Shown: positions 1-46,445 of the stretch, in pieces | Position numbering within the stretch: the stretch's first letter is position 1 | Layout of the letters: every line of letters begins with the position of its first letter | Source of the DNA: Patescibacteria group bacterium | GTDB taxonomy: Bacteria > Patescibacteriota > Minisyncoccia > Phycocordibacterales > Phycocordibacteraceae | NCBI GenBank assembly: GCA_018969385.1 | Contig: JAGWYL010000005.1 | Coordinates: 1 to 46,445, forward strand | Length of the DNA stretch: 46,445 bases | Reading direction: 5' to 3' | Program-made: the position numbers and the translations under genes | Notes under the pieces: model-generated | The model's database searches: none | Told to the model about the DNA's origin: nothing | What the model saw: only the letters and a program-made list of their open reading frames with translations

Positions 1-117
1 CCTGATCTACCTCAAAGCCTGCCGAGACCGGCAGGCCTCAGTAGGGAAGTGAGAGTCGTCGCCGGGAAGCCCTTGGATACCTTATATGGTGGGGTCCAAG
101 ACCGTCACGGGCAACAA

Positions 118-156
118 GAAAACAGAAAGCCGCCGTGAGGCGGCCTTTCTGTTTTC
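118..156. terminator. Intrinsic-terminator-like hairpin (gaaaacagaaagccgcc-gtga-ggcggcctttctgttttc)
   Basis: Near-perfect inverted repeat, GTGA loop, A/T tracts on both sides. Confidence 0.7.
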
Positions 157-629
157 GTTGACGGGGGCTGGAATTGCAAGCCGGAGCGATGTTTCGCCAG
201 CAGGCGAAACCGCGAGGCGGGGTCGCGAACATTTCGAGCGGCGGCGAGAAATGACTCGTGGCCAATGCGTGCTTGCCGTCTTCGGCAAGGCACTTCCCGC
301 CCCCGCAACACGATAGGGCGACCTGGTCATCCAGACCGCCCGGCATCGAAAGTGCCGAAATTCAGTTCAAGACCGACACGGTCAAAACCGCGAAAGGCGC
401 CCACTTTAGGACCGGTTCGGTCAACCCTCCGTAGCCGGAAGGGGGAAGAAAGCGGTGCAGGTGCGCGCTGTGAAGAGATAGCGCGCGGATGCCCTATGGG
501 GAAGCGAAGCCCGCCCGATCTGAAACGCCTCCTGCGGCAGCAGGACCACCTCACGCGCCCGCCGCGTCTCGAGGGCAAGGTGAAGGAAGCGATGATGCAG
601 CCGGTGCAAAAACCAAAGAAGAAGCACGT

Positions 630-1259
630 ATGAGATTTTCCGATCGTCGCGATGCGGGCGTGCGGCTTGCGAAGGCTCTAGCCCGATACGACAGCGAAGA
701 CGCCGTCGTTTACGCGCTGCCCCGCGGCGGAGTGGTGGTCGCCGACGAAGTCGCAGCGCAGCTCGAGCTGCCGCTTTCGCTCATCATTCCGCGCAAGATA
801 GGACACCCGGAGAACGAGGAGTACGCGGTTTGCGCCGTGACGGAAGACGGAGAACTCGTGTGCAACGAAGAGGAATCGAGCCGGCTCGACCCGAAGTGGC
901 TTAGCGCGGCGAGACGGCGCGCGCAGGCGGAAGCCCGGAGGAGGCGCGCCGCCTACGGCGGCGCGCGCATTCCGGCAACGGGCAAAATCGCGATACTCGT
1001 GGACGACGGCGTCGCGACCGGGCTCACGATGCGCGCAGCCATCCGCGCGCTCCGCCGTGAATTGCCGAACGAGGTCATCGTCGCCGCGCCGGTTGCGCCG
1101 CATGAAGTCGTCGAATATCTGAAAGCAGAAGCCGACGATGTCGTCGTGCTTGACGACTCGGAGCCGTTTCTGGGCGCCGTTGGTGCGTACTACGACTCCT
1201 TCCCGCAGGTTTCAGACGGAGAGGTTGTCGAAATCATGCATCGGCCGCACAGCGAATGA
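630..1259 (+). CDS. Phosphoribosyltransferase family protein
   Basis: MRFSDRRDAGVRLAKAL..YALPRGGVVVADEVA..AILVDDGVATGLTMRAA: PRTase PRPP-binding motif; start moved inside the longer ORF. Confidence 0.85.
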   Translation: MRFSDRRDAGVRLAKALARYDSEDAVVYALPRGGVVVADEVAAQLELPLSLIIPRKIGHPENEEYAVCAVTEDGELVCNEEESSRLDPKWLSAARRRAQAEARRRRAAYGGARIPATGKIAILVDDGVATGLTMRAAIRALRRELPNEVIVAAPVAPHEVVEYLKAEADDVVVLDDSEPFLGAVGAYYDSFPQVSDGEVVEIMHRPHSE

Positions 1260-1393
1260 TTAAGAAGATAAAGGGCGCGTACGCGGTGCTTTCCGAGAAA
1301 ACCGGTCGGCAATTCGGTACGTACCGTACGCTCGCAAAAGCGAAGAGGCGGCTGCGCCAGGTTGAGTTCTTCAAGAACCGCGGCAAGAAATGA
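1256..1393 (+). CDS. Small basic protein (45 aa), overlaps upstream stop
   Basis: ATGA overlap with upstream CDS; MIKKIKGAYAVLSEKTGRQFGTYRTLAKAKRRLRQVEFFKNRGKK; not in the ORF track (too short). Confidence 0.55.
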   Translation: MIKKIKGAYAVLSEKTGRQFGTYRTLAKAKRRLRQVEFFKNRGKK

Positions 1394-1412
1394 CGGCCGC
1401 GCGGGCAGCCCG

Positions 1413-1754
1413 CTACGGGAGCCGCCCCAGCGCCTCTTGGAGCACGAGCGCGTGGTTGTGCTCGGCGTCTTTCGCTCCGTACACGAGCGAGAGGCGCTTC
1501 GCGCTCTTTTTAAGCGTGCGCAGCTCGGCCGCATGCGTCTTCAATTCCGCCTTGTAGCGCTTCTTGAATTCGCTCCAGCGTTTCGGGTCATGGCCGAACC
1601 AGATTCGCAGCGCCGCAGAGGGTGCGAGCTCTTTCTCCCAGGCGTCAAGCTTGAGCTTCGCTTTAGAGACGCCGCGCGGCCAGAGACGGTCGACGAGCAC
1701 GCGACGACCATCCGATTTCTCAGGTTTCTCGTACGCGCGTTTTATCGTAATCAT
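1413..1754 (-). CDS. DUF488 family protein
   Basis: ITIKRAYE..GRRVLVDRLWPRGVSKAKLKLDAWEKELAPS..LRIWFGHDPKRWSEFKKRY typical DUF488. Confidence 0.9.
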   Translation of the reverse strand: MITIKRAYEKPEKSDGRRVLVDRLWPRGVSKAKLKLDAWEKELAPSAALRIWFGHDPKRWSEFKKRYKAELKTHAAELRTLKKSAKRLSLVYGAKDAEHNHALVLQEALGRLP

Positions 1755-1765
1755 GCGTTTCTACG

Positions 1766-2116
1766 CTACTCGAACCACCCGTAGTGCTGGGTAAGGAGAA
1801 GGAAAACGAGCGCGAAGGCGAAGAAGGCGGCGAGCGCGATGCCTATGGTCTTGGAGGTATCGGCGCGCGGCGCAAGATAGATGACGACGAGCATGTAGGG
1901 CACCCACGCGACGAGCGTGCCGACGAGCACGAGTTCCGCGTGCTTCGAGAGCGCGATACCGCCGCGCGACTCTCCGACGAAAAAGTAAGCGATAAGCGTG
2001 AAGACCGGCATCAAGGTTGCGAGCCCCGAGAGGAGACGCAATCCGCTTTCTTCGAGGAGCACTATTGCGGTCGTCACGACGCCGCCCGTGATGAAATAAA
2101 TGAGTATATTCTGCAT
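1766..2116 (-). CDS. Small integral membrane protein
   Basis: Four hydrophobic segments, start at MQNILIYFITGG. Confidence 0.5.
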   Translation of the reverse strand: MQNILIYFITGGVVTTAIVLLEESGLRLLSGLATLMPVFTLIAYFFVGESRGGIALSKHAELVLVGTLVAWVPYMLVVIYLAPRADTSKTIGIALAAFFAFALVFLLLTQHYGWFE

Positions 2117-2262
2117 GCAGTCGATTATACAGGGCGTCGAGCCGTACACCGAGCTTTGTCCTATTGTCTTCAAGAGGGCGCGTGCTGGCCGACAGTCATG
2201 GAATTACGAGGCATGCCTTCGCGCTATAGCCCGGATACGCACGGATGCGCTACACTGCAGGA

Positions 2263-3054
2263 ATGACAGCTGCGAAGCCGATTGCCGCCATAGTTGCCGC
2301 GTGCGCGCTCGCGCTCCCCGCCGCCGCTGCGGCGGCGGGGAACTACGTCCCGAGCAACCTCGGGTACGACCTTTCCTACAACGCGTCCTCCTATCCGGTC
2401 GATGCGTTCAATTTCGGCATCATCGGCATCACGGGCGGCAAGGCGTTCGTCCACAATGAGAGGCTCATATCGGAGTATGCGTGGGCGCGATTCGGTTCCG
2501 TCGCGCCGACGGTATACATGAACCTGAACGCTCCGTTCGGCAGCACGGTCGCGGGGCACGTGAGCGCGCCGAAGACGTGTCCCGCATCCGCCACGGATGC
2601 CGCGGCGAGCACCACCAAGCCCACCGCCTGCGAAGCGTACGACTACGGCTATAATGCGGCAGCCGACGCCTTCGCGTACGCGCGAAGCGCGCACGTCTCG
2701 TCTTCGCTCTGGTGGCTCGATATCGAAGAAGCGAACAGCTGGGCAGAGGCGTCGAGCACGAACGACGCGACGATACAGGGCGCCATAGACTACCTGAACG
2801 CCAAGCAGGTCCGTGCCGGCATCTATTCCACGCCGCGCATGTGGAAGGCTATCGCCGGAAGCGATTTCGTCCCGCGGCAGACGCTTCGCGGAACGGACGC
2901 ACCCGTTCCGGTGTGGCTCCCGATAGGCATCGCGAGCCAGGTGGCCGCGATGAACGCCTGCGTCACGCAGTCCGCTTTCATACCCGGCAGTCCCGTCTGG
3001 CTCGTGCAGTTCGAAGCGAGTTCGACCTCCGTCGACCGCAACAACGCCTGCTAG
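2263..3054 (+). CDS. Secreted protein with GH25/DUF1906-like TIM-barrel features
   Basis: Signal peptide (AAKPIAAIVAACALALPAAAAAAG), GYDLSYN.., WWLDIEEANSW, AGIYSTPRMW; TACACT box 6 nt upstream of ATG. Confidence 0.5.
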   Translation: MTAAKPIAAIVAACALALPAAAAAAGNYVPSNLGYDLSYNASSYPVDAFNFGIIGITGGKAFVHNERLISEYAWARFGSVAPTVYMNLNAPFGSTVAGHVSAPKTCPASATDAAASTTKPTACEAYDYGYNAAADAFAYARSAHVSSSLWWLDIEEANSWAEASSTNDATIQGAIDYLNAKQVRAGIYSTPRMWKAIAGSDFVPRQTLRGTDAPVPVWLPIGIASQVAAMNACVTQSAFIPGSPVWLVQFEASSTSVDRNNAC

Positions 3055-3146
3055 ATCGCGTCGAATGAATCGTACGCGACGCAAGAACGGCACGCGTATT
3101 TTCCGTCTTTGCACTCGCCAGCCCGTCTGCAGGTTGCGAGTCCCGG

Positions 3147-3620
3147 TTACGGGACGAGTACGCGCATGACCTCGTTCGTGCCGCGGCCTTCGGAGAAGTC
3201 GCCCCAGCGGACCCACGTCGGCGTGAGCTTGAGGAACACCATGTCGCCGGGGCTGAAGCGCGTTATCGGCGCGAAGTAGTTCGTATTCGAAAGCAGGACG
3301 ATGGTGAGCTCGACGAGCGCCGGGTCGATGAGCGCGGTCTTCGTGAGGTTCGTGATGGTGCCCTCTATCTGCAGGGTGCGCGGCACCTTCTCTTCGGAGA
3401 CGACGAACGAACCGCGCGCATGCGCCTGCACGTCTTCCCATTTGCGCGTGTTCGCGAGCGTCACGAAATAGATGGCGAACGTCTTGTCGCTCGCGAAATA
3501 CACGGTGCGCGCTCTCGGCGTGCCGTCCGGCGCGACGGTGGAGAAGGTTCCGGTCGTGTGCGCCTTGAGGAAGGCGAGCGCTTCCTTCCGCAGGAGTTCC
3601 TTTTCGTCCCCGGGATTCAT
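3147..3620 (-). CDS. Pyridoxamine 5'-phosphate oxidase family (FMN-binding split barrel) protein
   Basis: FLKAHTTGTFSTVAPDGTPRARTVYFASDKTFAIYFVT pattern. Confidence 0.75.
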   Translation of the reverse strand: MNPGDEKELLRKEALAFLKAHTTGTFSTVAPDGTPRARTVYFASDKTFAIYFVTLANTRKWEDVQAHARGSFVVSEEKVPRTLQIEGTITNLTKTALIDPALVELTIVLLSNTNYFAPITRFSPGDMVFLKLTPTWVRWGDFSEGRGTNEVMRVLVP

Positions 3621-3644
3621 ACCGACAGTATACCGTCCGCGCGC

Positions 3645-4652
3645 TTATGCGTGCACGATATTCGCGGGCGCGCCCGCCGAAAACGCCTCGATGTTCCCGA
3701 TGGTGGTATCGATGATGCGCGTGACCGCTTCGAGCGTGTCGAACGCCACGTGCGGCGTGACGATGACGCGCGGGTGGTCGATGAGATAGTTGTTCGCGAG
3801 CGCCGTACGGATGGCTTCGTCGTTCGGGTGCGGCGCGGCGAGGAGCATGGATTCGTCGTTTATGTCGCCTTCCTCCTCGAGCACGTCGAGTCCGGCGCCG
3901 GCGAGAGTGCCGTTCTTGAGCGCTTCCACCAACGCCTCGGTCTCCACCACCGCCCCGCGCGCCGTATTCACGAGGTACGCGCCCTTCTTCATCTTCGCGA
4001 ATGCGTCGCGGTTTATGAGGTGATGCGTGTGCGGGTTGTAGGGCACGTGAAGGGAAATCACGTCGGAACGCGCGAAGAGTTCGTCGAGCGAGACGTAGCT
4101 GAAACCGAGCTTCGCCGCAAGCTCGGCATCCTGGTGCACGTCGAAGCACACCACCGTCATACCGAAGCCGCCTCCCATGCGGATGGCGTGCTCTCCGATG
4201 TGCCCGCCGCCCACGATGCCGAGAGTCTTCCCCGCGAGGTCGAAACCGCGGAGCCCCTCCTGTTTGAAGGTGCCTGAATCGCGCACGGAGTCGTTCGCCT
4301 CGATGATGCGGCGCGACAAGGCGAGGATGAGCGCGAAGGCGAACTCCGCGACCGTGTTCTCGCCGTAGCTCGGGACGGAGGCGACCGCGACGCCGCGTGC
4401 GGCGCACGCGGCTAGGTCGATGTGGTCAAAGCCGGTCGAGCGCGTCGCGATGAGCTTCAGAGCAGGGAAGCGTTCAAGCTCGCTCGCGCCGATTTTCGAA
4501 TCGATAAAGATGCACAGAGCATCTGCCGCATCGTCTTTCACGTCCGGATTTGCCTCGACCGAACCCTTATGGAAAACAAGCTCATCGCCCGGCATCTTCC
4601 CGCGCACGTACGCCTCCTCCCACTCTTCGCCCGAAAAATAATGGATTTTCAT
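3645..4652 (-). CDS. D-2-hydroxyacid dehydrogenase, NAD-dependent
   Basis: ATRSTGFDHIDLAA, GKTLGIVGGGHIGEHAIRM, VNTARGAVVET, PHVAFDT motifs. Confidence 0.9.
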   Translation of the reverse strand: MKIHYFSGEEWEEAYVRGKMPGDELVFHKGSVEANPDVKDDAADALCIFIDSKIGASELERFPALKLIATRSTGFDHIDLAACAARGVAVASVPSYGENTVAEFAFALILALSRRIIEANDSVRDSGTFKQEGLRGFDLAGKTLGIVGGGHIGEHAIRMGGGFGMTVVCFDVHQDAELAAKLGFSYVSLDELFARSDVISLHVPYNPHTHHLINRDAFAKMKKGAYLVNTARGAVVETEALVEALKNGTLAGAGLDVLEEEGDINDESMLLAAPHPNDEAIRTALANNYLIDHPRVIVTPHVAFDTLEAVTRIIDTTIGNIEAFSAGAPANIVHA

Positions 4653-4661
4653 GTCGCTTGA

Positions 4662-5900
4662 TTATACCGCTTCCGCTTCCTTTTCAATTTCCAAGAGACG
4701 CTCATACTTTTCGAGTCGCTGTTTCTGTCCCAAGCCGCCCGCTTTGATGCCCTCTGCGCCGACGCCATAGGCGAAGTCGGCGATGAAGGTGTCGTCGGTT
4801 TCGCCCGAACGGTGCGAGCAGATGGCCGCCCAGCCGGCCGCGTGCGTAGCCTCGACCGCTTCGATGGCTTCTTTCACGGAGCCTATCTGGTTCGGCTTTA
4901 TGAGCACCGCGCTTATCGCCTCCTCGCGCGCCGCATGCGCGATGCGCGCGGGATTCGTCACGGTGAAGTCATCGCCGACGACGAGGCATGTGCCGCGAAG
5001 CGCCGCGGTGAGTCTCGCGAAGTCCGCACCCGCGTCTTCGGAGAACGGGTCTTCGATGCTGTGGAAAGGGAAGCGGCTCGCAAGGTCTTCGTAGAGCCTC
5101 ATAAGCGCGTCCGGCGCGTACGTTTCTGCAAGAAGCCGGTAGGCCCCTTCGCTTAGCAGCTCGTTCGCCGCAGCGTCGATGGCGATGGACGTACCCGCGT
5201 GCTCGGCAACGAGCGCGGCAAGAAGCTCGAAGGGCTCCTGAAGCGTCTCGAACGTCGGCGAATAGCCGCCCTCCTCGCCCATCGGCACGTTCCCGAGCGT
5301 GGCGCCGAGCGCGTCGAACGCCGCGCGAGCGGCGGCGAACGCAGCGCTCGTCCTGCCTTCGCACACGAGGATGTATTCCTGGAAGGGGAGGCGGAAATCC
5401 GCATGCACGCCGCCGTTCATCACGTTCACGTAGAGCCGCGGCGCACCGGGCGTCGTTCCCGCGCGCTCGGCAATCGCCTTCCAGAGCGGCACGTTTGCTT
5501 CTTGCGCGAACAAGCGCTGCGCGGCGATGGAGACCGCAAGAATCGCGTTCGCCCCGAGGCGCGATTTATTCGGCGTCCCGTCGAGTGCAATGAGTGCACC
5601 GTCGATTTCGTCAGGCGAATTCCACTTGCGCGCGCAAAGCGCGCGCGCTATCTCGCCCTCCACGTTCGCCACCGCCGTCTCGACGCCGCCATCCGCGTCG
5701 CGCAGTTCGCACGCTTCATGACTCCCCGTACTCTTCCCGCTCGGCACGCTCGCGTGGGTGGACACCGGGTGTCCACCCACTTCGCTTGCCGTCGCCTCCT
5801 TGTGCATACCTGGTATGCACAAGGCGTGGAGCGTCACCTCCACCGTCGGCTTCCCCCGCGTGTCGGGAATTGCCCTCGCCTCAACACGTTCGATTTTCAT
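4662..5900 (-). CDS. eno: Enolase with unusual N-terminal insertion
   Basis: TRGKPTVEV, VPSGKSTGSHEA, NVMNGG, SIEDPFSEDA, VGDDFTVTNP, LIKPNQIGS, SHRSGETDDTFIADF, GLGQKQRLEKYERLL. Confidence 0.95.
   Translation of the reverse strand: MKIERVEARAIPDTRGKPTVEVTLHALCIPGMHKEATASEVGGHPVSTHASVPSGKSTGSHEACELRDADGGVETAVANVEGEIARALCARKWNSPDEIDGALIALDGTPNKSRLGANAILAVSIAAQRLFAQEANVPLWKAIAERAGTTPGAPRLYVNVMNGGVHADFRLPFQEYILVCEGRTSAAFAAARAAFDALGATLGNVPMGEEGGYSPTFETLQEPFELLAALVAEHAGTSIAIDAAANELLSEGAYRLLAETYAPDALMRLYEDLASRFPFHSIEDPFSEDAGADFARLTAALRGTCLVVGDDFTVTNPARIAHAAREEAISAVLIKPNQIGSVKEAIEAVEATHAAGWAAICSHRSGETDDTFIADFAYGVGAEGIKAGGLGQKQRLEKYERLLEIEKEAEAV
5754..5780. repeat. 27-nt perfect palindrome (13+1+13) inside eno
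   Basis: gtgggtggacacc-g-ggtgtccacccac. Confidence 0.9.
5798..5824. repeat. 27-nt perfect palindrome (13+1+13) inside eno
   Basis: ccttgtgcatacc-t-ggtatgcacaagg. Confidence 0.9.
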
Positions 5901-5954
5901 ATATTTCCGATTATATACTCTACAAAACGATCACTTACAGCAACCTCAACTCAT

Positions 5955-5975
5955 TGCCGACACTAAGTGTCGGCA
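5955..5975. repeat. REP-like palindrome copy 1
   Basis: tgccgacact-a-agtgtcggca, identical to copies at 6707 and 6777. Confidence 0.95.
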
Positions 5976-5993
5976 AATCAACCAGACCAGGCA

Positions 5994-6683
5994 TCATAGG
6001 TCGTAGTCTTCAAGGGCTTCGAGTCTGCGGAGCAGCGTTTCGCGGGCGAATTCTTTGAAATGCTCTTGCTCGTCGAATAGTTCTCCAAGGAGTTCCCTGT
6101 CCAAGATCGGCGACACGTCTTTGGGGTTATCGTAATGCCGCAAGCTGGTAAACGGGTTGCGGAGCGCTTCTGCGTATGCCGTATCGAACTCTTGGCAAGC
6201 ACGAGCGAGCCCGCCCGGGTACAGCTCGAACGGATTCTTGACCATGATGTATACGGCAAGATTCTTGAAGTCGGCTTCGTCGGTGATGAGACGAGATTTG
6301 TAGGTCCCCTCGAAGAGGCTCCCGCTCTCGTCGTATTTCTTATTGATGAACTTCGAATACGCCATCGAGATGCGGTGCATGAACCGTGCGATACCGCCTT
6401 CCGTAGTCTCTTTCAGGAACAGATGAATGTGATTGGGCATGAACGTGTGGGCGAGAACGGAAACGATTGGTGCCCGCTCGGGCCATGACGAAGGCCACGC
6501 AAGAGCGTTCATGTCCTCAACGTCGCGCGTCCAGTGGTTCGGCAGCGGCTGGTCATGGTTAAGATAGAAGAGGAGCGCGCGCAATCGCTCAAAATCTCGT
6601 TCGTTGCGGTAAATCGGCATCTTCTTCGTGCCGCGATTGCAGACGTGCACATACGTATCCAGACCGGTTTCGCGATACGCCAT
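5994..6683 (-). mobile_element. RAYT / Y1-type (TnpA_REP, HUH) transposase
   Basis: HVCNRGTKKMPIYRNERDFERL..FMPNHIHLFLKE (HUH)..MAYSKFINKKYDESGSLFEGTYKSRLI..NLAVYIMVKNP; flanked by palindromes. Confidence 0.9.
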
Positions 6684-6706
6684 ATACAAGCATCCTAGCA
6701 CGCGTG

Positions 6707-6727
6707 TGCCGACACTAAGTGTCGGCA
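6707..6727. repeat. REP-like palindrome copy 2
   Basis: tgccgacactaagtgtcggca. Confidence 0.95.
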
Positions 6728-6776
6728 AGTGGCAACAGCGCGGAATCAGCTAAAGGGGATGGAGCGCGGGGTGTGT

Positions 6777-6797
6777 TGCCGACACTAAGTGTCGGCA
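6777..6797. repeat. REP-like palindrome copy 3
   Basis: tgccgacactaagtgtcggca. Confidence 0.95.
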
Positions 6798-6888
6798 ACA
6801 GCGAAGGTTGAGCGTGGGGGGGTAGAGCGCGCGGGTGTTTAGTGCCCGCGCGTGTCCGGTATGCTCCTCGCCTCTGCCCGTTCGATTT

Positions 6889-7407
6889 TCATAGACTTCC
6901 TTGTTCTATCAATTCGTTAATATACGGAACAAAGTGCCCTTGGTATCTATCCTGCACTTCTTTGAGTTTCCAGTCGTTGCCGGTAATGGTGTGCCGGCAA
7001 AGAGGAGAACCACACCGGCAAGGCTCGTCCATTACCCAATTCTCGTCTATCGACCACGTCGCATAGTCGGCAGTTATTTCTTCGCCCGGAGCGATGTCTC
7101 GACGAGCAACAAGAGTGACTTCATCTGTGAGCCATGTGTTTGGGTCGCAGGAATGATTAAGGTAAATATCATCAGAGTACGGCTCGTCTAGTTTGCTCCC
7201 GAGCCAGTGATGCGCATCGAGTCTTGACGCCGTGTACTTCTTAATGAGCCCCGCTGCTTTTTCTTCTTCAGTAAACACAGTACCGCCCCATACGCTTACC
7301 GTCTCTCCTTTCCCTATGGGAGCCGTCGCAAACATGCCGCGCCCTTTACCGGAGTCTCGCACCTCTATGCGCGGATCAATCCAGGATTCTTTTTTGTACT
7401 CTTTCAT
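6889..7407 (-). CDS. SET domain protein (putative protein-lysine methyltransferase)
   Basis: GKGRGMFATAPIGKGE, YLNHSCDPNTW, RRDIAPGEEITADYATW, post-SET CRCGSPLCRHTI. Confidence 0.9.
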   Translation of the reverse strand: MKEYKKESWIDPRIEVRDSGKGRGMFATAPIGKGETVSVWGGTVFTEEEKAAGLIKKYTASRLDAHHWLGSKLDEPYSDDIYLNHSCDPNTWLTDEVTLVARRDIAPGEEITADYATWSIDENWVMDEPCRCGSPLCRHTITGNDWKLKEVQDRYQGHFVPYINELIEQGSL

Positions 7408-7423
7408 TAGATTGCGTCTATAT

Positions 7424-9847
7424 CTATCGACCCAGTTTCTCCTCGATTTCGGCGACGTGCTCGATGGTCTTCAGGACGGAGTCGGGGTTGAGGGACATGC
7501 TTTCGATGCCTTCCTCGACGAGGAATTCCGCGAAATCGGGGAGGTCGGAGGGGCCTTGGCCGCAGATGCCGAGGTATTTCCCGCGGGCCTTGCACGTGCG
7601 GACGACTTTCGATATGAGCGCGCGGACCGCCTCGTCGTTCTCGTTCGAAATGTGGCTCACGATGCCCGAGTCGCGGTCGAGCCCGAGCGTGAGCTGCGTG
7701 AGGTCGTTAGAGCCGATACTCATGCCGTCGAAACGGTCGAGGAACTCTTCGGCCAGGAGCACGTTCGAGGGAATCTCGCACATCACGTACACCGGCGTCG
7801 TCTTCTGGCCGTCCTTCGCGAGCGATTTCGCGACCAGTCCGTTCTCGGCCATGATGGCGAGCACCGCGTCCGCTTCCTTGGTCGTGCGGCAGAAGGGAAT
7901 CATCGGGATGACGTTCGCAAGCCCCATCTCGTCCCGCACGCGCGCGATGGCGCGGCACTCGAGCTCGAACGCGCCCTTGAATTTCGGATCGTAGTAGCGG
8001 CTCGCTCCGCGCCAGCCGAGCATCGGATTCTCTTCGGAAGGCTCGTACGCTTCGCCGCCGAGCAGGGTGGAGTATTCGTTCGTCTTGAAGTCGGAGAAGC
8101 GCACGATGACGGGGCGCGGCGAGAACGCCGCGCCTATCTTCCCGATGCCGTACGCGAGGTTGTCGACGTAGAACGCTATCGGGTCCGTCCAGCCGGCCAT
8201 CTTCTCCGCGATGGCGGCTTTCACCTTCGCCGGCTGCTTCTTCAGGTTGAGGAGCGCGAGCGGATGCACGCCGATTCCGGAAGCGATGATGAACTCTTCG
8301 CGCGCGAGCCCTACGCCCGCAACGGGCAAGAACGAATCCTCGAACGCGATGTCCGGCGACGCGATATTCACCATGATGTGCGTCTTCGTCTCGGGAAGCT
8401 TCCCGATGTCGTGCTCGTACCGCTCTATCTTCTTCGGATGCCCCTGCGTCACGATGCCCGCGCTTCCCGTCGTATCCACGGTGATTTCCATGCCGGACTT
8501 GAGCGCTTTCGTGGCGTTACCCGAGCCGACTATCGCCGGAAGCCCGAGCTCGCGCGAGACGATGGCCGCATGGGAGGTGCGTCCGCCCTTGTCGGTGACG
8601 ATGGCCGAAGCCATCTTCATGATGGGTTCCCAGTCCGGGTCCGTCATCGTGGTGACGAGCACCTCGCCTTTCTTGAACTCCTTTATCTGCTTGGGCGAGA
8701 GGATGATGTGCGCCTTGCCCGTCGCCACCTTGGAGCCCACCGAGATGCCGCGCACGAGTTCGCGCCCCGCGCCCTTTACCGCGTACTCCACTATCTTCGA
8801 GAAGTCGCGTCCGGCCTGTACCGTCTCCGGCCGCGCCTGCACGAGGAAGAGCTCTCCCGAGATGCCGTCCTTGGCCCATTCCATGTCCATCGGCGTCCAC
8901 TTCTTCGCGCATTCCGAATAGTGCTCTTCCACCGTCTTGCCCCAGGACGCCATCGTGACTATCTCTTCGTCCGAAAGCACGAATCGCCTCGTGTCCGCTT
9001 CAGGCGTCGGGACCACCTTGGTCTGTTCGACCGCATCGCGTCCCGTCGCGTATATCATCTTCTTCCTGTTCGTGCCTATTTTCTTCCAGATGATGGGGGA
9101 CTTCACCTTCCCGATCCTCGACTTCGAGACCAGGTACTCGTCCGGCGTGACGTGTCCCTGCACGATCATCTCGCCGAGGCCGTACGTGGCGTTCACCACG
9201 ACGACATCCTTGAAGCCGTTTTCGGTGTCGACGGTGAACATGACGCCGGACGCGCCCTTATCCGAACGCACCATCTTCTGCACCCCGACGGAGAGCGCGA
9301 CTTTCATGTGGTCGAAGCCCCGGTCCGCGCGATACGAGATGGCGCGGTCCGTGAAGAGCGAAGCCATGGTCCACACGGCGGCGCGCACGACGTCTCTGCC
9401 GCCGCGGATGTTGAGGTACGTCTCCTGTTCGCCCGCGAAAGAAGCGCCCGGAAGGTCTTCCGCGGTCGCGGAGGAGCGCACCGCGACATCCGTGTCCTTC
9501 CCGTACAGCTTTTCCATGCGCGCGTACGCGTCGGTTATCTTCTTTTCGAGGTCCTTCGGCAGCGGCGTCGCGCGCATCTTCTCGCGGATGAGCTTTCCCG
9601 AGCGGGAGAGCTCCTTGAGGTCCTTGGTGTCGAGCCCCTTGAGCGTCCGTTCTATGAAAACGTCGAGGCCGGTCTCTTCGAGATAGTGGAAATACGCGGC
9701 TGCCGTGACGGCGAAGCCGTGGGGGATGCGCACGCCTTTCGGCTCCACGGCGCGGATGAGTTCTCCGAGGGACGCGTTCTTGCCGCCAACCTGCGGCACG
9801 TTGTCCATGCTGATTTCGTCAAACCAAAGGATGAATTTCGATTCCAT
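7424..9847 (-). CDS. ppsA: Phosphoenolpyruvate synthase
   Basis: FDEISMDNVPQVGGKNASLGEL, VRSSATAEDLPGASFAGEQETYLN, VTDKGGRTSHAAIVSRELGLPAIVG. Confidence 0.95.
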   Translation of the reverse strand: MESKFILWFDEISMDNVPQVGGKNASLGELIRAVEPKGVRIPHGFAVTAAAYFHYLEETGLDVFIERTLKGLDTKDLKELSRSGKLIREKMRATPLPKDLEKKITDAYARMEKLYGKDTDVAVRSSATAEDLPGASFAGEQETYLNIRGGRDVVRAAVWTMASLFTDRAISYRADRGFDHMKVALSVGVQKMVRSDKGASGVMFTVDTENGFKDVVVVNATYGLGEMIVQGHVTPDEYLVSKSRIGKVKSPIIWKKIGTNRKKMIYATGRDAVEQTKVVPTPEADTRRFVLSDEEIVTMASWGKTVEEHYSECAKKWTPMDMEWAKDGISGELFLVQARPETVQAGRDFSKIVEYAVKGAGRELVRGISVGSKVATGKAHIILSPKQIKEFKKGEVLVTTMTDPDWEPIMKMASAIVTDKGGRTSHAAIVSRELGLPAIVGSGNATKALKSGMEITVDTTGSAGIVTQGHPKKIERYEHDIGKLPETKTHIMVNIASPDIAFEDSFLPVAGVGLAREEFIIASGIGVHPLALLNLKKQPAKVKAAIAEKMAGWTDPIAFYVDNLAYGIGKIGAAFSPRPVIVRFSDFKTNEYSTLLGGEAYEPSEENPMLGWRGASRYYDPKFKGAFELECRAIARVRDEMGLANVIPMIPFCRTTKEADAVLAIMAENGLVAKSLAKDGQKTTPVYVMCEIPSNVLLAEEFLDRFDGMSIGSNDLTQLTLGLDRDSGIVSHISNENDEAVRALISKVVRTCKARGKYLGICGQGPSDLPDFAEFLVEEGIESMSLNPDSVLKTIEHVAEIEEKLGR

Positions 9848-9857
9848 GAAAGATCTC

Positions 9858-11150
9858 TTAGCTCTTAAGCGCGATGATGAGGTCGGAAACGTTCGAACCG
9901 GTATAGCCGGTTTCGAGAAAATCGCCCGTCTCACTGAAGAAAGTATAACTCTCATGCGCCGAAAGGGAGTCGGCTATGGAGAGGTTCCGTTCCTTCGCGT
10001 GCGCGAGCGTCGCCACATCCGCGATGGCGCCCGCATGGTCCGTGTTGTCGCGTCCGTCGGACGCGAACGGGAGCACCAGCTCATCCTCGCGGACGTTCGC
10101 GAGGGCGCCAAGCGCGAGTTCCTGGTTGCGGCCGCCCTTGCCCGCGGCGCCGGCAATCTTCACGGTGCTCTCGCCGGCGTAGAGAAGCGCGGTCTTCGCC
10201 TCTGCCGCATGAAGCGCTTCCGCGATGCGTTCGCCTACGTCGCGCGCTTCGCCCGCGATGCGGTCGCCCGCGACATCCGCGCGGTAGCCGCGCCGTGCCG
10301 CTTCCGCGCGCATCGCGGCGAGCGCGTCGCCGTTCCCGAGGAAGAGCACGTTCGAGACGCGCGCGAAGTACTTCGGGTCCTTCGGCGTCTCGATGAACGC
10401 CGTGTCGGGGGGCGCGGCGATGCCGTAGCGCGCGAGCACCGCCTTCGCTTCGTCGACGGTCGAGGTGTCGCATGCCGTGGGACCCGAGGCGATGAACTCG
10501 ATATCGTTCCCCGGCACGTCGGAGACGATGAGCGAGACGACCTCCGCCGGATACGCGGCGGCGGCAAGGCCGCCGCCGCGCGCCTTCGAGATGTGCTTGC
10601 GCACGGTATTGAGTTCCTCGATGGTCGCGCCCTTGTCCGTGAGCTCGTCAAAGAGCGTCCGTTCGTCCGCACAGGTCATGGCCGCGTCCGGAAGGCAGAG
10701 CAGGGTGGAGCCGCCGCCCGAGATGAGCATGAGGACGAGGTCGTCCTCGCGGCACTCGGAGAGGAAGGCGACGATGCGTCCGCTCGCGCGCACGTTCGTC
10801 TCCGACGGTTCCGGATGCGTCCCGATGAGCACCTCCGTCTTCGTGAGCCCGCGCGCTTCGATGTCGGACACGTCGAACGCGATTCCCGCCGTAAGCCGTT
10901 CGCCAAGCAGCGTCTCGACGGCGCACGCGCCCGCGACCGCGCACTTGCCGATGCCGACGAAGAAGATGCGCCGGCCGCTTATCGGCCGGCGCAGTTCGCC
11001 CGCGACCAGTTCGCCGCCTTCGATGCGCATCTTGGCGAGCACGGCGCCGTGCGTGTTTACCGCGGCGTACGCGGCCTCGGCGATGGCGAGCGCATCCTCG
11101 CGCGGGCGCGTGACGGCGAGCGCGCCGCTGTTCCTGATGATGTCCGCCAT
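9858..11150 (-). CDS. Glycerate 2-kinase (DUF4147/MOFRL family)
   Basis: VGIGKCAVAG, LISGGGSTLLCLP, LNTVRKHISKARGG, SDVPGND, GKGGRNQELAL, FASDGRDNTDHAGA. Confidence 0.9.
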   Translation of the reverse strand: MADIIRNSGALAVTRPREDALAIAEAAYAAVNTHGAVLAKMRIEGGELVAGELRRPISGRRIFFVGIGKCAVAGACAVETLLGERLTAGIAFDVSDIEARGLTKTEVLIGTHPEPSETNVRASGRIVAFLSECREDDLVLMLISGGGSTLLCLPDAAMTCADERTLFDELTDKGATIEELNTVRKHISKARGGGLAAAAYPAEVVSLIVSDVPGNDIEFIASGPTACDTSTVDEAKAVLARYGIAAPPDTAFIETPKDPKYFARVSNVLFLGNGDALAAMRAEAARRGYRADVAGDRIAGEARDVGERIAEALHAAEAKTALLYAGESTVKIAGAAGKGGRNQELALGALANVREDELVLPFASDGRDNTDHAGAIADVATLAHAKERNLSIADSLSAHESYTFFSETGDFLETGYTGSNVSDLIIALKS

Positions 11151-11214
11151 GTCCCCATAGTACCGCATAGCCGTGCCGTCCGGCCGCCCGTATCCCGCGG
11201 CCGCGGGGATTGGC

Positions 11215-11505
11215 CTACAGGTACGTCTCGCCGTAGCGCCGCATGGCGCGCTCGATGATGCGAAGCCCGCGGCCCTTCTTGGTCGCCTCGTAGAAGCCGT
11301 CCTCGCGCTTCCTCGCCAGGCCTTCCTGCTCCAGTTTCCGCAGCTTGAGCGTAAGCGTCCGGGTGGAGATGTCCGGCAGCGCCCGTTCGAGTTCGCAGAA
11401 ACGCTTCTTACCCTCGAGCAGCTCTTCGGCGACGAGCATGGTCCACGTGTCCGAGAGGAGCTGCGCGACCTTGGTGACAGGGCAGGATGTCTTGAATTCC
11501 TTCAT
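11215..11505 (-). CDS. HxlR-type winged-helix transcriptional regulator
   Basis: CPVTKVAQLLSDTWTMLVAEELLEGKKRFCELERALPDISTRTLTLKLRKLEQEGL. Confidence 0.9.
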   Translation of the reverse strand: MKEFKTSCPVTKVAQLLSDTWTMLVAEELLEGKKRFCELERALPDISTRTLTLKLRKLEQEGLARKREDGFYEATKKGRGLRIIERAMRRYGETYL

Positions 11506-11529
11506 GCCGTGATGTTCCCAGGATAACAG

Positions 11530-11566
11530 AGCACGGGATACTTTACAAGGTAAAGTATCCCGTGCT
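11530..11566. promoter_or_regulatory. Inverted repeat between divergent HxlR and LUD genes
   Basis: agcacgggatacttta-caagg-taaagtatcccgtgct (16-bp arms). Confidence 0.7.
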
Positions 11567-11597
11567 ACCCTTGGCTCCTACGAATCACCTCATCACC

Positions 11598-12215
11598 ATG
11601 ACCTACGACACCCTCGCTTCCGCCGATACGATTACCGAGACCGCCGCGGCGCTTCAAAAGCGCGGCGTCGATGTCATCGTCGTAAAAGACGCCGCAGAGG
11701 CTCTCGCGAAAGCGAAGGAACTCATTCCTGCGGGCGCGTCCGTCATGAACGGGTCTTCGCGCACGCTCGAGGAGATAGGATTCATCGGGTACCTCAAGGA
11801 AGGGAAGCACGGATGGAACAACCTGCACGAGGCCGTGCTCGCGCAGCAGGACCCGGCGAAGCAGGCCGCGCTCCGCGCGGCGTCCCTCTCGTCCGACTTC
11901 TACCTCGGCAGCGTGCATGCGCTCGCGCAGACCGGCGAGATGCTCGTGGCGTCCGCGTCCGGCAGCCAGCTGCCGCACCTCGCCTTCACCTCGCCGAACC
12001 TGGTGCTGGTCGTCGGCGCGCAGAAGATAGTGCCGACGCTTGCGGACGCGTTCGCGCGCCTCCGGGAGTACGTCTTCCCGCTCGAGGACGCGCGCATGAA
12101 GAGCGTGGGATATCCGGGCAGCCTGCTCGCGAAGATTCTCATCATGGCGGACGAGCTTCCGATGATGGGACGGAAGGTGCACGTCATCCTCGTCGAGGAG
12201 AAGCTCGGCTTCTGA
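11598..12215 (+). CDS. LUD (LutC/YkgG-like) domain protein
   Basis: IPAGASVMNGSSRTLEEIGF..SASGSQLPHLAFTSPNLVLVVGAQKIVPTLADAFARLREYVFPLED. Confidence 0.85.
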   Translation: MTYDTLASADTITETAAALQKRGVDVIVVKDAAEALAKAKELIPAGASVMNGSSRTLEEIGFIGYLKEGKHGWNNLHEAVLAQQDPAKQAALRAASLSSDFYLGSVHALAQTGEMLVASASGSQLPHLAFTSPNLVLVVGAQKIVPTLADAFARLREYVFPLEDARMKSVGYPGSLLAKILIMADELPMMGRKVHVILVEEKLGF

Positions 12216-12316
12216 CCCCGCGAGCACTCTTGAAAACGGCCCCGCGTCCTCGCGCAGCCAGCCGGGCGGCTCCTTGCGCACGGCGATGCTACACTGGAAT
12301 CCTACTAATCATCCGC

Positions 12317-12973
12317 ATGGTACGCATGAGAAAATTGATAACCGGTTCCGTGCTTTCGCTCGCGCTTGCGCTCGGTGCCGCGCCGGCCGCGATGGCCGAT
12401 ACGGCGACTTCGACCGCGACCGCCTCTACGACCGCATCCGTCACCGCGACGGCGGGCGGCGTCGTAGCGGCGCTCGAAGCGCAGATACAGCAGCTTATGG
12501 CGCAGGTGCAGGCGCTCACCGCTCAGCTCACCGCCGTCGAGGGGACGGTGCAGCAGGCGCTCCAGCTCAATCAGCAGCTGAGTCAGGGCATGACCGGCAC
12601 GGAGGTGAAGAGTCTCCAGCAGGTGCTCGCGACCGATCCGAACCTTTTCTCCAAAAATAACGTGACGGGATATTTCGGTCCGCTCACCGAAAAGGCGGTT
12701 TCCGAATTCCAGAAACATTTCGGCATCGACCCTGTCGGCGTCGTAGGGCCGCAGACGCTCGGGAAGCTGAATGAGCTTCTCAAGTCTGCGGACGCGACGA
12801 GCACCGACGGCCTTTCGGAGAAGGAGCTCGGCGACCTTTCCGAGAATTCCGGTGCGACCGCCGGGAGCGGCGATTCCGCGGAACAATCGTCCGGCGGGGG
12901 CGACCACTCGGGAACGGCCACTTCATCCGCTGACAGTACGACTGCAGGCGGACAGCAGGGAGGGGACAACTGA
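12317..12973 (+). CDS. Secreted coiled-coil protein with peptidoglycan-binding (PG_binding_1) domain
   Basis: Signal peptide; GTEVKSLQQVLATDPNLFSKNNVTGYFGPLTEKAVSEFQKHFGIDPVGVVGPQT. Confidence 0.8.
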   Translation: MVRMRKLITGSVLSLALALGAAPAAMADTATSTATASTTASVTATAGGVVAALEAQIQQLMAQVQALTAQLTAVEGTVQQALQLNQQLSQGMTGTEVKSLQQVLATDPNLFSKNNVTGYFGPLTEKAVSEFQKHFGIDPVGVVGPQTLGKLNELLKSADATSTDGLSEKELGDLSENSGATAGSGDSAEQSSGGGDHSGTATSSADSTTAGGQQGGDN

Positions 12974-13009
12974 TTCATATCGCGGACGGCACGTCCGGAC
13001 GGAAATGAA

Positions 13010-13051
13010 GATACGGGAACGGCGCCGCATATGCGGCGCCGTTCCCGTATC
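13010..13051. terminator. 42-nt perfect palindrome at convergent gene ends
   Basis: gatacgggaacggcgccgcat|atgcggcgccgttcccgtatc. Confidence 0.6.
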
Positions 13052-13125
13052 AGGTCATCCCGCTTCCGCACAGGAGCGGATACGGAAAGCGCTCGCGGGA
13101 AGCGAGAGCTTCCGCGAGCGCCTTG

Positions 13126-13557
13126 TTACGAGAGATGTGCGGCATAGAGCGCGATGAGCCCGAGCTGCATGCCGGCGATGCGCTTAGCCATACGCGCGAT
13201 GCGGCCGTGAAAATGCGCGTCGTCGAATTCCGACTCCCAGCCGTACGCGTTCGTCAGCCAGAAGCGCTTCTCGCCGCATACCGCCTGCGCGATACGCAGC
13301 GGCCGGCGCATGCCGCGCGGCGTGACCAGGCCGACGATGACGCTCACCGAGATGGCATCCGGCCGCGTACCGATGACCGGCTTCATGCGCTCGATGCTCC
13401 ACGGCGTCATGAATACTTCCGTGGTGTCCCTAAGCGCCGGATTCTTTCCGACCGCTTCCGTGAAGCTCTGGTACGTGCAATCGGCATAGTATTCGAGCCG
13501 GTACAGATGCTCGCCCGCTGACACGGCGGGACAGATTCTCTTAAGCCATACGGGCAT
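13126..13557 (-). CDS. Hypothetical protein
   Basis: Open frame from MPVWLKRICPAVSAGEHLYRLEYY, convergent to upstream gene. Confidence 0.5.
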   Translation of the reverse strand: MPVWLKRICPAVSAGEHLYRLEYYADCTYQSFTEAVGKNPALRDTTEVFMTPWSIERMKPVIGTRPDAISVSVIVGLVTPRGMRRPLRIAQAVCGEKRFWLTNAYGWESEFDDAHFHGRIARMAKRIAGMQLGLIALYAAHLS

Positions 13558-13748
13558 GTCCGCCTCCGTTTCCGTGAGCGTCTCGCGACGCGATGCGTCC
13601 GTACGAGAGCGTACGCGCCCTGCGCGGCGTGTCAATTCCCGCCGCGCGCTGCCGGGAAACCGGGTTTCGCCGGAAAACGCGGCGAGCGCGCGGCCGGAAC
13701 GTCCGGACAAGAAGGAACCGCCCGTCTCGCGCGTACTATACTGTGCGT

Positions 13749-15764
13749 ATGATTCGTACCGTATCGTTTCCCGTGCGAGCCGCCTTACTCGTCAGCATCG
13801 TTTTCGGCTTCGCATCCTTCGCGTTTGCAGCCGTCCCGCCGAGCCTGTCGCTTTCGGCGACGGGAAGCGGCGACAACGTCCAGGTGAACGTCTATGGAGA
13901 CCCGAACTCGAGCGTGCTCCTCTCGTATACCGAAAGCGGCTCCGGCCCGACCATCGTCGTCCTCGGTTCCACCGACGCGAACGGCAATTACTCTTCCGTC
14001 CTATCGAGCGCGAGCTACGGGCTCGTTTCGGGAACGGCGGTCACGGCCATCGTCGGCGGCACGGGCGGGCCGAAGTCGCAGACCGTCTCGTGGCCGACGG
14101 TGACCTCGGCAAACGCGCTCACGTTGAGCCAGGACGCGGTCGTGCTCTCCGTCGGTTCCTCTTCGACCGTCACCGCGAACACCATCGGCTCCGCGGCGCT
14201 CTACGTTTCCAATAACTCGAATCCCTCCATCGCGAACGTGAGCATCAGCGGCTCGCAGGCGACCATCGCGGGCGTAAGTTCCGGTTCGACGACGATTACC
14301 CTCTGCCAGGTGGGGAACACCGCGAACTGCCCGAGCGTGTACGTTACGGTGGAGCAGGCCGGCGCAGGGCAGCTCTCATTCAGCCAGAACAACGTGACGG
14401 TAGTGAGCGGCCAGAACCTGCCGCTCACCGTAAGCGGCGGAAACGGAGCGTATCAGATACTGCGCAACTCGAACGCGAGCACCATCCAGGCGAGCCTCTC
14501 CGGTTCCGTGCTCACGCTTTCGACTGGCGCTTCTACCGGCTCCTCCTCGATAACCCTCTGCTCGACCGACATGGCCGCTTGCGGCGTCGTCGTGGCGAGC
14601 GCGGGCAGCGCGAGCTCGGTCGCCATCACGTTCAGCAACAGCGCGCCGGTGGTCTCCACGAACGAAAGCGCGACCGTCGCCATCTACGGCCCTTCGGGCG
14701 TGCAGTTCTACGTTTCCTCCAATTCGAATCCGAGCATCGTGCAGGCGAACCTCTCCGGCACCTCGCTTACGCTCACCGGCCTTGCGGCGGGCACGTCGTC
14801 CGTGGCCGTGTGCGCGTCGACGGGCACGTGCGCGAACCTTTCGGTGACCGTACAGTACGTCGCGACCGGCGGAAACATAACGCTCGGCCAGACCACGCTC
14901 TCGCTCCTTGCCGGACAGAACAGCGTGCTCACCGTCTCCGGCGGCGAACAGCCGTATACGGTCATGGGCGGCACGAGTTCCGTCTCGCAGGAGACGCTTT
15001 CGGGAGGTTCGCTCACGGTCTACGGCGTCGCCGCGGGCACCTCATCGGTCAACGTGTGCTCTTCGGGCGGCGGATGCGTGCCGCTCGACATCACCGTGAG
15101 CGGGGGCGGCACGTCCGCGGCGCTCTCGACGAGCCGGTCGAGCGTTTCGCTTTCCGTCGGCGGGAACGCCGCGGTAGCGCTCTACGGGAACGGTTCCTAC
15201 TATCTTTCGGGGAACACCGCTTCGAATGTCGCATCGGCTTCCGTTTCCGGCGCGAACCTCTATCTCACCGGCCTTGCCGCGGGGAACACGAGCGTCACCG
15301 TCTGCGCAAGCGGCTCCGTCTGCGCGACGATTCCCGTGACGGTTGCCGCAGCGAGCGTCACGCCTCCCGAACCGCCGTCCGCGGCAAGCGGCGGCTACAC
15401 GTTCACCGAATACCTTTCGCCCGGCAAACAGGATGCGGAAGTCACGGAACTCCAGAAGATGCTCGCCGCGGAAGGCTATCTCACCGTCGCGCCGACGGGC
15501 TACTACGGGACCCTGACGGAAAACGCCGTCCTCGCGTTCCAGAAAGCGAAAGGCATCACGCAGCTCGGCGTGGTGGGTCCCGCGACCCGCGCGGCGCTCA
15601 ATACGATAGCGGCCGGCGCGAATGCCGTTTCCTCCGGAAGCGCGAACGCGGTCGGCACGCCCATCGCGAGCATGACCTTGAGCCAGCTTCAGGCGGAAGT
15701 GCAGCTCCTGCAATCGGAACTCACGCAGGCGCTTACGCGCATCGCGCAGCTGACGGCGCACTAG
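13749..15764 (+). CDS. Secreted surface protein: five Ig/BIG2-like repeats plus C-terminal peptidoglycan-binding domain
   Basis: Signal peptide; repeats ending in VCASTGTCANLSVTV-type motifs; PG-binding VTELQKMLAAEGYLTVAPTGYYGTLTENAVLAFQKAKGI. Confidence 0.85.
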   Translation: MIRTVSFPVRAALLVSIVFGFASFAFAAVPPSLSLSATGSGDNVQVNVYGDPNSSVLLSYTESGSGPTIVVLGSTDANGNYSSVLSSASYGLVSGTAVTAIVGGTGGPKSQTVSWPTVTSANALTLSQDAVVLSVGSSSTVTANTIGSAALYVSNNSNPSIANVSISGSQATIAGVSSGSTTITLCQVGNTANCPSVYVTVEQAGAGQLSFSQNNVTVVSGQNLPLTVSGGNGAYQILRNSNASTIQASLSGSVLTLSTGASTGSSSITLCSTDMAACGVVVASAGSASSVAITFSNSAPVVSTNESATVAIYGPSGVQFYVSSNSNPSIVQANLSGTSLTLTGLAAGTSSVAVCASTGTCANLSVTVQYVATGGNITLGQTTLSLLAGQNSVLTVSGGEQPYTVMGGTSSVSQETLSGGSLTVYGVAAGTSSVNVCSSGGGCVPLDITVSGGGTSAALSTSRSSVSLSVGGNAAVALYGNGSYYLSGNTASNVASASVSGANLYLTGLAAGNTSVTVCASGSVCATIPVTVAAASVTPPEPPSAASGGYTFTEYLSPGKQDAEVTELQKMLAAEGYLTVAPTGYYGTLTENAVLAFQKAKGITQLGVVGPATRAALNTIAAGANAVSSGSANAVGTPIASMTLSQLQAEVQLLQSELTQALTRIAQLTAH

Positions 15765-15827
15765 GCGCGGCTACGGGTACGGCGTCGGATCATCCGCATC
15801 CCGCTCGAAAGGGACGCGGCCCTTCGC

Positions 15828-17336
15828 TCATGCGAAGCCGGGGAAGAAGTCAGACCTGATGTGGCGGCGGGGAACGCCCATGCCCGCGAGCGTGTCGGTG
15901 AACGCGCTCACCATGCCGTGCGGGCCGGAAATGTAGAAGATGCGTTCGGCGTAATCCGGAATCTTCTTGCGGATAAGTTCCGCGTCCACGCTGCCCGCAT
16001 GCGCGCCCGGTATCGGGCCTTTTTCGTCCGAAAGCGCATAGACGGTGCGGATGCCGAGTTCGTTCTGCGCCTTCTCGAACACGTCTTCATAGGAGACGTC
16101 TTCGGCCTTGCGGTTCGCGTAAAGCATCACGACGGAGCGCGGCTCCTTCTTGTCGACGAGATACTGGATCATGCTCCGGAACGGCGTCACGCCGATGCCG
16201 CCCGCGATGAAGGCGAGCTTCTTCTTCGGGTCGCGGGGCAGCGTGAATTCACCCGCGAGGTGCGACACGGAAATCTTGTCGCCTATCTTCATGGCCGCGA
16301 GCGCGCGCTTGAAGCTGCTCGCCTTCTTGTAGAACTTCACGCCGAGATGCACGTCGCCTTCGGTGGGGGAGGAAGCGATGGTGAAATAGCGGCGATTCCC
16401 GCGGCCGTCCGGCGACGCGTGGGCGAGCGTCCACTCGAGATACTGTCCCGGCGAGAACGCGAACGCGCGGTCGCTCTCGAAGACGAAGTCGTACACGCCG
16501 CTCCCCGTCTCCCGCACCTCCTTGAGCGCGAGCATGAAGCGGCCTTTCGGGCTCGCCGCCCATGAGAAGACGTTGCCGGCGATAAGCGCGAGCTCCGGCG
16601 TGAAGAAGAACCCGAAAAGGCTGAAATTCGGCGAGAACAGGAGGCCGACGAGCGCGCCGTATCCCATGCGCAGCCATCGGTTCGGCGGCGTCGTGAGCGG
16701 CTCCGTGAGCATGACGGACGCGAAGAAGATGAACGGCGTGTGGAGGAAGAGCGTCATGACGCCCGTCAGGGGATTGCCGGACGTGGCGAGGAGCGAGACG
16801 AACGTGACCGCGAAGAACGCGAGCACGAGGTCGAAGCGCTGCACCTTGCGCGTGATGAGGAATCCGCCGACGAGGACGAACGGGAGGAGTATGAGGTTGC
16901 CGCCGACCCACCACGTGGCGGACTGGCTGATGAGGAGCGCGGAGAGCGCAACACCGAACGCGGCCGGATTGAAGACGTGGCGCTTCCCGACCGCGAAGAT
17001 GAACTTCGACGCCATCGCCCACACCGACGCGAATATGAGGAACCCGGTGCCGGCGAGGTTCCCGGGCGCGACGGGCGTGATGATGAGTACGAGGATAAGC
17101 GCCGTGATGTATACGGATTCGACGTTCGCGATGGCGTCGAACGTCCACGCGAACACGCGGTTCGAAAGCCACGAGGCGGCGAGGACGACCGCCGTGGAAT
17201 AGGCGAGCGAAAGCGGCGCGTAGGGAAGCCAGCCGACGGCGCCGAACAGGGCCGCGAGCGCCAAGAGCGCGATGAGGTGGTAGAGCACGAGCCGGTACAT
17301 CGTGATGCCGTTCAGGAAGTTGTCGACGTATTTCAT
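15828..17336 (-). CDS. RnfD/NqrB-like membrane domain fused to FNR-type FAD/NAD(P) oxidoreductase
   Basis: N-terminal TM helices with NqrB/RnfD-like GKRHVFNPAAFGVA; C-term RYFTIASSPTE (FAD), AGGIGVTPFRSM and YISGPHGMV (NAD(P)). Confidence 0.85.
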   Translation of the reverse strand: MKYVDNFLNGITMYRLVLYHLIALLALAALFGAVGWLPYAPLSLAYSTAVVLAASWLSNRVFAWTFDAIANVESVYITALILVLIITPVAPGNLAGTGFLIFASVWAMASKFIFAVGKRHVFNPAAFGVALSALLISQSATWWVGGNLILLPFVLVGGFLITRKVQRFDLVLAFFAVTFVSLLATSGNPLTGVMTLFLHTPFIFFASVMLTEPLTTPPNRWLRMGYGALVGLLFSPNFSLFGFFFTPELALIAGNVFSWAASPKGRFMLALKEVRETGSGVYDFVFESDRAFAFSPGQYLEWTLAHASPDGRGNRRYFTIASSPTEGDVHLGVKFYKKASSFKRALAAMKIGDKISVSHLAGEFTLPRDPKKKLAFIAGGIGVTPFRSMIQYLVDKKEPRSVVMLYANRKAEDVSYEDVFEKAQNELGIRTVYALSDEKGPIPGAHAGSVDAELIRKKIPDYAERIFYISGPHGMVSAFTDTLAGMGVPRRHIRSDFFPGFA

Positions 17337-17351
17337 AGGGACTCTCGTTGG

Positions 17352-17432
17352 ACCCGAAGACCTGATGGGCAGGAAGACCGCTCCGGGGCGCTTGCCCGAG
17401 TCTTAGTCTTCCTGCCCATCAGGTCTTCGGGT
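17352..17432. repeat. Long inverted repeat, two 27-nt perfect arms separated by 27 nt
   Basis: acccgaagacctgatgggcaggaagac ... gtcttcctgcccatcaggtcttcgggt. Confidence 0.95.
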
Positions 17433-17442
17433 TCCCTCGTAC

Positions 17443-18189
17443 TCATGGTATGGCAAGCGCGTTCCATCCGTCCGTCATGGTCGCGACCTTGTCGGGCGTG
17501 ATGCCGTATCCTTCGAATCCTGAAAGGTTGGCGATGAACGCGAGTCCCTTCTTGCCCATCGCGAATGCGGCGGTCGCGAAGCGGTCGGCTTCGAGCACGT
17601 CCGGTCCGACGACGGTGAGGCTCACGAGTTCGTCCGGCGCTTTCCCGGGCGCGTGCGGGTCGTAGATGTGGTTCCCGCGGATATAGTTTCCGGACGTGGC
17701 GACGCCCTGCCCGCGCGGGTAGATGACCTTTACTATCTCGTCGCGCGAAAACGGATTCCGGATTCCCACGCTCCACGGTTCGCCCGCTCGGTTCACGCCC
17801 TGCGACGCGACATCCCCGCCCGCATCGACGAAGAAATTCTCGTGCCCCGCGGCCTTAAGCCGCGACGCCGCTTCTCGTATCGCCCATCCTTTCACGATGC
17901 CGGAAGGGTCGAGCGTGCCGGCGGGCGTCCGTATGTCGAAATAGCCGTCCGTCTCCCGCTTCGTCTTCTCCGCGAGCGCGAAGATGTCGCGCATGTCCTG
18001 CGAGTATTCGCCTGGCGAAAGCTCGCCGCGGTTGATGCGTGAAATCTCGCTGTCCGGCTTATACGTGCTCATGCGCTCGTCGACGCTTTCGAAGAAAGAG
18101 AATACGTCTTCGAGCGTCTCGGCGGTCGCGGACTCGTCCGCGACTTCCACCGTTACGGGCATGCCCATGCTAAGCCTCGTGTCCCGCAT
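17443..18189 (-). CDS. apbE: FAD:protein FMN transferase (ApbE family)
   Basis: MGMPVTVEV, DPSGIVKGWAI, FFVDAGGDVASQG, ATSGNYIRGNHIYDPHAPG. Confidence 0.95.
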   Translation of the reverse strand: MRDTRLSMGMPVTVEVADESATAETLEDVFSFFESVDERMSTYKPDSEISRINRGELSPGEYSQDMRDIFALAEKTKRETDGYFDIRTPAGTLDPSGIVKGWAIREAASRLKAAGHENFFVDAGGDVASQGVNRAGEPWSVGIRNPFSRDEIVKVIYPRGQGVATSGNYIRGNHIYDPHAPGKAPDELVSLTVVGPDVLEADRFATAAFAMGKKGLAFIANLSGFEGYGITPDKVATMTDGWNALAIP

Positions 18190-18192
18190 GCG

Positions 18193-18732
18193 TCAGGCGT
18201 TCTTCGCTTTCGCGAGCGCATCGGCAAGAGACTGCTGGAACGCCATGCTCGTGTCGGTGGCGCCCGAAACGATGTTCACGTTCGCGCTCTGCGCGGCGAG
18301 CGCTTCCTGCGTGAGATACGGCATCGCCTGGCTGTTGATGTAGCGGGACGTGCTGCGGTCACTCGGGTACTGGAGGAACGTGACGTTCGAAATCTTGCCG
18401 CCCGAGACGTTCACCTCGACCTGGACGTATCCGTAGTACGCGTCCGCGACGCTCCCGGTGTAGGTGCCGTCCGCATAGAGACCCTTCGGCTTCGGCGCGG
18501 GAACGGGAGCCGGAGCGGGCGCTGGCGCGGGTGCCGGCTTCGTGGAAGGAGGCGGCGTGCTCGCGCTCGCCGTGTTCGCGGGCGCTGGCGCGGGACTCGT
18601 GCCGGAGGTTACGGGAGCCGCCGGCGAAGAAGTGACCGCGACGGACACGGGCGCGGCGTTCCCCGCGTTCTGCGAGAACGCGTAGACGACGGAAAAGAAT
18701 AAGACGATAGCGGAAAGGATGGCTTTCTTCAT
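18193..18732 (-). CDS. Secreted FMN-binding domain protein with Pro/Ala linker
   Basis: MKKAILSAIVLFFSVVYAFS signal; YADGTYTGSVADAYYGYVQVEVNVSGGKISNV; flavinylation motif SGATDTS. Confidence 0.9.
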   Translation of the reverse strand: MKKAILSAIVLFFSVVYAFSQNAGNAAPVSVAVTSSPAAPVTSGTSPAPAPANTASASTPPPSTKPAPAPAPAPAPVPAPKPKGLYADGTYTGSVADAYYGYVQVEVNVSGGKISNVTFLQYPSDRSTSRYINSQAMPYLTQEALAAQSANVNIVSGATDTSMAFQQSLADALAKAKNA

Positions 18733-18787
18733 GTTCGGGTATGTATCAGATAGTACACGCCTAGGGGCGCTTTCTTTCACCCGCGCC

Positions 18788-19486
18788 TTAGAGCGGGTGG
18801 ATACCGTAGGCGCGTACCGTGCCGCTCGCCGCATCGCCCGCTACGTAGAGCCGCTCGCCGACGTGAAGGGAAGCGGCGTCGAATCCGGACGGAGGAGTGA
18901 CGGTGTACGTCCGTTCATCGGCGTCGGTGTCGCGGTCGTTACAGGCGAGGGAGAATCCGTCCGTGCCGATGGCGGTAACGGTGCCGCGGAATACGCCGCG
19001 GTCTTCCTGCGGCGCGCGCAGCGCCTCGTAGAGCTCTCCGACGAACGGGAGTTCGCCGCGGTCCGCGCGTTCCTGGAGGAGCGGATGGAGCGGCGTGAGC
19101 GAGACGATGAAGCCGAGGGCGAACGAAGCGGCCAGTATGGCTGCGAACGCGAAAAGGAGCGGCGAGCGGTAGCCGAGGCGGAAGCGGCGCAGCTGAAGGC
19201 CGATGAGCGCGACGAAGACGGCGACCAGGATGAGTCCGGTCCAGGGGATGAAGCCGAGGAACGTCGAGACGCCCCGTCCGCCGAAGCCGAGCAGGAGCCA
19301 TTCGCCGCTTTCATGCACGCTCCAGAACCCGAAGGATGCGATGAGCGCGATGAGCGCGAGCGCGAGCGCGATGAGCGCGATGGCGCCCGCGACGCGCACG
19401 GCGAAATACGCGCGCGAATGCATCGCGACCTGGCCGCTTCGTATCCGTTCGAGCACGTTCTTCTTGATGTCTTCGGGGTTGTTCAT
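18788..19486 (-). CDS. Membrane protein overlapping ECF sigma gene; candidate anti-sigma or accessory factor
   Basis: ATGA overlap with sigma stop; several TM segments plus soluble C-terminal domain. Confidence 0.6.
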   Translation of the reverse strand: MNNPEDIKKNVLERIRSGQVAMHSRAYFAVRVAGAIALIALALALIALIASFGFWSVHESGEWLLLGFGGRGVSTFLGFIPWTGLILVAVFVALIGLQLRRFRLGYRSPLLFAFAAILAASFALGFIVSLTPLHPLLQERADRGELPFVGELYEALRAPQEDRGVFRGTVTAIGTDGFSLACNDRDTDADERTYTVTPPSGFDAASLHVGERLYVAGDAASGTVRAYGIHPL

Positions 19487-20061
19487 GGGGTGAGGTGCGA
19501 ATCATGCGCGGGGTCGGCTTCGAGGTGCTTCTTGAGCGCCTCGCGCGCGCGTTTCAAGCGGACGCCGACCGTACCGGTCGGGACATGCAGCACGTCCGCT
19601 ATCTCCCGATACTCGAGTTCCTCCAGATAGTAGAGCGCGATGATTTCGCGGTATGCGGGAGAGAGCTTGCCGATGCCGCGTTCGACGACGCGCCGCATCT
19701 CTTCGCGCTCCGCCGCCGATTCCGTATCGTCGGCGCTGTGCGCCACGATGGCGTCGAGGTCGAGGAAGACGAGCGGATCGCGGTCCTTCTTCCGGAGCGC
19801 GTTCACGAACGCGTTGTGCGCGATGCGGTATATCCAGGGCGACCACCGGCGGGTCGTGTCGAAATCCATGATGTTCCGGTACGCCTTGATGAACACCTCC
19901 TGCACGACGTCCTCGATGGAATCCTCGGTTCCAAGGAACCGCCTGCCGTAGCGCATGAGCTTCGGCTGGTACCTATCCATGAGTACCCCGAATGCGTCCT
20001 GATTATTTCCCTGGACCAGTGCCGCAAGCTCTTCGTCCGTCCGGGTGTCCGCGCCTTCCAT
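19483..20061 (-). CDS. ECF-family RNA polymerase sigma factor
   Basis: AFGVLMDRYQPKLMRYGRRFLGTEDSIEDVVQEVFIKAYRNI; LSPAYREIIALYYLEELEYREIADVLHVPTGTVGVRLKRAREALK. Confidence 0.95.
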   Translation of the reverse strand: MEGADTRTDEELAALVQGNNQDAFGVLMDRYQPKLMRYGRRFLGTEDSIEDVVQEVFIKAYRNIMDFDTTRRWSPWIYRIAHNAFVNALRKKDRDPLVFLDLDAIVAHSADDTESAAEREEMRRVVERGIGKLSPAYREIIALYYLEELEYREIADVLHVPTGTVGVRLKRAREALKKHLEADPAHDSHLTP

Positions 20062-20147
20062 AGGCGGAGTATACCGCGCGCCGGCGAAGCGGGTTTCCGG
20101 ACATGCGGTATTCCAAATGAACGCGGTGCACGGTATGCTGGTGCGTA

Positions 20148-20852
20148 ATGCAAGCAGTCATCCTTGCCGCGGGCGAAGGGAAACGCATGCGCCCCCTGAC
20201 CCTCACGCGCCCGAAGCCGATGGTGGAGGTTGCGGGGAAGCCGCTCCTCGCGCACATCATCGACGCGCTGCCGCCGGAGATAGACGAGGTAATCCTCGTC
20301 ATCGGCTACAAGCGGGAAGCGATACGCGAATATTTCGGGAACGAGTACGGCGGCCGCCGCATCACGTACGTGGAGCAGACGGAGCCGCTCGGCACCGGCC
20401 ATGCGCTCCATCTTGCGCGTCCCCATATCCGCGGACGGTTCCTGTTCATGTTCGCGGACGACCTGCATGGGCCGGAAGACCTCGCGGAGGCGCTGCGCCA
20501 TCCGCTCGCCATCCTCGCGACGAGGCACGAGGACCCGAAACGTTTCGGCGTCATCGAGGTGAGCGAAGACGGCCGTCTCATCGGCATAGAGGAGAAGCCC
20601 GCCGAACCGCGTTCGAACCTCGTCTCCACGGGCGCGATGGTGCTCGACGAGCGCATCTTCGGCTACGAGCTTGAGCGCCATGAGAACGGCGAATACTACC
20701 TCACGAGCCCCCTGGCGCGTCTTGCCGAAGAGCATCCGGTCATGGTGGTGGAGCAGGGGTTCTGGGTGCCGCTCGCGTACCCTGAAGACGTGGAGGCGGC
20801 TGAGCGCATCCTCGCGGAACGCGCCGCCGTTGAAGGTTCGTCCGCCGCATAG
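20148..20852 (+). CDS. Nucleotidyltransferase (sugar-1-phosphate NTP transferase)
   Basis: MQAVILAAGEGKRMRPLTLTRPKPMVEVAGKPLLAHIIDAL. Confidence 0.95.
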   Translation: MQAVILAAGEGKRMRPLTLTRPKPMVEVAGKPLLAHIIDALPPEIDEVILVIGYKREAIREYFGNEYGGRRITYVEQTEPLGTGHALHLARPHIRGRFLFMFADDLHGPEDLAEALRHPLAILATRHEDPKRFGVIEVSEDGRLIGIEEKPAEPRSNLVSTGAMVLDERIFGYELERHENGEYYLTSPLARLAEEHPVMVVEQGFWVPLAYPEDVEAAERILAERAAVEGSSAA

Positions 20853-20865
20853 TATTGTCGGGTGA

Positions 20866-20940
20866 CGCTGGGATAGCTCAGGTAGTTAGAGCATGGGACT
20901 CATAAACCCAAGGTCGGAGGTGCAAGTCCTCCTCCCAGCA
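20866..20940 (+). tRNA. tRNA with CAT anticodon (Met, or possibly Ile2)
   Basis: Cloverleaf gctggga..agctcaggtagttagagc..gggactcataaaccc..ggaggtgcaagtcctcc..tcccagc. Confidence 0.9.
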
Positions 20941-20955
20941 CACGATTTTCTACGA

Positions 20956-20996
20956 GGACGGCGCGCTCCATAAAACATGGAGCGCGCCGTCCTCAT
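20956..20996 (+). terminator. Intrinsic terminator after tRNA-Met
   Basis: gaggacggcgcgctccat-aaaac-atggagcgcgccgtcctc followed by ...tctttttt. Confidence 0.8.
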
Positions 20997-21038
20997 TGTC
21001 TTTTTTGGGTAGAGTAATGTCCTGTTACACTGTACATA

Positions 21039-21728
21039 GTGCCGATAGCTCGAACGCTCAATCAGGATTTCTTCAAGAAGTGGACGCCGGAGATGGCGTA
21101 CGTCCTTGGCTATTTTGCTGCGGACGGTTCGATGATTCGCCACCAAAATAGAGGTTGCTTCATTGAGTTTACTTCAACGGACAAATCCTTGCTCGCCACT
21201 TTGCGGCACGTAGCGGGCGCGGGACAACGCATAGCGACTCGGAAACGTCGGAGTCGTAACTGGCAAGAGCAATATCGCATCCAAATTGGATCGAAAGAAT
21301 GGTTCACCGACCTGACCAAACTCGGCTTCGCTCCCGCCAAAAGCACAATACTTACATTTCCCTCCGCACCCAATGCGTACTTAGCGCATTTCGTACGGGG
21401 CTATTTCGATGGTGATGGCTGCGTGTACTTCAGGAAGCTGCAATACGCAGACCGCACTCGCAAGAGATGGGTGCTTATGTCGCTGTTTACGAGCGGTTCG
21501 CGAGACTTCCTGGAATCATTATGGATAGTACTTAAGACGAATGGCGTTAGTGGCGGCACGATTCAACCGAAAACAAGGGGATTTGAACTGAAATTCAGCC
21601 ACCGGGACAGCCTTGCACTCTACCGCTTCATGTATGATACTGCCTCTGCTACAGAGCCGTATCTCCCACGGAAGCGCACGCTTTTCCGGAAAGCGATACG
21701 GACCCTGTATCCGGAACTGCGGGGGTAG
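21039..21728 (+). CDS. LAGLIDADG homing endonuclease (GTG start)
   Basis: Two motifs: MAYVLGYFAADGSM and LAHFVRGYFDGDGCV. Confidence 0.9.
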   Translation: MPIARTLNQDFFKKWTPEMAYVLGYFAADGSMIRHQNRGCFIEFTSTDKSLLATLRHVAGAGQRIATRKRRSRNWQEQYRIQIGSKEWFTDLTKLGFAPAKSTILTFPSAPNAYLAHFVRGYFDGDGCVYFRKLQYADRTRKRWVLMSLFTSGSRDFLESLWIVLKTNGVSGGTIQPKTRGFELKFSHRDSLALYRFMYDTASATEPYLPRKRTLFRKAIRTLYPELRG

Positions 21729-21793
21729 CTCAATTTGGTTAGAGCGTCGGCTTGTCACGCCGAAGGTTGCGGGTTCAAGTCCCGTCCCTCGCG
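21719..21793 (+). tRNA. tRNA-Asp(GTC)
   Basis: gcgggggtagctcaatttggttagagcgtcggcttgtcacgccgaaggttgcgggttcaagtcccgtccctcgcg. Confidence 0.93.
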
Positions 21794-21891
21794 CAGCAGC
21801 AGAATCCCAGCCGAGAGCTGGGATTCTGCATTATGAGCGTGAGCGCGAAGCGACGCTTCGCGAAGGCTTCAGGCGCGTGTCGCAGCGTCGT

Positions 21892-22344
21892 TTAGTGATG
21901 CTGGTGATAGCGATGCGGGTTACGCGCAATGAAGTAGCGATTTACCGGAACGGTGATGATGAAGGCCGCGATGAGTGAAGCGAACAACTTATACCAGTAG
22001 ATCGGGTTGCCCAGATATGCGCCCATCGCTCCTGGGATGAGAAGTAAGAATGCGCTGTCAACGGTCTCCATGGAGATGATCGACACCGTGTCCGTCGCGA
22101 AAGCCGCTTTCGCGGCGCTAGCCCAAGACATACCCTTGCGTCGCATCGACGAGGAGGTGAGCAGGTACCCGAACAGGAACGCGAGCGGTATCGAGAAGGC
22201 TACCTTCGCCACGACCGCCCATCCGAGCAGCGTAGTTACGGACATGCCGAGTACCTCGCCTATCGAGCAACCGAGGAGGCAGTGGAGCGTGTGGCGAATG
22301 GCCGCGCGGGTATGGTCGTCGAGGCGGGAAAATAGGTCATTCAT
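21892..22344 (-). CDS. DUF4396-like membrane protein
   Basis: HTLHCLLGCSIGEVLGMSVTTLLGW..; His-rich tail RNPHRYHQHH. Confidence 0.7.
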   Translation of the reverse strand: MNDLFSRLDDHTRAAIRHTLHCLLGCSIGEVLGMSVTTLLGWAVVAKVAFSIPLAFLFGYLLTSSSMRRKGMSWASAAKAAFATDTVSIISMETVDSAFLLLIPGAMGAYLGNPIYWYKLFASLIAAFIITVPVNRYFIARNPHRYHQHH

Positions 22345-22825
22345 AGCGAAGGACGATAGTGTCGCCGTCGCGCATGACGTACGAGCCGTATGCCGTGGAT
22401 GTCGCACTATTTATGGTCATGATCATGTTCGAACCGAACGAGTCCATGGGGTGACCCCACTCATCGAAGACACGATGCAGTTCTAAGTCGCTCTCGTGTA
22501 CGACGCCCGGGAACTCCATGTGGATGCGACCCGTGTCGTCATGCGTGTGAATCGGCATCTCGGACGCGCCGAGTCCGATTCCAGCGGGAACGGGAATCGT
22601 GGTCGTGCCGACTTCGATGGTGAGCATCGCGTGCCAATGGAGGCCGTGCGTGGTCACGAGAGCCGGGTTTCCGGAAGGTGCGAAGGCAGCCCATCCCAAG
22701 AGTCCGGCTATGAGAAGCGCGGTGACGGTCCAAAAGCGTCGCAGGTACATACCCGCAGAGCCGTGCCCGCCGTGCTCGTGTCCCGCTTTCCCAAGCGTAT
22801 GGTGGTCGTGCCCGGGGTGATTCAT
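22337..22825 (-). CDS. His-rich N-terminus, single-TM extracytoplasmic protein
   Basis: MNHPGHDHHTLGKAGHEHGGHGSAGMY + TM + MPIHTHDDTGRIHMEF. Confidence 0.7.
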   Translation of the reverse strand: MNHPGHDHHTLGKAGHEHGGHGSAGMYLRRFWTVTALLIAGLLGWAAFAPSGNPALVTTHGLHWHAMLTIEVGTTTIPVPAGIGLGASEMPIHTHDDTGRIHMEFPGVVHESDLELHRVFDEWGHPMDSFGSNMIMTINSATSTAYGSYVMRDGDTIVLRYE

Positions 22826-22835
22826 CGTGAAGAGG

Positions 22836-23225
22836 TTACGCCGCAAGGCTGGCGATGACGCGCTGCAGCTTTTCTTCGGCTTCGGCGGCAACGGACGCGA
22901 GCGCCGTATCGTCGAGCATGCTCATGGCGGCGGTCGGCCGTATGGCTTCAATGACGACGCGGTCGCCTTCCTCATAGACGATGACGTTGCAGGGCAGGAA
23001 GAGGCCGATGTCTTTCCGCGCCGAGAGCGCGCGGTGAGCAAGTCCCGGATTGCATGCGCCGAGGATGACGTACGGCGCATAGTCCGCGCCCATCTTCTCT
23101 TTCATGGCGGCTTGCACGTCTATTTCGGCGAGCACGCCGAACCCTTCTCTGGCGAGCGCCGCCTTCGTCGCGGCGAGCGCTTCGGGGAAACTCTTGGCGA
23201 GTCGTACCGTGTATGAGATTTCCAT
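22836..23225 (-). CDS. DUF302 domain protein
   Basis: FPEALAATKAALAREGFGVLAEIDVQAAMKEKMG..YVILGACNPGLAHRAL..GLFLPCNVIVYE. Confidence 0.9.
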   Translation of the reverse strand: MEISYTVRLAKSFPEALAATKAALAREGFGVLAEIDVQAAMKEKMGADYAPYVILGACNPGLAHRALSARKDIGLFLPCNVIVYEEGDRVVIEAIRPTAAMSMLDDTALASVAAEAEEKLQRVIASLAA

Positions 23226-23238
23226 GATGTTGTGTCGG

Positions 23239-23508
23239 TTATTTCTTCTTAGAGACCTTGTATACCGCCAGGATTTCGCTGATGGCTTTCTTCTGCGCTC
23301 CGCTCCTCATCTGCTCGACGACGTGCGTCGCGAGATGGTTTTCGAGAAGCGCGTCCTCGACCGCCGAGAGCGCCTGCCGTATCGCGGACGCCTGCGTGAT
23401 GACGTCGATGCAATACGCGCCGTTCTCGACCATCTTCTCGAGTCCGCGCACCTGTCCCTCGACGGTTTTCAACCTGCGCACCACTTTCCGCTTGACGTCA
23501 GGTTTCAT
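23239..23508 (-). CDS. CsoR/RcnR (DUF156) family metal-sensing repressor
   Basis: RRLKTVEGQVRGLEKMVENGAYCIDVITQASAIRQALSAVEDALLENHLATHV. Confidence 0.92.
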   Translation of the reverse strand: MKPDVKRKVVRRLKTVEGQVRGLEKMVENGAYCIDVITQASAIRQALSAVEDALLENHLATHVVEQMRSGAQKKAISEILAVYKVSKKK

Positions 23509-23517
23509 GGGTCCATA

Positions 23518-23534
23518 ATACCCCCAGGGGGTCT
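23518..23534. promoter_or_regulatory. Probable CsoR-family operator
   Basis: atacccccagggggtct: G/C-tract palindrome between divergent csoR and Met-rich gene. Confidence 0.7.
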
Positions 23535-23570
23535 TAGGTCAAGAACGCGTATCCGCATAACTTCCTTCGC

Positions 23571-24170
23571 ATGAAGACATTCGCACTCGGGACACTCTTT
23601 TCAGTACTCGCGCTCGTCGGCTTGGGCGGGGTGGCGCACGCGCAGATGATGTACGGCAACGGCTCCGGATACGGTCCAGGCATGATGGGTGCCTATTACG
23701 GCGGGGAGGCGGCAAGTACGACCGCGAGCACGACGGACAGCGGTGACGCCGCCGGCGCCGCGCTCTTGCAGAAGCTCTCATCAGGGCAGACGACGTGCGC
23801 GTCGCTTACCGAGAGCGACTTCGCCGCGCTCGGCGACTATTTCATGGGTTCGATGATGGGTTCCTATCACGAGCAGGCGGACCAGTACATGACGCAGTCG
23901 CTCGGAGCGCAGGGCGACGAGGCGATGCACGTAGCGATGGGTGAGCGGCTTTCGGGATGCAATCCGTCCGCGCCGTATCCGAACGGCGCGTTCGGTTCCT
24001 ATCCGCCCGCGCGCGGCGGATGGGGCATGATGAGCGGCTGGTATCCCGTCATGGGATACGGCTATAGCCCCTTCGGCTGGCTCGGAAACGCGCTTCTCGT
24101 CATCTTCGCTATCATCGGCGTCATCGCGCTTGCGCGATGGGCTCTGCATCTGCTGGTTCACGGACGCTAA
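23571..24170 (+). CDS. Met/Gly/Tyr-rich secreted, C-terminally anchored protein
   Basis: Signal peptide; MMYGNGSGYGPGMMGAYYGG, YFMGSMMGSYHEQADQYMTQ, C-terminal TM. Confidence 0.65.
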   Translation: MKTFALGTLFSVLALVGLGGVAHAQMMYGNGSGYGPGMMGAYYGGEAASTTASTTDSGDAAGAALLQKLSSGQTTCASLTESDFAALGDYFMGSMMGSYHEQADQYMTQSLGAQGDEAMHVAMGERLSGCNPSAPYPNGAFGSYPPARGGWGMMSGWYPVMGYGYSPFGWLGNALLVIFAIIGVIALARWALHLLVHGR

Positions 24171-24195
24171 TCCGTCACCGCGCTCGCCCGTCTTG

Positions 24196-25344
24196 TCAGT
24201 CCAGCACGATTTCCCGAGGGCGCGGGCGCTGGTTGTAATCCGAGCCCATGACGTAGCCGTACGCTCCGGCGTCCGCGAAAAGGAGGAGGTCGCCTATGCG
24301 CGGGGCGGGGAGCGCGCGATGCTTCGCGAAGATGTCGCCCGATTCGCAGATGTTTCCCGCGACGGTGACGCTCTCCTTCTTTCCGCGCGGATTCGTGAGA
24401 TTGAAGATATGGTGGTACGAGCCGTACATCATGGGACGCACGAGGTGGTTGAAACCGGTATCGACGCCGACGAACGAATGCGCGGTCGTCTCCTTCCGGT
24501 CCGTGACTTCGGCGAGGAGCGCGCCGGCTTCGGCCACGAGGTAGCGCCCGGGTTCGATGGCGAGTTCAAGCTCGCGCCCGTATGCCTTGCAGAATTTCGC
24601 GAACGCGGCGCTCACCCTTGCGCCGAGCGCACGCACGTCAAGCGGCTTCTCTTCCGGCCGGTAGGGGATGCCGAGCCCGCCGCCGAAATCAATCGCTTCG
24701 AGATCGGGGAAGCGTTTCGCGCTCTCAAGGAGATTTCGCATCGCGCGCACGAACGCGCGCGCGTCGAGGATATTCGAGCCGATGTGCTGCTCCAGTCCGG
24801 CAACGGTGAGCCCGTACTCCCTCACGATACGCAGAAGCTCCGGAATGTCCGTGTGATAGATGCCGAACTTGCTCTCCGGCCCGCCCGTGATGACATGGCT
24901 GTGGTGGCCGGCGCCGAGTCCGGTGTTGATGCGCACAAAAATCGAAGAGCCCGGAAACGCCGCGCCGATGCGGCGCACCTGGTTCAGGGAATCAAGGTGC
25001 ATGCGCACGCCCTTCTTCGCGACCGCAAGCAGTTCCTTTTCGGAAAGGTTGCTGCAGGTGAAAGAGATGCGGCTCGGCGGGAATCCCGCGCGAAGCGCGA
25101 GCGCCACTTCGCCCGGACTCACCGTCTCGATGCACGCGCCCGCCCTCCGGAGTGTCGCGAGCAGTTTCGCGTTCGCGTTCGCCTTGCATGCGTAATAGAT
25201 GCGCGTCTTCGGATAGGGGATGGCCGCGCGCAAGCGCCGATACGTTTCCGCCACGACGCTCTGACGATACACGTAGAGCGGCGTGCCGTACTTCGCGGCA
25301 AGCCGTTTCGCTTCGGCACCCGAGATGAGAGGTTTCTTTTCCAT
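24196..25344 (-). CDS. lysA: Diaminopimelate decarboxylase-type PLP enzyme
   Basis: YACKANANAKLL, SPGEVALAL, HIGSNILDARAF, DFGGGLGIPY, EPGRYLVAEAG, CESGDIFA, DAGAYGYVMGSDYN. Confidence 0.88.
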   Translation of the reverse strand: MEKKPLISGAEAKRLAAKYGTPLYVYRQSVVAETYRRLRAAIPYPKTRIYYACKANANAKLLATLRRAGACIETVSPGEVALALRAGFPPSRISFTCSNLSEKELLAVAKKGVRMHLDSLNQVRRIGAAFPGSSIFVRINTGLGAGHHSHVITGGPESKFGIYHTDIPELLRIVREYGLTVAGLEQHIGSNILDARAFVRAMRNLLESAKRFPDLEAIDFGGGLGIPYRPEEKPLDVRALGARVSAAFAKFCKAYGRELELAIEPGRYLVAEAGALLAEVTDRKETTAHSFVGVDTGFNHLVRPMMYGSYHHIFNLTNPRGKKESVTVAGNICESGDIFAKHRALPAPRIGDLLLFADAGAYGYVMGSDYNQRPRPREIVLD

Positions 25345-25389
25345 AGCAGCCACCAGTATATATGACGGGGATGCGCAGTATGGCGCTCT

Positions 25390-25445
25390 CTCGGATGTGC
25401 GGTTCGGAAGACTTGAATGGGCTTCTTCCGAACCGCACATCCGAG
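25390..25445. repeat. Hairpin repeat family G, copy 1 (22-bp arms)
   Basis: ctcggatgtgcggttcggaaga-cttgaatgggct-tcttccgaaccgcacatccgag. Confidence 0.95.
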
Positions 25446-25485
25446 GGAACGTCCGCAGCCCTTGCGGCAGGTATATACTGTATGC

Positions 25486-25962
25486 ATGGATACCGACACG
25501 AAACTCGCGAACTACTTCATCGTCTACGTCACGACGCTCCTCTTCTTCGGCGTCGGCGCGATAACGACGCTCGGTCTTCCCTGGTACGGCACGCTCGTCC
25601 TTCCCGCGTTCATGCCCGCGACGCCGCTCGTCGCGGTCATCTGGTGCGCGCTCTTCATCCTCGCGGCGTGGTCAGCTTGCCTGTTCTGGGACAAGAAGCC
25701 GCACGATGCGCGGTTCGAAGCTACTTCCGCGCTCTTCATGGGCAACGCGCTTCTCGTGCTTTTCTGGAATTACGCGTTCTTCGGGCTCCACCAGCTTGTC
25801 CTCGCGTTCTGGGTCTCCGTCTTCATCGCGCTGTCCGTCGCCGCGCTCATCGCGCGGCTCCGTTCGCTCCTGCGTACGGCCGCATGGCTGCTCGCCCCGT
25901 ACCTCGCGTGGGTCGCCTTCGCCGCGTACCTCACCTACGCCATCTGGACGCTCAATCCGTAG
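25486..25962 (+). CDS. TspO/MBR family protein
   Basis: LPWYGTLVLPAFMPATPLVAVIWCALFILAAWSACLFW..NYAFFGLHQL..AAWLLAPYLAWVAFAAYLTYAIWTLN. Confidence 0.8.
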   Translation: MDTDTKLANYFIVYVTTLLFFGVGAITTLGLPWYGTLVLPAFMPATPLVAVIWCALFILAAWSACLFWDKKPHDARFEATSALFMGNALLVLFWNYAFFGLHQLVLAFWVSVFIALSVAALIARLRSLLRTAAWLLAPYLAWVAFAAYLTYAIWTLNP

Positions 25963-26010
25963 CGCTTCCGCGCGGCGCATCCTTCAGGGTAGAATCGCGG
26001 TTACGATGAC

Positions 26011-26113
26011 TAGAGCCTATTTCAAAATCTTCGGCGAGATGATGCGCGGTTCGAAAGGCTTGAACGGGCTTCTTCCGAACCGTGCACCTCGAGTCAGTTT
26101 TTGAATAGGTTTC
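26011..26113. repeat. Hairpin repeat family G, copy 2 (imperfect)
   Basis: gcctatttcaaaa..cggttcgaaaggcttgaacgggcttcttccgaaccg..tttttgaatagg. Confidence 0.7.
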
Positions 26114-26137
26114 TAAATAACTCATAAACGACGCGGC

Positions 26138-26989
26138 ATGAAAATCGGCTTCATCGGGCAGGGCTGGATAGGGAAGAACTATGCGGACGATTTCGAGGCG
26201 CGCGGCCACGATGTCGTGCGCTACGCTCTTGAGGCGCCGTACGCCGCGAACAAGGACAAGATTGCAGCGTGCGACATCGTCTTCATCGCCGTGCCGACGC
26301 CGACGACGCCGGAAGGATTCGACGATTCCATCGTCCGCGCGGTGCTCCCTTTGGTGGGGAAGGGCAGGATCGCCGTCGTGAAATCCACCGTGCTTCCCGG
26401 GACGACGAAGTCACTCCAGGAGCAGTTTCCGGACATCTTCGTGCTCCACAATCCGGAGTTCCTGCGCGAGGTCACCGCGGCATACGACGCCGCGCATCCC
26501 GACCGCAACATCGTCGGCATACCCGTGATGAACGACGAGTATCGCAAGAAGGCGGAAGCCGTGCTCGCGGTGCTTCCGGATGCGCCATTCGAGAAGATCA
26601 TGTCCGCGCATGACGCCGCGTTCGTGAAGTATGCGGGGAACTGCTTCCTCCTGACGAAGGTGATGTTCATGAACCTCCTCTATGACCTCGTCGAGAAGAA
26701 CGGCGGCGACTGGGGCGATATCCGCGACGCGTTCACCCACGATCCCCGGATAGGCGGGAGCCATACGGAAGTCGTGCATAAGTCCGGCCGCGGCGCGGGC
26801 GGGCACTGCTTCATCAAGGACTTCGAAGCGTTCCGCGACATGTACCACACGGAGGTGGGCGACGCCTATGGCGATGCGATACTTGCGGCCATGAAGGACA
26901 AGAACATCGAACTTCTCGCGAAATCCGGGAAGGACCTGGACCTTCTCGAAGGCGTCTACGGCGACATTTCCAAATACAAGGGCGCGTAG
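26138..26989 (+). CDS. UDP-glucose/GDP-mannose dehydrogenase family protein
   Basis: MKIGFIGQGWIGKNYADDFEARGHDVVRY, KSTVLPGTTKSL, NPEFLREVTA, GGHCFIKD. Confidence 0.85.
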   Translation: MKIGFIGQGWIGKNYADDFEARGHDVVRYALEAPYAANKDKIAACDIVFIAVPTPTTPEGFDDSIVRAVLPLVGKGRIAVVKSTVLPGTTKSLQEQFPDIFVLHNPEFLREVTAAYDAAHPDRNIVGIPVMNDEYRKKAEAVLAVLPDAPFEKIMSAHDAAFVKYAGNCFLLTKVMFMNLLYDLVEKNGGDWGDIRDAFTHDPRIGGSHTEVVHKSGRGAGGHCFIKDFEAFRDMYHTEVGDAYGDAILAAMKDKNIELLAKSGKDLDLLEGVYGDISKYKGA

Positions 26990-27030
26990 CGTGCGCGAAA
27001 CGCTCGGGGAACGGCCCCGCAACACCAACA

Positions 27031-27068
27031 CAAAATGTTACTATATATGCATATATAGTAACATTTTG
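27031..27068. repeat. ATAT palindrome family, copy 1
   Basis: caaaatgttactatatatgcatatatagtaacattttg. Confidence 0.95.
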
Positions 27069-27099
27069 CGACGAGCGCGAACGTGCTAGCATCGTTCGC

Positions 27100-27681
27100 A
27101 TGAGAAGGCTCGTACTCGCTTCAAGTTCCCCGCGCCGGCAGCAGCTCCTCGCGGACGCGGGTTTCGCGGCGAGCATCGTCGAACCGGAGTACGAAGAGGA
27201 CCTGACGCTTAGGCTTCCGCCTGCGGAGCTGGTGAAATTCCTCTCGCGCGGAAAGGCGGAATCGGTCGCGCCGCGCGCGCCGGACGCCGTCATCGTCGCG
27301 GGCGACACCATTGTCGTCCACGAGGGCCGCGTGCTCGGCAAGCCGCACGAGCCGGCGCGCGCGAAGGAGATGCTCCGCGAGCTCTCCGGCACGACGCACT
27401 TCGTCATCACGGGATTCACCGTGCTCGATGCCGGAAGCGGAAGGGCGGTTTCGGACGCGATAGAGGCGCGTATCTTTTTCAAGACGTTAGGCGAAGAGGT
27501 TATCGCGAGCTACGTCGCCACCGGCGAGCCTTTGGATAAGGCGGGCGCGTATGCCGTGCAGGGGAAGGGCGGCGAATTCATCGAACGCATCGAAGGGGAC
27601 TTCGCCACCGTCGTCGGTCTCCCTATCTCGCGCCTCGCGGAAATCTTGCCGGAGTTCGGTATCACGCGGCGCGCTTCATAG
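27100..27681 (+). CDS. maf: Maf family nucleotide pyrophosphatase
   Basis: RRLVLASSSPRRQQLLADAGF, AGDTIVVHEGRVLGKP, DKAGAYAVQGKGGEFIERIEGDFATVVGLPI. Confidence 0.95.
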   Translation: MRRLVLASSSPRRQQLLADAGFAASIVEPEYEEDLTLRLPPAELVKFLSRGKAESVAPRAPDAVIVAGDTIVVHEGRVLGKPHEPARAKEMLRELSGTTHFVITGFTVLDAGSGRAVSDAIEARIFFKTLGEEVIASYVATGEPLDKAGAYAVQGKGGEFIERIEGDFATVVGLPISRLAEILPEFGITRRAS

Positions 27682-27727
27682 CGGAGCCGGACGGGAGAGC
27701 TCCCGAACGCGGATTCCCGCACGCGAT

Positions 27728-27787
27728 CCCTGCAAATGCAAAACGTTACTATATATGTATATATAGTAACGTTTTGCATTTGCAGGG
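27728..27787. repeat. ATAT palindrome family, copy 2
   Basis: ccctgcaaatgcaaaacgttactatatat-gt-atatatagtaacgttttgcatttgcaggg. Confidence 0.95.
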
Positions 27788-27857
27788 CGGAGTGAGCCGG
27801 TTTTGAAATGAGTTCCGGCAAGCCGTGCGTGCCGGCCAGAGTACGCGCGCCGCGTGC

Positions 27858-29684
27858 TTACTCCACCGTCACGCTCTTGGCGAGGTTTCGCGGCTTGTCT
27901 ATGGGAAGCCCGCGCTCCTTCGCGACATAGTACGCGAAGAGCTGGAGCGGGATGGTGGTGAGTATCGGGAGCAGGGCTTCGTGAGTCTTCGGCACCGCGA
28001 TGACGTCATCGGCCACCTGCGCGAGCTCTTCTTCGCTGCCGTCCGTCGTCACGGCGATGACCTTGCCGCTTCGCGCGCGTATCTCCTGGATGTTCGACTT
28101 CGTCTTTTCGTACAGCGAATCCCGGGGCGCAAGCACCACGGAGGGGAACGCGGGCTCGATGAGCGCGATAGGGCCGTGCTTCATCTCTCCCGCCGGATAG
28201 CCTTCCGCATGCACGTAGGAAATCTCCTTCAGCTTCAGCGCGCCTTCGTACGCGATGGGGGACTGGAACTTCCTTCCGAGAAAGAGCGCGTCTTCCATGG
28301 ACGCGTATCTCTTCGCGAGCGCTTCGATGTGCGCGGCGCGCGAAAGGACCGTGCGCGCGTGTTCGGGCAGCGCCGCAAGTTCGCGCACGAACGCGCTGCC
28401 GTCCGTGGCGGAAAGGGAATCCGCCCGGCCGAGGAGGAGGCCGATGAGCGAAAGCACGGTGAGCTGGGAGACGAAAGCCTTGGTGGACGCGACGCCGATT
28501 TCGGGACCCGCGTGGTTGTAGACGCCCGCGTCCGTCTCCCGCGCGATGGTGGAACCGACGACGTTCACGATGCCGAGCGTGAGCATGCCGTGGCGCTTCG
28601 CTTCCTTGATGGCTTCGAGCGTGTCGAGCGTCTCGCCGGACTGCGAGATGGCGATGAGGACGGCGTCTTCCGGATTCATCGTGGGGCGGCGGTAGCGCAG
28701 CTCGGACGCGATTTCCACTTCGACCGGGATGCCCGCGAGCTCTTCGATGAGCAGTTCGCCGACGAGTCCGGCATAGTACGCGCTGCCGCATCCGGTGATG
28801 ATGATGCGCTTTGCCCGCTTCACGCGCGGCAGCACGTCGCGCAGTCCGCCGAGGTTCGCGGTGCCTTCGTCGGGAACGAGCCGTCCGCGCATGGAGTTCT
28901 CGATGACCTCCGGCACCTCCATGATTTCCTTCAGCATGAAATGCTCATGGCCTTTCTTCTGCACCGCTTCCACGTCCCACTCGAGCGTCTCCACGGTCTT
29001 CTTCACCGGTTCGTGTTCCCGCGTGCGCACGTCATAGCCCTCCCGCGTCACGATGACCATCTCGCCGTCGTCGAGGTAGACGACCTCGCGCGTGTGCTTC
29101 AGGATGGGCGTCGCGTCGGAAGCGATGTAGTACCCGTCCGTGCCGATGCCGAGCATGAGAGGACTTCCGAAGCGCGCGGCGACGAGCTTCTCCGGTTCGC
29201 GCACGGAAGCGACGACGATGCCGTACGTGCCGCGCACTTCGGCAAGCGCCGCGCGCACCGCCTCTTCAAGCGGCGTCTTCGCGTCGTACTTCGAGGCGAT
29301 GAGCGCGACGAGCGCCTCCGTATCGGTTTCCGTCCGGAAGCGGACGCCCTTCGCGGAAAGCGCGTCCCGCAGTTCCGCATAGTTCTCGATGATGCCGTTA
29401 TGCACGAGCCACACGGTCTCGCTCTCGTCCGCGTGCGGGTGCGCATTGAGTTCGGTGGGCAGCCCGTGCGTGGCCCAGCGCGTGTGCGCGATGCCGGCGG
29501 TGCCGGAAAATCCCTCCGGCACGGATTTCGCGAGTTCCTCCACCTTGCCCGCGCGCTTTATGGTGCCTGCGGAGACCACGTAGATGCCCGCGGAGTCATA
29601 GCCGCGGTATTCAAGCGCGCGCAGCCCGTCTATGAGGAAGGGGGTGGCGTTATTCTTGCCGATATAGCCGACGATGCCACACAT
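27858..29684 (-). CDS. glmS: Glutamine--fructose-6-phosphate aminotransferase (isomerizing)
   Basis: MCGIVGYIG..LEYRGYDSAG..HTRWATHG, SIS domains, C-terminal PRNLAKSVTVE. Confidence 0.98.
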   Translation of the reverse strand: MCGIVGYIGKNNATPFLIDGLRALEYRGYDSAGIYVVSAGTIKRAGKVEELAKSVPEGFSGTAGIAHTRWATHGLPTELNAHPHADESETVWLVHNGIIENYAELRDALSAKGVRFRTETDTEALVALIASKYDAKTPLEEAVRAALAEVRGTYGIVVASVREPEKLVAARFGSPLMLGIGTDGYYIASDATPILKHTREVVYLDDGEMVIVTREGYDVRTREHEPVKKTVETLEWDVEAVQKKGHEHFMLKEIMEVPEVIENSMRGRLVPDEGTANLGGLRDVLPRVKRAKRIIITGCGSAYYAGLVGELLIEELAGIPVEVEIASELRYRRPTMNPEDAVLIAISQSGETLDTLEAIKEAKRHGMLTLGIVNVVGSTIARETDAGVYNHAGPEIGVASTKAFVSQLTVLSLIGLLLGRADSLSATDGSAFVRELAALPEHARTVLSRAAHIEALAKRYASMEDALFLGRKFQSPIAYEGALKLKEISYVHAEGYPAGEMKHGPIALIEPAFPSVVLAPRDSLYEKTKSNIQEIRARSGKVIAVTTDGSEEELAQVADDVIAVPKTHEALLPILTTIPLQLFAYYVAKERGLPIDKPRNLAKSVTVE

Positions 29685-29921
29685 AGCGAAATAGTTAGCA
29701 GTAGGCAGTAGGCCGTAGGCAGAAAGCCCAAAACCCGGATGCAGGACGGCTGGTCATGATACGGAGACTATAACCTATGTGACGTACAAAAGTATGCGTT
29801 CATACAGCGGGAATTGAAATGTCGGGTGATATGACGTACTCTGCGGGGGTTCTCAACCGTCGCACGTTCACCGCTGTATGGCACTCGCAAAGCCTCGGCC
29901 ATACCTCGGCTCGTTCGGCGC

Positions 29922-29947
29922 TTGAGAACGTGAGGACACGTTCTCAA
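29922..29947. terminator. Hairpin just upstream of tRNA-Thr
   Basis: ttgagaacgtg-agga-cacgttctcaa. Confidence 0.5.
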
Positions 29948-29958
29948 TTCCTCACTTC

Positions 29959-30264
29959 GCCGATGTAGCTCAGTTGGTAGAGCACGTCCATGGTGGGTCG
30001 CAAGCCCTGCCCACTCGCGCGGCAACGCGCGGGTGAATCCCGAATAACGGTTAACGGCTCCACAAGCTAAGACCGTGGCCCCGTGAGATAGGCGAAGCCT
30101 CCATCTCACGGGGCCCGAACGACTGACAAGGGTGTCCCGTGAGATAGCGCGAAGACGCGGCATCTCACGGGACAAAGATACAGTCTAGCCCTTTCCCAAG
30201 TGGTTTTGAGGGAAGGTGTAAGCGAAGGACGGGGTCGTCGGTTCAATCCCGACCATCGGCTCCA
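29959..30264 (+). tRNA. tRNA-Thr(GGT) split by a group I intron, CCA encoded
   Basis: Exon 1 gccgatgtagctcagttggtagagcacgtccatggt + exon 2 aaggacggggtcgtcggttcaatcccgaccatcggctcca restore a full cloverleaf. Confidence 0.9.
29995..30224 (+). ncRNA. Group I self-splicing intron (~230 nt), inserted after anticodon position 36
   Basis: Exon 1 ends in U, intron ends in G; P1 with U.G wobble; P7 gactg(30121)/cagtc(30181) with J8/7 aaagata; S-like aagatacagtc; P8 hairpin. Confidence 0.85.
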
Positions 30265-30267
30265 AAA

Positions 30268-30306
30268 GAAAACACGGAGGTCAAGGCCTTCCGTGTTTTC
30301 TTTTTG
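30268..30306 (+). terminator. Intrinsic terminator after tRNA-Thr(GGT)
   Basis: agaaaacacgga..tccgtgttttctttttgc. Confidence 0.75.
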
Positions 30307-30372
30307 CGTCTTATCAACATGCGTATTACATTTTTATGCAATTTGGTCTGCAGTTGCGGTATCATATAAGCA

Positions 30373-30825
30373 GTGAATCCGAAGAAACCGCGTGTCCCAT
30401 GTCCTGTGTGTGGAAAAGAGCCGGCAAGGTCTTTCTACAAATACTGCAGCAATGCTTGTCAGCATGAATTCCAATACCGTGAATACATTCACAGATGGAA
30501 AATAGCGAAGATAAGCGGTCTGAATGCGATGGGAATCGTTTCAAGCCCTGTGAAGCGTTATTTGCGAGAGAAATTCGGGAATAAATGTTGTTTATGCGGA
30601 TGGTCAAAGATTAACTCGACCACCGGCGTCGCTCCGCTCATCGCAGATCATATAGACGGCAATTGGCGAAATAATGTAGAAAAGAATCTCCGTCTAGTAT
30701 GTCCGAACTGTGACTCCCTAAGCTCGACTTTTTCTGCGCTTAACAAGGGGAACGGCAGGAAGAATCGCGAGGTAAGCAAGAGAACCTTGGAGGCGCGCAA
30801 ACTCGCCAAGAACCGAGCGATTTGA
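30373..30825 (+). CDS. HNH endonuclease family protein (GTG start)
   Basis: CPVCGKEPARSFYKYCSNACQ; CCLCGWSK..PLIADHIDGNWRNNVEKNLRLVCPNCDSL. Confidence 0.9.
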   Translation: MNPKKPRVPCPVCGKEPARSFYKYCSNACQHEFQYREYIHRWKIAKISGLNAMGIVSSPVKRYLREKFGNKCCLCGWSKINSTTGVAPLIADHIDGNWRNNVEKNLRLVCPNCDSLSSTFSALNKGNGRKNREVSKRTLEARKLAKNRAI

Positions 30826-30841
30826 TATATTCTCGCTATCC

Positions 30842-30917
30842 GCCGCCCTAGCTCAGCTGGTAGAGCAATCCCTTCGTAAGGGATAGGTCCGGAGTTCGAA
30901 TCTCCGGGGCGGCTCCA
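30842..30917 (+). tRNA. tRNA-Thr(CGT), CCA encoded
   Basis: gccgccctagctcagctggtagagcaatcccttcgtaagggataggtccggagttcgaatctccggggcggctcca. Confidence 0.95.
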
Positions 30918-30975
30918 GACAAGACACCCGGCCGCGCGCAAGCGCGGCCGGGTGTTTTCGTATACACTCTCCCGT

Positions 30976-31854
30976 ATGGATGAAGCGTCAAGGAAGCGCA
31001 TGGAGGAACTCGAAGCGATGATGGCATCGCCCGAATTCTGGGCGGACAAGGCGGCGGCGCAAGCCGCGGTCGCGGAATACCAGATGCTCAAGGAAGGCGG
31101 CGGCGGCGACCCGCACGACCGCGGCAACGCATCGCTTGCGATACTCGCGGGCGCGGGCGGCGACGACGCGGAAGATTTCGCACGGATGCTCCGGCGCATG
31201 TACGAAGGCTATGCGGCGCGGAAAGGGTGGGGCGTGCGTGAACTCCATGCGAACGAGAATGACCACGGCGGCTACCGGAACGTCGTGCTCGAGATCATCG
31301 GCGCGGGCGCATACGGACGGCTGAAGCACGAATCCGGCGTGCATCGCCTGGTACGGCAGTCGCCCTTCAACGCGAACGCGAAGCGGCAGACCTCGTTCGC
31401 GATGGTGGAAGTCCTGCCGACCCTGGTGCCGACCGACAAGGTCGTGCTCGAGCCGGACGATATCGAGGTGCAGTTCGCCCGCGCCGGAGGCGCGGGCGGG
31501 CAGAACGTGAACAAGCGCGAGACCGCCGTGCGCATACTCCACAAGCCGACGAACCTTTCCGTGCACGTCTCTTCGGAACGCAGCCAGCTCGCGAACCGCG
31601 AGAAGGCGCTCGAGCTCCTCGCGGCGAAGATATTCGCGAAAGAGGAGGAGAAACGGCTCGCGGAAGCCCGCGGACGCTCCGTTTCCGCCACGACGGCGAA
31701 CGAATGGGGCAGCCAGATGCGCTCCTACGTGCTCCATCCGTACAAGATGGTGAAAGACCACCGCACCGGACACGAATCGGGGCAGCCGGAAGCGGTCCTC
31801 GAAGGGGATATCGACGATTTCATAGAGGCTGAGCGCGCCCGAAGCGCGGACTAG
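30976..31854 (+). CDS. prfB: Peptide chain release factor 2, reduced domain 1
   Basis: [22 protein letters not shown] (SPF), [19 protein letters not shown] (GGQ). Confidence 0.9.
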
Positions 31855-31956
31855 AGCTCATTGCGAAACCTCCGGCAAGCGCTCGCATGGTTCGGAAGAC
31901 CGGGGAACAGGCTTCTTCCGAACCGTACGCCGCAAGCCGGTCTTGAAATGAGCTCT
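31853..31956. repeat. Hairpin repeat family G, copy 3, with terminal inverted repeat agagctcatt/aatgagctct
   Basis: Core ggttcggaaga..tcttccgaacc inside 10-bp terminal inverted repeats. Confidence 0.85.
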
Positions 31957-32039
31957 GGATAGGCCATGCGCGCATCCCGCAGTCCCCAGCGGCGCACGGT
32001 TTTGGCATGCGTCGCCGGGTAAGGTACAATGAGCCGGTC

Positions 32040-32720
32040 ATGATCTATTTTGAGAAAGTGATGAAGCGATACGGCGAAGACGCGCCCGCGCTCGAAGACA
32101 TCACCCTCTCCATCGCGCCCAAAGAGTTCGTTTCCATCGTCGGACACTCGGGCGCCGGCAAGACGACCCTCTTGAAGCTCCTGCTCGCGGAGGAGAAGCC
32201 GACTGCCGGGTCGGTCTTTTTCGAATCCGTGAACGTGAACGACCTTCCGTCTTCCGCGCTGCATCGGTATCGCCGCAAGATCGGCACCGTGTTCCAGGAT
32301 TTCCGCCTCATCCCGAACAAGACCGCGTACGAGAACATCGCATTCGCCATGGAAGCGGCGGGCCGCACGGATGAGGAGATAGCCTCGGACGTCCCGTACA
32401 TCCTCGACCTCGTCGACCTCGGCGGGAAAGCCAACAGCTTTCCCGACCAGCTTTCGGGCGGGGAGAAACAGCGCGTCGGCATCGGCCGCGCCATCGTAAA
32501 CCAGCCGGACATCGTCGTCGCGGACGAGCCGACGGGGAACCTTGACCCCATCAACACGTACGAAGTCGTGCAGATACTGAAAAAGATAAACGAGCTCGGC
32601 ACCACGGTCATCATCACCACGCACAACAAGGGCGTGGTGGATTCGGTGGGACGCCGCGTCATCACCGTTGACCGCGGACGCATCGTGCGGGACGATATGC
32701 AAGGCCAATACGTACTATGA
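32040..32720 (+). CDS. ftsE: Cell division ATP-binding protein FtsE
   Basis: MIYFEKVMKRYGEDAPALEDITLSI, GHSGAGKTT, LSGGEKQRVGIGRAIVNQPDIVVADEPTGNLDP. Confidence 0.95.
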   Translation: MIYFEKVMKRYGEDAPALEDITLSIAPKEFVSIVGHSGAGKTTLLKLLLAEEKPTAGSVFFESVNVNDLPSSALHRYRRKIGTVFQDFRLIPNKTAYENIAFAMEAAGRTDEEIASDVPYILDLVDLGGKANSFPDQLSGGEKQRVGIGRAIVNQPDIVVADEPTGNLDPINTYEVVQILKKINELGTTVIITTHNKGVVDSVGRRVITVDRGRIVRDDMQGQYVL

Positions 32721-33652
32721 TGAACCTCGATTGGATGATGTTCCGAAGAATGTGCGTTGCGGGCGCGAAAAGCTTCGCGCGAAGCGGCGTCGTCTCCTTC
32801 GCCACCGTGCTCATCATGACGGTGACGCTCTCCATCATCACCGGACTCATCTTCCTGTCCGGCCTCCTCTCGTTCACGCTCTCGACCATCGAGCATAAGG
32901 TGGACGTGAGCGTGTACTTCGTCACGTCCGCCGCGGAGCCGGACATCCTCGCGCTTCAAAGCCAGATTGAGAAGCTTCCGGAGGTCGCGTCCGTCACGTA
33001 CACGTCCCGCGACCAGGCGCTCGCCGATTTCCGGCAGCGGCATGCGACCGACCAGCTCACGCTCCAGGCGCTCGACGAGCTCGGCGGAAATCCGCTCGGC
33101 GCGTCGCTTTCCATCACGGCGAAGGACCCTTCGCAGTACGAGAGCATCGTGAATTTCCTCGGGAGCGGCTCGGCGCTTTCGCAAGGCTCCGCGTCCATCA
33201 TCGACCGCATCAACTACGACCAGAACAAGGCAGTCATAGACCGCATCACGGCGGCCATCGGCGCGGCGGAGAAGGCCGGCATGATAGTGGTCCTCCTCTT
33301 CGCGCTCGCGTCCGTCATCATCGCGTTCGCGACCATCCGGCTCGCCATCTACACCGCGCGCGACGAGATATCCGTCATGCGGCTCGTGGGGGCGAGCAAT
33401 GCCTACATCCGCGGGCCGTTCATCGTCGAAGGCGTCATTTCAGGCGCCATCGCCGCGCTCATCACGCTTCTCATCTTCTATCCGGCCACCTGGTACGCGG
33501 CGGGCGCGACCGCTTCCTGGCTCGGCGGCTTCGACTTCTTCGCGTACTACCGGACGTACTTCGCGCTCATCTTCGTGGTCATCCTCGGTTCGGGAGTAGT
33601 GCTCGGTGCGCTCGCGAGTTTCCTCGCGGTGCGTCGTTACCTACGCATATGA
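32717..33652 (+). CDS. ftsX: Cell division protein FtsX
   Basis: Overlaps ftsE; FtsX-type permease. Confidence 0.93.
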   Translation: MMNLDWMMFRRMCVAGAKSFARSGVVSFATVLIMTVTLSIITGLIFLSGLLSFTLSTIEHKVDVSVYFVTSAAEPDILALQSQIEKLPEVASVTYTSRDQALADFRQRHATDQLTLQALDELGGNPLGASLSITAKDPSQYESIVNFLGSGSALSQGSASIIDRINYDQNKAVIDRITAAIGAAEKAGMIVVLLFALASVIIAFATIRLAIYTARDEISVMRLVGASNAYIRGPFIVEGVISGAIAALITLLIFYPATWYAAGATASWLGGFDFFAYYRTYFALIFVVILGSGVVLGALASFLAVRRYLRI

Positions 33653-33755
33653 GGCAGCAGGGAGCAGGAGCAGGGAGCAGCGGTCAATTCCTTGGCACAC
33701 CGGGGCGTGAGCGTGTATCCTGCTACCAGCTACTGCTTACTGCTTACTGATTCTT

Positions 33756-35402
33756 ATGGCACGCGAAGGACACAAATACATATTCGTCATCGGGGGCGTG
33801 ATGAGCGGCGTGGGGAAGGGCATCGCCGTCTCGTCGATGGGACTCATCCTGAACCAGCGCGGCTACGCGGTGAACCTGGTCAAGATCGACCCGTACCTGA
33901 ACGTCGATGCGGGCACGATGAATCCGACGGAACACGGCGAGGTGTTCGTACTCAACTCCGGACTCGAGACGGATCAGGACATGGGGAACTACGAACGCTT
34001 CCTGAACCGCGACCTCACCTCCGCGGACTACATGACGGGCGGCATGGTCTATCAGTCCGTCATCGAGCGCGAGCGCTCGCTCGGCTACGGCGGCAAGTGC
34101 GTGGAAGCGATACCGCACGTGCGCGACGAGATACTGCGTCGCATCGAAGCGGCCGCGGAACACAACGGCAGCCGCATCTCCGTCATCGAAGTGGGCGGCA
34201 CTGTCGGCGATTTCCAGAACGCGCTCTTCATCGAAGCGGCGCGCGTCCTCAAGATGCAGCATCCGGACGATGTCACCTTCGTGATGGTCTCCTACCTGCC
34301 CGTACCGGGAACGCTCGGGGAGATGAAGACGAAGCCGACGCAGAACGCCGTGCGCCAGCTGAACGCCTACGGCGTGCAGCCGGACTTCCTCATCGCGCGC
34401 GCGAAGCATCCCCTCGACGAGAAGCGCAAGGAGAAGCTCGCGCTCGCCGTATCCGTGCGCGCGGACCACATCATCTCCGCGCCGGACGTGGACAGCATCT
34501 ACGAGGTGCCGCTCAATTTCGAAGTGGACAAGTTCGGCGATGCGCTTCTGGAGACGCTCAAGCTCCCCACGGAACGGCAGGCCGATTTCACCGAATGGAA
34601 GAAGTTCGTGGAGAATACGCGCGTCACGGAACCGGAGGTCACCATCGGCATCGTCGGCAAGTATTTCGATACCGGCGACTTCGTCCTCTCGGACGCGTAC
34701 CTTTCCGTCATCGAAGCCATAAAGTTCTCCGGCGCGAAGCTTGCCGCGAAACCGAAGATAGAGTGGGTGAATGCGAAGGATTTCGAACGCGGCGAGGACG
34801 TCGCGAAGCTCGCGAAGTACGACGGCATCATCGTGCCGGGCGGTTTCGGCGAGACCGGCATCGAAGGGAAGCTCGCCGCCATCCGCTACGCGCGCGAGAA
34901 TAAGATTCCGTACTTCGGGCTCTGCTACGGCATGCAGCTCATGACCGTGGAATACGCGCGCAACGTGGTGGGACTCGAAGGCGCGCATACGGTGGAGATA
35001 GATCCCGCGACGCCGCACCCCATCATTGACGTCATGCCGGACCAGAAGGATGTCATCGCGGAAGGGAACTACGGCGGCACCATGCGTCTTGGCGTCTATC
35101 CGGCGAAGCTCGCGGGCGGTACCATCGCGCGCGAAGCGTACGGCACGGACGCAATCGAAGAACGCCATCGTCATCGCTATGAGGTGAATCCCGCGTACGT
35201 CGAGCGGCTCACGGATGCGGGCCTCGTCTTCTCCGGCACCAGCCCGGACGGCGTCCTCATGGAAATAGCCGAACTGCCCAAGGAGAAGCACCCGTTCATG
35301 CTCGGCACGCAATTCCATCCGGAACTCCAGGCGCGCCCGCTTGCGCCGCACCCCTTATTCACCGCGTTCCTTGCCGCCGCGCTTCTACGCAGCAAGAAAT
35401 GA
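33756..35402 (+). CDS. pyrG: CTP synthase
   Basis: KYIFVIGGVMSGVGKGI, KIDPYLNVDAGTMNPTEHGEVFVL, GLCYGMQLM. Confidence 0.98.
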   Translation: MAREGHKYIFVIGGVMSGVGKGIAVSSMGLILNQRGYAVNLVKIDPYLNVDAGTMNPTEHGEVFVLNSGLETDQDMGNYERFLNRDLTSADYMTGGMVYQSVIERERSLGYGGKCVEAIPHVRDEILRRIEAAAEHNGSRISVIEVGGTVGDFQNALFIEAARVLKMQHPDDVTFVMVSYLPVPGTLGEMKTKPTQNAVRQLNAYGVQPDFLIARAKHPLDEKRKEKLALAVSVRADHIISAPDVDSIYEVPLNFEVDKFGDALLETLKLPTERQADFTEWKKFVENTRVTEPEVTIGIVGKYFDTGDFVLSDAYLSVIEAIKFSGAKLAAKPKIEWVNAKDFERGEDVAKLAKYDGIIVPGGFGETGIEGKLAAIRYARENKIPYFGLCYGMQLMTVEYARNVVGLEGAHTVEIDPATPHPIIDVMPDQKDVIAEGNYGGTMRLGVYPAKLAGGTIAREAYGTDAIEERHRHRYEVNPAYVERLTDAGLVFSGTSPDGVLMEIAELPKEKHPFMLGTQFHPELQARPLAPHPLFTAFLAAALLRSKK

Positions 35403-36142
35403 GTCCGCTTTCTTTCGTCTCGCTCAACATAGAGAAACGGAAGCACCTCGACGCCGTACTTCCGTTCCTCGCAAAGCGAGCCGCGGACGTCGTCTGCGTG
35501 CAAGAACTCTCGGAGCTTGATATCCCCGCTTTCGAGAAGGAACTGGGCGCGTCGGCATTCCTGCCGATGTGGCGCACGGCGGACGACAGTCCGGACGGCG
35601 ACGGCCCCGGCACGCTGGTCGGAGTCGGCATCTTTTCCCGTCTCCCGTTCGTGAGGACGGATACCCGCTACTATCATCGCGCCGCCGCGGGTACGCCCAC
35701 GTTCGCGGATAAGAGCGTGGAAGAGAAACGCGTATCGCAGAACCTCGGCGTGCTGCTCGCGGATGTCGAGAAAGACGGCGTGACGTACCGGAGCGCGAGC
35801 ACGCATTTCACCTGGACGCCGGACGGGGAAGCGGATGAGTATCAGCGCCAGGATGTGCGCACGATGCTCGACCTCCTCGAATCTGAGGGAGAGTACGTAC
35901 TTTGCGGCGATTTCAATGCGCCGCGCGGCAAGGAGATATTCTCTGCCATTTCCGCGAAGCTCAAGGACAACGTGCCTTCCGAGTACGAGACGAGCATCGA
36001 CGGGAACATCCATCGGGCCGGCGCGCTTCCGTACATGGTGGACGGCCTGTTCTCGACTCCCGGCTACGCGGTGTCCGACGTGGAAATGCACTGCGGCGTC
36101 TCCGACCATTGCGCGCTCACCGCAACCATCAGACGAGCATAA
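35399..36142 (+). CDS. Endonuclease/exonuclease/phosphatase family protein
   Basis: FVSLNIEK..DVVCVQEL..YVLCGDFNAPRG..VSDHCALTATI. Confidence 0.85.
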   Translation: MSPLSFVSLNIEKRKHLDAVLPFLAKRAADVVCVQELSELDIPAFEKELGASAFLPMWRTADDSPDGDGPGTLVGVGIFSRLPFVRTDTRYYHRAAAGTPTFADKSVEEKRVSQNLGVLLADVEKDGVTYRSASTHFTWTPDGEADEYQRQDVRTMLDLLESEGEYVLCGDFNAPRGKEIFSAISAKLKDNVPSEYETSIDGNIHRAGALPYMVDGLFSTPGYAVSDVEMHCGVSDHCALTATIRRA

Positions 36143-36196
36143 CCCTGCGCCCCTTCTTGATTTTCCGATCGGTTCGCCGATCGATTCGCTCAAAAG

Positions 36197-36250
36197 CGCA
36201 AAGGCAAAATGTTACCATATATACATATATGGTAACATTTTGCCTTTGCG
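36197..36250. repeat. ATAT palindrome family, copy 3
   Basis: cgcaaaggcaaaatgttaccatatat-ac-atatatggtaacattttgcctttgcg. Confidence 0.95.
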
Positions 36251-36326
36251 GGAAGCGGGGCGCGTCTGCGGAGATTCGGAAGAGCTCGCACCGGTTCAGT
36301 GCGGCTTCGGTGTACTATGAGCGGGC

Positions 36327-36929
36327 ATGCGCGAATACGAGCTCAAGTTCCTCGCTGTCGAGCCGGAGGCGGTCGAAGCGAAGCTGCGCGTCATAGGCGC
36401 GGCGAAGGAGAAGGAATTCTCATACACGCTGCGCGCTTTCGATTTTCCGGGATTGCCGCTTGCGGGTAGGCACGCGTGGATACGGCTTCGCACGGACGGA
36501 ACGGAAACCACGCTCGCGTGGAAGAAACGGCTCGGCGTTTCCGTAAATGACGGGAGCGTGCGCGATGAGGGGATGGAAGAAGTGGAGACGGCGGTCGGGG
36601 ATTTCGAAACGATGACGATTATCCTGAAGAACCTCGGACTCATACAGAAATTTCATCAGGAGAAGAAGCGCATCCGGTACGTGAAGGGAGACATAGAGTA
36701 TGACCTCGACACCTGGCCGCTTATCCCGCCGTACCTTGAGATAGAAGGGCCGAGCGAAGAAGCCGCCGAGGCCGCCGCGCGCGAGCTCGGCTTCGACCCG
36801 TCCGACGCGAAGGTCTGTTCCGCATCGCAGGTGTATCGCGTGCACGGACTCGAAGTGAACGAATACGCGTTCCTCGGATTCGAGAAGCAAGTGAAGCATG
36901 CGGTTCCGCTTGAAAAGGTCGGTACTTAA
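36327..36929 (+). CDS. CYTH domain (class IV adenylyl cyclase-like) protein
   Basis: MREYELKFLAVE..IRLRTDGTETTLAWKKR..DTWPLIPPYLEIEGPSEE. Confidence 0.88.
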   Translation: MREYELKFLAVEPEAVEAKLRVIGAAKEKEFSYTLRAFDFPGLPLAGRHAWIRLRTDGTETTLAWKKRLGVSVNDGSVRDEGMEEVETAVGDFETMTIILKNLGLIQKFHQEKKRIRYVKGDIEYDLDTWPLIPPYLEIEGPSEEAAEAAARELGFDPSDAKVCSASQVYRVHGLEVNEYAFLGFEKQVKHAVPLEKVGT

Positions 36930-36935
36930 AACCGA

Positions 36936-36968
36936 GTAAAACTAGGACATCGGATGTCCTAGTTTTAC
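36936..36968. repeat. 33-nt perfect palindrome (16+1+16)
   Basis: gtaaaactaggacatc-g-gatgtcctagttttac. Confidence 0.95.
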
Positions 36969-37050
36969 CTCGAAACCCTTGGCGCCAAAAGATAGAGGGG
37001 CGGTCTGCAAGGATTGCAGCCGCCCCTTTCGTTTACTCCCTGAACTCGGC

Positions 37051-37440
37051 TTAGCTTACGTACCGGCGGACCGACTCCGTCGGAATCGGACTCGGGAATG
37101 TCCGAACCGGCGTCGTCCTTTCGAGGAAGCGAAGCACCGCATCCGCGTGCTCCGGCTCTGTAATCCAGACGAACCATCCGGGACGAACCCGCCGCAGATG
37201 CGTGAGGTCATCCCTCCCGGTGAGCGAGAAAACGAAGAGGTCCTCGTTCTCATGCAGCTTCAGGTGGTGCGTCGCCGGATGCAGCGGAGGCAGAACCTCC
37301 ACGAGCCCGGTAAGCGTGCGCTTGGAAAGCGTACGCCGCGTGCTCGAGACCCGTTCGATTTCAGCGTGTGAAATCAACAGGCGCTGCGCACCGGCGAGAT
37401 GGGCGGAATCCAAAAGGACTCCGCAGGCGTAAAAGATCAT
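37051..37440 (-). CDS. Hypothetical protein
   Basis: MIFYACGVLLDSAHLAGAQRLLISHAEIERV; GGGGG SD-like upstream. Confidence 0.6.
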   Translation of the reverse strand: MIFYACGVLLDSAHLAGAQRLLISHAEIERVSSTRRTLSKRTLTGLVEVLPPLHPATHHLKLHENEDLFVFSLTGRDDLTHLRRVRPGWFVWITEPEHADAVLRFLERTTPVRTFPSPIPTESVRRYVS

Positions 37441-37496
37441 ACAAACCCCCTTCAATCAGGTTGAGCGTATATTGTCGCACAATAAAGTATAAAAGC

Positions 37497-37524
37497 AACC
37501 CCGCGCCCGTGAGGGCGCGGGGTT
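37497..37524 (-). terminator. metK terminator hairpin
   Basis: aaccccgcgccc-gtga-gggcgcggggtt. Confidence 0.75.
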
Positions 37525-37541
37525 AAGCCATCCTGTGGGGT

Positions 37542-38597
37542 TTATCCGAGCTTTATGACCTCCTCCCAAGGCCGACCCGCAACGCCGAAGTGGCCGTATG
37601 CGGCCGTCTGCCGGAAGATGGGGCGCGTGAGGCCGAGTCGTTCGATGATAGCCTTCGGCTTGAAATCGAAATGCTTGGCGACCACGTTGGAGAGGTTCTT
37701 TCCGCTCTCGTCGAACGCTTCCACCATGACCGGTTCCGCGCGCCCTATAGCGTAGGCGACGGACACGAGCACCTTCGTGCCGAAGCCGTTCGCCACGAGG
37801 TTCTTCGCGACGAAGCGGCACATGTACGCCGCCGATCGGTCCACTTTCGTCGCGTCCTTCCCGGAGAACGCGCCGCCGCCATGCGGCATGAGGCCGCCGT
37901 ACGTATCCACCATTATCTTCCTGCCGGTAAGTCCGGCGTCCGCTTCGAATCCGCCCTGCACGAATCGTCCGGTCGGATTCACGAGGAGCTCGATGCCGGA
38001 TATGTCGCCGAGCACCGCGGGAAAGAGATGCTTCACGAGTCCCGCGCGCACATCCTCCAGGGTCGCATCCTCCGCGTGCTGGGTGGAGGTGAGCGCCGTA
38101 ATCACGCTGCCGTTCTTTATCGTCACCTGCGTCTTCCCGTCCGGACGCAGGAAGGGAAGCGTGCCGTCGCGGCGAAGCGCTTCGAGCTTCCGTGCGAGCG
38201 CATGCGCGAGCACCACGCCTTGCGGCATATACTCCGGCGTCTCGTTCGTCGCGTAGCCGTACATGATGCCCTGGTCTCCCGCGCCGCCGGTGTCGACACC
38301 CATGGCGATGTCGTTCGATTGCGCAGCGACCTTCACCAGGACATCAAGCGGCTCCGTGTAGCCGATATCGGCATACACTGCCCGCGCGATGGCTTCATAG
38401 TCCACCTTTGCGTTGGTCTTCACTTCGCCGCCGATCATGAGCGTGCCGTGGCTGCCGAACGTCTCCACCGCCACGCGGCTTTTCGGGTCTTCCGTAAGGC
38501 AAGCGTCGAGTATGGCGTCGGAAATCTGGTCGCAGACCTTGTCCGGATGGCCGGCAGTCACGCTTTCGGTGGTATAGGTTGAGAGAAGATGGAACAT
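37542..38597 (-). CDS. metK: S-adenosylmethionine synthetase
   Basis: TTESVTAGHPDKVCDQISDAILDA, GAGDQGIMYGYATNETPEYMP, GGGAFSGKDATKVDRSAAYM. Confidence 0.97.
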   Translation of the reverse strand: MFHLLSTYTTESVTAGHPDKVCDQISDAILDACLTEDPKSRVAVETFGSHGTLMIGGEVKTNAKVDYEAIARAVYADIGYTEPLDVLVKVAAQSNDIAMGVDTGGAGDQGIMYGYATNETPEYMPQGVVLAHALARKLEALRRDGTLPFLRPDGKTQVTIKNGSVITALTSTQHAEDATLEDVRAGLVKHLFPAVLGDISGIELLVNPTGRFVQGGFEADAGLTGRKIMVDTYGGLMPHGGGAFSGKDATKVDRSAAYMCRFVAKNLVANGFGTKVLVSVAYAIGRAEPVMVEAFDESGKNLSNVVAKHFDFKPKAIIERLGLTRPIFRQTAAYGHFGVAGRPWEEVIKLG

Positions 38598-38807
38598 AAG
38601 AATAGCTTACAGGTGACAGCAAACAGCTGACAGGGATACGAGATAATGCAAATGAATACGCTCCTTAGGGAGCGTATTCATAAGAATATCTGTCCCCGAA
38701 GGGCTGGAGGGGGCACCGTTTCCTTTCGGAATGGTTGCCGGCGGGTCATAAAGCCAGTTCTCTCGCCGCGCTCTGGATAGGTATTCAGTTGTGCGGATAC
38801 GATACCA

Positions 38808-38837
38808 TGCCCCGGGTCCCGTTGGGAAACGGGACCC
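38808..38837. terminator. Terminator-like hairpin
   Basis: cccgggtcccgtt-ggga-aacgggacccggg followed by a T-run; coordinates approximate. Confidence 0.6.
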
Positions 38838-38908
38838 GGGAACATTGCTTTTTCATGATAGATGTTATAATATGCACTCGTGCAATAGAAAACCCATGGG
38901 AGGGTTAC

Positions 38909-39223
38909 ATGGAGTTCGATTGTCTGTTTACGATTGACGGGCGGAAGTTTTCCGCCCGATGGGATGGCCACCGCTGGTCTGTCCACGAGTGGGTGGACGG
39001 GAAGTGGTATGACACGCACTCGCTTTCAGAATCTGCGCGCCGCGCCATCCTCGCGAAGTTCGGATTGCCAGTGACCGCGTGCGTGTTGCCGCTCTCGGAA
39101 GTCTTCCACGTGTCGCCCGCGGAGCTCCAGAAGTTCCGCGAGACATACGGCAAGACCTGCGGACGCGAAGCGTCCGTTGTCACGGGCGATATCACCGGCA
39201 TCGCGGCAGACCTGGCCGCCTGA
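38909..39223 (+). CDS. Hypothetical protein
   Basis: MEFDCLFTIDGRKFSARWDGHRWSVHEWVDGKWYDTHSL. Confidence 0.6.
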   Translation: MEFDCLFTIDGRKFSARWDGHRWSVHEWVDGKWYDTHSLSESARRAILAKFGLPVTACVLPLSEVFHVSPAELQKFRETYGKTCGREASVVTGDITGIAADLAA

Positions 39224-39438
39224 TCTTTCCCCAAGCGGGGATACGACGTTCCTGTTGGCATGGGAACGACCACGGGCGCATCAGGGGAAGAGCACCGCTC
39301 AACCCTTGATGCGCCCGCCTCTTTTTGTCGGTGTCGATTGGACACATGTATCGCCGCGGCAGGTGCAAGTCTCGCGAAAAGAGGAAGTGCAAGATTTGAT
39401 AAATCTGCTAAAGTTCAGAAACTACGATTCGTAGTCAT

Positions 39439-39512
39439 TGCGGGATCATCTAGTGGTAGGATGCGACTCTCTGAAAGTCGTCACCTTGGTTCGAATCCAA
39501 GTCCCGCAGCCA
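39439..39512 (+). tRNA. tRNA-Gln(CTG), CCA encoded
   Basis: tgcgggatcatctagtggtaggatgcgactctctgaaagtcgtcaccttggttcgaatccaagtcccgcagcca. Confidence 0.93.
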
Positions 39513-39707
39513 ACTCGTGCGAGATTATTCCGCCAGTGGGGGCATGCCGTGGTCGCTTTGGACTGTTGGTCGCGACCAAGATGCAAAGAACTACACGGTG
39601 CTCTACACAGACAATCGCCGTGTGTCACGGGTGTATGAGATGAGCATTGATGGCATGATCTGGAAGATGTGGCGAAACAATCCGCAGTTCGGTGTACAAT
39701 GCTAACT

Positions 39708-40238
39708 ATGTCAAACCCAGAAACAGCGGGTGTAGTAGATGCGAGCAAAGAGAAAATGCTCGAAGAGATAAGAGTGGCGAAGGGGAAAGCCCTGCCTTTT
39801 GAGGACATTCAGAGAATGAAAGATGTGCATAACGAGGCGACCAGAGCGTTCCTGCGCGGGGAAAGCTCATATGAGCAAATGCAGGAATCCTTTCATTCGC
39901 TCGATGACCAGGCGGGTGTAATTCAAAGAAAGAGCATCACTGAATTCATATCGCTATTGAGAGCAATCGGTCTTACCGATGAAGATACGAAACGGATTGC
40001 TGCTCACGAAAATGAACATCTGGTAGAAGCATTGACGCGTGGCGCGGAGCCACTGTATCAAATCCAATTTATGACCCGTACAGCAAGCGACGGCAAGATA
40101 CAGATGGGTATTTACCCGTCAGTCGCCGTTTATTGGCCGGATGACGTGCCGACCGAGAATATAAAAGAAGGTCTTACGTCCATTATTGCCGCTCCCGCGA
40201 AGCTGAGTTCTTCGGACCGAGCGAAGTTGGGCGAATGA
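39708..40238 (+). CDS. Hypothetical protein with HExxH-like motif
   Basis: RIAAHENEHLVEALTRG. Confidence 0.6.
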   Translation: MSNPETAGVVDASKEKMLEEIRVAKGKALPFEDIQRMKDVHNEATRAFLRGESSYEQMQESFHSLDDQAGVIQRKSITEFISLLRAIGLTDEDTKRIAAHENEHLVEALTRGAEPLYQIQFMTRTASDGKIQMGIYPSVAVYWPDDVPTENIKEGLTSIIAAPAKLSSSDRAKLGE

Positions 40239-40256
40239 ATAAAGACGTGGTCACAA

Positions 40257-40335
40257 CAGCGTCCTGGCGACCAATTTCATTCAGGTACGAAGTGCGTTAG
40301 AGAAAGGAAGGACTCCTGTGGTGGCGGCCAGCTCG
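40257..40335 (+). repeat. ~75-nt intergenic repeat R75, copy A
   Basis: gcgaccaatttc..gtgcgttagagaaagg..actcctgtggtggcgg. Confidence 0.7.
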
Positions 40336-41067
40336 TCAGAAGCGCGCTATTATTACAGAGTGTTTTTCATTCCAGCGACAGGTTTCTATCTCGTGCTCAC
40401 GATCCCATTCCTCTTCGTCTGGGGCGCTCTGTATGCTTACAGTAAGCGGACACGTACGGAGCAATGGCTCCTAAGTGTTGCGGGAGCTATCGTTGGACCA
40501 CTGAGCGAGATAATTTACGTGCGGGATTATTGGTCTCCGCAGAGCGTACTTCCGCTTCACTTCGGCTTCTTCGTGTTCATGCCTGAGGACCTACTCTTCG
40601 GGTTTGCTGTGGGCGGTATCGCCGCAGTGATTTATGAGGCGGTATTTCGATTGCGGCAACGTAAGGTGCGTGTCCATAAGAGATACGCCTCGATGCTGAT
40701 TGTCGCGTTCTTCTTCGTCGTGCTCGAGCTACTCTTGCGGCTTCACTGGAATTCAATCTATGCGTCAGCCGCTGCGTTCGTCATCGTGGCGCTTCCGATG
40801 TTCTGGTGGCGCTCGGATTTGCTTTGGGACGCGATCGGCTCCGGTGTCGGCACCGCTGCCGTCCTATTCCTCTGCTACGCGTTCGTCTTCGGCTTGACCG
40901 CGAATATTGATGCGCTTCTCCGAGAGGGGTGGCTCTTGTATGGAACGACATTCGATTGGCGTTTCCTCGGTATCCCGATAACTGAACTGACCTGGGCGTT
41001 TACCATGGGTTTCTTGATAGGTCCGCTGTATGAATTCTTGCGGGACAAGAAACTCGTTCACGCCTAG
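40318..41067 (+). CDS. Polytopic membrane protein, lycopene-cyclase-domain-like
   Basis: Multiple TMs; FFVFMPEDLLFGFAVGG, GIPITELTWAFTMGFLIGPLYEF; GTG start inside repeat is uncertain. Confidence 0.5.
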   Translation: MVAASSSEARYYYRVFFIPATGFYLVLTIPFLFVWGALYAYSKRTRTEQWLLSVAGAIVGPLSEIIYVRDYWSPQSVLPLHFGFFVFMPEDLLFGFAVGGIAAVIYEAVFRLRQRKVRVHKRYASMLIVAFFFVVLELLLRLHWNSIYASAAAFVIVALPMFWWRSDLLWDAIGSGVGTAAVLFLCYAFVFGLTANIDALLREGWLLYGTTFDWRFLGIPITELTWAFTMGFLIGPLYEFLRDKKLVHA

Positions 41068-41074
41068 CGGTCCC

Positions 41075-41150
41075 GCCAGCGTCCCAGCGCCAATTTCTCT
41101 TCGGACGAGGTGCGTTAGAAAAATGAAAGCGCTTCTGTGGTGCCGGTCAG
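41075..41150 (+). repeat. R75 repeat, copy B
   Basis: gcgccaatttctcttcggacgaggtgcgttagaaaaatgaaagcgcttctgtggtgccgg. Confidence 0.75.
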
Positions 41151-41210
41151 TTTACCCTGGAAGGGGAAATTGTCTTTTGTTCTATCTCTTGCTATTCTCG
41201 TATCCATAAA

Positions 41211-41430
41211 GTGTTGACGGGAATAGTAGGCGAAAGCCGAACCGACCCCTGAGCTGCGCAGCCTAATAAGTTGCGACGGAGACTGAGCCGTAAAACACAG
41301 ATGCTGATGTCGTAAACAGAGTCAGCTACAAAGGCCCAAGCAGCAATGGTTGGGTAAACGTAAGGTGGCACCACGAGAGAAGTCTCGTCTTTACTTGGAT
41401 CGAATGATCTTTGTAGAGACGAGGCTTTTG
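41211..41430 (+). promoter_or_regulatory. T-box-like leader (stem I, T-box sequence, antiterminator, terminator)
   Basis: Stem I base GTGTTgACGG(41211-41220)/CCGTaaAACAC(41288-41298), AGTA bulge; T-box AGGTGGCACCACG(41363-41375); antiterminator GTAAGG..TCTCGTCTTTAC; terminator CTCGTCTTTAC/GTAGAGACGAG. Confidence 0.8.
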
Positions 41431-41454
41431 TCTTACTCGCAAAAGGAGCGACAC

Positions 41455-41667
41455 ATGGACGCGATAGAGAAATCTATCAAACGACATCAAAAGAAGCTTG
41501 AGACGAAAATACAGCCGAAGGAAAAGAAGAGTGTGCCGTGGGGATGCGGAATGGGGTGGCCTGAGGCCAAGGATTTCCCGACCCGAGCGGACTACATTGC
41601 GGCCAGGCGAGCCGCTGACCCTGATTATGCAGCCGGCCATGACGGCAGATTGTGGGCGATAGTATAG
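41455..41667 (+). CDS. 70-aa hypothetical protein downstream of T-box
   Basis: [77 protein letters not shown]. Confidence 0.65.
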
Positions 41668-41681
41668 GTTTCGCCGCAAGG

Positions 41682-41712
41682 CCCGCGGGATTACTCGCGG
41701 GCCTTTTTCTTG
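41682..41712 (+). terminator. Intrinsic terminator
   Basis: ggcccgcg-ggattact-cgcgggcctttttctt; coordinates approximate. Confidence 0.8.
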
Positions 41713-41725
41713 TATAGTTGAGAGC

Positions 41726-42055
41726 ATGATTACTTGGGAAGATTTTGAGAAAGTTGAACTCAGAGTCGGTACGATCATCGACGTGCAGGATTTTCCTGAA
41801 GCGAGAAAACCTGCCTACAAACTCACCATCGACTTCGGCGAATTCGGCATCAAGAAGTCGAGCGCACAAATCACGCAGCATTATAAGAAAGAAGACCTTA
41901 TCGGTCGGCAGATTGTCGGTGTCATCAACTTTCCTCCTAAGCAAATAGGTCCTTTCGTATCCGAATGCCTCACCACTGGCTTCGCAGACGAAAATGGAGA
42001 CGTGGTGTTAACTCAGCCCGAGCAGAAGGTTCCGAACGGCTCAAAGATGTTCTAG
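41726..42055 (+). CDS. tRNA-binding-domain protein (CsaA/Trbp111-like)
   Basis: [73 protein letters not shown]. Confidence 0.92.
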
Positions 42056-42060
42056 AGGTT

Positions 42061-42140
42061 CCAACAGCGTCACCACAGGAGTACTTTCATTTCTCTAACT
42101 CCGCGGACGAAGAAGAGAAATTGGTCGCCCGGAGGGTTAG
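42061..42140 (-). repeat. R75 repeat, copy C (inverted)
   Basis: Reverse complement gcgaccaatttctcttc..gttagagaaatgaaagtactcctgtggtgacgctgttgg. Confidence 0.75.
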
Positions 42141-42179
42141 CCAACTAGACAGTTTGAGTCGCTTCATACCATGCGCTAG

Positions 42180-43052
<873 letters not shown>

Positions 43053-43056
43053 CCGT

Positions 43057-43158
43057 ATGAAAACGGTCGATTGGAACGCAAAAGCGAAAGAAGTACTCGA
43101 GCGGACAGACATCATGGCACTCTCGACTTCGCGCCATAGGCATGGTGCTATACTTTAG
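43057..43158 (+). pseudogene. Truncated ORF resembling a split-barrel flavin protein N-terminus
   Basis: MKTVDWNAKAKEVLERTDIMALSTSRHRHGAILF*, stops abruptly. Confidence 0.35.
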
Positions 43159-43160
43159 CC

Positions 43161-43760
43161 ATGAACCCGAAAATATCCGGAATACTCATCTTCATCATCG
43201 TGCTCGCGACGTTTCTCACCGGCGCGGTAGCGTATCCGCACGTGGAAAGCGTACGGCTCGCGTTCGGCCTGCCGGCAATCCTGCTCGCGCTCTTCGGTCT
43301 CTGGGCGCTCCTGCCCCGGATAGACCCGGTCGCGAAAGGCTTTCCCGGTTTCCGCTATGTCTACGACCTCATCTGGATTCTTCTCACCGCGCTGCTCGCG
43401 TATGGCTATGCGCTCAAGCTCGGCCAAACGCTCGGCTGGCAGGTGGACGTGCTGCATGCGACTATACCGGGCATAGCCGTGCTCATCTTCGTGGCCGGCG
43501 CGCTTTTGACGCGCATACGCCGCAACTGGTTCTTCGGCGTCCGGACTCCGTGGACGCTCTCTTCGGATGAGGACTGGGCGAAGACGCACCGATTCGCGCG
43601 TCCGCTCTTCATGATAGCGAGCGTGTTCATCCTCATCGGCACCTTCACGCCGCAGTTCTGGAGTGCCGTGCTCCTCATCGGCTCGATTCTCGTCGCCGTC
43701 GTCTCAAGCGTCGTCTACTCCTATCTCGTCTTTCGTCGCGGACAGGCATCCGGCGGATAA
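43161..43760 (+). CDS. SdpI-like membrane protein
   Basis: IRRNWFFGVRTPWTLSSDEDWAKTHRFARPLFM. Confidence 0.85.
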   Translation: MNPKISGILIFIIVLATFLTGAVAYPHVESVRLAFGLPAILLALFGLWALLPRIDPVAKGFPGFRYVYDLIWILLTALLAYGYALKLGQTLGWQVDVLHATIPGIAVLIFVAGALLTRIRRNWFFGVRTPWTLSSDEDWAKTHRFARPLFMIASVFILIGTFTPQFWSAVLLIGSILVAVVSSVVYSYLVFRRGQASGG

Positions 43761-43818
43761 GCGGTCGCGTTCTCATTGATTCGCGCATTTGGCGTAGCGC
43801 GGTTGCTATACTTCGCGT

Positions 43819-44310
43819 ATGAATCCCTGGCTCGACTTCTTCGCGGTCGTTTCCGTGCAATTCTTTTTCTTCATGTTCCTCGCGTATCGGAAGCGTGCGT
43901 TCAATGAAATCACGCTCGGCCTCGTCGGACGAAGCGTTGCTGCGGGACTGATTTTCGGAATCGCTTTCGACCTTGCGGTCGGGAAGTATCTTGGCGTCTT
44001 CGAGTACGCGCTTCGGTTCGAGCCTCTGTTCCTCGTCCTGAACGGCGCGCTTTCGTACGGTCTGTGGATGCTCACCATCCGGCTCCTGCGCGATGAAAGC
44101 TTCCTGTCGTTCTTCGCGTGGACCATCGCAATCGGCGCGGTGTATGAAATCGCGGATTATCTGTATCCCGTATGGACGTGGACCTTCGGCGGCGGTTTCC
44201 TGTTCCAGGAAAGCATCGTCCTCCTCGCCGCGTACTGCGGGCTCGCGATGCTCGCCGCGTTCGTCGCCACATACGCGACGCGAACCACGTTCCGAGCCTT
44301 CAGGGCGTAA
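43819..44310 (+). CDS. Integral membrane protein
   Basis: MNPWLDFFAVVSVQFFFFMFLAYRKRAFNEITLG, multiple TMs. Confidence 0.65.
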   Translation: MNPWLDFFAVVSVQFFFFMFLAYRKRAFNEITLGLVGRSVAAGLIFGIAFDLAVGKYLGVFEYALRFEPLFLVLNGALSYGLWMLTIRLLRDESFLSFFAWTIAIGAVYEIADYLYPVWTWTFGGGFLFQESIVLLAAYCGLAMLAAFVATYATRTTFRAFRA

Positions 44311-44377
44311 GGCTGCGTTGCTTGGCCAGGGGTGACATATACGCAAGGCGGCTGGTGTACCATAGACCGTACGACCC

Positions 44378-44683
44378 ATGGAAGTAATCCTCGAGAATCT
44401 CATCCCCGTCGTGGCCGCCATCGTGCTCGGCGGCGCGATATTCATGCAGGGCACGCTGAATCCGGCGCCGCAGGCGCCGGTGGCGGCCGGCAAGCCGGCC
44501 GCCGCATCAAGCAGCGTCCCCGCTTCGCCTCCGGCGCAACCCGCGCCGGCGCAGACATCCGCAGCTCCCGCATCCTCCGCAACCGCGCCGGCGACGAATA
44601 CGGGAACCGCCACCGTGACCCACAGCATCAAGGGCGCGGGCGGCGAGCGTGAAGGCGGATTCTTCGGAGGATTCGACGACTAG
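44378..44683 (+). CDS. Small Pro/Ala-rich membrane-anchored protein
   Basis: N-terminal TM then low-complexity Ala/Pro. Confidence 0.5.
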   Translation: MEVILENLIPVVAAIVLGGAIFMQGTLNPAPQAPVAAGKPAAASSSVPASPPAQPAPAQTSAAPASSATAPATNTGTATVTHSIKGAGGEREGGFFGGFDD

Positions 44684-45205
44684 CAAAAAGATGCGCCTCC
44701 GGTCGGGGAAACCGGAGGCGAGGGGTCTTCCGCTACAGACAAAGGTGTCCAAACGGATGACATAGGTGGGCTTGCCGCCGACATCGCGCAGTTTTACATA
44801 CGCGATGTCCGGAACGCAGTGATTGCGGAGGTTGTCCGCGCCCTCTTTCTTGAGTGCCGCGAAGAACTCGTCGCGCTGGGCCGCGCTGTAGTAATTCGCA
44901 CCCCAGTCGTCGCGGACGACGAGGCGGTCGAAGAGTTCCGGCCATTCGCGCGCAATCACGGCGTCACGCTTTGCAAGGATGGGCGTGACGTCGCATGTGG
45001 GCGAATAGGCCATGCACTCCTTGAACTCGTCGAACGTATCCGCGAGCGCAGGGGAGCGGCGCAGGAATTCCTCCGAAACCCCCACAATCCGATGCTCAAG
45101 GAAGCCAAGCTTCGAATGAGGGTTGAAGGAGCGGAGCAAATCCGGACGGGCAAGTCCGAAAAAAAGAACAAGAACGGTGGAAACGGCAACAAAGACGGCG
45201 CGCAT
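44507..45205 (-). CDS. Secreted hypothetical protein (3' end uncertain)
   Basis: MRAVFVAVSTVLVLFFGLARPDLL signal-like; C-terminal part overlaps the opposite-strand gene and a terminator hairpin. Confidence 0.45.
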   Translation of the reverse strand: MRAVFVAVSTVLVLFFGLARPDLLRSFNPHSKLGFLEHRIVGVSEEFLRRSPALADTFDEFKECMAYSPTCDVTPILAKRDAVIAREWPELFDRLVVRDDWGANYYSAAQRDEFFAALKKEGADNLRNHCVPDIAYVKLRDVGGKPTYVIRLDTFVCSGRPLASGFPDRRRIFLLVVESSEESAFTLAARALDAVGHGGGSRIRRRRGCGGCGSCGCLRRRGLRRRRSGDAA

Positions 45206-45323
45206 GGCGAGCCTCCCTCAAAACGGTTGCGTCGTATTTTTATGACAAGAAACGAATCGTGTCAATGTCTGGGAAGCGGCAGGCGGGCGCGGAGTACCGC
45301 GACCGCCGCGGTATACTCGGCAT

Positions 45324-46013
45324 ATGGAACTCAAGATACTGTCCTGGAATATCTGGATAGACGGGCACTTTGAGGACATCAAGGCATTCCTCGCCTCCGC
45401 GGACGCGGACATCATCGGCTTGCAGGAGGTGAAGGATGACGACCCGGAGCGCGATGTCATCGGCTTTCTTTCCGGCCTCGGCTATGCGCATGTATTCGCG
45501 CCCGCGAAGAAATCCTGGGGAGGCCACGTCTATCGGGACGGCCCCGCCGTATTCAGCAGACTGCCGGTTCTGAAAAGCGAAACCCATCTGCTTTCGGAAA
45601 GGGACGAACGCGCCGCGGCGCGCGCGGACATCCAAGCAGGGAAGCGCGTCCTCCACGTATTCAGTACGCACCTCGTGCATACGCACCAGAAAGAGTCGGA
45701 AGTGCAGGCGGCGCAAGCGGAGAAACTGCTTTCGCTTCTGCCCGCCGCGGACACCATCCTCATGGGCGACTTCAACGCGACGCCCGAAAGCGGCACCATA
45801 CGCCGCATGAAAGAAACGCTCACGGACGCGGACGCGCAGGACCTGCCCACCTGGAGCGTCTACCCCGAAGGCTGCTCGACCTGTCTTCCGCAGCGCGTGG
45901 ACACCAAGCTCGACTACATCTTCACCACCCCTGACCTCAAGACCCGCTCCTTCCGCGTCGAAGAGTCGAAAGGCTCGGACCACCTTCCCGTTTCCGTCAT
46001 GGTGGAGGCGTAG
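45324..46013 (+). CDS. Endonuclease/exonuclease/phosphatase family protein
   Basis: [49 protein letters not shown]. Confidence 0.9.
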
Positions 46014-46139
46014 GTTACCCGCGGAGAGTCTCGAAAGGGTGCCAGGTTCGAATTCGATATGCCTCCTAATCCGCGCGAGCCATCGCCAAATACGTACCCG
46101 ATACGAATCAAAAAGTAAGCAGAAACTGCAAGAGCCGCA

Positions 46140-46185
46140 GAACCGAATTGTTACTATATATACATATATAGTAACAATTCGGTTC
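46140..46185. repeat. ATAT palindrome family, copy 4
   Basis: gaaccgaattgttactatatat-ac-atatatagtaacaattcggttc. Confidence 0.95.
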
Positions 46186-46302
46186 GGGACGGTTGCTTCG
46201 GGAGAGTTCGGACGCATTGCGCCTCTGAAGTTTTGGAAGGGGGAAGGAAATTGTTCCCATCCGCTCTGGCGAAAGCTCAAGTGCGCTATCATGCATTTAG
46301 CA

Positions 46303-46445
46303 ATGAGCTCGAAAATAAAAAATCTGCCGAAGCACGAGCGCCCGCGCGAGAAGCTGATTGAGAAGGGTGCGGAAAATCTAAGCGACAAAGAACTGCTCGC
46401 CATACTTCTGCGCACCGGCAGGGCGGGGAAGAGCGCGCTCGACAT
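46303..46445 (+). CDS. radC: RadC family protein, N-terminal part (truncated by window end)
   Basis: [47 protein letters not shown]. Confidence 0.85.

Follow-up and report, generated by a model that had tools for sequence, protein, structure and literature searches.

Palindromes of probable RAYT-linked REP type in frame in the enolase gene of a Kaiserbacteria genome

RESULTS

Two palindromes at one turn of enolase

In a Ca. Kaiserbacteria (Patescibacteria) genome, the gene for enolase carries two different perfect palindromes at a beta-hairpin turn, and these are very probably REPs of the RAYT type that were inserted in frame. The gene lies in a stretch of 46,445 nucleotides, hereafter the window, which is contig C29 of the MAG G000 (757,562 bases, 92.6% complete). 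G000 was sampled via 20 genome stretches and pattern searches, the latter being run over 92 genomes (designated by G-numbers) with reversed-pattern controls. The enolase features are as follows.

4662-5900, minus strand: enolase (eno), 412 aa, identified by its open reading frame, Pfam Enolase_N and Enolase_C, phmmer matches to 4g7f and yeast enolase, an AlphaFold model and a Foldseek match to E. coli enolase 1e9i
5754-5780, no strand: palindrome 1, GTGGGTGGACACCGGGTGTCCACCCAC, assigned to the REP of GTGGACACCSGGTGTCCAC type; encodes VGGHPVSTH; arms reach 4 bp past the 19-nt core
5781-5797, no strand: 17-nt spacer separating both palindromes
5798-5824, no strand: palindrome 2, CCTTGTGCATACCTGGTATGCACAAGG, assigned to the REP of TGTGCATACCWGGTATGCACA type; encodes ALCIPGMHK including edge codons; arms reach 3 bp past the 21-nt core

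Both palindromes are 27 nt long, perfect and odd (13+1+13), and their sequences, positions and 17-nt separation agree with an earlier note made from the DNA alone. By chance, the whole window should hold about 0.0007 perfect odd palindromes with arms of 13 bp. Folding of the pair as single-stranded DNA is far stronger than that of shuffles (z -7.1), each palindrome being predicted to form a hairpin. Neither of the two carries a GTAG or CGTC tag.

Of 30 enolases from the genus, 26 have an 8-residue segment leading from the TVEV strand to ASVPSGKSTG. Its length is 25 residues in the window, 21 in both G107 and G026, and 12 in G108. The window enolase thus shows a net gain of 17 codons at the turn, and this gain of 51 nt requires an insertion. 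The extra segment described earlier is therefore real and in frame when aligned with the enolases of relatives (of congeners without the insert, the nearest are only about 72% identical), but it amounts to 17 residues rather than 25, since most congeners already have 8. The accompanying idea that nine codons per palindrome keep the frame had to be abandoned: two times 27 nt gives 54 against the 51 gained, and codon alignment is found for the palindrome at 5754-5780 only, not for that at 5798-5824.

In an AlphaFold model of the window enolase (mean pLDDT 93.9), the insert falls between strands 18-28 and 44-51, in the surface loop anticipated for an in-frame mobile palindrome, pLDDT dropping under 50 for residues 33-41 alone, and Foldseek matches the model to the E. 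coli structure in the PDB. The reading frame is kept with the palindromes in place, and the fold is preserved in the predicted structure. What we take to be the catalytic motifs of enolase (SGKST, HADF..PFQE, IAIDAA, SIEDPF, GDD, IKPNQ, SHRSGET and IKAGG) appear intact by eye, and the enzyme presumably still functions with its insert.

Most congeners are devoid of the window's palindromes, and in others the same turn is taken up by unrelated ones; inverted pairs of a single REP are present in the enolases of G107 and G026. This distribution bears on the possibility that the hairpins are retained for a role, whether in adjusting the stability or translation of enolase mRNA or as a site for protein binding or termination. 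Such a role would suit the strong predicted hairpins and the known capacity of REPs to take part in mRNA decay and in termination (PMC3733652), but we regard it as unlikely given the absence of the palindromes from most congeners and the unrelated palindromes in the same loop, which suggest a tolerant site rather than a conserved signal. Sequences at this turn in G012 and G097 were also considered as insertions and dropped, being length-neutral (8 residues). At another position, the enolase loop preceding VGDD, an insert of the CTCGAC...CTCGGGG type, quasi-palindromic and read as PST.LGA or FSTPLGA, was seen in four genomes (L033, L011, L040 and L045).

A resident RAYT with a REP of its own

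The neighborhood of the enolase gene contains the following features.

5954-5976, no strand: the resident RAYT's REP (TTGCCGACACTAAGTGTCGGCAA), located between that gene and enolase
5994-6683, minus strand: RAYT-like Y1 transposase, 229 aa, HUH motif NHIH, start codon inferred; Pfam PF01797 and, below cut-off, NCBIfam NF047646
6707-6727, no strand: REP of the resident RAYT, upstream copy
6774-6800, no strand: REP of the resident RAYT, second upstream copy
7424-9955, minus strand: PEP synthase (ppsA, named by eye)

The presence of a RAYT gene beside enolase was borne out, inasmuch as the 5994-6683 product is RAYT-like: it passes the Pfam Y1_Tnp cut-off (2.3e-7) as the sole Y1_Tnp match in G000, and its sole NCBIfam match, to the REP-associated tyrosine transposase family, reaches 29.8 bits against a cut-off of 80, so the equivalog cut-off is not passed. 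The gene is flanked by three copies of one palindrome, TGCCGACACTAAGTGTCGGCA, which is unlike either enolase palindrome. In most congeners ppsA and eno are adjacent, the end of ppsA lying within about 45 bases upstream of eno's conserved DTRG motif in most of those examined, whereas in the window about 1.5 kb, including the RAYT unit and a SET-like ORF, separates them. This ORF (6889-7407, 172 aa, between ppsA and RAYT) is SET-domain-like by eye, with a weak NCBIfam match below cut-off.

The enolase cores adjoin RAYT genes in other genomes

The 19-nt core of palindrome 2, GTGCATACCWGGTATGCAC (GTGCATACC type), occurs in exact copies on both sides of a Y1_Tnp (RAYT) gene in G064, and the core of palindrome 1 (GTGGACACC type) adjoins a Y1_Tnp (RAYT) gene in G086, with one exact and one single-mismatch copy, both on the same side. 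Reversed-pattern controls for both cores gave zero matches in the 92 genomes. Among 15 other RAYTs of the genus, the closest relatives of the window RAYT are those of G086 (53% identity) and G064 (38%), the remaining 13 being at most 31% identical. More generally, RAYT identity follows REP sequence, seven RAYTs with CAAGGTTNNACCTTG being 57-77% identical and three with CATCSGATG 57-70%. It is mainly because RAYT and palindrome sequences co-vary that we call the enolase palindromes REPs of RAYTs. Since the two REPs of the window pair differ from each other, the pair is not a REPIN.

Set against the usual marks of REPs, the enolase cores depart in several ways. Instead of many copies per genome, each has a single copy in G000, although they are dispersed over congeners with up to 4 per genome; instead of being mainly extragenic, both palindromes are intragenic; and they lie beside RAYT genes in congeners, not in G000. 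The exact 27-mers have no second copy anywhere in G000, so the check proposed earlier, a search for them in its other genes, came out negative. This negative result does not sink the idea of a mobile element, because the palindrome family is visible only in congeners. The cognate RAYTs of both palindromes were likewise found only in other MAGs, that of G000 being 92.6% complete. The most likely source of both enolase REPs is RAYTs of the resident RAYT's clade, since lost from G000 or never fixed in it.

REPs in other genes of the genus

Other REP families are more abundant than the enolase type, with 7-8 copies in G000 and 24 in G012. Exact copies of the REP CAAGGTTCGACCTTG number 24 in G012, 17 in G109, 12 in G107 and 11 in G095, and the control pattern gave none. 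Genes of G012 that hold this REP in frame encode peptide deformylase, DnaG, TsaD, TopA (two places), UvrB, a UvrC-like protein, a MutY-like glycosylase and a class-I tRNA synthetase read as TyrS. Of the copies examined in that genome, about half or more fall in recognizable genes. The inserts in TsaD, UvrB and deformylase are evident against solved homologues, and UvrB of G012 holds an inverted pair of one REP. In RAYT genes of the CAAGGTT type (L124, L134, L135 and L171), the gene's own REP lies within the coding sequence, in frame where translated. For the gene at L130, an identity as ComFC, recognized by eye, was set aside, there being no Pfam match.

In G000, seven exact copies of the REP core GGACATCSGATGTCC are present, apart from the related enolase copy. 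Three of them, of the REP CTAGGACATCSGATGTCCTAG, are in frame in the genes for TrmD, TGT and an alpha/beta hydrolase. The RAYTs for the GGACATCSGATGTCC REP were located in G101 and G062, though G000 shows just one Y1_Tnp match. The window itself contains a member of the family.

36936-36968, no strand: REP CTAGGACATCGGATGTCCTAG, with 6-bp copy-specific arms, outside recognized genes; same family as the in-frame TrmD and TGT copies of G000

No conserved GTAG or CGTC tag was found beside the 24 G012 and 7 G000 copies of these two other REP families. Compared with nearly all congeners shown, the TrmD segment of G000 has 21 extra nt, exactly the length of the REP core. Across enolase, TrmD and UvrB, counting inserts of at least 4 residues each, 18 of 47 were palindromic compared with 12 of 470 control windows from the same genes (Fisher p = 2.5e-13, an optimistic value because some inserts are shared by descent). 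One UvrB loop alone holds palindromic or REP-like inserts in seven genomes.

Some REP-like sequences apparently add no length and encode native-like residues, namely those at L141 (ligA, G064), L148 (G107), L142 (ThrRS, G072) and L129 (an exonuclease-type gene, G012). Such length-neutral stretches may reflect replacement, the origin of a REP, or chance. The matches in ligA (G064 and G107) and ThrRS (G072), which we presume to encode residues resembling native LigA and ThrRS sequence, were not counted as insertions, chance or replacement being possible. A loss of the TGT zinc site through its REP was considered and rejected, as the TGT enzymes sampled from the genus (L264-L290) likewise have no CxCxxC motif at the REP position.

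A second palindrome family, GTTACTATATATRYATATATAGTAAC, was observed in the window at 27029-27070, 27728-27787, 36197-36250 and 46138-46187, with copy-specific symmetric arms of up to 17 bp; a 380-kb sample holds at least 14 of them, of which some lie at contig ends. Several contigs of the G000 MAG start or end with 38-nt perfect palindromes (L052, L054, L057, L059, L061, L068, L069 and L070), which suggests that the assembly broke at palindromic repeats.

Symmetric arms differ from copy to copy

REP copies share a common core and have symmetric arms that differ between copies. For the seven CTAGGACATCSGATGTCCTAG copies, the mean arm extension is 7.3 bp, compared with 0.37 bp at random positions. 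Around the 21-nt TrmD insert, the right flank resembles the genus consensus, while the left flank departs from it and equals the reverse complement of the right flank. Template switching at quasipalindromes is known in E. coli (PMC7202029) and, in the few cases at hand, would yield symmetric arms with no change in length. Alternatively, symmetric arms may stem from insertion into native near-palindromes, with which the TGT of G027 is compatible. On pre-existing palindromes as the sole cause the evidence is divided: TrmD speaks against them, and the TGT of that one relative fits. Somewhat doubtfully, we propose that a palindrome may creep outward after insertion, template switching recoding native flanks as the reverse complement of the opposite flank at constant length, so that a REP would remodel the protein beyond its insert, and that in some genes (enolase, in G012 and G097) native codons have given way to a REP with zero net insertion.

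These arms are also pertinent to the view that the enolase palindromes arose in situ, by replication template switching or inverted duplication, and that their RAYT-linked matches are incidental. The single copy of each exact 27-mer in G000 agrees with it, and the copy-specific symmetric arms imply that local perfecting of arms probably happens in this genome. Yet the 19-21-nt cores match RAYT-linked REPs of other genomes with zero control matches, the added length of 51 nt calls for an insertion, and the TrmD insert has the length of a REP core, all of which makes a purely local origin improbable.

DISCUSSION

Inserted RAYT-type REPs account best for the enolase palindromes. Non-autonomous REPs would be mobilized by domesticated transposases, the RAYTs (TnpA-REP-like, HUH/Y1), which would nick the hairpin and move it as single-stranded DNA, leading to in-frame insertion at a tolerant beta-hairpin turn of enolase. 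Purifying selection would then retain just the frame-preserving, stop-free copies in loops, and template switching at the hairpin could perfect the arms into native flanking codons.

The earlier note had likened the palindromes to Rickettsia palindromic elements (RPEs). The likeness holds in that both are palindromic DNA lying in frame in housekeeping genes, presumably as mobile elements, but it is one of analogy only, as REP-type cores adjoin RAYT genes in congeners. RPEs of the first report are about 150 bp long and form several families (PMC10969869; Ogata 2000 and 2002, as reviewed there and in PMC3733652), and the short repeats of R. conorii are CGTC-tagged and have no dedicated transposase (PMC3733652), RPE-4 and RPE-6 carrying the tag. 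The window elements, in contrast, are 27 nt long and free of the CGTC tag, with RAYT-linked cores, and on size and tag we reject homology to RPEs as scarcely credible. An ordinary lineage-specific loop that is palindromic by chance, though loop length varies among enolases generally, counts as refuted by the expectation of 0.0007 per palindrome per window, the REP matches of the cores and the repeated presence of palindromic inserts at this turn among congeners.

Taken together, these results describe a genus of Patescibacteria with numerous families of RAYTs, each paired with a palindrome of its own, and these palindromes lie in frame in essential genes of genomes below 1 Mb. Coding palindromes, a curiosity ever since they were described in Rickettsia, are thereby tied to a testable enzyme, whereas the CGTC-type Rickettsia repeats are without a dedicated transposase. 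The process offers a route for proteins to gain surface loops, and alignments can address how often and where insertions survive. It is a caution, too, for genome annotation and structural biology, as an odd loop in a Patescibacteria protein may be mobile DNA.

Relation to known systems

REPs inside ORFs were reported in several phyla by Di Nocera et al. 2013 (PMC3733652), many of them in repair genes, single or as dimers, along with RAYTs flanked by REPs. That study describes GTAG repeats with RAYTs (REPtrons), for example in Opitutus terrae uvrA and DNA ligase, intragenic REPs in uvrA, uvrB, ligase and tRNA synthetases, and an orthologous pair of recB genes hit at about the same site. The elements described here share with those the short palindromes, single or as inverted dimers, in ORFs of repair and tRNA genes and the RAYTs flanked by their own REPs; they differ in being untagged (no GTAG or CGTC) and perfect, with copy-specific extended arms, in belonging to Patescibacteria, a phylum unnamed in that study, and in the single UvrB loop with inserts in seven genomes. 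Our literature search, whose coverage of subscription papers was incomplete, found no such report for Patescibacteria.

REPINs (Bertels and Rainey 2011, PMC3116915) resemble the inverted single-REP pairs in enolase of G107 and G026 and in UvrB of G012 in their short spacer and RAYT linkage, but the window pair is made of two different REPs and the pairs of the genus lie in coding sequence. TIRtrons and TIRYTs (PMC3733652, PMC6006769), in which terminal inverted repeats flank a RAYT-like gene, are similar in that such a gene is flanked by palindromic repeats with no relation to GTAG REPs. The coding palindromes of Nematomorpha mitochondria (PMC6649704) are likewise perfect inverted repeats in coding DNA, with arms possibly kept identical via template switching, but these are far longer (up to 284 bp), mitochondrial and without a transposase. 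Intragenic REPs as such were thus already known; what is new here is the occurrence of untagged perfect palindromes in another phylum and at recurrent hot-spot loops, together with copy-specific symmetric arms, which suggest growth into native codons by template switching.

Follow-up and report, generated by a model that had tools for sequence, protein, structure and literature searches.

The closest described relative of the locus presented here is the NQR/RNF-like flavinylation system. Meheust and colleagues (2021, PMC8238504) reported the same core from 127 clusters, chiefly in Actinobacteria and the candidate phyla radiation, and proposed that electrons flow through it in one direction; the system was also modelled by Huang et al. 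(2024, PMC10979944), in whose analysis the flavinylation threonine of NqrB/RnfD is not conserved. We analysed a window of 46,445 nucleotides, which is contig C29 of a Patescibacterial genome (G000; 757,562 bases in 32 contigs, 92.6% complete; relative genomes are labelled G0xx and loci L0xx or L1xx). The named records among its relatives are mostly Patescibacteria MAGs (Nomurabacteria, Yanofskybacteria, Doudnabacteria, and others). All five minus-strand genes of an initial annotation are present, with the domains claimed for them: SIG and MEM, which overlap, followed by FMNB, ApbE, and FUS (Table 1). Like the published system, this operon encodes an NqrB/RnfD-like domain joined to a C-terminal PF00175 domain, a separate FMN_bind protein, and an ApbE, and it belongs to that system both by its fusion architecture and by the clustering of the fusion gene with ApbE and FMN_bind genes. 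Unlike the published system, it carries a sigma-MEM module and a predicted promoter, and its ApbE has no signal peptide. The term "sigma factor" does not occur in the main text of Meheust et al. (PMC8238504).

Table 1. Features of the flavin operon (window coordinates)
Feature	Position	Strand	Description
TATACT	20068..20073	-	-10-like element, 6 nt 5′ of the SIG start codon; possible leaderless promoter
SIG	19483..20061	-	ECF sigma factor, 192 aa; nearest curated model SigW
MEM	18788..19486	-	Putative anti-sigma partner; cytosolic helix, three TM helices, extracytosolic OB-fold (DUF5666-like)
TGAAAG-N14-CGTGTA	18754..18779	-	Predicted SIG-dependent promoter, from comparison between loci
FMNB	18193..18732	-	Membrane-anchored FMN_bind protein, RnfG/NqrC-like domain; flavinylation motif VSGATDTS
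ApbE	17443..18189	-	FAD:protein FMN transferase without signal peptide; sole ApbE of the genome
FUS	15828..17336	-	NqrB/RnfD-like membrane domain (about 1-262) and NqrF-like FAD/NAD(P) reductase domain (about 265-497)

The FMNB-ApbE-FUS core is an already known, coherent unit. Of 389 Patescibacteria genomes sampled evenly across the phylum, 65 have the fusion, and among 59 relatives ApbE and FUS were found together in 18 and were both missing from 39, with one genome holding each alone (p=5e-13). The earlier impression that this compact arrangement is unusual finds no support in these frequencies or in its publication from the candidate phyla radiation. Co-occurrence of the genes, proposed as a check, was borne out for ApbE with FUS, whereas the sigma module is clade-restricted and accompanies a subset only. 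The core, then, is not novel; what is new is the operon's own sigma switch with a matching promoter and, in addition, an apparently cytosolic ApbE. A Devosia MAG also has FMNB-ApbE-FUS, on a contig of 425 kb (L044, NZ_MKVA01000008.1), and the FUS of this set is nested in the Patescibacterial clade of the FUS tree (support 100/100, 18-row set); transfer to an alphaproteobacterium or misbinning is possible.

FUS was described in the initial annotation as an RnfD/NqrB-like domain and a ferredoxin-reductase-like domain in one protein, and we agree. The reductase part matches PF00175 (1.9e-15) and PF00970 (2e-4), with NqrF as its top PDB profile match (5.9e-18). The membrane part falls below threshold for PF03116 (NQR2/RnfD/RnfE; 7e-4, 19.5 bits against a cut-off of 27.7); comparison with the Escherichia coli RsxD profile nevertheless gave E=3.7e-8 over 105 columns, including LTDPVT/LTEPLT, and the weak RnfD call is therefore accepted as real homology. 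The predicted structure has a mean pLDDT of 86. Among 23 homologues, the reductase motifs RRxFTxxS and GGxGxTPF are among the invariant or nearly invariant positions, and position 140 is always Thr or Ser (23 of 23 rows) and is followed by an invariant WW. The operon shares homology with the RnfD/NqrB, RnfG/NqrC, and NqrF pieces of the RNF/NQR complexes, from which it differs in that FUS has its reductase joined to the membrane domain and shows no 2Fe-2S domain by Pfam, and in that the subunit search, which covered PF02508 (RnfA/E, NqrD/E), found no match in the 92.6% complete genome. The original proposal of a minimal route from NAD(P)H to an extracytosolic flavin, free of other Rnf/Nqr subunits, is supported as regards RnfA/E-NqrD/E.

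SIG contains sigma regions 2 (PF04542, 1.1e-18) and 4 (PF08281, 1.7e-15) only, the makeup of an ECF factor, and matches the NCBIfam SigW model at 5.4e-37, which is below that model's cut-off. The TATACT element directly 5′ of its ATG recurs in four other loci (L023, L024, L026, and L043). A SIG-MEM pair precedes FMNB in the window, in L023, L024, L026, L029, L030, L043, L048, and L063, and in three loci found later (L143, L149, and L157), so that the SIG-MEM-FMNB order is seen in the window and 11 other loci from four families (f1, f19, f31, and f66); the contig of L027 begins within MEM. A same-strand sigma gene lay within 6 kb of FUS in 5 of 40 sampled loci against about 1.1 expected (a rough estimate, p=0.005). 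Most FUS loci thus have no neighbouring sigma gene, which counts against the sigma-switch reading. Judged from the sequences, the sigma factor genuinely belongs to the operon in a subset of loci, and it is the sigma module alone that is restricted to a clade. Near the operon in L035, L038, and L148 lies a different sigma gene, together with another small membrane protein and a small protein that is DUF5666-like by eye.

MEM has no accepted Pfam domain and overlaps the SIG stop codon; its predicted outer domain resembles DUF5666 weakly. A search of 59 genomes with MEM alone gave matches in 23, and all 29 full relatives with upstream sequence lie directly behind, and overlap, a sigma gene (four low-scoring matches not behind a sigma gene, at least three of them DUF5666-like secreted proteins, were not counted). 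Common to the relatives are three TM helices and a short segment on the cytosolic side, VLEKIxxG...MRPRxYF; an outer domain is usually present as well. The AlphaFold2 model of MEM (pLDDT 83) combines a short helix in the cytosol with three TM helices and an OB-fold on the outside; Foldseek returned OB-fold matches for the outer domain, all of them weak (E about 0.01-0.03) and none at E<=0.001, and we read the structure as an OB-fold outer domain and nothing further. From its topology and from its adjacency to and overlap with sigma genes, we infer that MEM is a putative anti-sigma factor. The pair resembles those of the SigW-RsiW type in the proximity of SIG to SigW, in the TGAAA...GTA promoter, and in the overlapping membrane-protein gene; it differs in MEM itself, which spans the membrane with three TM helices, carries an OB-fold outside, and contains no domain recognised as anti-sigma. 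A literature search, whose coverage stopped short of the ECF classification (doi 10.1093/nar/gkaa1229), returned no match for this sigma-partner group. A second sigma-MEM pair is found at L104 (G000:C16), L092, L094, and L099-L101. At L085, L089, and L086, the secreted DUF5666-like neighbours of the pairs resemble the outer domain of MEM.

The FMN-binding protein had been annotated as secreted, with a start at 18834. Its domain (PF04205, 1e-7) and its motif stand, and the start is most likely 18732 (MKKAILS), because most homologues open with the same kind of anchor; this leaves a 55-bp gap between MEM and FMNB that bears the predicted promoter. The SigW consensus is TGAAAC-N16-CGTA, and the window motif fits it; our literature search for that consensus returned nothing. 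The pattern TGAAAN{15,16}CGNGTA has two matches in the 757-kb genome. One is at the MEM-FMNB junction; the other (C16:10121-10146) lies inside the coding end of a paralogous MEM, and part of the conservation may therefore be protein coding. In pairs of the C16 type the motif overlaps the MEM 3′ coding end (SER..ARS.CKGIRPY), where the codons used (AGA and CGT AGT) suggest a constraint at the DNA level. A longer form of the pattern matches about 90 sites across 59 genomes, of which 6 lie directly 5′ of FMNB, and paralogous sigma-MEM pairs in G011 and G042 have the motif on both flanks.

Between loci, a SigW-type motif was found at the MEM-FMNB junction in 10 of 11 scored sigma-linked loci versus 10 of 46 unlinked ones (p=4e-5), and a best score of at least 10 of 11 was reached 5′ of FMNB in 8/11 versus 4/46 (p=4e-5; 0.35% of random 120-nt windows), most of the linked loci having themselves served to define the motif. 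Of the three loci added after the definition, L143 scores 11/11 and L149 and L157 score 9/11, a value that 4% of random windows reach. L063 has SIG-MEM and lacks the motif. The four high-scoring unlinked loci (L025, L049, L046, and L057) all come from the genus of the window, and because these sigma-less members retain the motif, another, perhaps paralogous, sigma factor with a similar site may read it there. No TTGACA/TATAAT sigma-70 promoter was found in a scan of 15500-20400. Cognate regulation of the flavin operon by SIG is a prediction that the sequences support well; the original suggestion that the flavin route is under its own sigma factor is probably right, given the operon order, the dedicated partner, and the conserved promoter.

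We consider it probable, on comparative grounds, that this Patescibacterial locus encodes an electron-export unit of the NQR/RNF-like type, equipped with an ECF sigma switch of its own. In such a unit, MEM would hold the SigW-like SIG at the membrane until its outer OB-fold sensed some extracytosolic condition and SIG was released; RNA polymerase would then start at the motif before FMNB, and FMNB, ApbE, and FUS would be made. A basal start at TATACT could supply a small pool of SIG and MEM. The path and direction of the electrons are taken from the published NQR/RNF-like model: FAD in the reductase domain of FUS would accept a hydride from NAD(P)H, electrons would cross the membrane via flavin in the NqrB/RnfD-like domain, and FMN fixed by ApbE on the SGATxT motif of FMNB would receive them and pass them to an outside acceptor. 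In many relatives a 2-hydroxyacid (lactate-type) dehydrogenase gene lies 5′ of the operon or of the sigma pair, which is consistent with a role in NADH balance. Elsewhere in the window (3645-9955, minus strand) are 2-hydroxyacid dehydrogenase, enolase, and PEP-synthase-like genes. A terminal oxidase was rejected as the general acceptor; COX1 is absent from G000 and exceeds the cut-off in 4 of 59 relatives. A cupredoxin, encoded near FUS in three loci only (L035, at 9559-10026; L171; and L177), is a candidate acceptor as a lead only.

The identification of ApbE as a flavin transferase holds (PF02424, 6.6e-44), and the conserved ApbE motifs DAGG, TSG, HIYDP, and ADxxxT are present; the missing signal peptide, overlooked in the initial annotation, complicates the route that had been proposed. 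In all 28 distinct members of the family the protein starts with the first strand of the fold, which leaves none of them room for a normal signal peptide, and many have a stop codon within six codons upstream. A folded flavoprotein is not known to use Sec, and a search for TatC in G000 and in 35 genomes of its genus gave no match. According to a review, most ApbEs are secreted and some, such as that of Klebsiella, are cytosolic. FMNB has a hydrophobic N-terminal anchor followed by a Pro/Ala/Thr-rich linker, and a [SN][GA]A[TS]x[TSA] flavinylation motif is present in 63 of 66 homologues. ApbE appears cytosolic whereas its substrate looks extracytosolic, a paradox for which the options are that flavin is attached before or during insertion, that ApbE exits by another route, or that FMNB faces inward. 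Tentatively, ApbE might flavinylate FMNB in the cytosol before or during Sec insertion while an outer-OB-fold anti-sigma family controls the operon via a SigW-like promoter, a combination that we regard as doubtful. If it were true, the cell would not need an FAD exporter.

An inward-facing FMNB, on the same side as ApbE, would make the whole unit a membrane-bound NAD(P)H diaphorase without outward electron flow. The signal-less ApbE, the only one in a genome without detectable TatC, is what one would expect of such an arrangement. The excess of positive charge on the N side of the FMNB anchor in 52 of 66 homologues favours an N-in, C-out orientation, however, as does the linker behind it, and RnfG and NqrC are themselves extracytosolic; we think the reversed topology quite unlikely. 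That the unit is a degenerate Rnf/Nqr ion pump is very improbable: the homology of FUS to RnfD/NqrB and NqrF would fit, but the genome has no PF02508 protein and the published analysis proposes that electrons flow one way (Meheust 2021, PMC8238504).

On the regulatory side, MEM might be an activator, a sensor, or a scaffold. None of 24 members has a known anti-sigma domain, the best curated anti-sigma model (NF052375) scores 16.4 bits against a cut-off of 100, and the cytosolic tail is only about 25 residues long; its conservation, however, together with the TM helices, the outer domain, and the constant association with sigma genes, makes a role other than anti-sigma factor rather unlikely. 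A broader doubt concerns the whole module, which could be a mobile or neutral neighbour whose sigma factor serves other genes while housekeeping promoters read the flavin operon. Linkage of SIG-MEM to the operon has been repeatedly gained or lost (seven changes on the FUS tree, at least four of them forced on well-supported branches), and the pairs at L085, L089, and L086 stand beside genes for secreted proteins of the DUF5666 type and not beside a flavin operon. Against this, the association recurs at the same position and on the same strand, and the promoter is tied to the MEM-FMNB junction in most linked loci, which leaves a mere neighbour unlikely.

Several other genes recur or lie nearby. 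MacAB- or EmrAB-like efflux genes are found by the flavin operon at L025, L029, L030, L032, L033, L148, and L173. By eye, the window also encodes a LAGLIDADG endonuclease-like protein (21039-21728, plus strand) and, at 22836-24170, DUF302-like, CsoR-like, and Met-rich secreted proteins, perhaps a metal-response cluster.

Patescibacteria are mostly uncultured and are thought to be fermenters. An electron outlet under regulation is relevant to how they rid themselves of reducing power or deal with hosts, and where the promoter can be read, sigma-MEM pairs could be used for regulon prediction in this group. ApbE and its targets are usually held to meet outside the cytosol, and a sole, signal-less ApbE whose substrate is apparently outside is in clear conflict with that view.

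Follow-up and report, generated by a model that had tools for sequence, protein, structure and literature searches.

Where group I introns interrupt bacterial tRNA genes, reviews name only cyanobacteria and the alpha- and beta-proteobacteria as hosts (PMC4033280, PMC11408192). The tRNA introns of archaea and eukaryotes canonically lie at position 37/38 (PMC4033280), and all phage introns known by 2014 sat in protein genes (PMC3984707). Group I introns in tRNA genes of Patescibacteria are, by its title, the subject of a 2025 preprint (bioRxiv 10.1101/2025.07.03.662931, cited in PMC12641178); because of that preprint the general phenomenon is already known, and its cases share, by title alone, both phylum and class of gene with the one described here. 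The window, a stretch of 46,445 nucleotides from a Patescibacteria group bacterium (assembly GCA_018969385.1, contig JAGWYL010000005.1), contains a tRNA-Thr(GGU) gene split by an insert that resembles the introns of bacterial tRNA-Leu(UAA), fMet, Ile(CAU) and Arg(CCU) genes in being small, in lying in the anticodon loop, in the U.G pair of P1 and in its omega-G, but differs from them in its host gene, its phylum, its very short P3 and the absence of any score from the Rfam model RF00028 (Intron_gpI). With the introns in 16S, 23S, tRNA-Tyr and tRNA-Asn genes of the same phylum or genome it has in common the layout of the catalytic core, whereas those introns are scored by RF00028 and the tRNA-Tyr and tRNA-Asn ones lie at 35|36; phage introns from IMG/VR carry a near-identical core and the same short P3, but in exons that are not tRNA. 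What seems to be new, then, is a lineage invisible to Rfam, with a short P3, that is common to tRNA-Thr genes and phages.

Once the insert is removed, the joined exons (Table 1) form a 76-nt cloverleaf that ARAGORN calls as tRNA-Thr(ggt) with an encoded CCA, bearing out the perfect tRNA-Thr that an earlier, sequence-only reading of this DNA had foreseen. Left unspliced, the gene receives no ARAGORN call at default settings; with introns allowed, the boundary is misplaced and the gene misread as Arg(gcg). Three genomes of the same genus (G051, G008 and G005) have an intronless tRNA-Thr(ggt), with the loop AUGGUAA, that matches the spliced sequence at 96% identity across all 76 nt, and the insertion can therefore be placed at 36|37, between U36 and A37 of the anticodon loop. 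Several of the intronless orthologues have a tRNA-Thr(cgt) nearby, and the window likewise has tRNA-Thr(CGT) at 30842. Elsewhere in the window, Rfam recognises a SAM riboswitch (S box) on the minus strand (38683-38783, 47.5 bits).

Table 1. Features of the split tRNA-Thr(GGU) gene, in window coordinates.
Feature	Position	Strand	Basis
5' exon of tRNA-Thr(GGU), positions 1-36, anticodon GGU at its end	29959-29994	+	ARAGORN on joined exons
Group I intron, 230 nt, omega-G as last base (30224)	29995-30224	+	Boundaries from intronless orthologues
P1, exon GGU with intron GCC (30009-30011), U.G at the splice site	29992-30011	+	Extension GGGU/GCCC covaries
P2, GNRA tetraloop	30012-30035	+	Comparative alignment
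P3 5' strand CCC, partner GGG 30130-30132, pseudoknot with P7	30039-30041	+	Compensatory changes at 3/3 pairs
P4 (30047-30052/30071-30076) and P5 (30056-30059/30065-30068)	30047-30076	+	Comparative alignment
P6, lengthened by dispersed palindrome CCCGTGAGAT...ATCTCACGGG	30077-30115	+	
P7 5' strand (A, bulged C, GACUG), partner 30181-30186	30119-30125	+	
P3 3' strand GGG	30130-30132	+	Covariation
P8, lengthened by second palindrome copy	30134-30173	+	
J8/7 AAAGAUA	30174-30180	+	
P7 3' strand CAGUC U	30181-30186	+	
P9.0 (30188-30189/30222-30223) around P9 (30190-30195/30211-30216)	30188-30223	+	Compensatory changes at both P9.0 pairs
3' exon of tRNA-Thr(GGU), positions 37-76, CCA encoded	30225-30264	+	ARAGORN on joined exons
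Likely intrinsic terminator of the tRNA transcript, hairpin and T-run	30265-30303	+	

The insert is almost certainly a group I intron, as the sequence-only reading had proposed, and its exact boundaries come from the intronless orthologues, its fold from covariation and a purpose-built covariance model. It has the P4-P6 and P3-P9 domains of the class with their P3/P7 pseudoknot, a 5'-exon U paired with G in P1, an omega-G preceded by P9.0, and a predicted guanosine-binding P7 with a bulged nucleotide beside a conserved J8/7. The fold of the precursor is 8.5 sd better than that of shuffled sequences. A search of relatives gave matches in 35 of 148 genomes, some of them to the dispersed palindrome of P6 and P8 alone, and yielded 21 complete tRNA-Thr(GGU) genes split in the same way. 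On an alignment of 19 introns the P1-P9 structure leaves 94.8% of cells paired, with changes on both sides at 28 of 54 pairs; none of 500 shuffles scored as high, and slid controls reached at most 43% paired. Across the 82-sequence alignment of all matches the covariation score was 0.487 against 0.150 when shuffled.

The details on which the earlier reading had relied are kept among 76 tRNA-Thr introns at the same site: the exon ends in U and the intron in omega-G in all 76, the U.G wobble of P1 is present in 75, P7 (GACUG/CAGUC in the window, as claimed) is invariant with its bulged C in all 76, and J8/7, claimed as AAAGAUA, mostly reads NAAGAUA. Within this set, all three pairs of P3 and both pairs of P9.0 have undergone compensatory change. 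Changes of this kind back the P1 extension, P2, P3, P5, P6, P8, P9.0 and P9, while P7 and most of P4 are unvarying among the Thr introns and so gain no covariation support there; P7 pairs in every copy, and in the wider set two of its pairs show compensated variation. An insert of another kind, a protein-spliced bulge-helix-bulge intron of archaeal type, would suit the anticodon loop, the usual place of such introns, but it is scarcely credible for an insertion at 36|37, not the canonical archaeal and eukaryotic 37/38 (PMC4033280), that encloses a full group I core with P3/P7 pseudoknot and omega-G.

The anatomy of the group I intron supports ordinary two-step splicing with guanosine, which we infer for the tRNA-Thr precursor. 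The precursor would fold into a ribozyme core of P3-P9 and P4-P6 domains, and in P1 the anticodon GGU would pair with intron GCC, presenting U36.G to the core. Free guanosine, bound in P7, would attack after U36, and the freed 3'-OH of U36 would then attack after omega-G, so that U36 and A37 become ligated and the 230-nt intron is set free; the resulting tRNA would be the sole tRNA-Thr(GGU) detected in the genome. For P10, no obvious partner is seen in the window intron.

A check proposed beforehand, a search with the Rfam model, came back negative: RF00028 gave no match to the window intron at its gathering threshold or at E<=10, nor any to five homologous introns. We put this down to the sensitivity of the model, since the fold is set by covariation and by R1, the covariance model built from the tRNA-Thr intron alignment; the RF00028 gathering threshold, below which the intron falls, is the operational criterion of one model and not a structural definition. 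RF00028 does detect further group I introns in this genome, and those in 16S, 23S and tRNA-Tyr/Asn genes score about 47-62 bits. The P3 of the tRNA-Thr intron is unusually short, with three standard pairs and a U.U in fourth place, and this CCC/GGG helix may be the reason for the failure. R1 gives weak matches (20-34 bits) to introns that split 16S, 23S and tRNA-Tyr genes in the phylum, and because RF00028 recognises these at 47-55 bits the Thr family is tied to the known group I class.

That Rfam is blind to the intron might also be expected of a dead or degenerate one in a non-functional copy of the gene, and in a genome 92.6% complete a spare could lie outside the assembly; we think this very improbable, given invariant core residues, helices kept by compensatory change in 76 copies, and exons that pair perfectly. 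The 92.6% complete assembly was searched for an intact spare tRNA-Thr(GGT), which the sequence-only reading had named as evidence against itself, and none turned up: the 38 tRNA matches above the Rfam cut-off, once typed, include no other Thr genes than TGT and CGT. Of the 288 Thr codons in ten window ORFs (some unconfirmed as genes), 111 are ACC or ACT, the two that this tRNA would read, and a working tRNA-Thr(GGU) is therefore presumably needed by the cell.

One palindrome, CCCGTGAGAT...ATCTCACGGG, stands at the tips of both P6 and P8 (30080-30112 and 30136-30171) and is a small dispersed repeat, with two more copies in the same genome, including one at C24:18250-18335 (L171), and single exact copies in four others (G001, G007, G022 and G099); its loci outside the intron have no Rfam match. 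The introns at L044 and L052 carry different palindromes in P5, P6 and P8, and these helices therefore seem to serve as insertion points for small palindromic repeats.

The earlier reading had called Thr(GGU) an unusual host, but it is no one-off: it is the regular site of this intron across Patescibacteria. Strong R1 matches, defined as those above 100 bits, turned up in 45 of the 399 order genomes and in 18 of the 389 sampled from the phylum, and every one of them is an intact tRNA-Thr(GGU) split at 36|37. A scan of named species genomes for the core pattern returned at least 120 stretches; among the matches listed, nearly all are from Patescibacteria (Kaiser-, Taylor-, Nomura-, Yanofsky-, Wolfe- and Saccharibacteria and others), the remainder being one Niastella populi contig and one Oscillospiraceae MAG. 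The 78 other loci among the matches listed all exceed 100 bits with R1, and those inspected with their flanks are tRNA-Thr(GGU).

The Niastella populi copy is an intron-bearing tRNA-Thr(GGT) on a 300-kb contig of an isolate of this Bacteroidota species (L203:5227-5419), adjoining a tyrosine recombinase and a conjugation-type ATPase, and reflects either contamination or transfer by way of an integrative element. Genomes assigned to two families (L094 and L104, in G411 and G273) have tRNA-Thr, intron and flanks that are almost identical, through either recent transfer or a binning error. Other tRNA genes of the phylum are split as well. In the genome of the window, tRNA-Asn(GTT) is interrupted at 35|36 (L103:821-1123) by an intron that Rfam recognises at 62 bits (match at L103:843-1077, C31:42842-43076), and in other Patescibacteria tRNA-Tyr(GTA) carries group I introns at 35|36 (L130:1792-1996, L136:843-1053 and L193:4709-4946), close to tRNA-Thr intron genes.

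Beyond cellular genomes, BLAST of the intron against phage records gave no match; the core pattern matches 19 IMG/VR contigs, with flanks that are not tRNA, in agreement with the protein-gene setting of phage introns (PMC3984707). The introns of these contigs (L306, L309, L311, L307 and others) have the near-identical core CCCGAAU...CGAACGACUGACAAGGG...AUACAGUCUA and, where aligned, share both core and short P3 with the tRNA-Thr introns, the best R1 match per contig scoring 43-124 bits as against more than 100 for the Patescibacteria tRNA-Thr copies. On L306, three such introns interrupt a single reading frame. It stays open when they are removed at suitable G-ended 3' sites, whereas unspliced it meets a stop no more than 13 codons after each 5' site; for two of the three, the 3' boundary given by the model was displaced by a few bases, and the reading frame decided which G-ended site to use. 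Introns of the lineage at L311:2506-2704, L313:9914-10118, L300 and L181 lie in a gene whose product contains repeats that, by eye, resemble the variable region found in targets of diversity-generating retroelements, and on L311 a frame judged by eye to be reverse-transcriptase-like follows the intron-bearing gene.

The tRNA-Thr introns may, at somewhat below an even chance, be a branch of an undescribed, Rfam-invisible lineage with minimal P3 that moves between phage genes and Patescibacteria tRNA-Thr(GGU). Among tRNA-Thr genes the intron has probably spread by inheritance, loss and occasional transfer; a tree of the introns, over 187 columns, is too weak to separate inheritance from transfer, or a phage source of the tRNA-Thr introns from the opposite direction.

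A different account, compatible with a group I intron, is that the intron is not mainly inherited but continues to move actively between phages and tRNA-Thr genes, whether through reverse splicing or with the help of a freestanding HNH endonuclease such as that at 30373-30825. The patchy presence of the intron within one genus would fit, as would the existence of phage relatives, the recombinase beside the Niastella populi copy and the near-identity of L094 and L104 across two families, where contamination is possible; we consider such mobility rather unlikely, because strong matches in the order and phylum genomes are always in the same tRNA at the same site and the presence of HNH genes does not track the intron. 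The HNH gene of the window, identified by PHROGs matches, lies on the plus strand between tRNA-Thr(GGT) and tRNA-Thr(CGT). Its relatives occur near tRNA-Thr genes at 12 of 82 loci, whether the intron is there or not, and one at 43% adjoins tRNA-Thr(TGT) in the genome of the window (L019). A link between HNH gene and intron was rejected, the gene being present at 8 of 52 intron loci and 4 of 30 intronless ones (Fisher p=1).

The phage relatives of the tRNA-Thr intron offer a testable route of spread, and a covariance model from the tRNA-Thr intron alignment would close a gap in Rfam. The gene escapes both Rfam and ARAGORN run with its defaults, so that a Patescibacteria genome may falsely seem to have no tRNA-Thr(GGU); for genomes as streamlined as these, claims about completeness and reduced decoding would have to be corrected. 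With its small size, its conservation and its many copies, this intron family is a good subject for the study of ribozyme persistence in a gene that a minimal cell needs.
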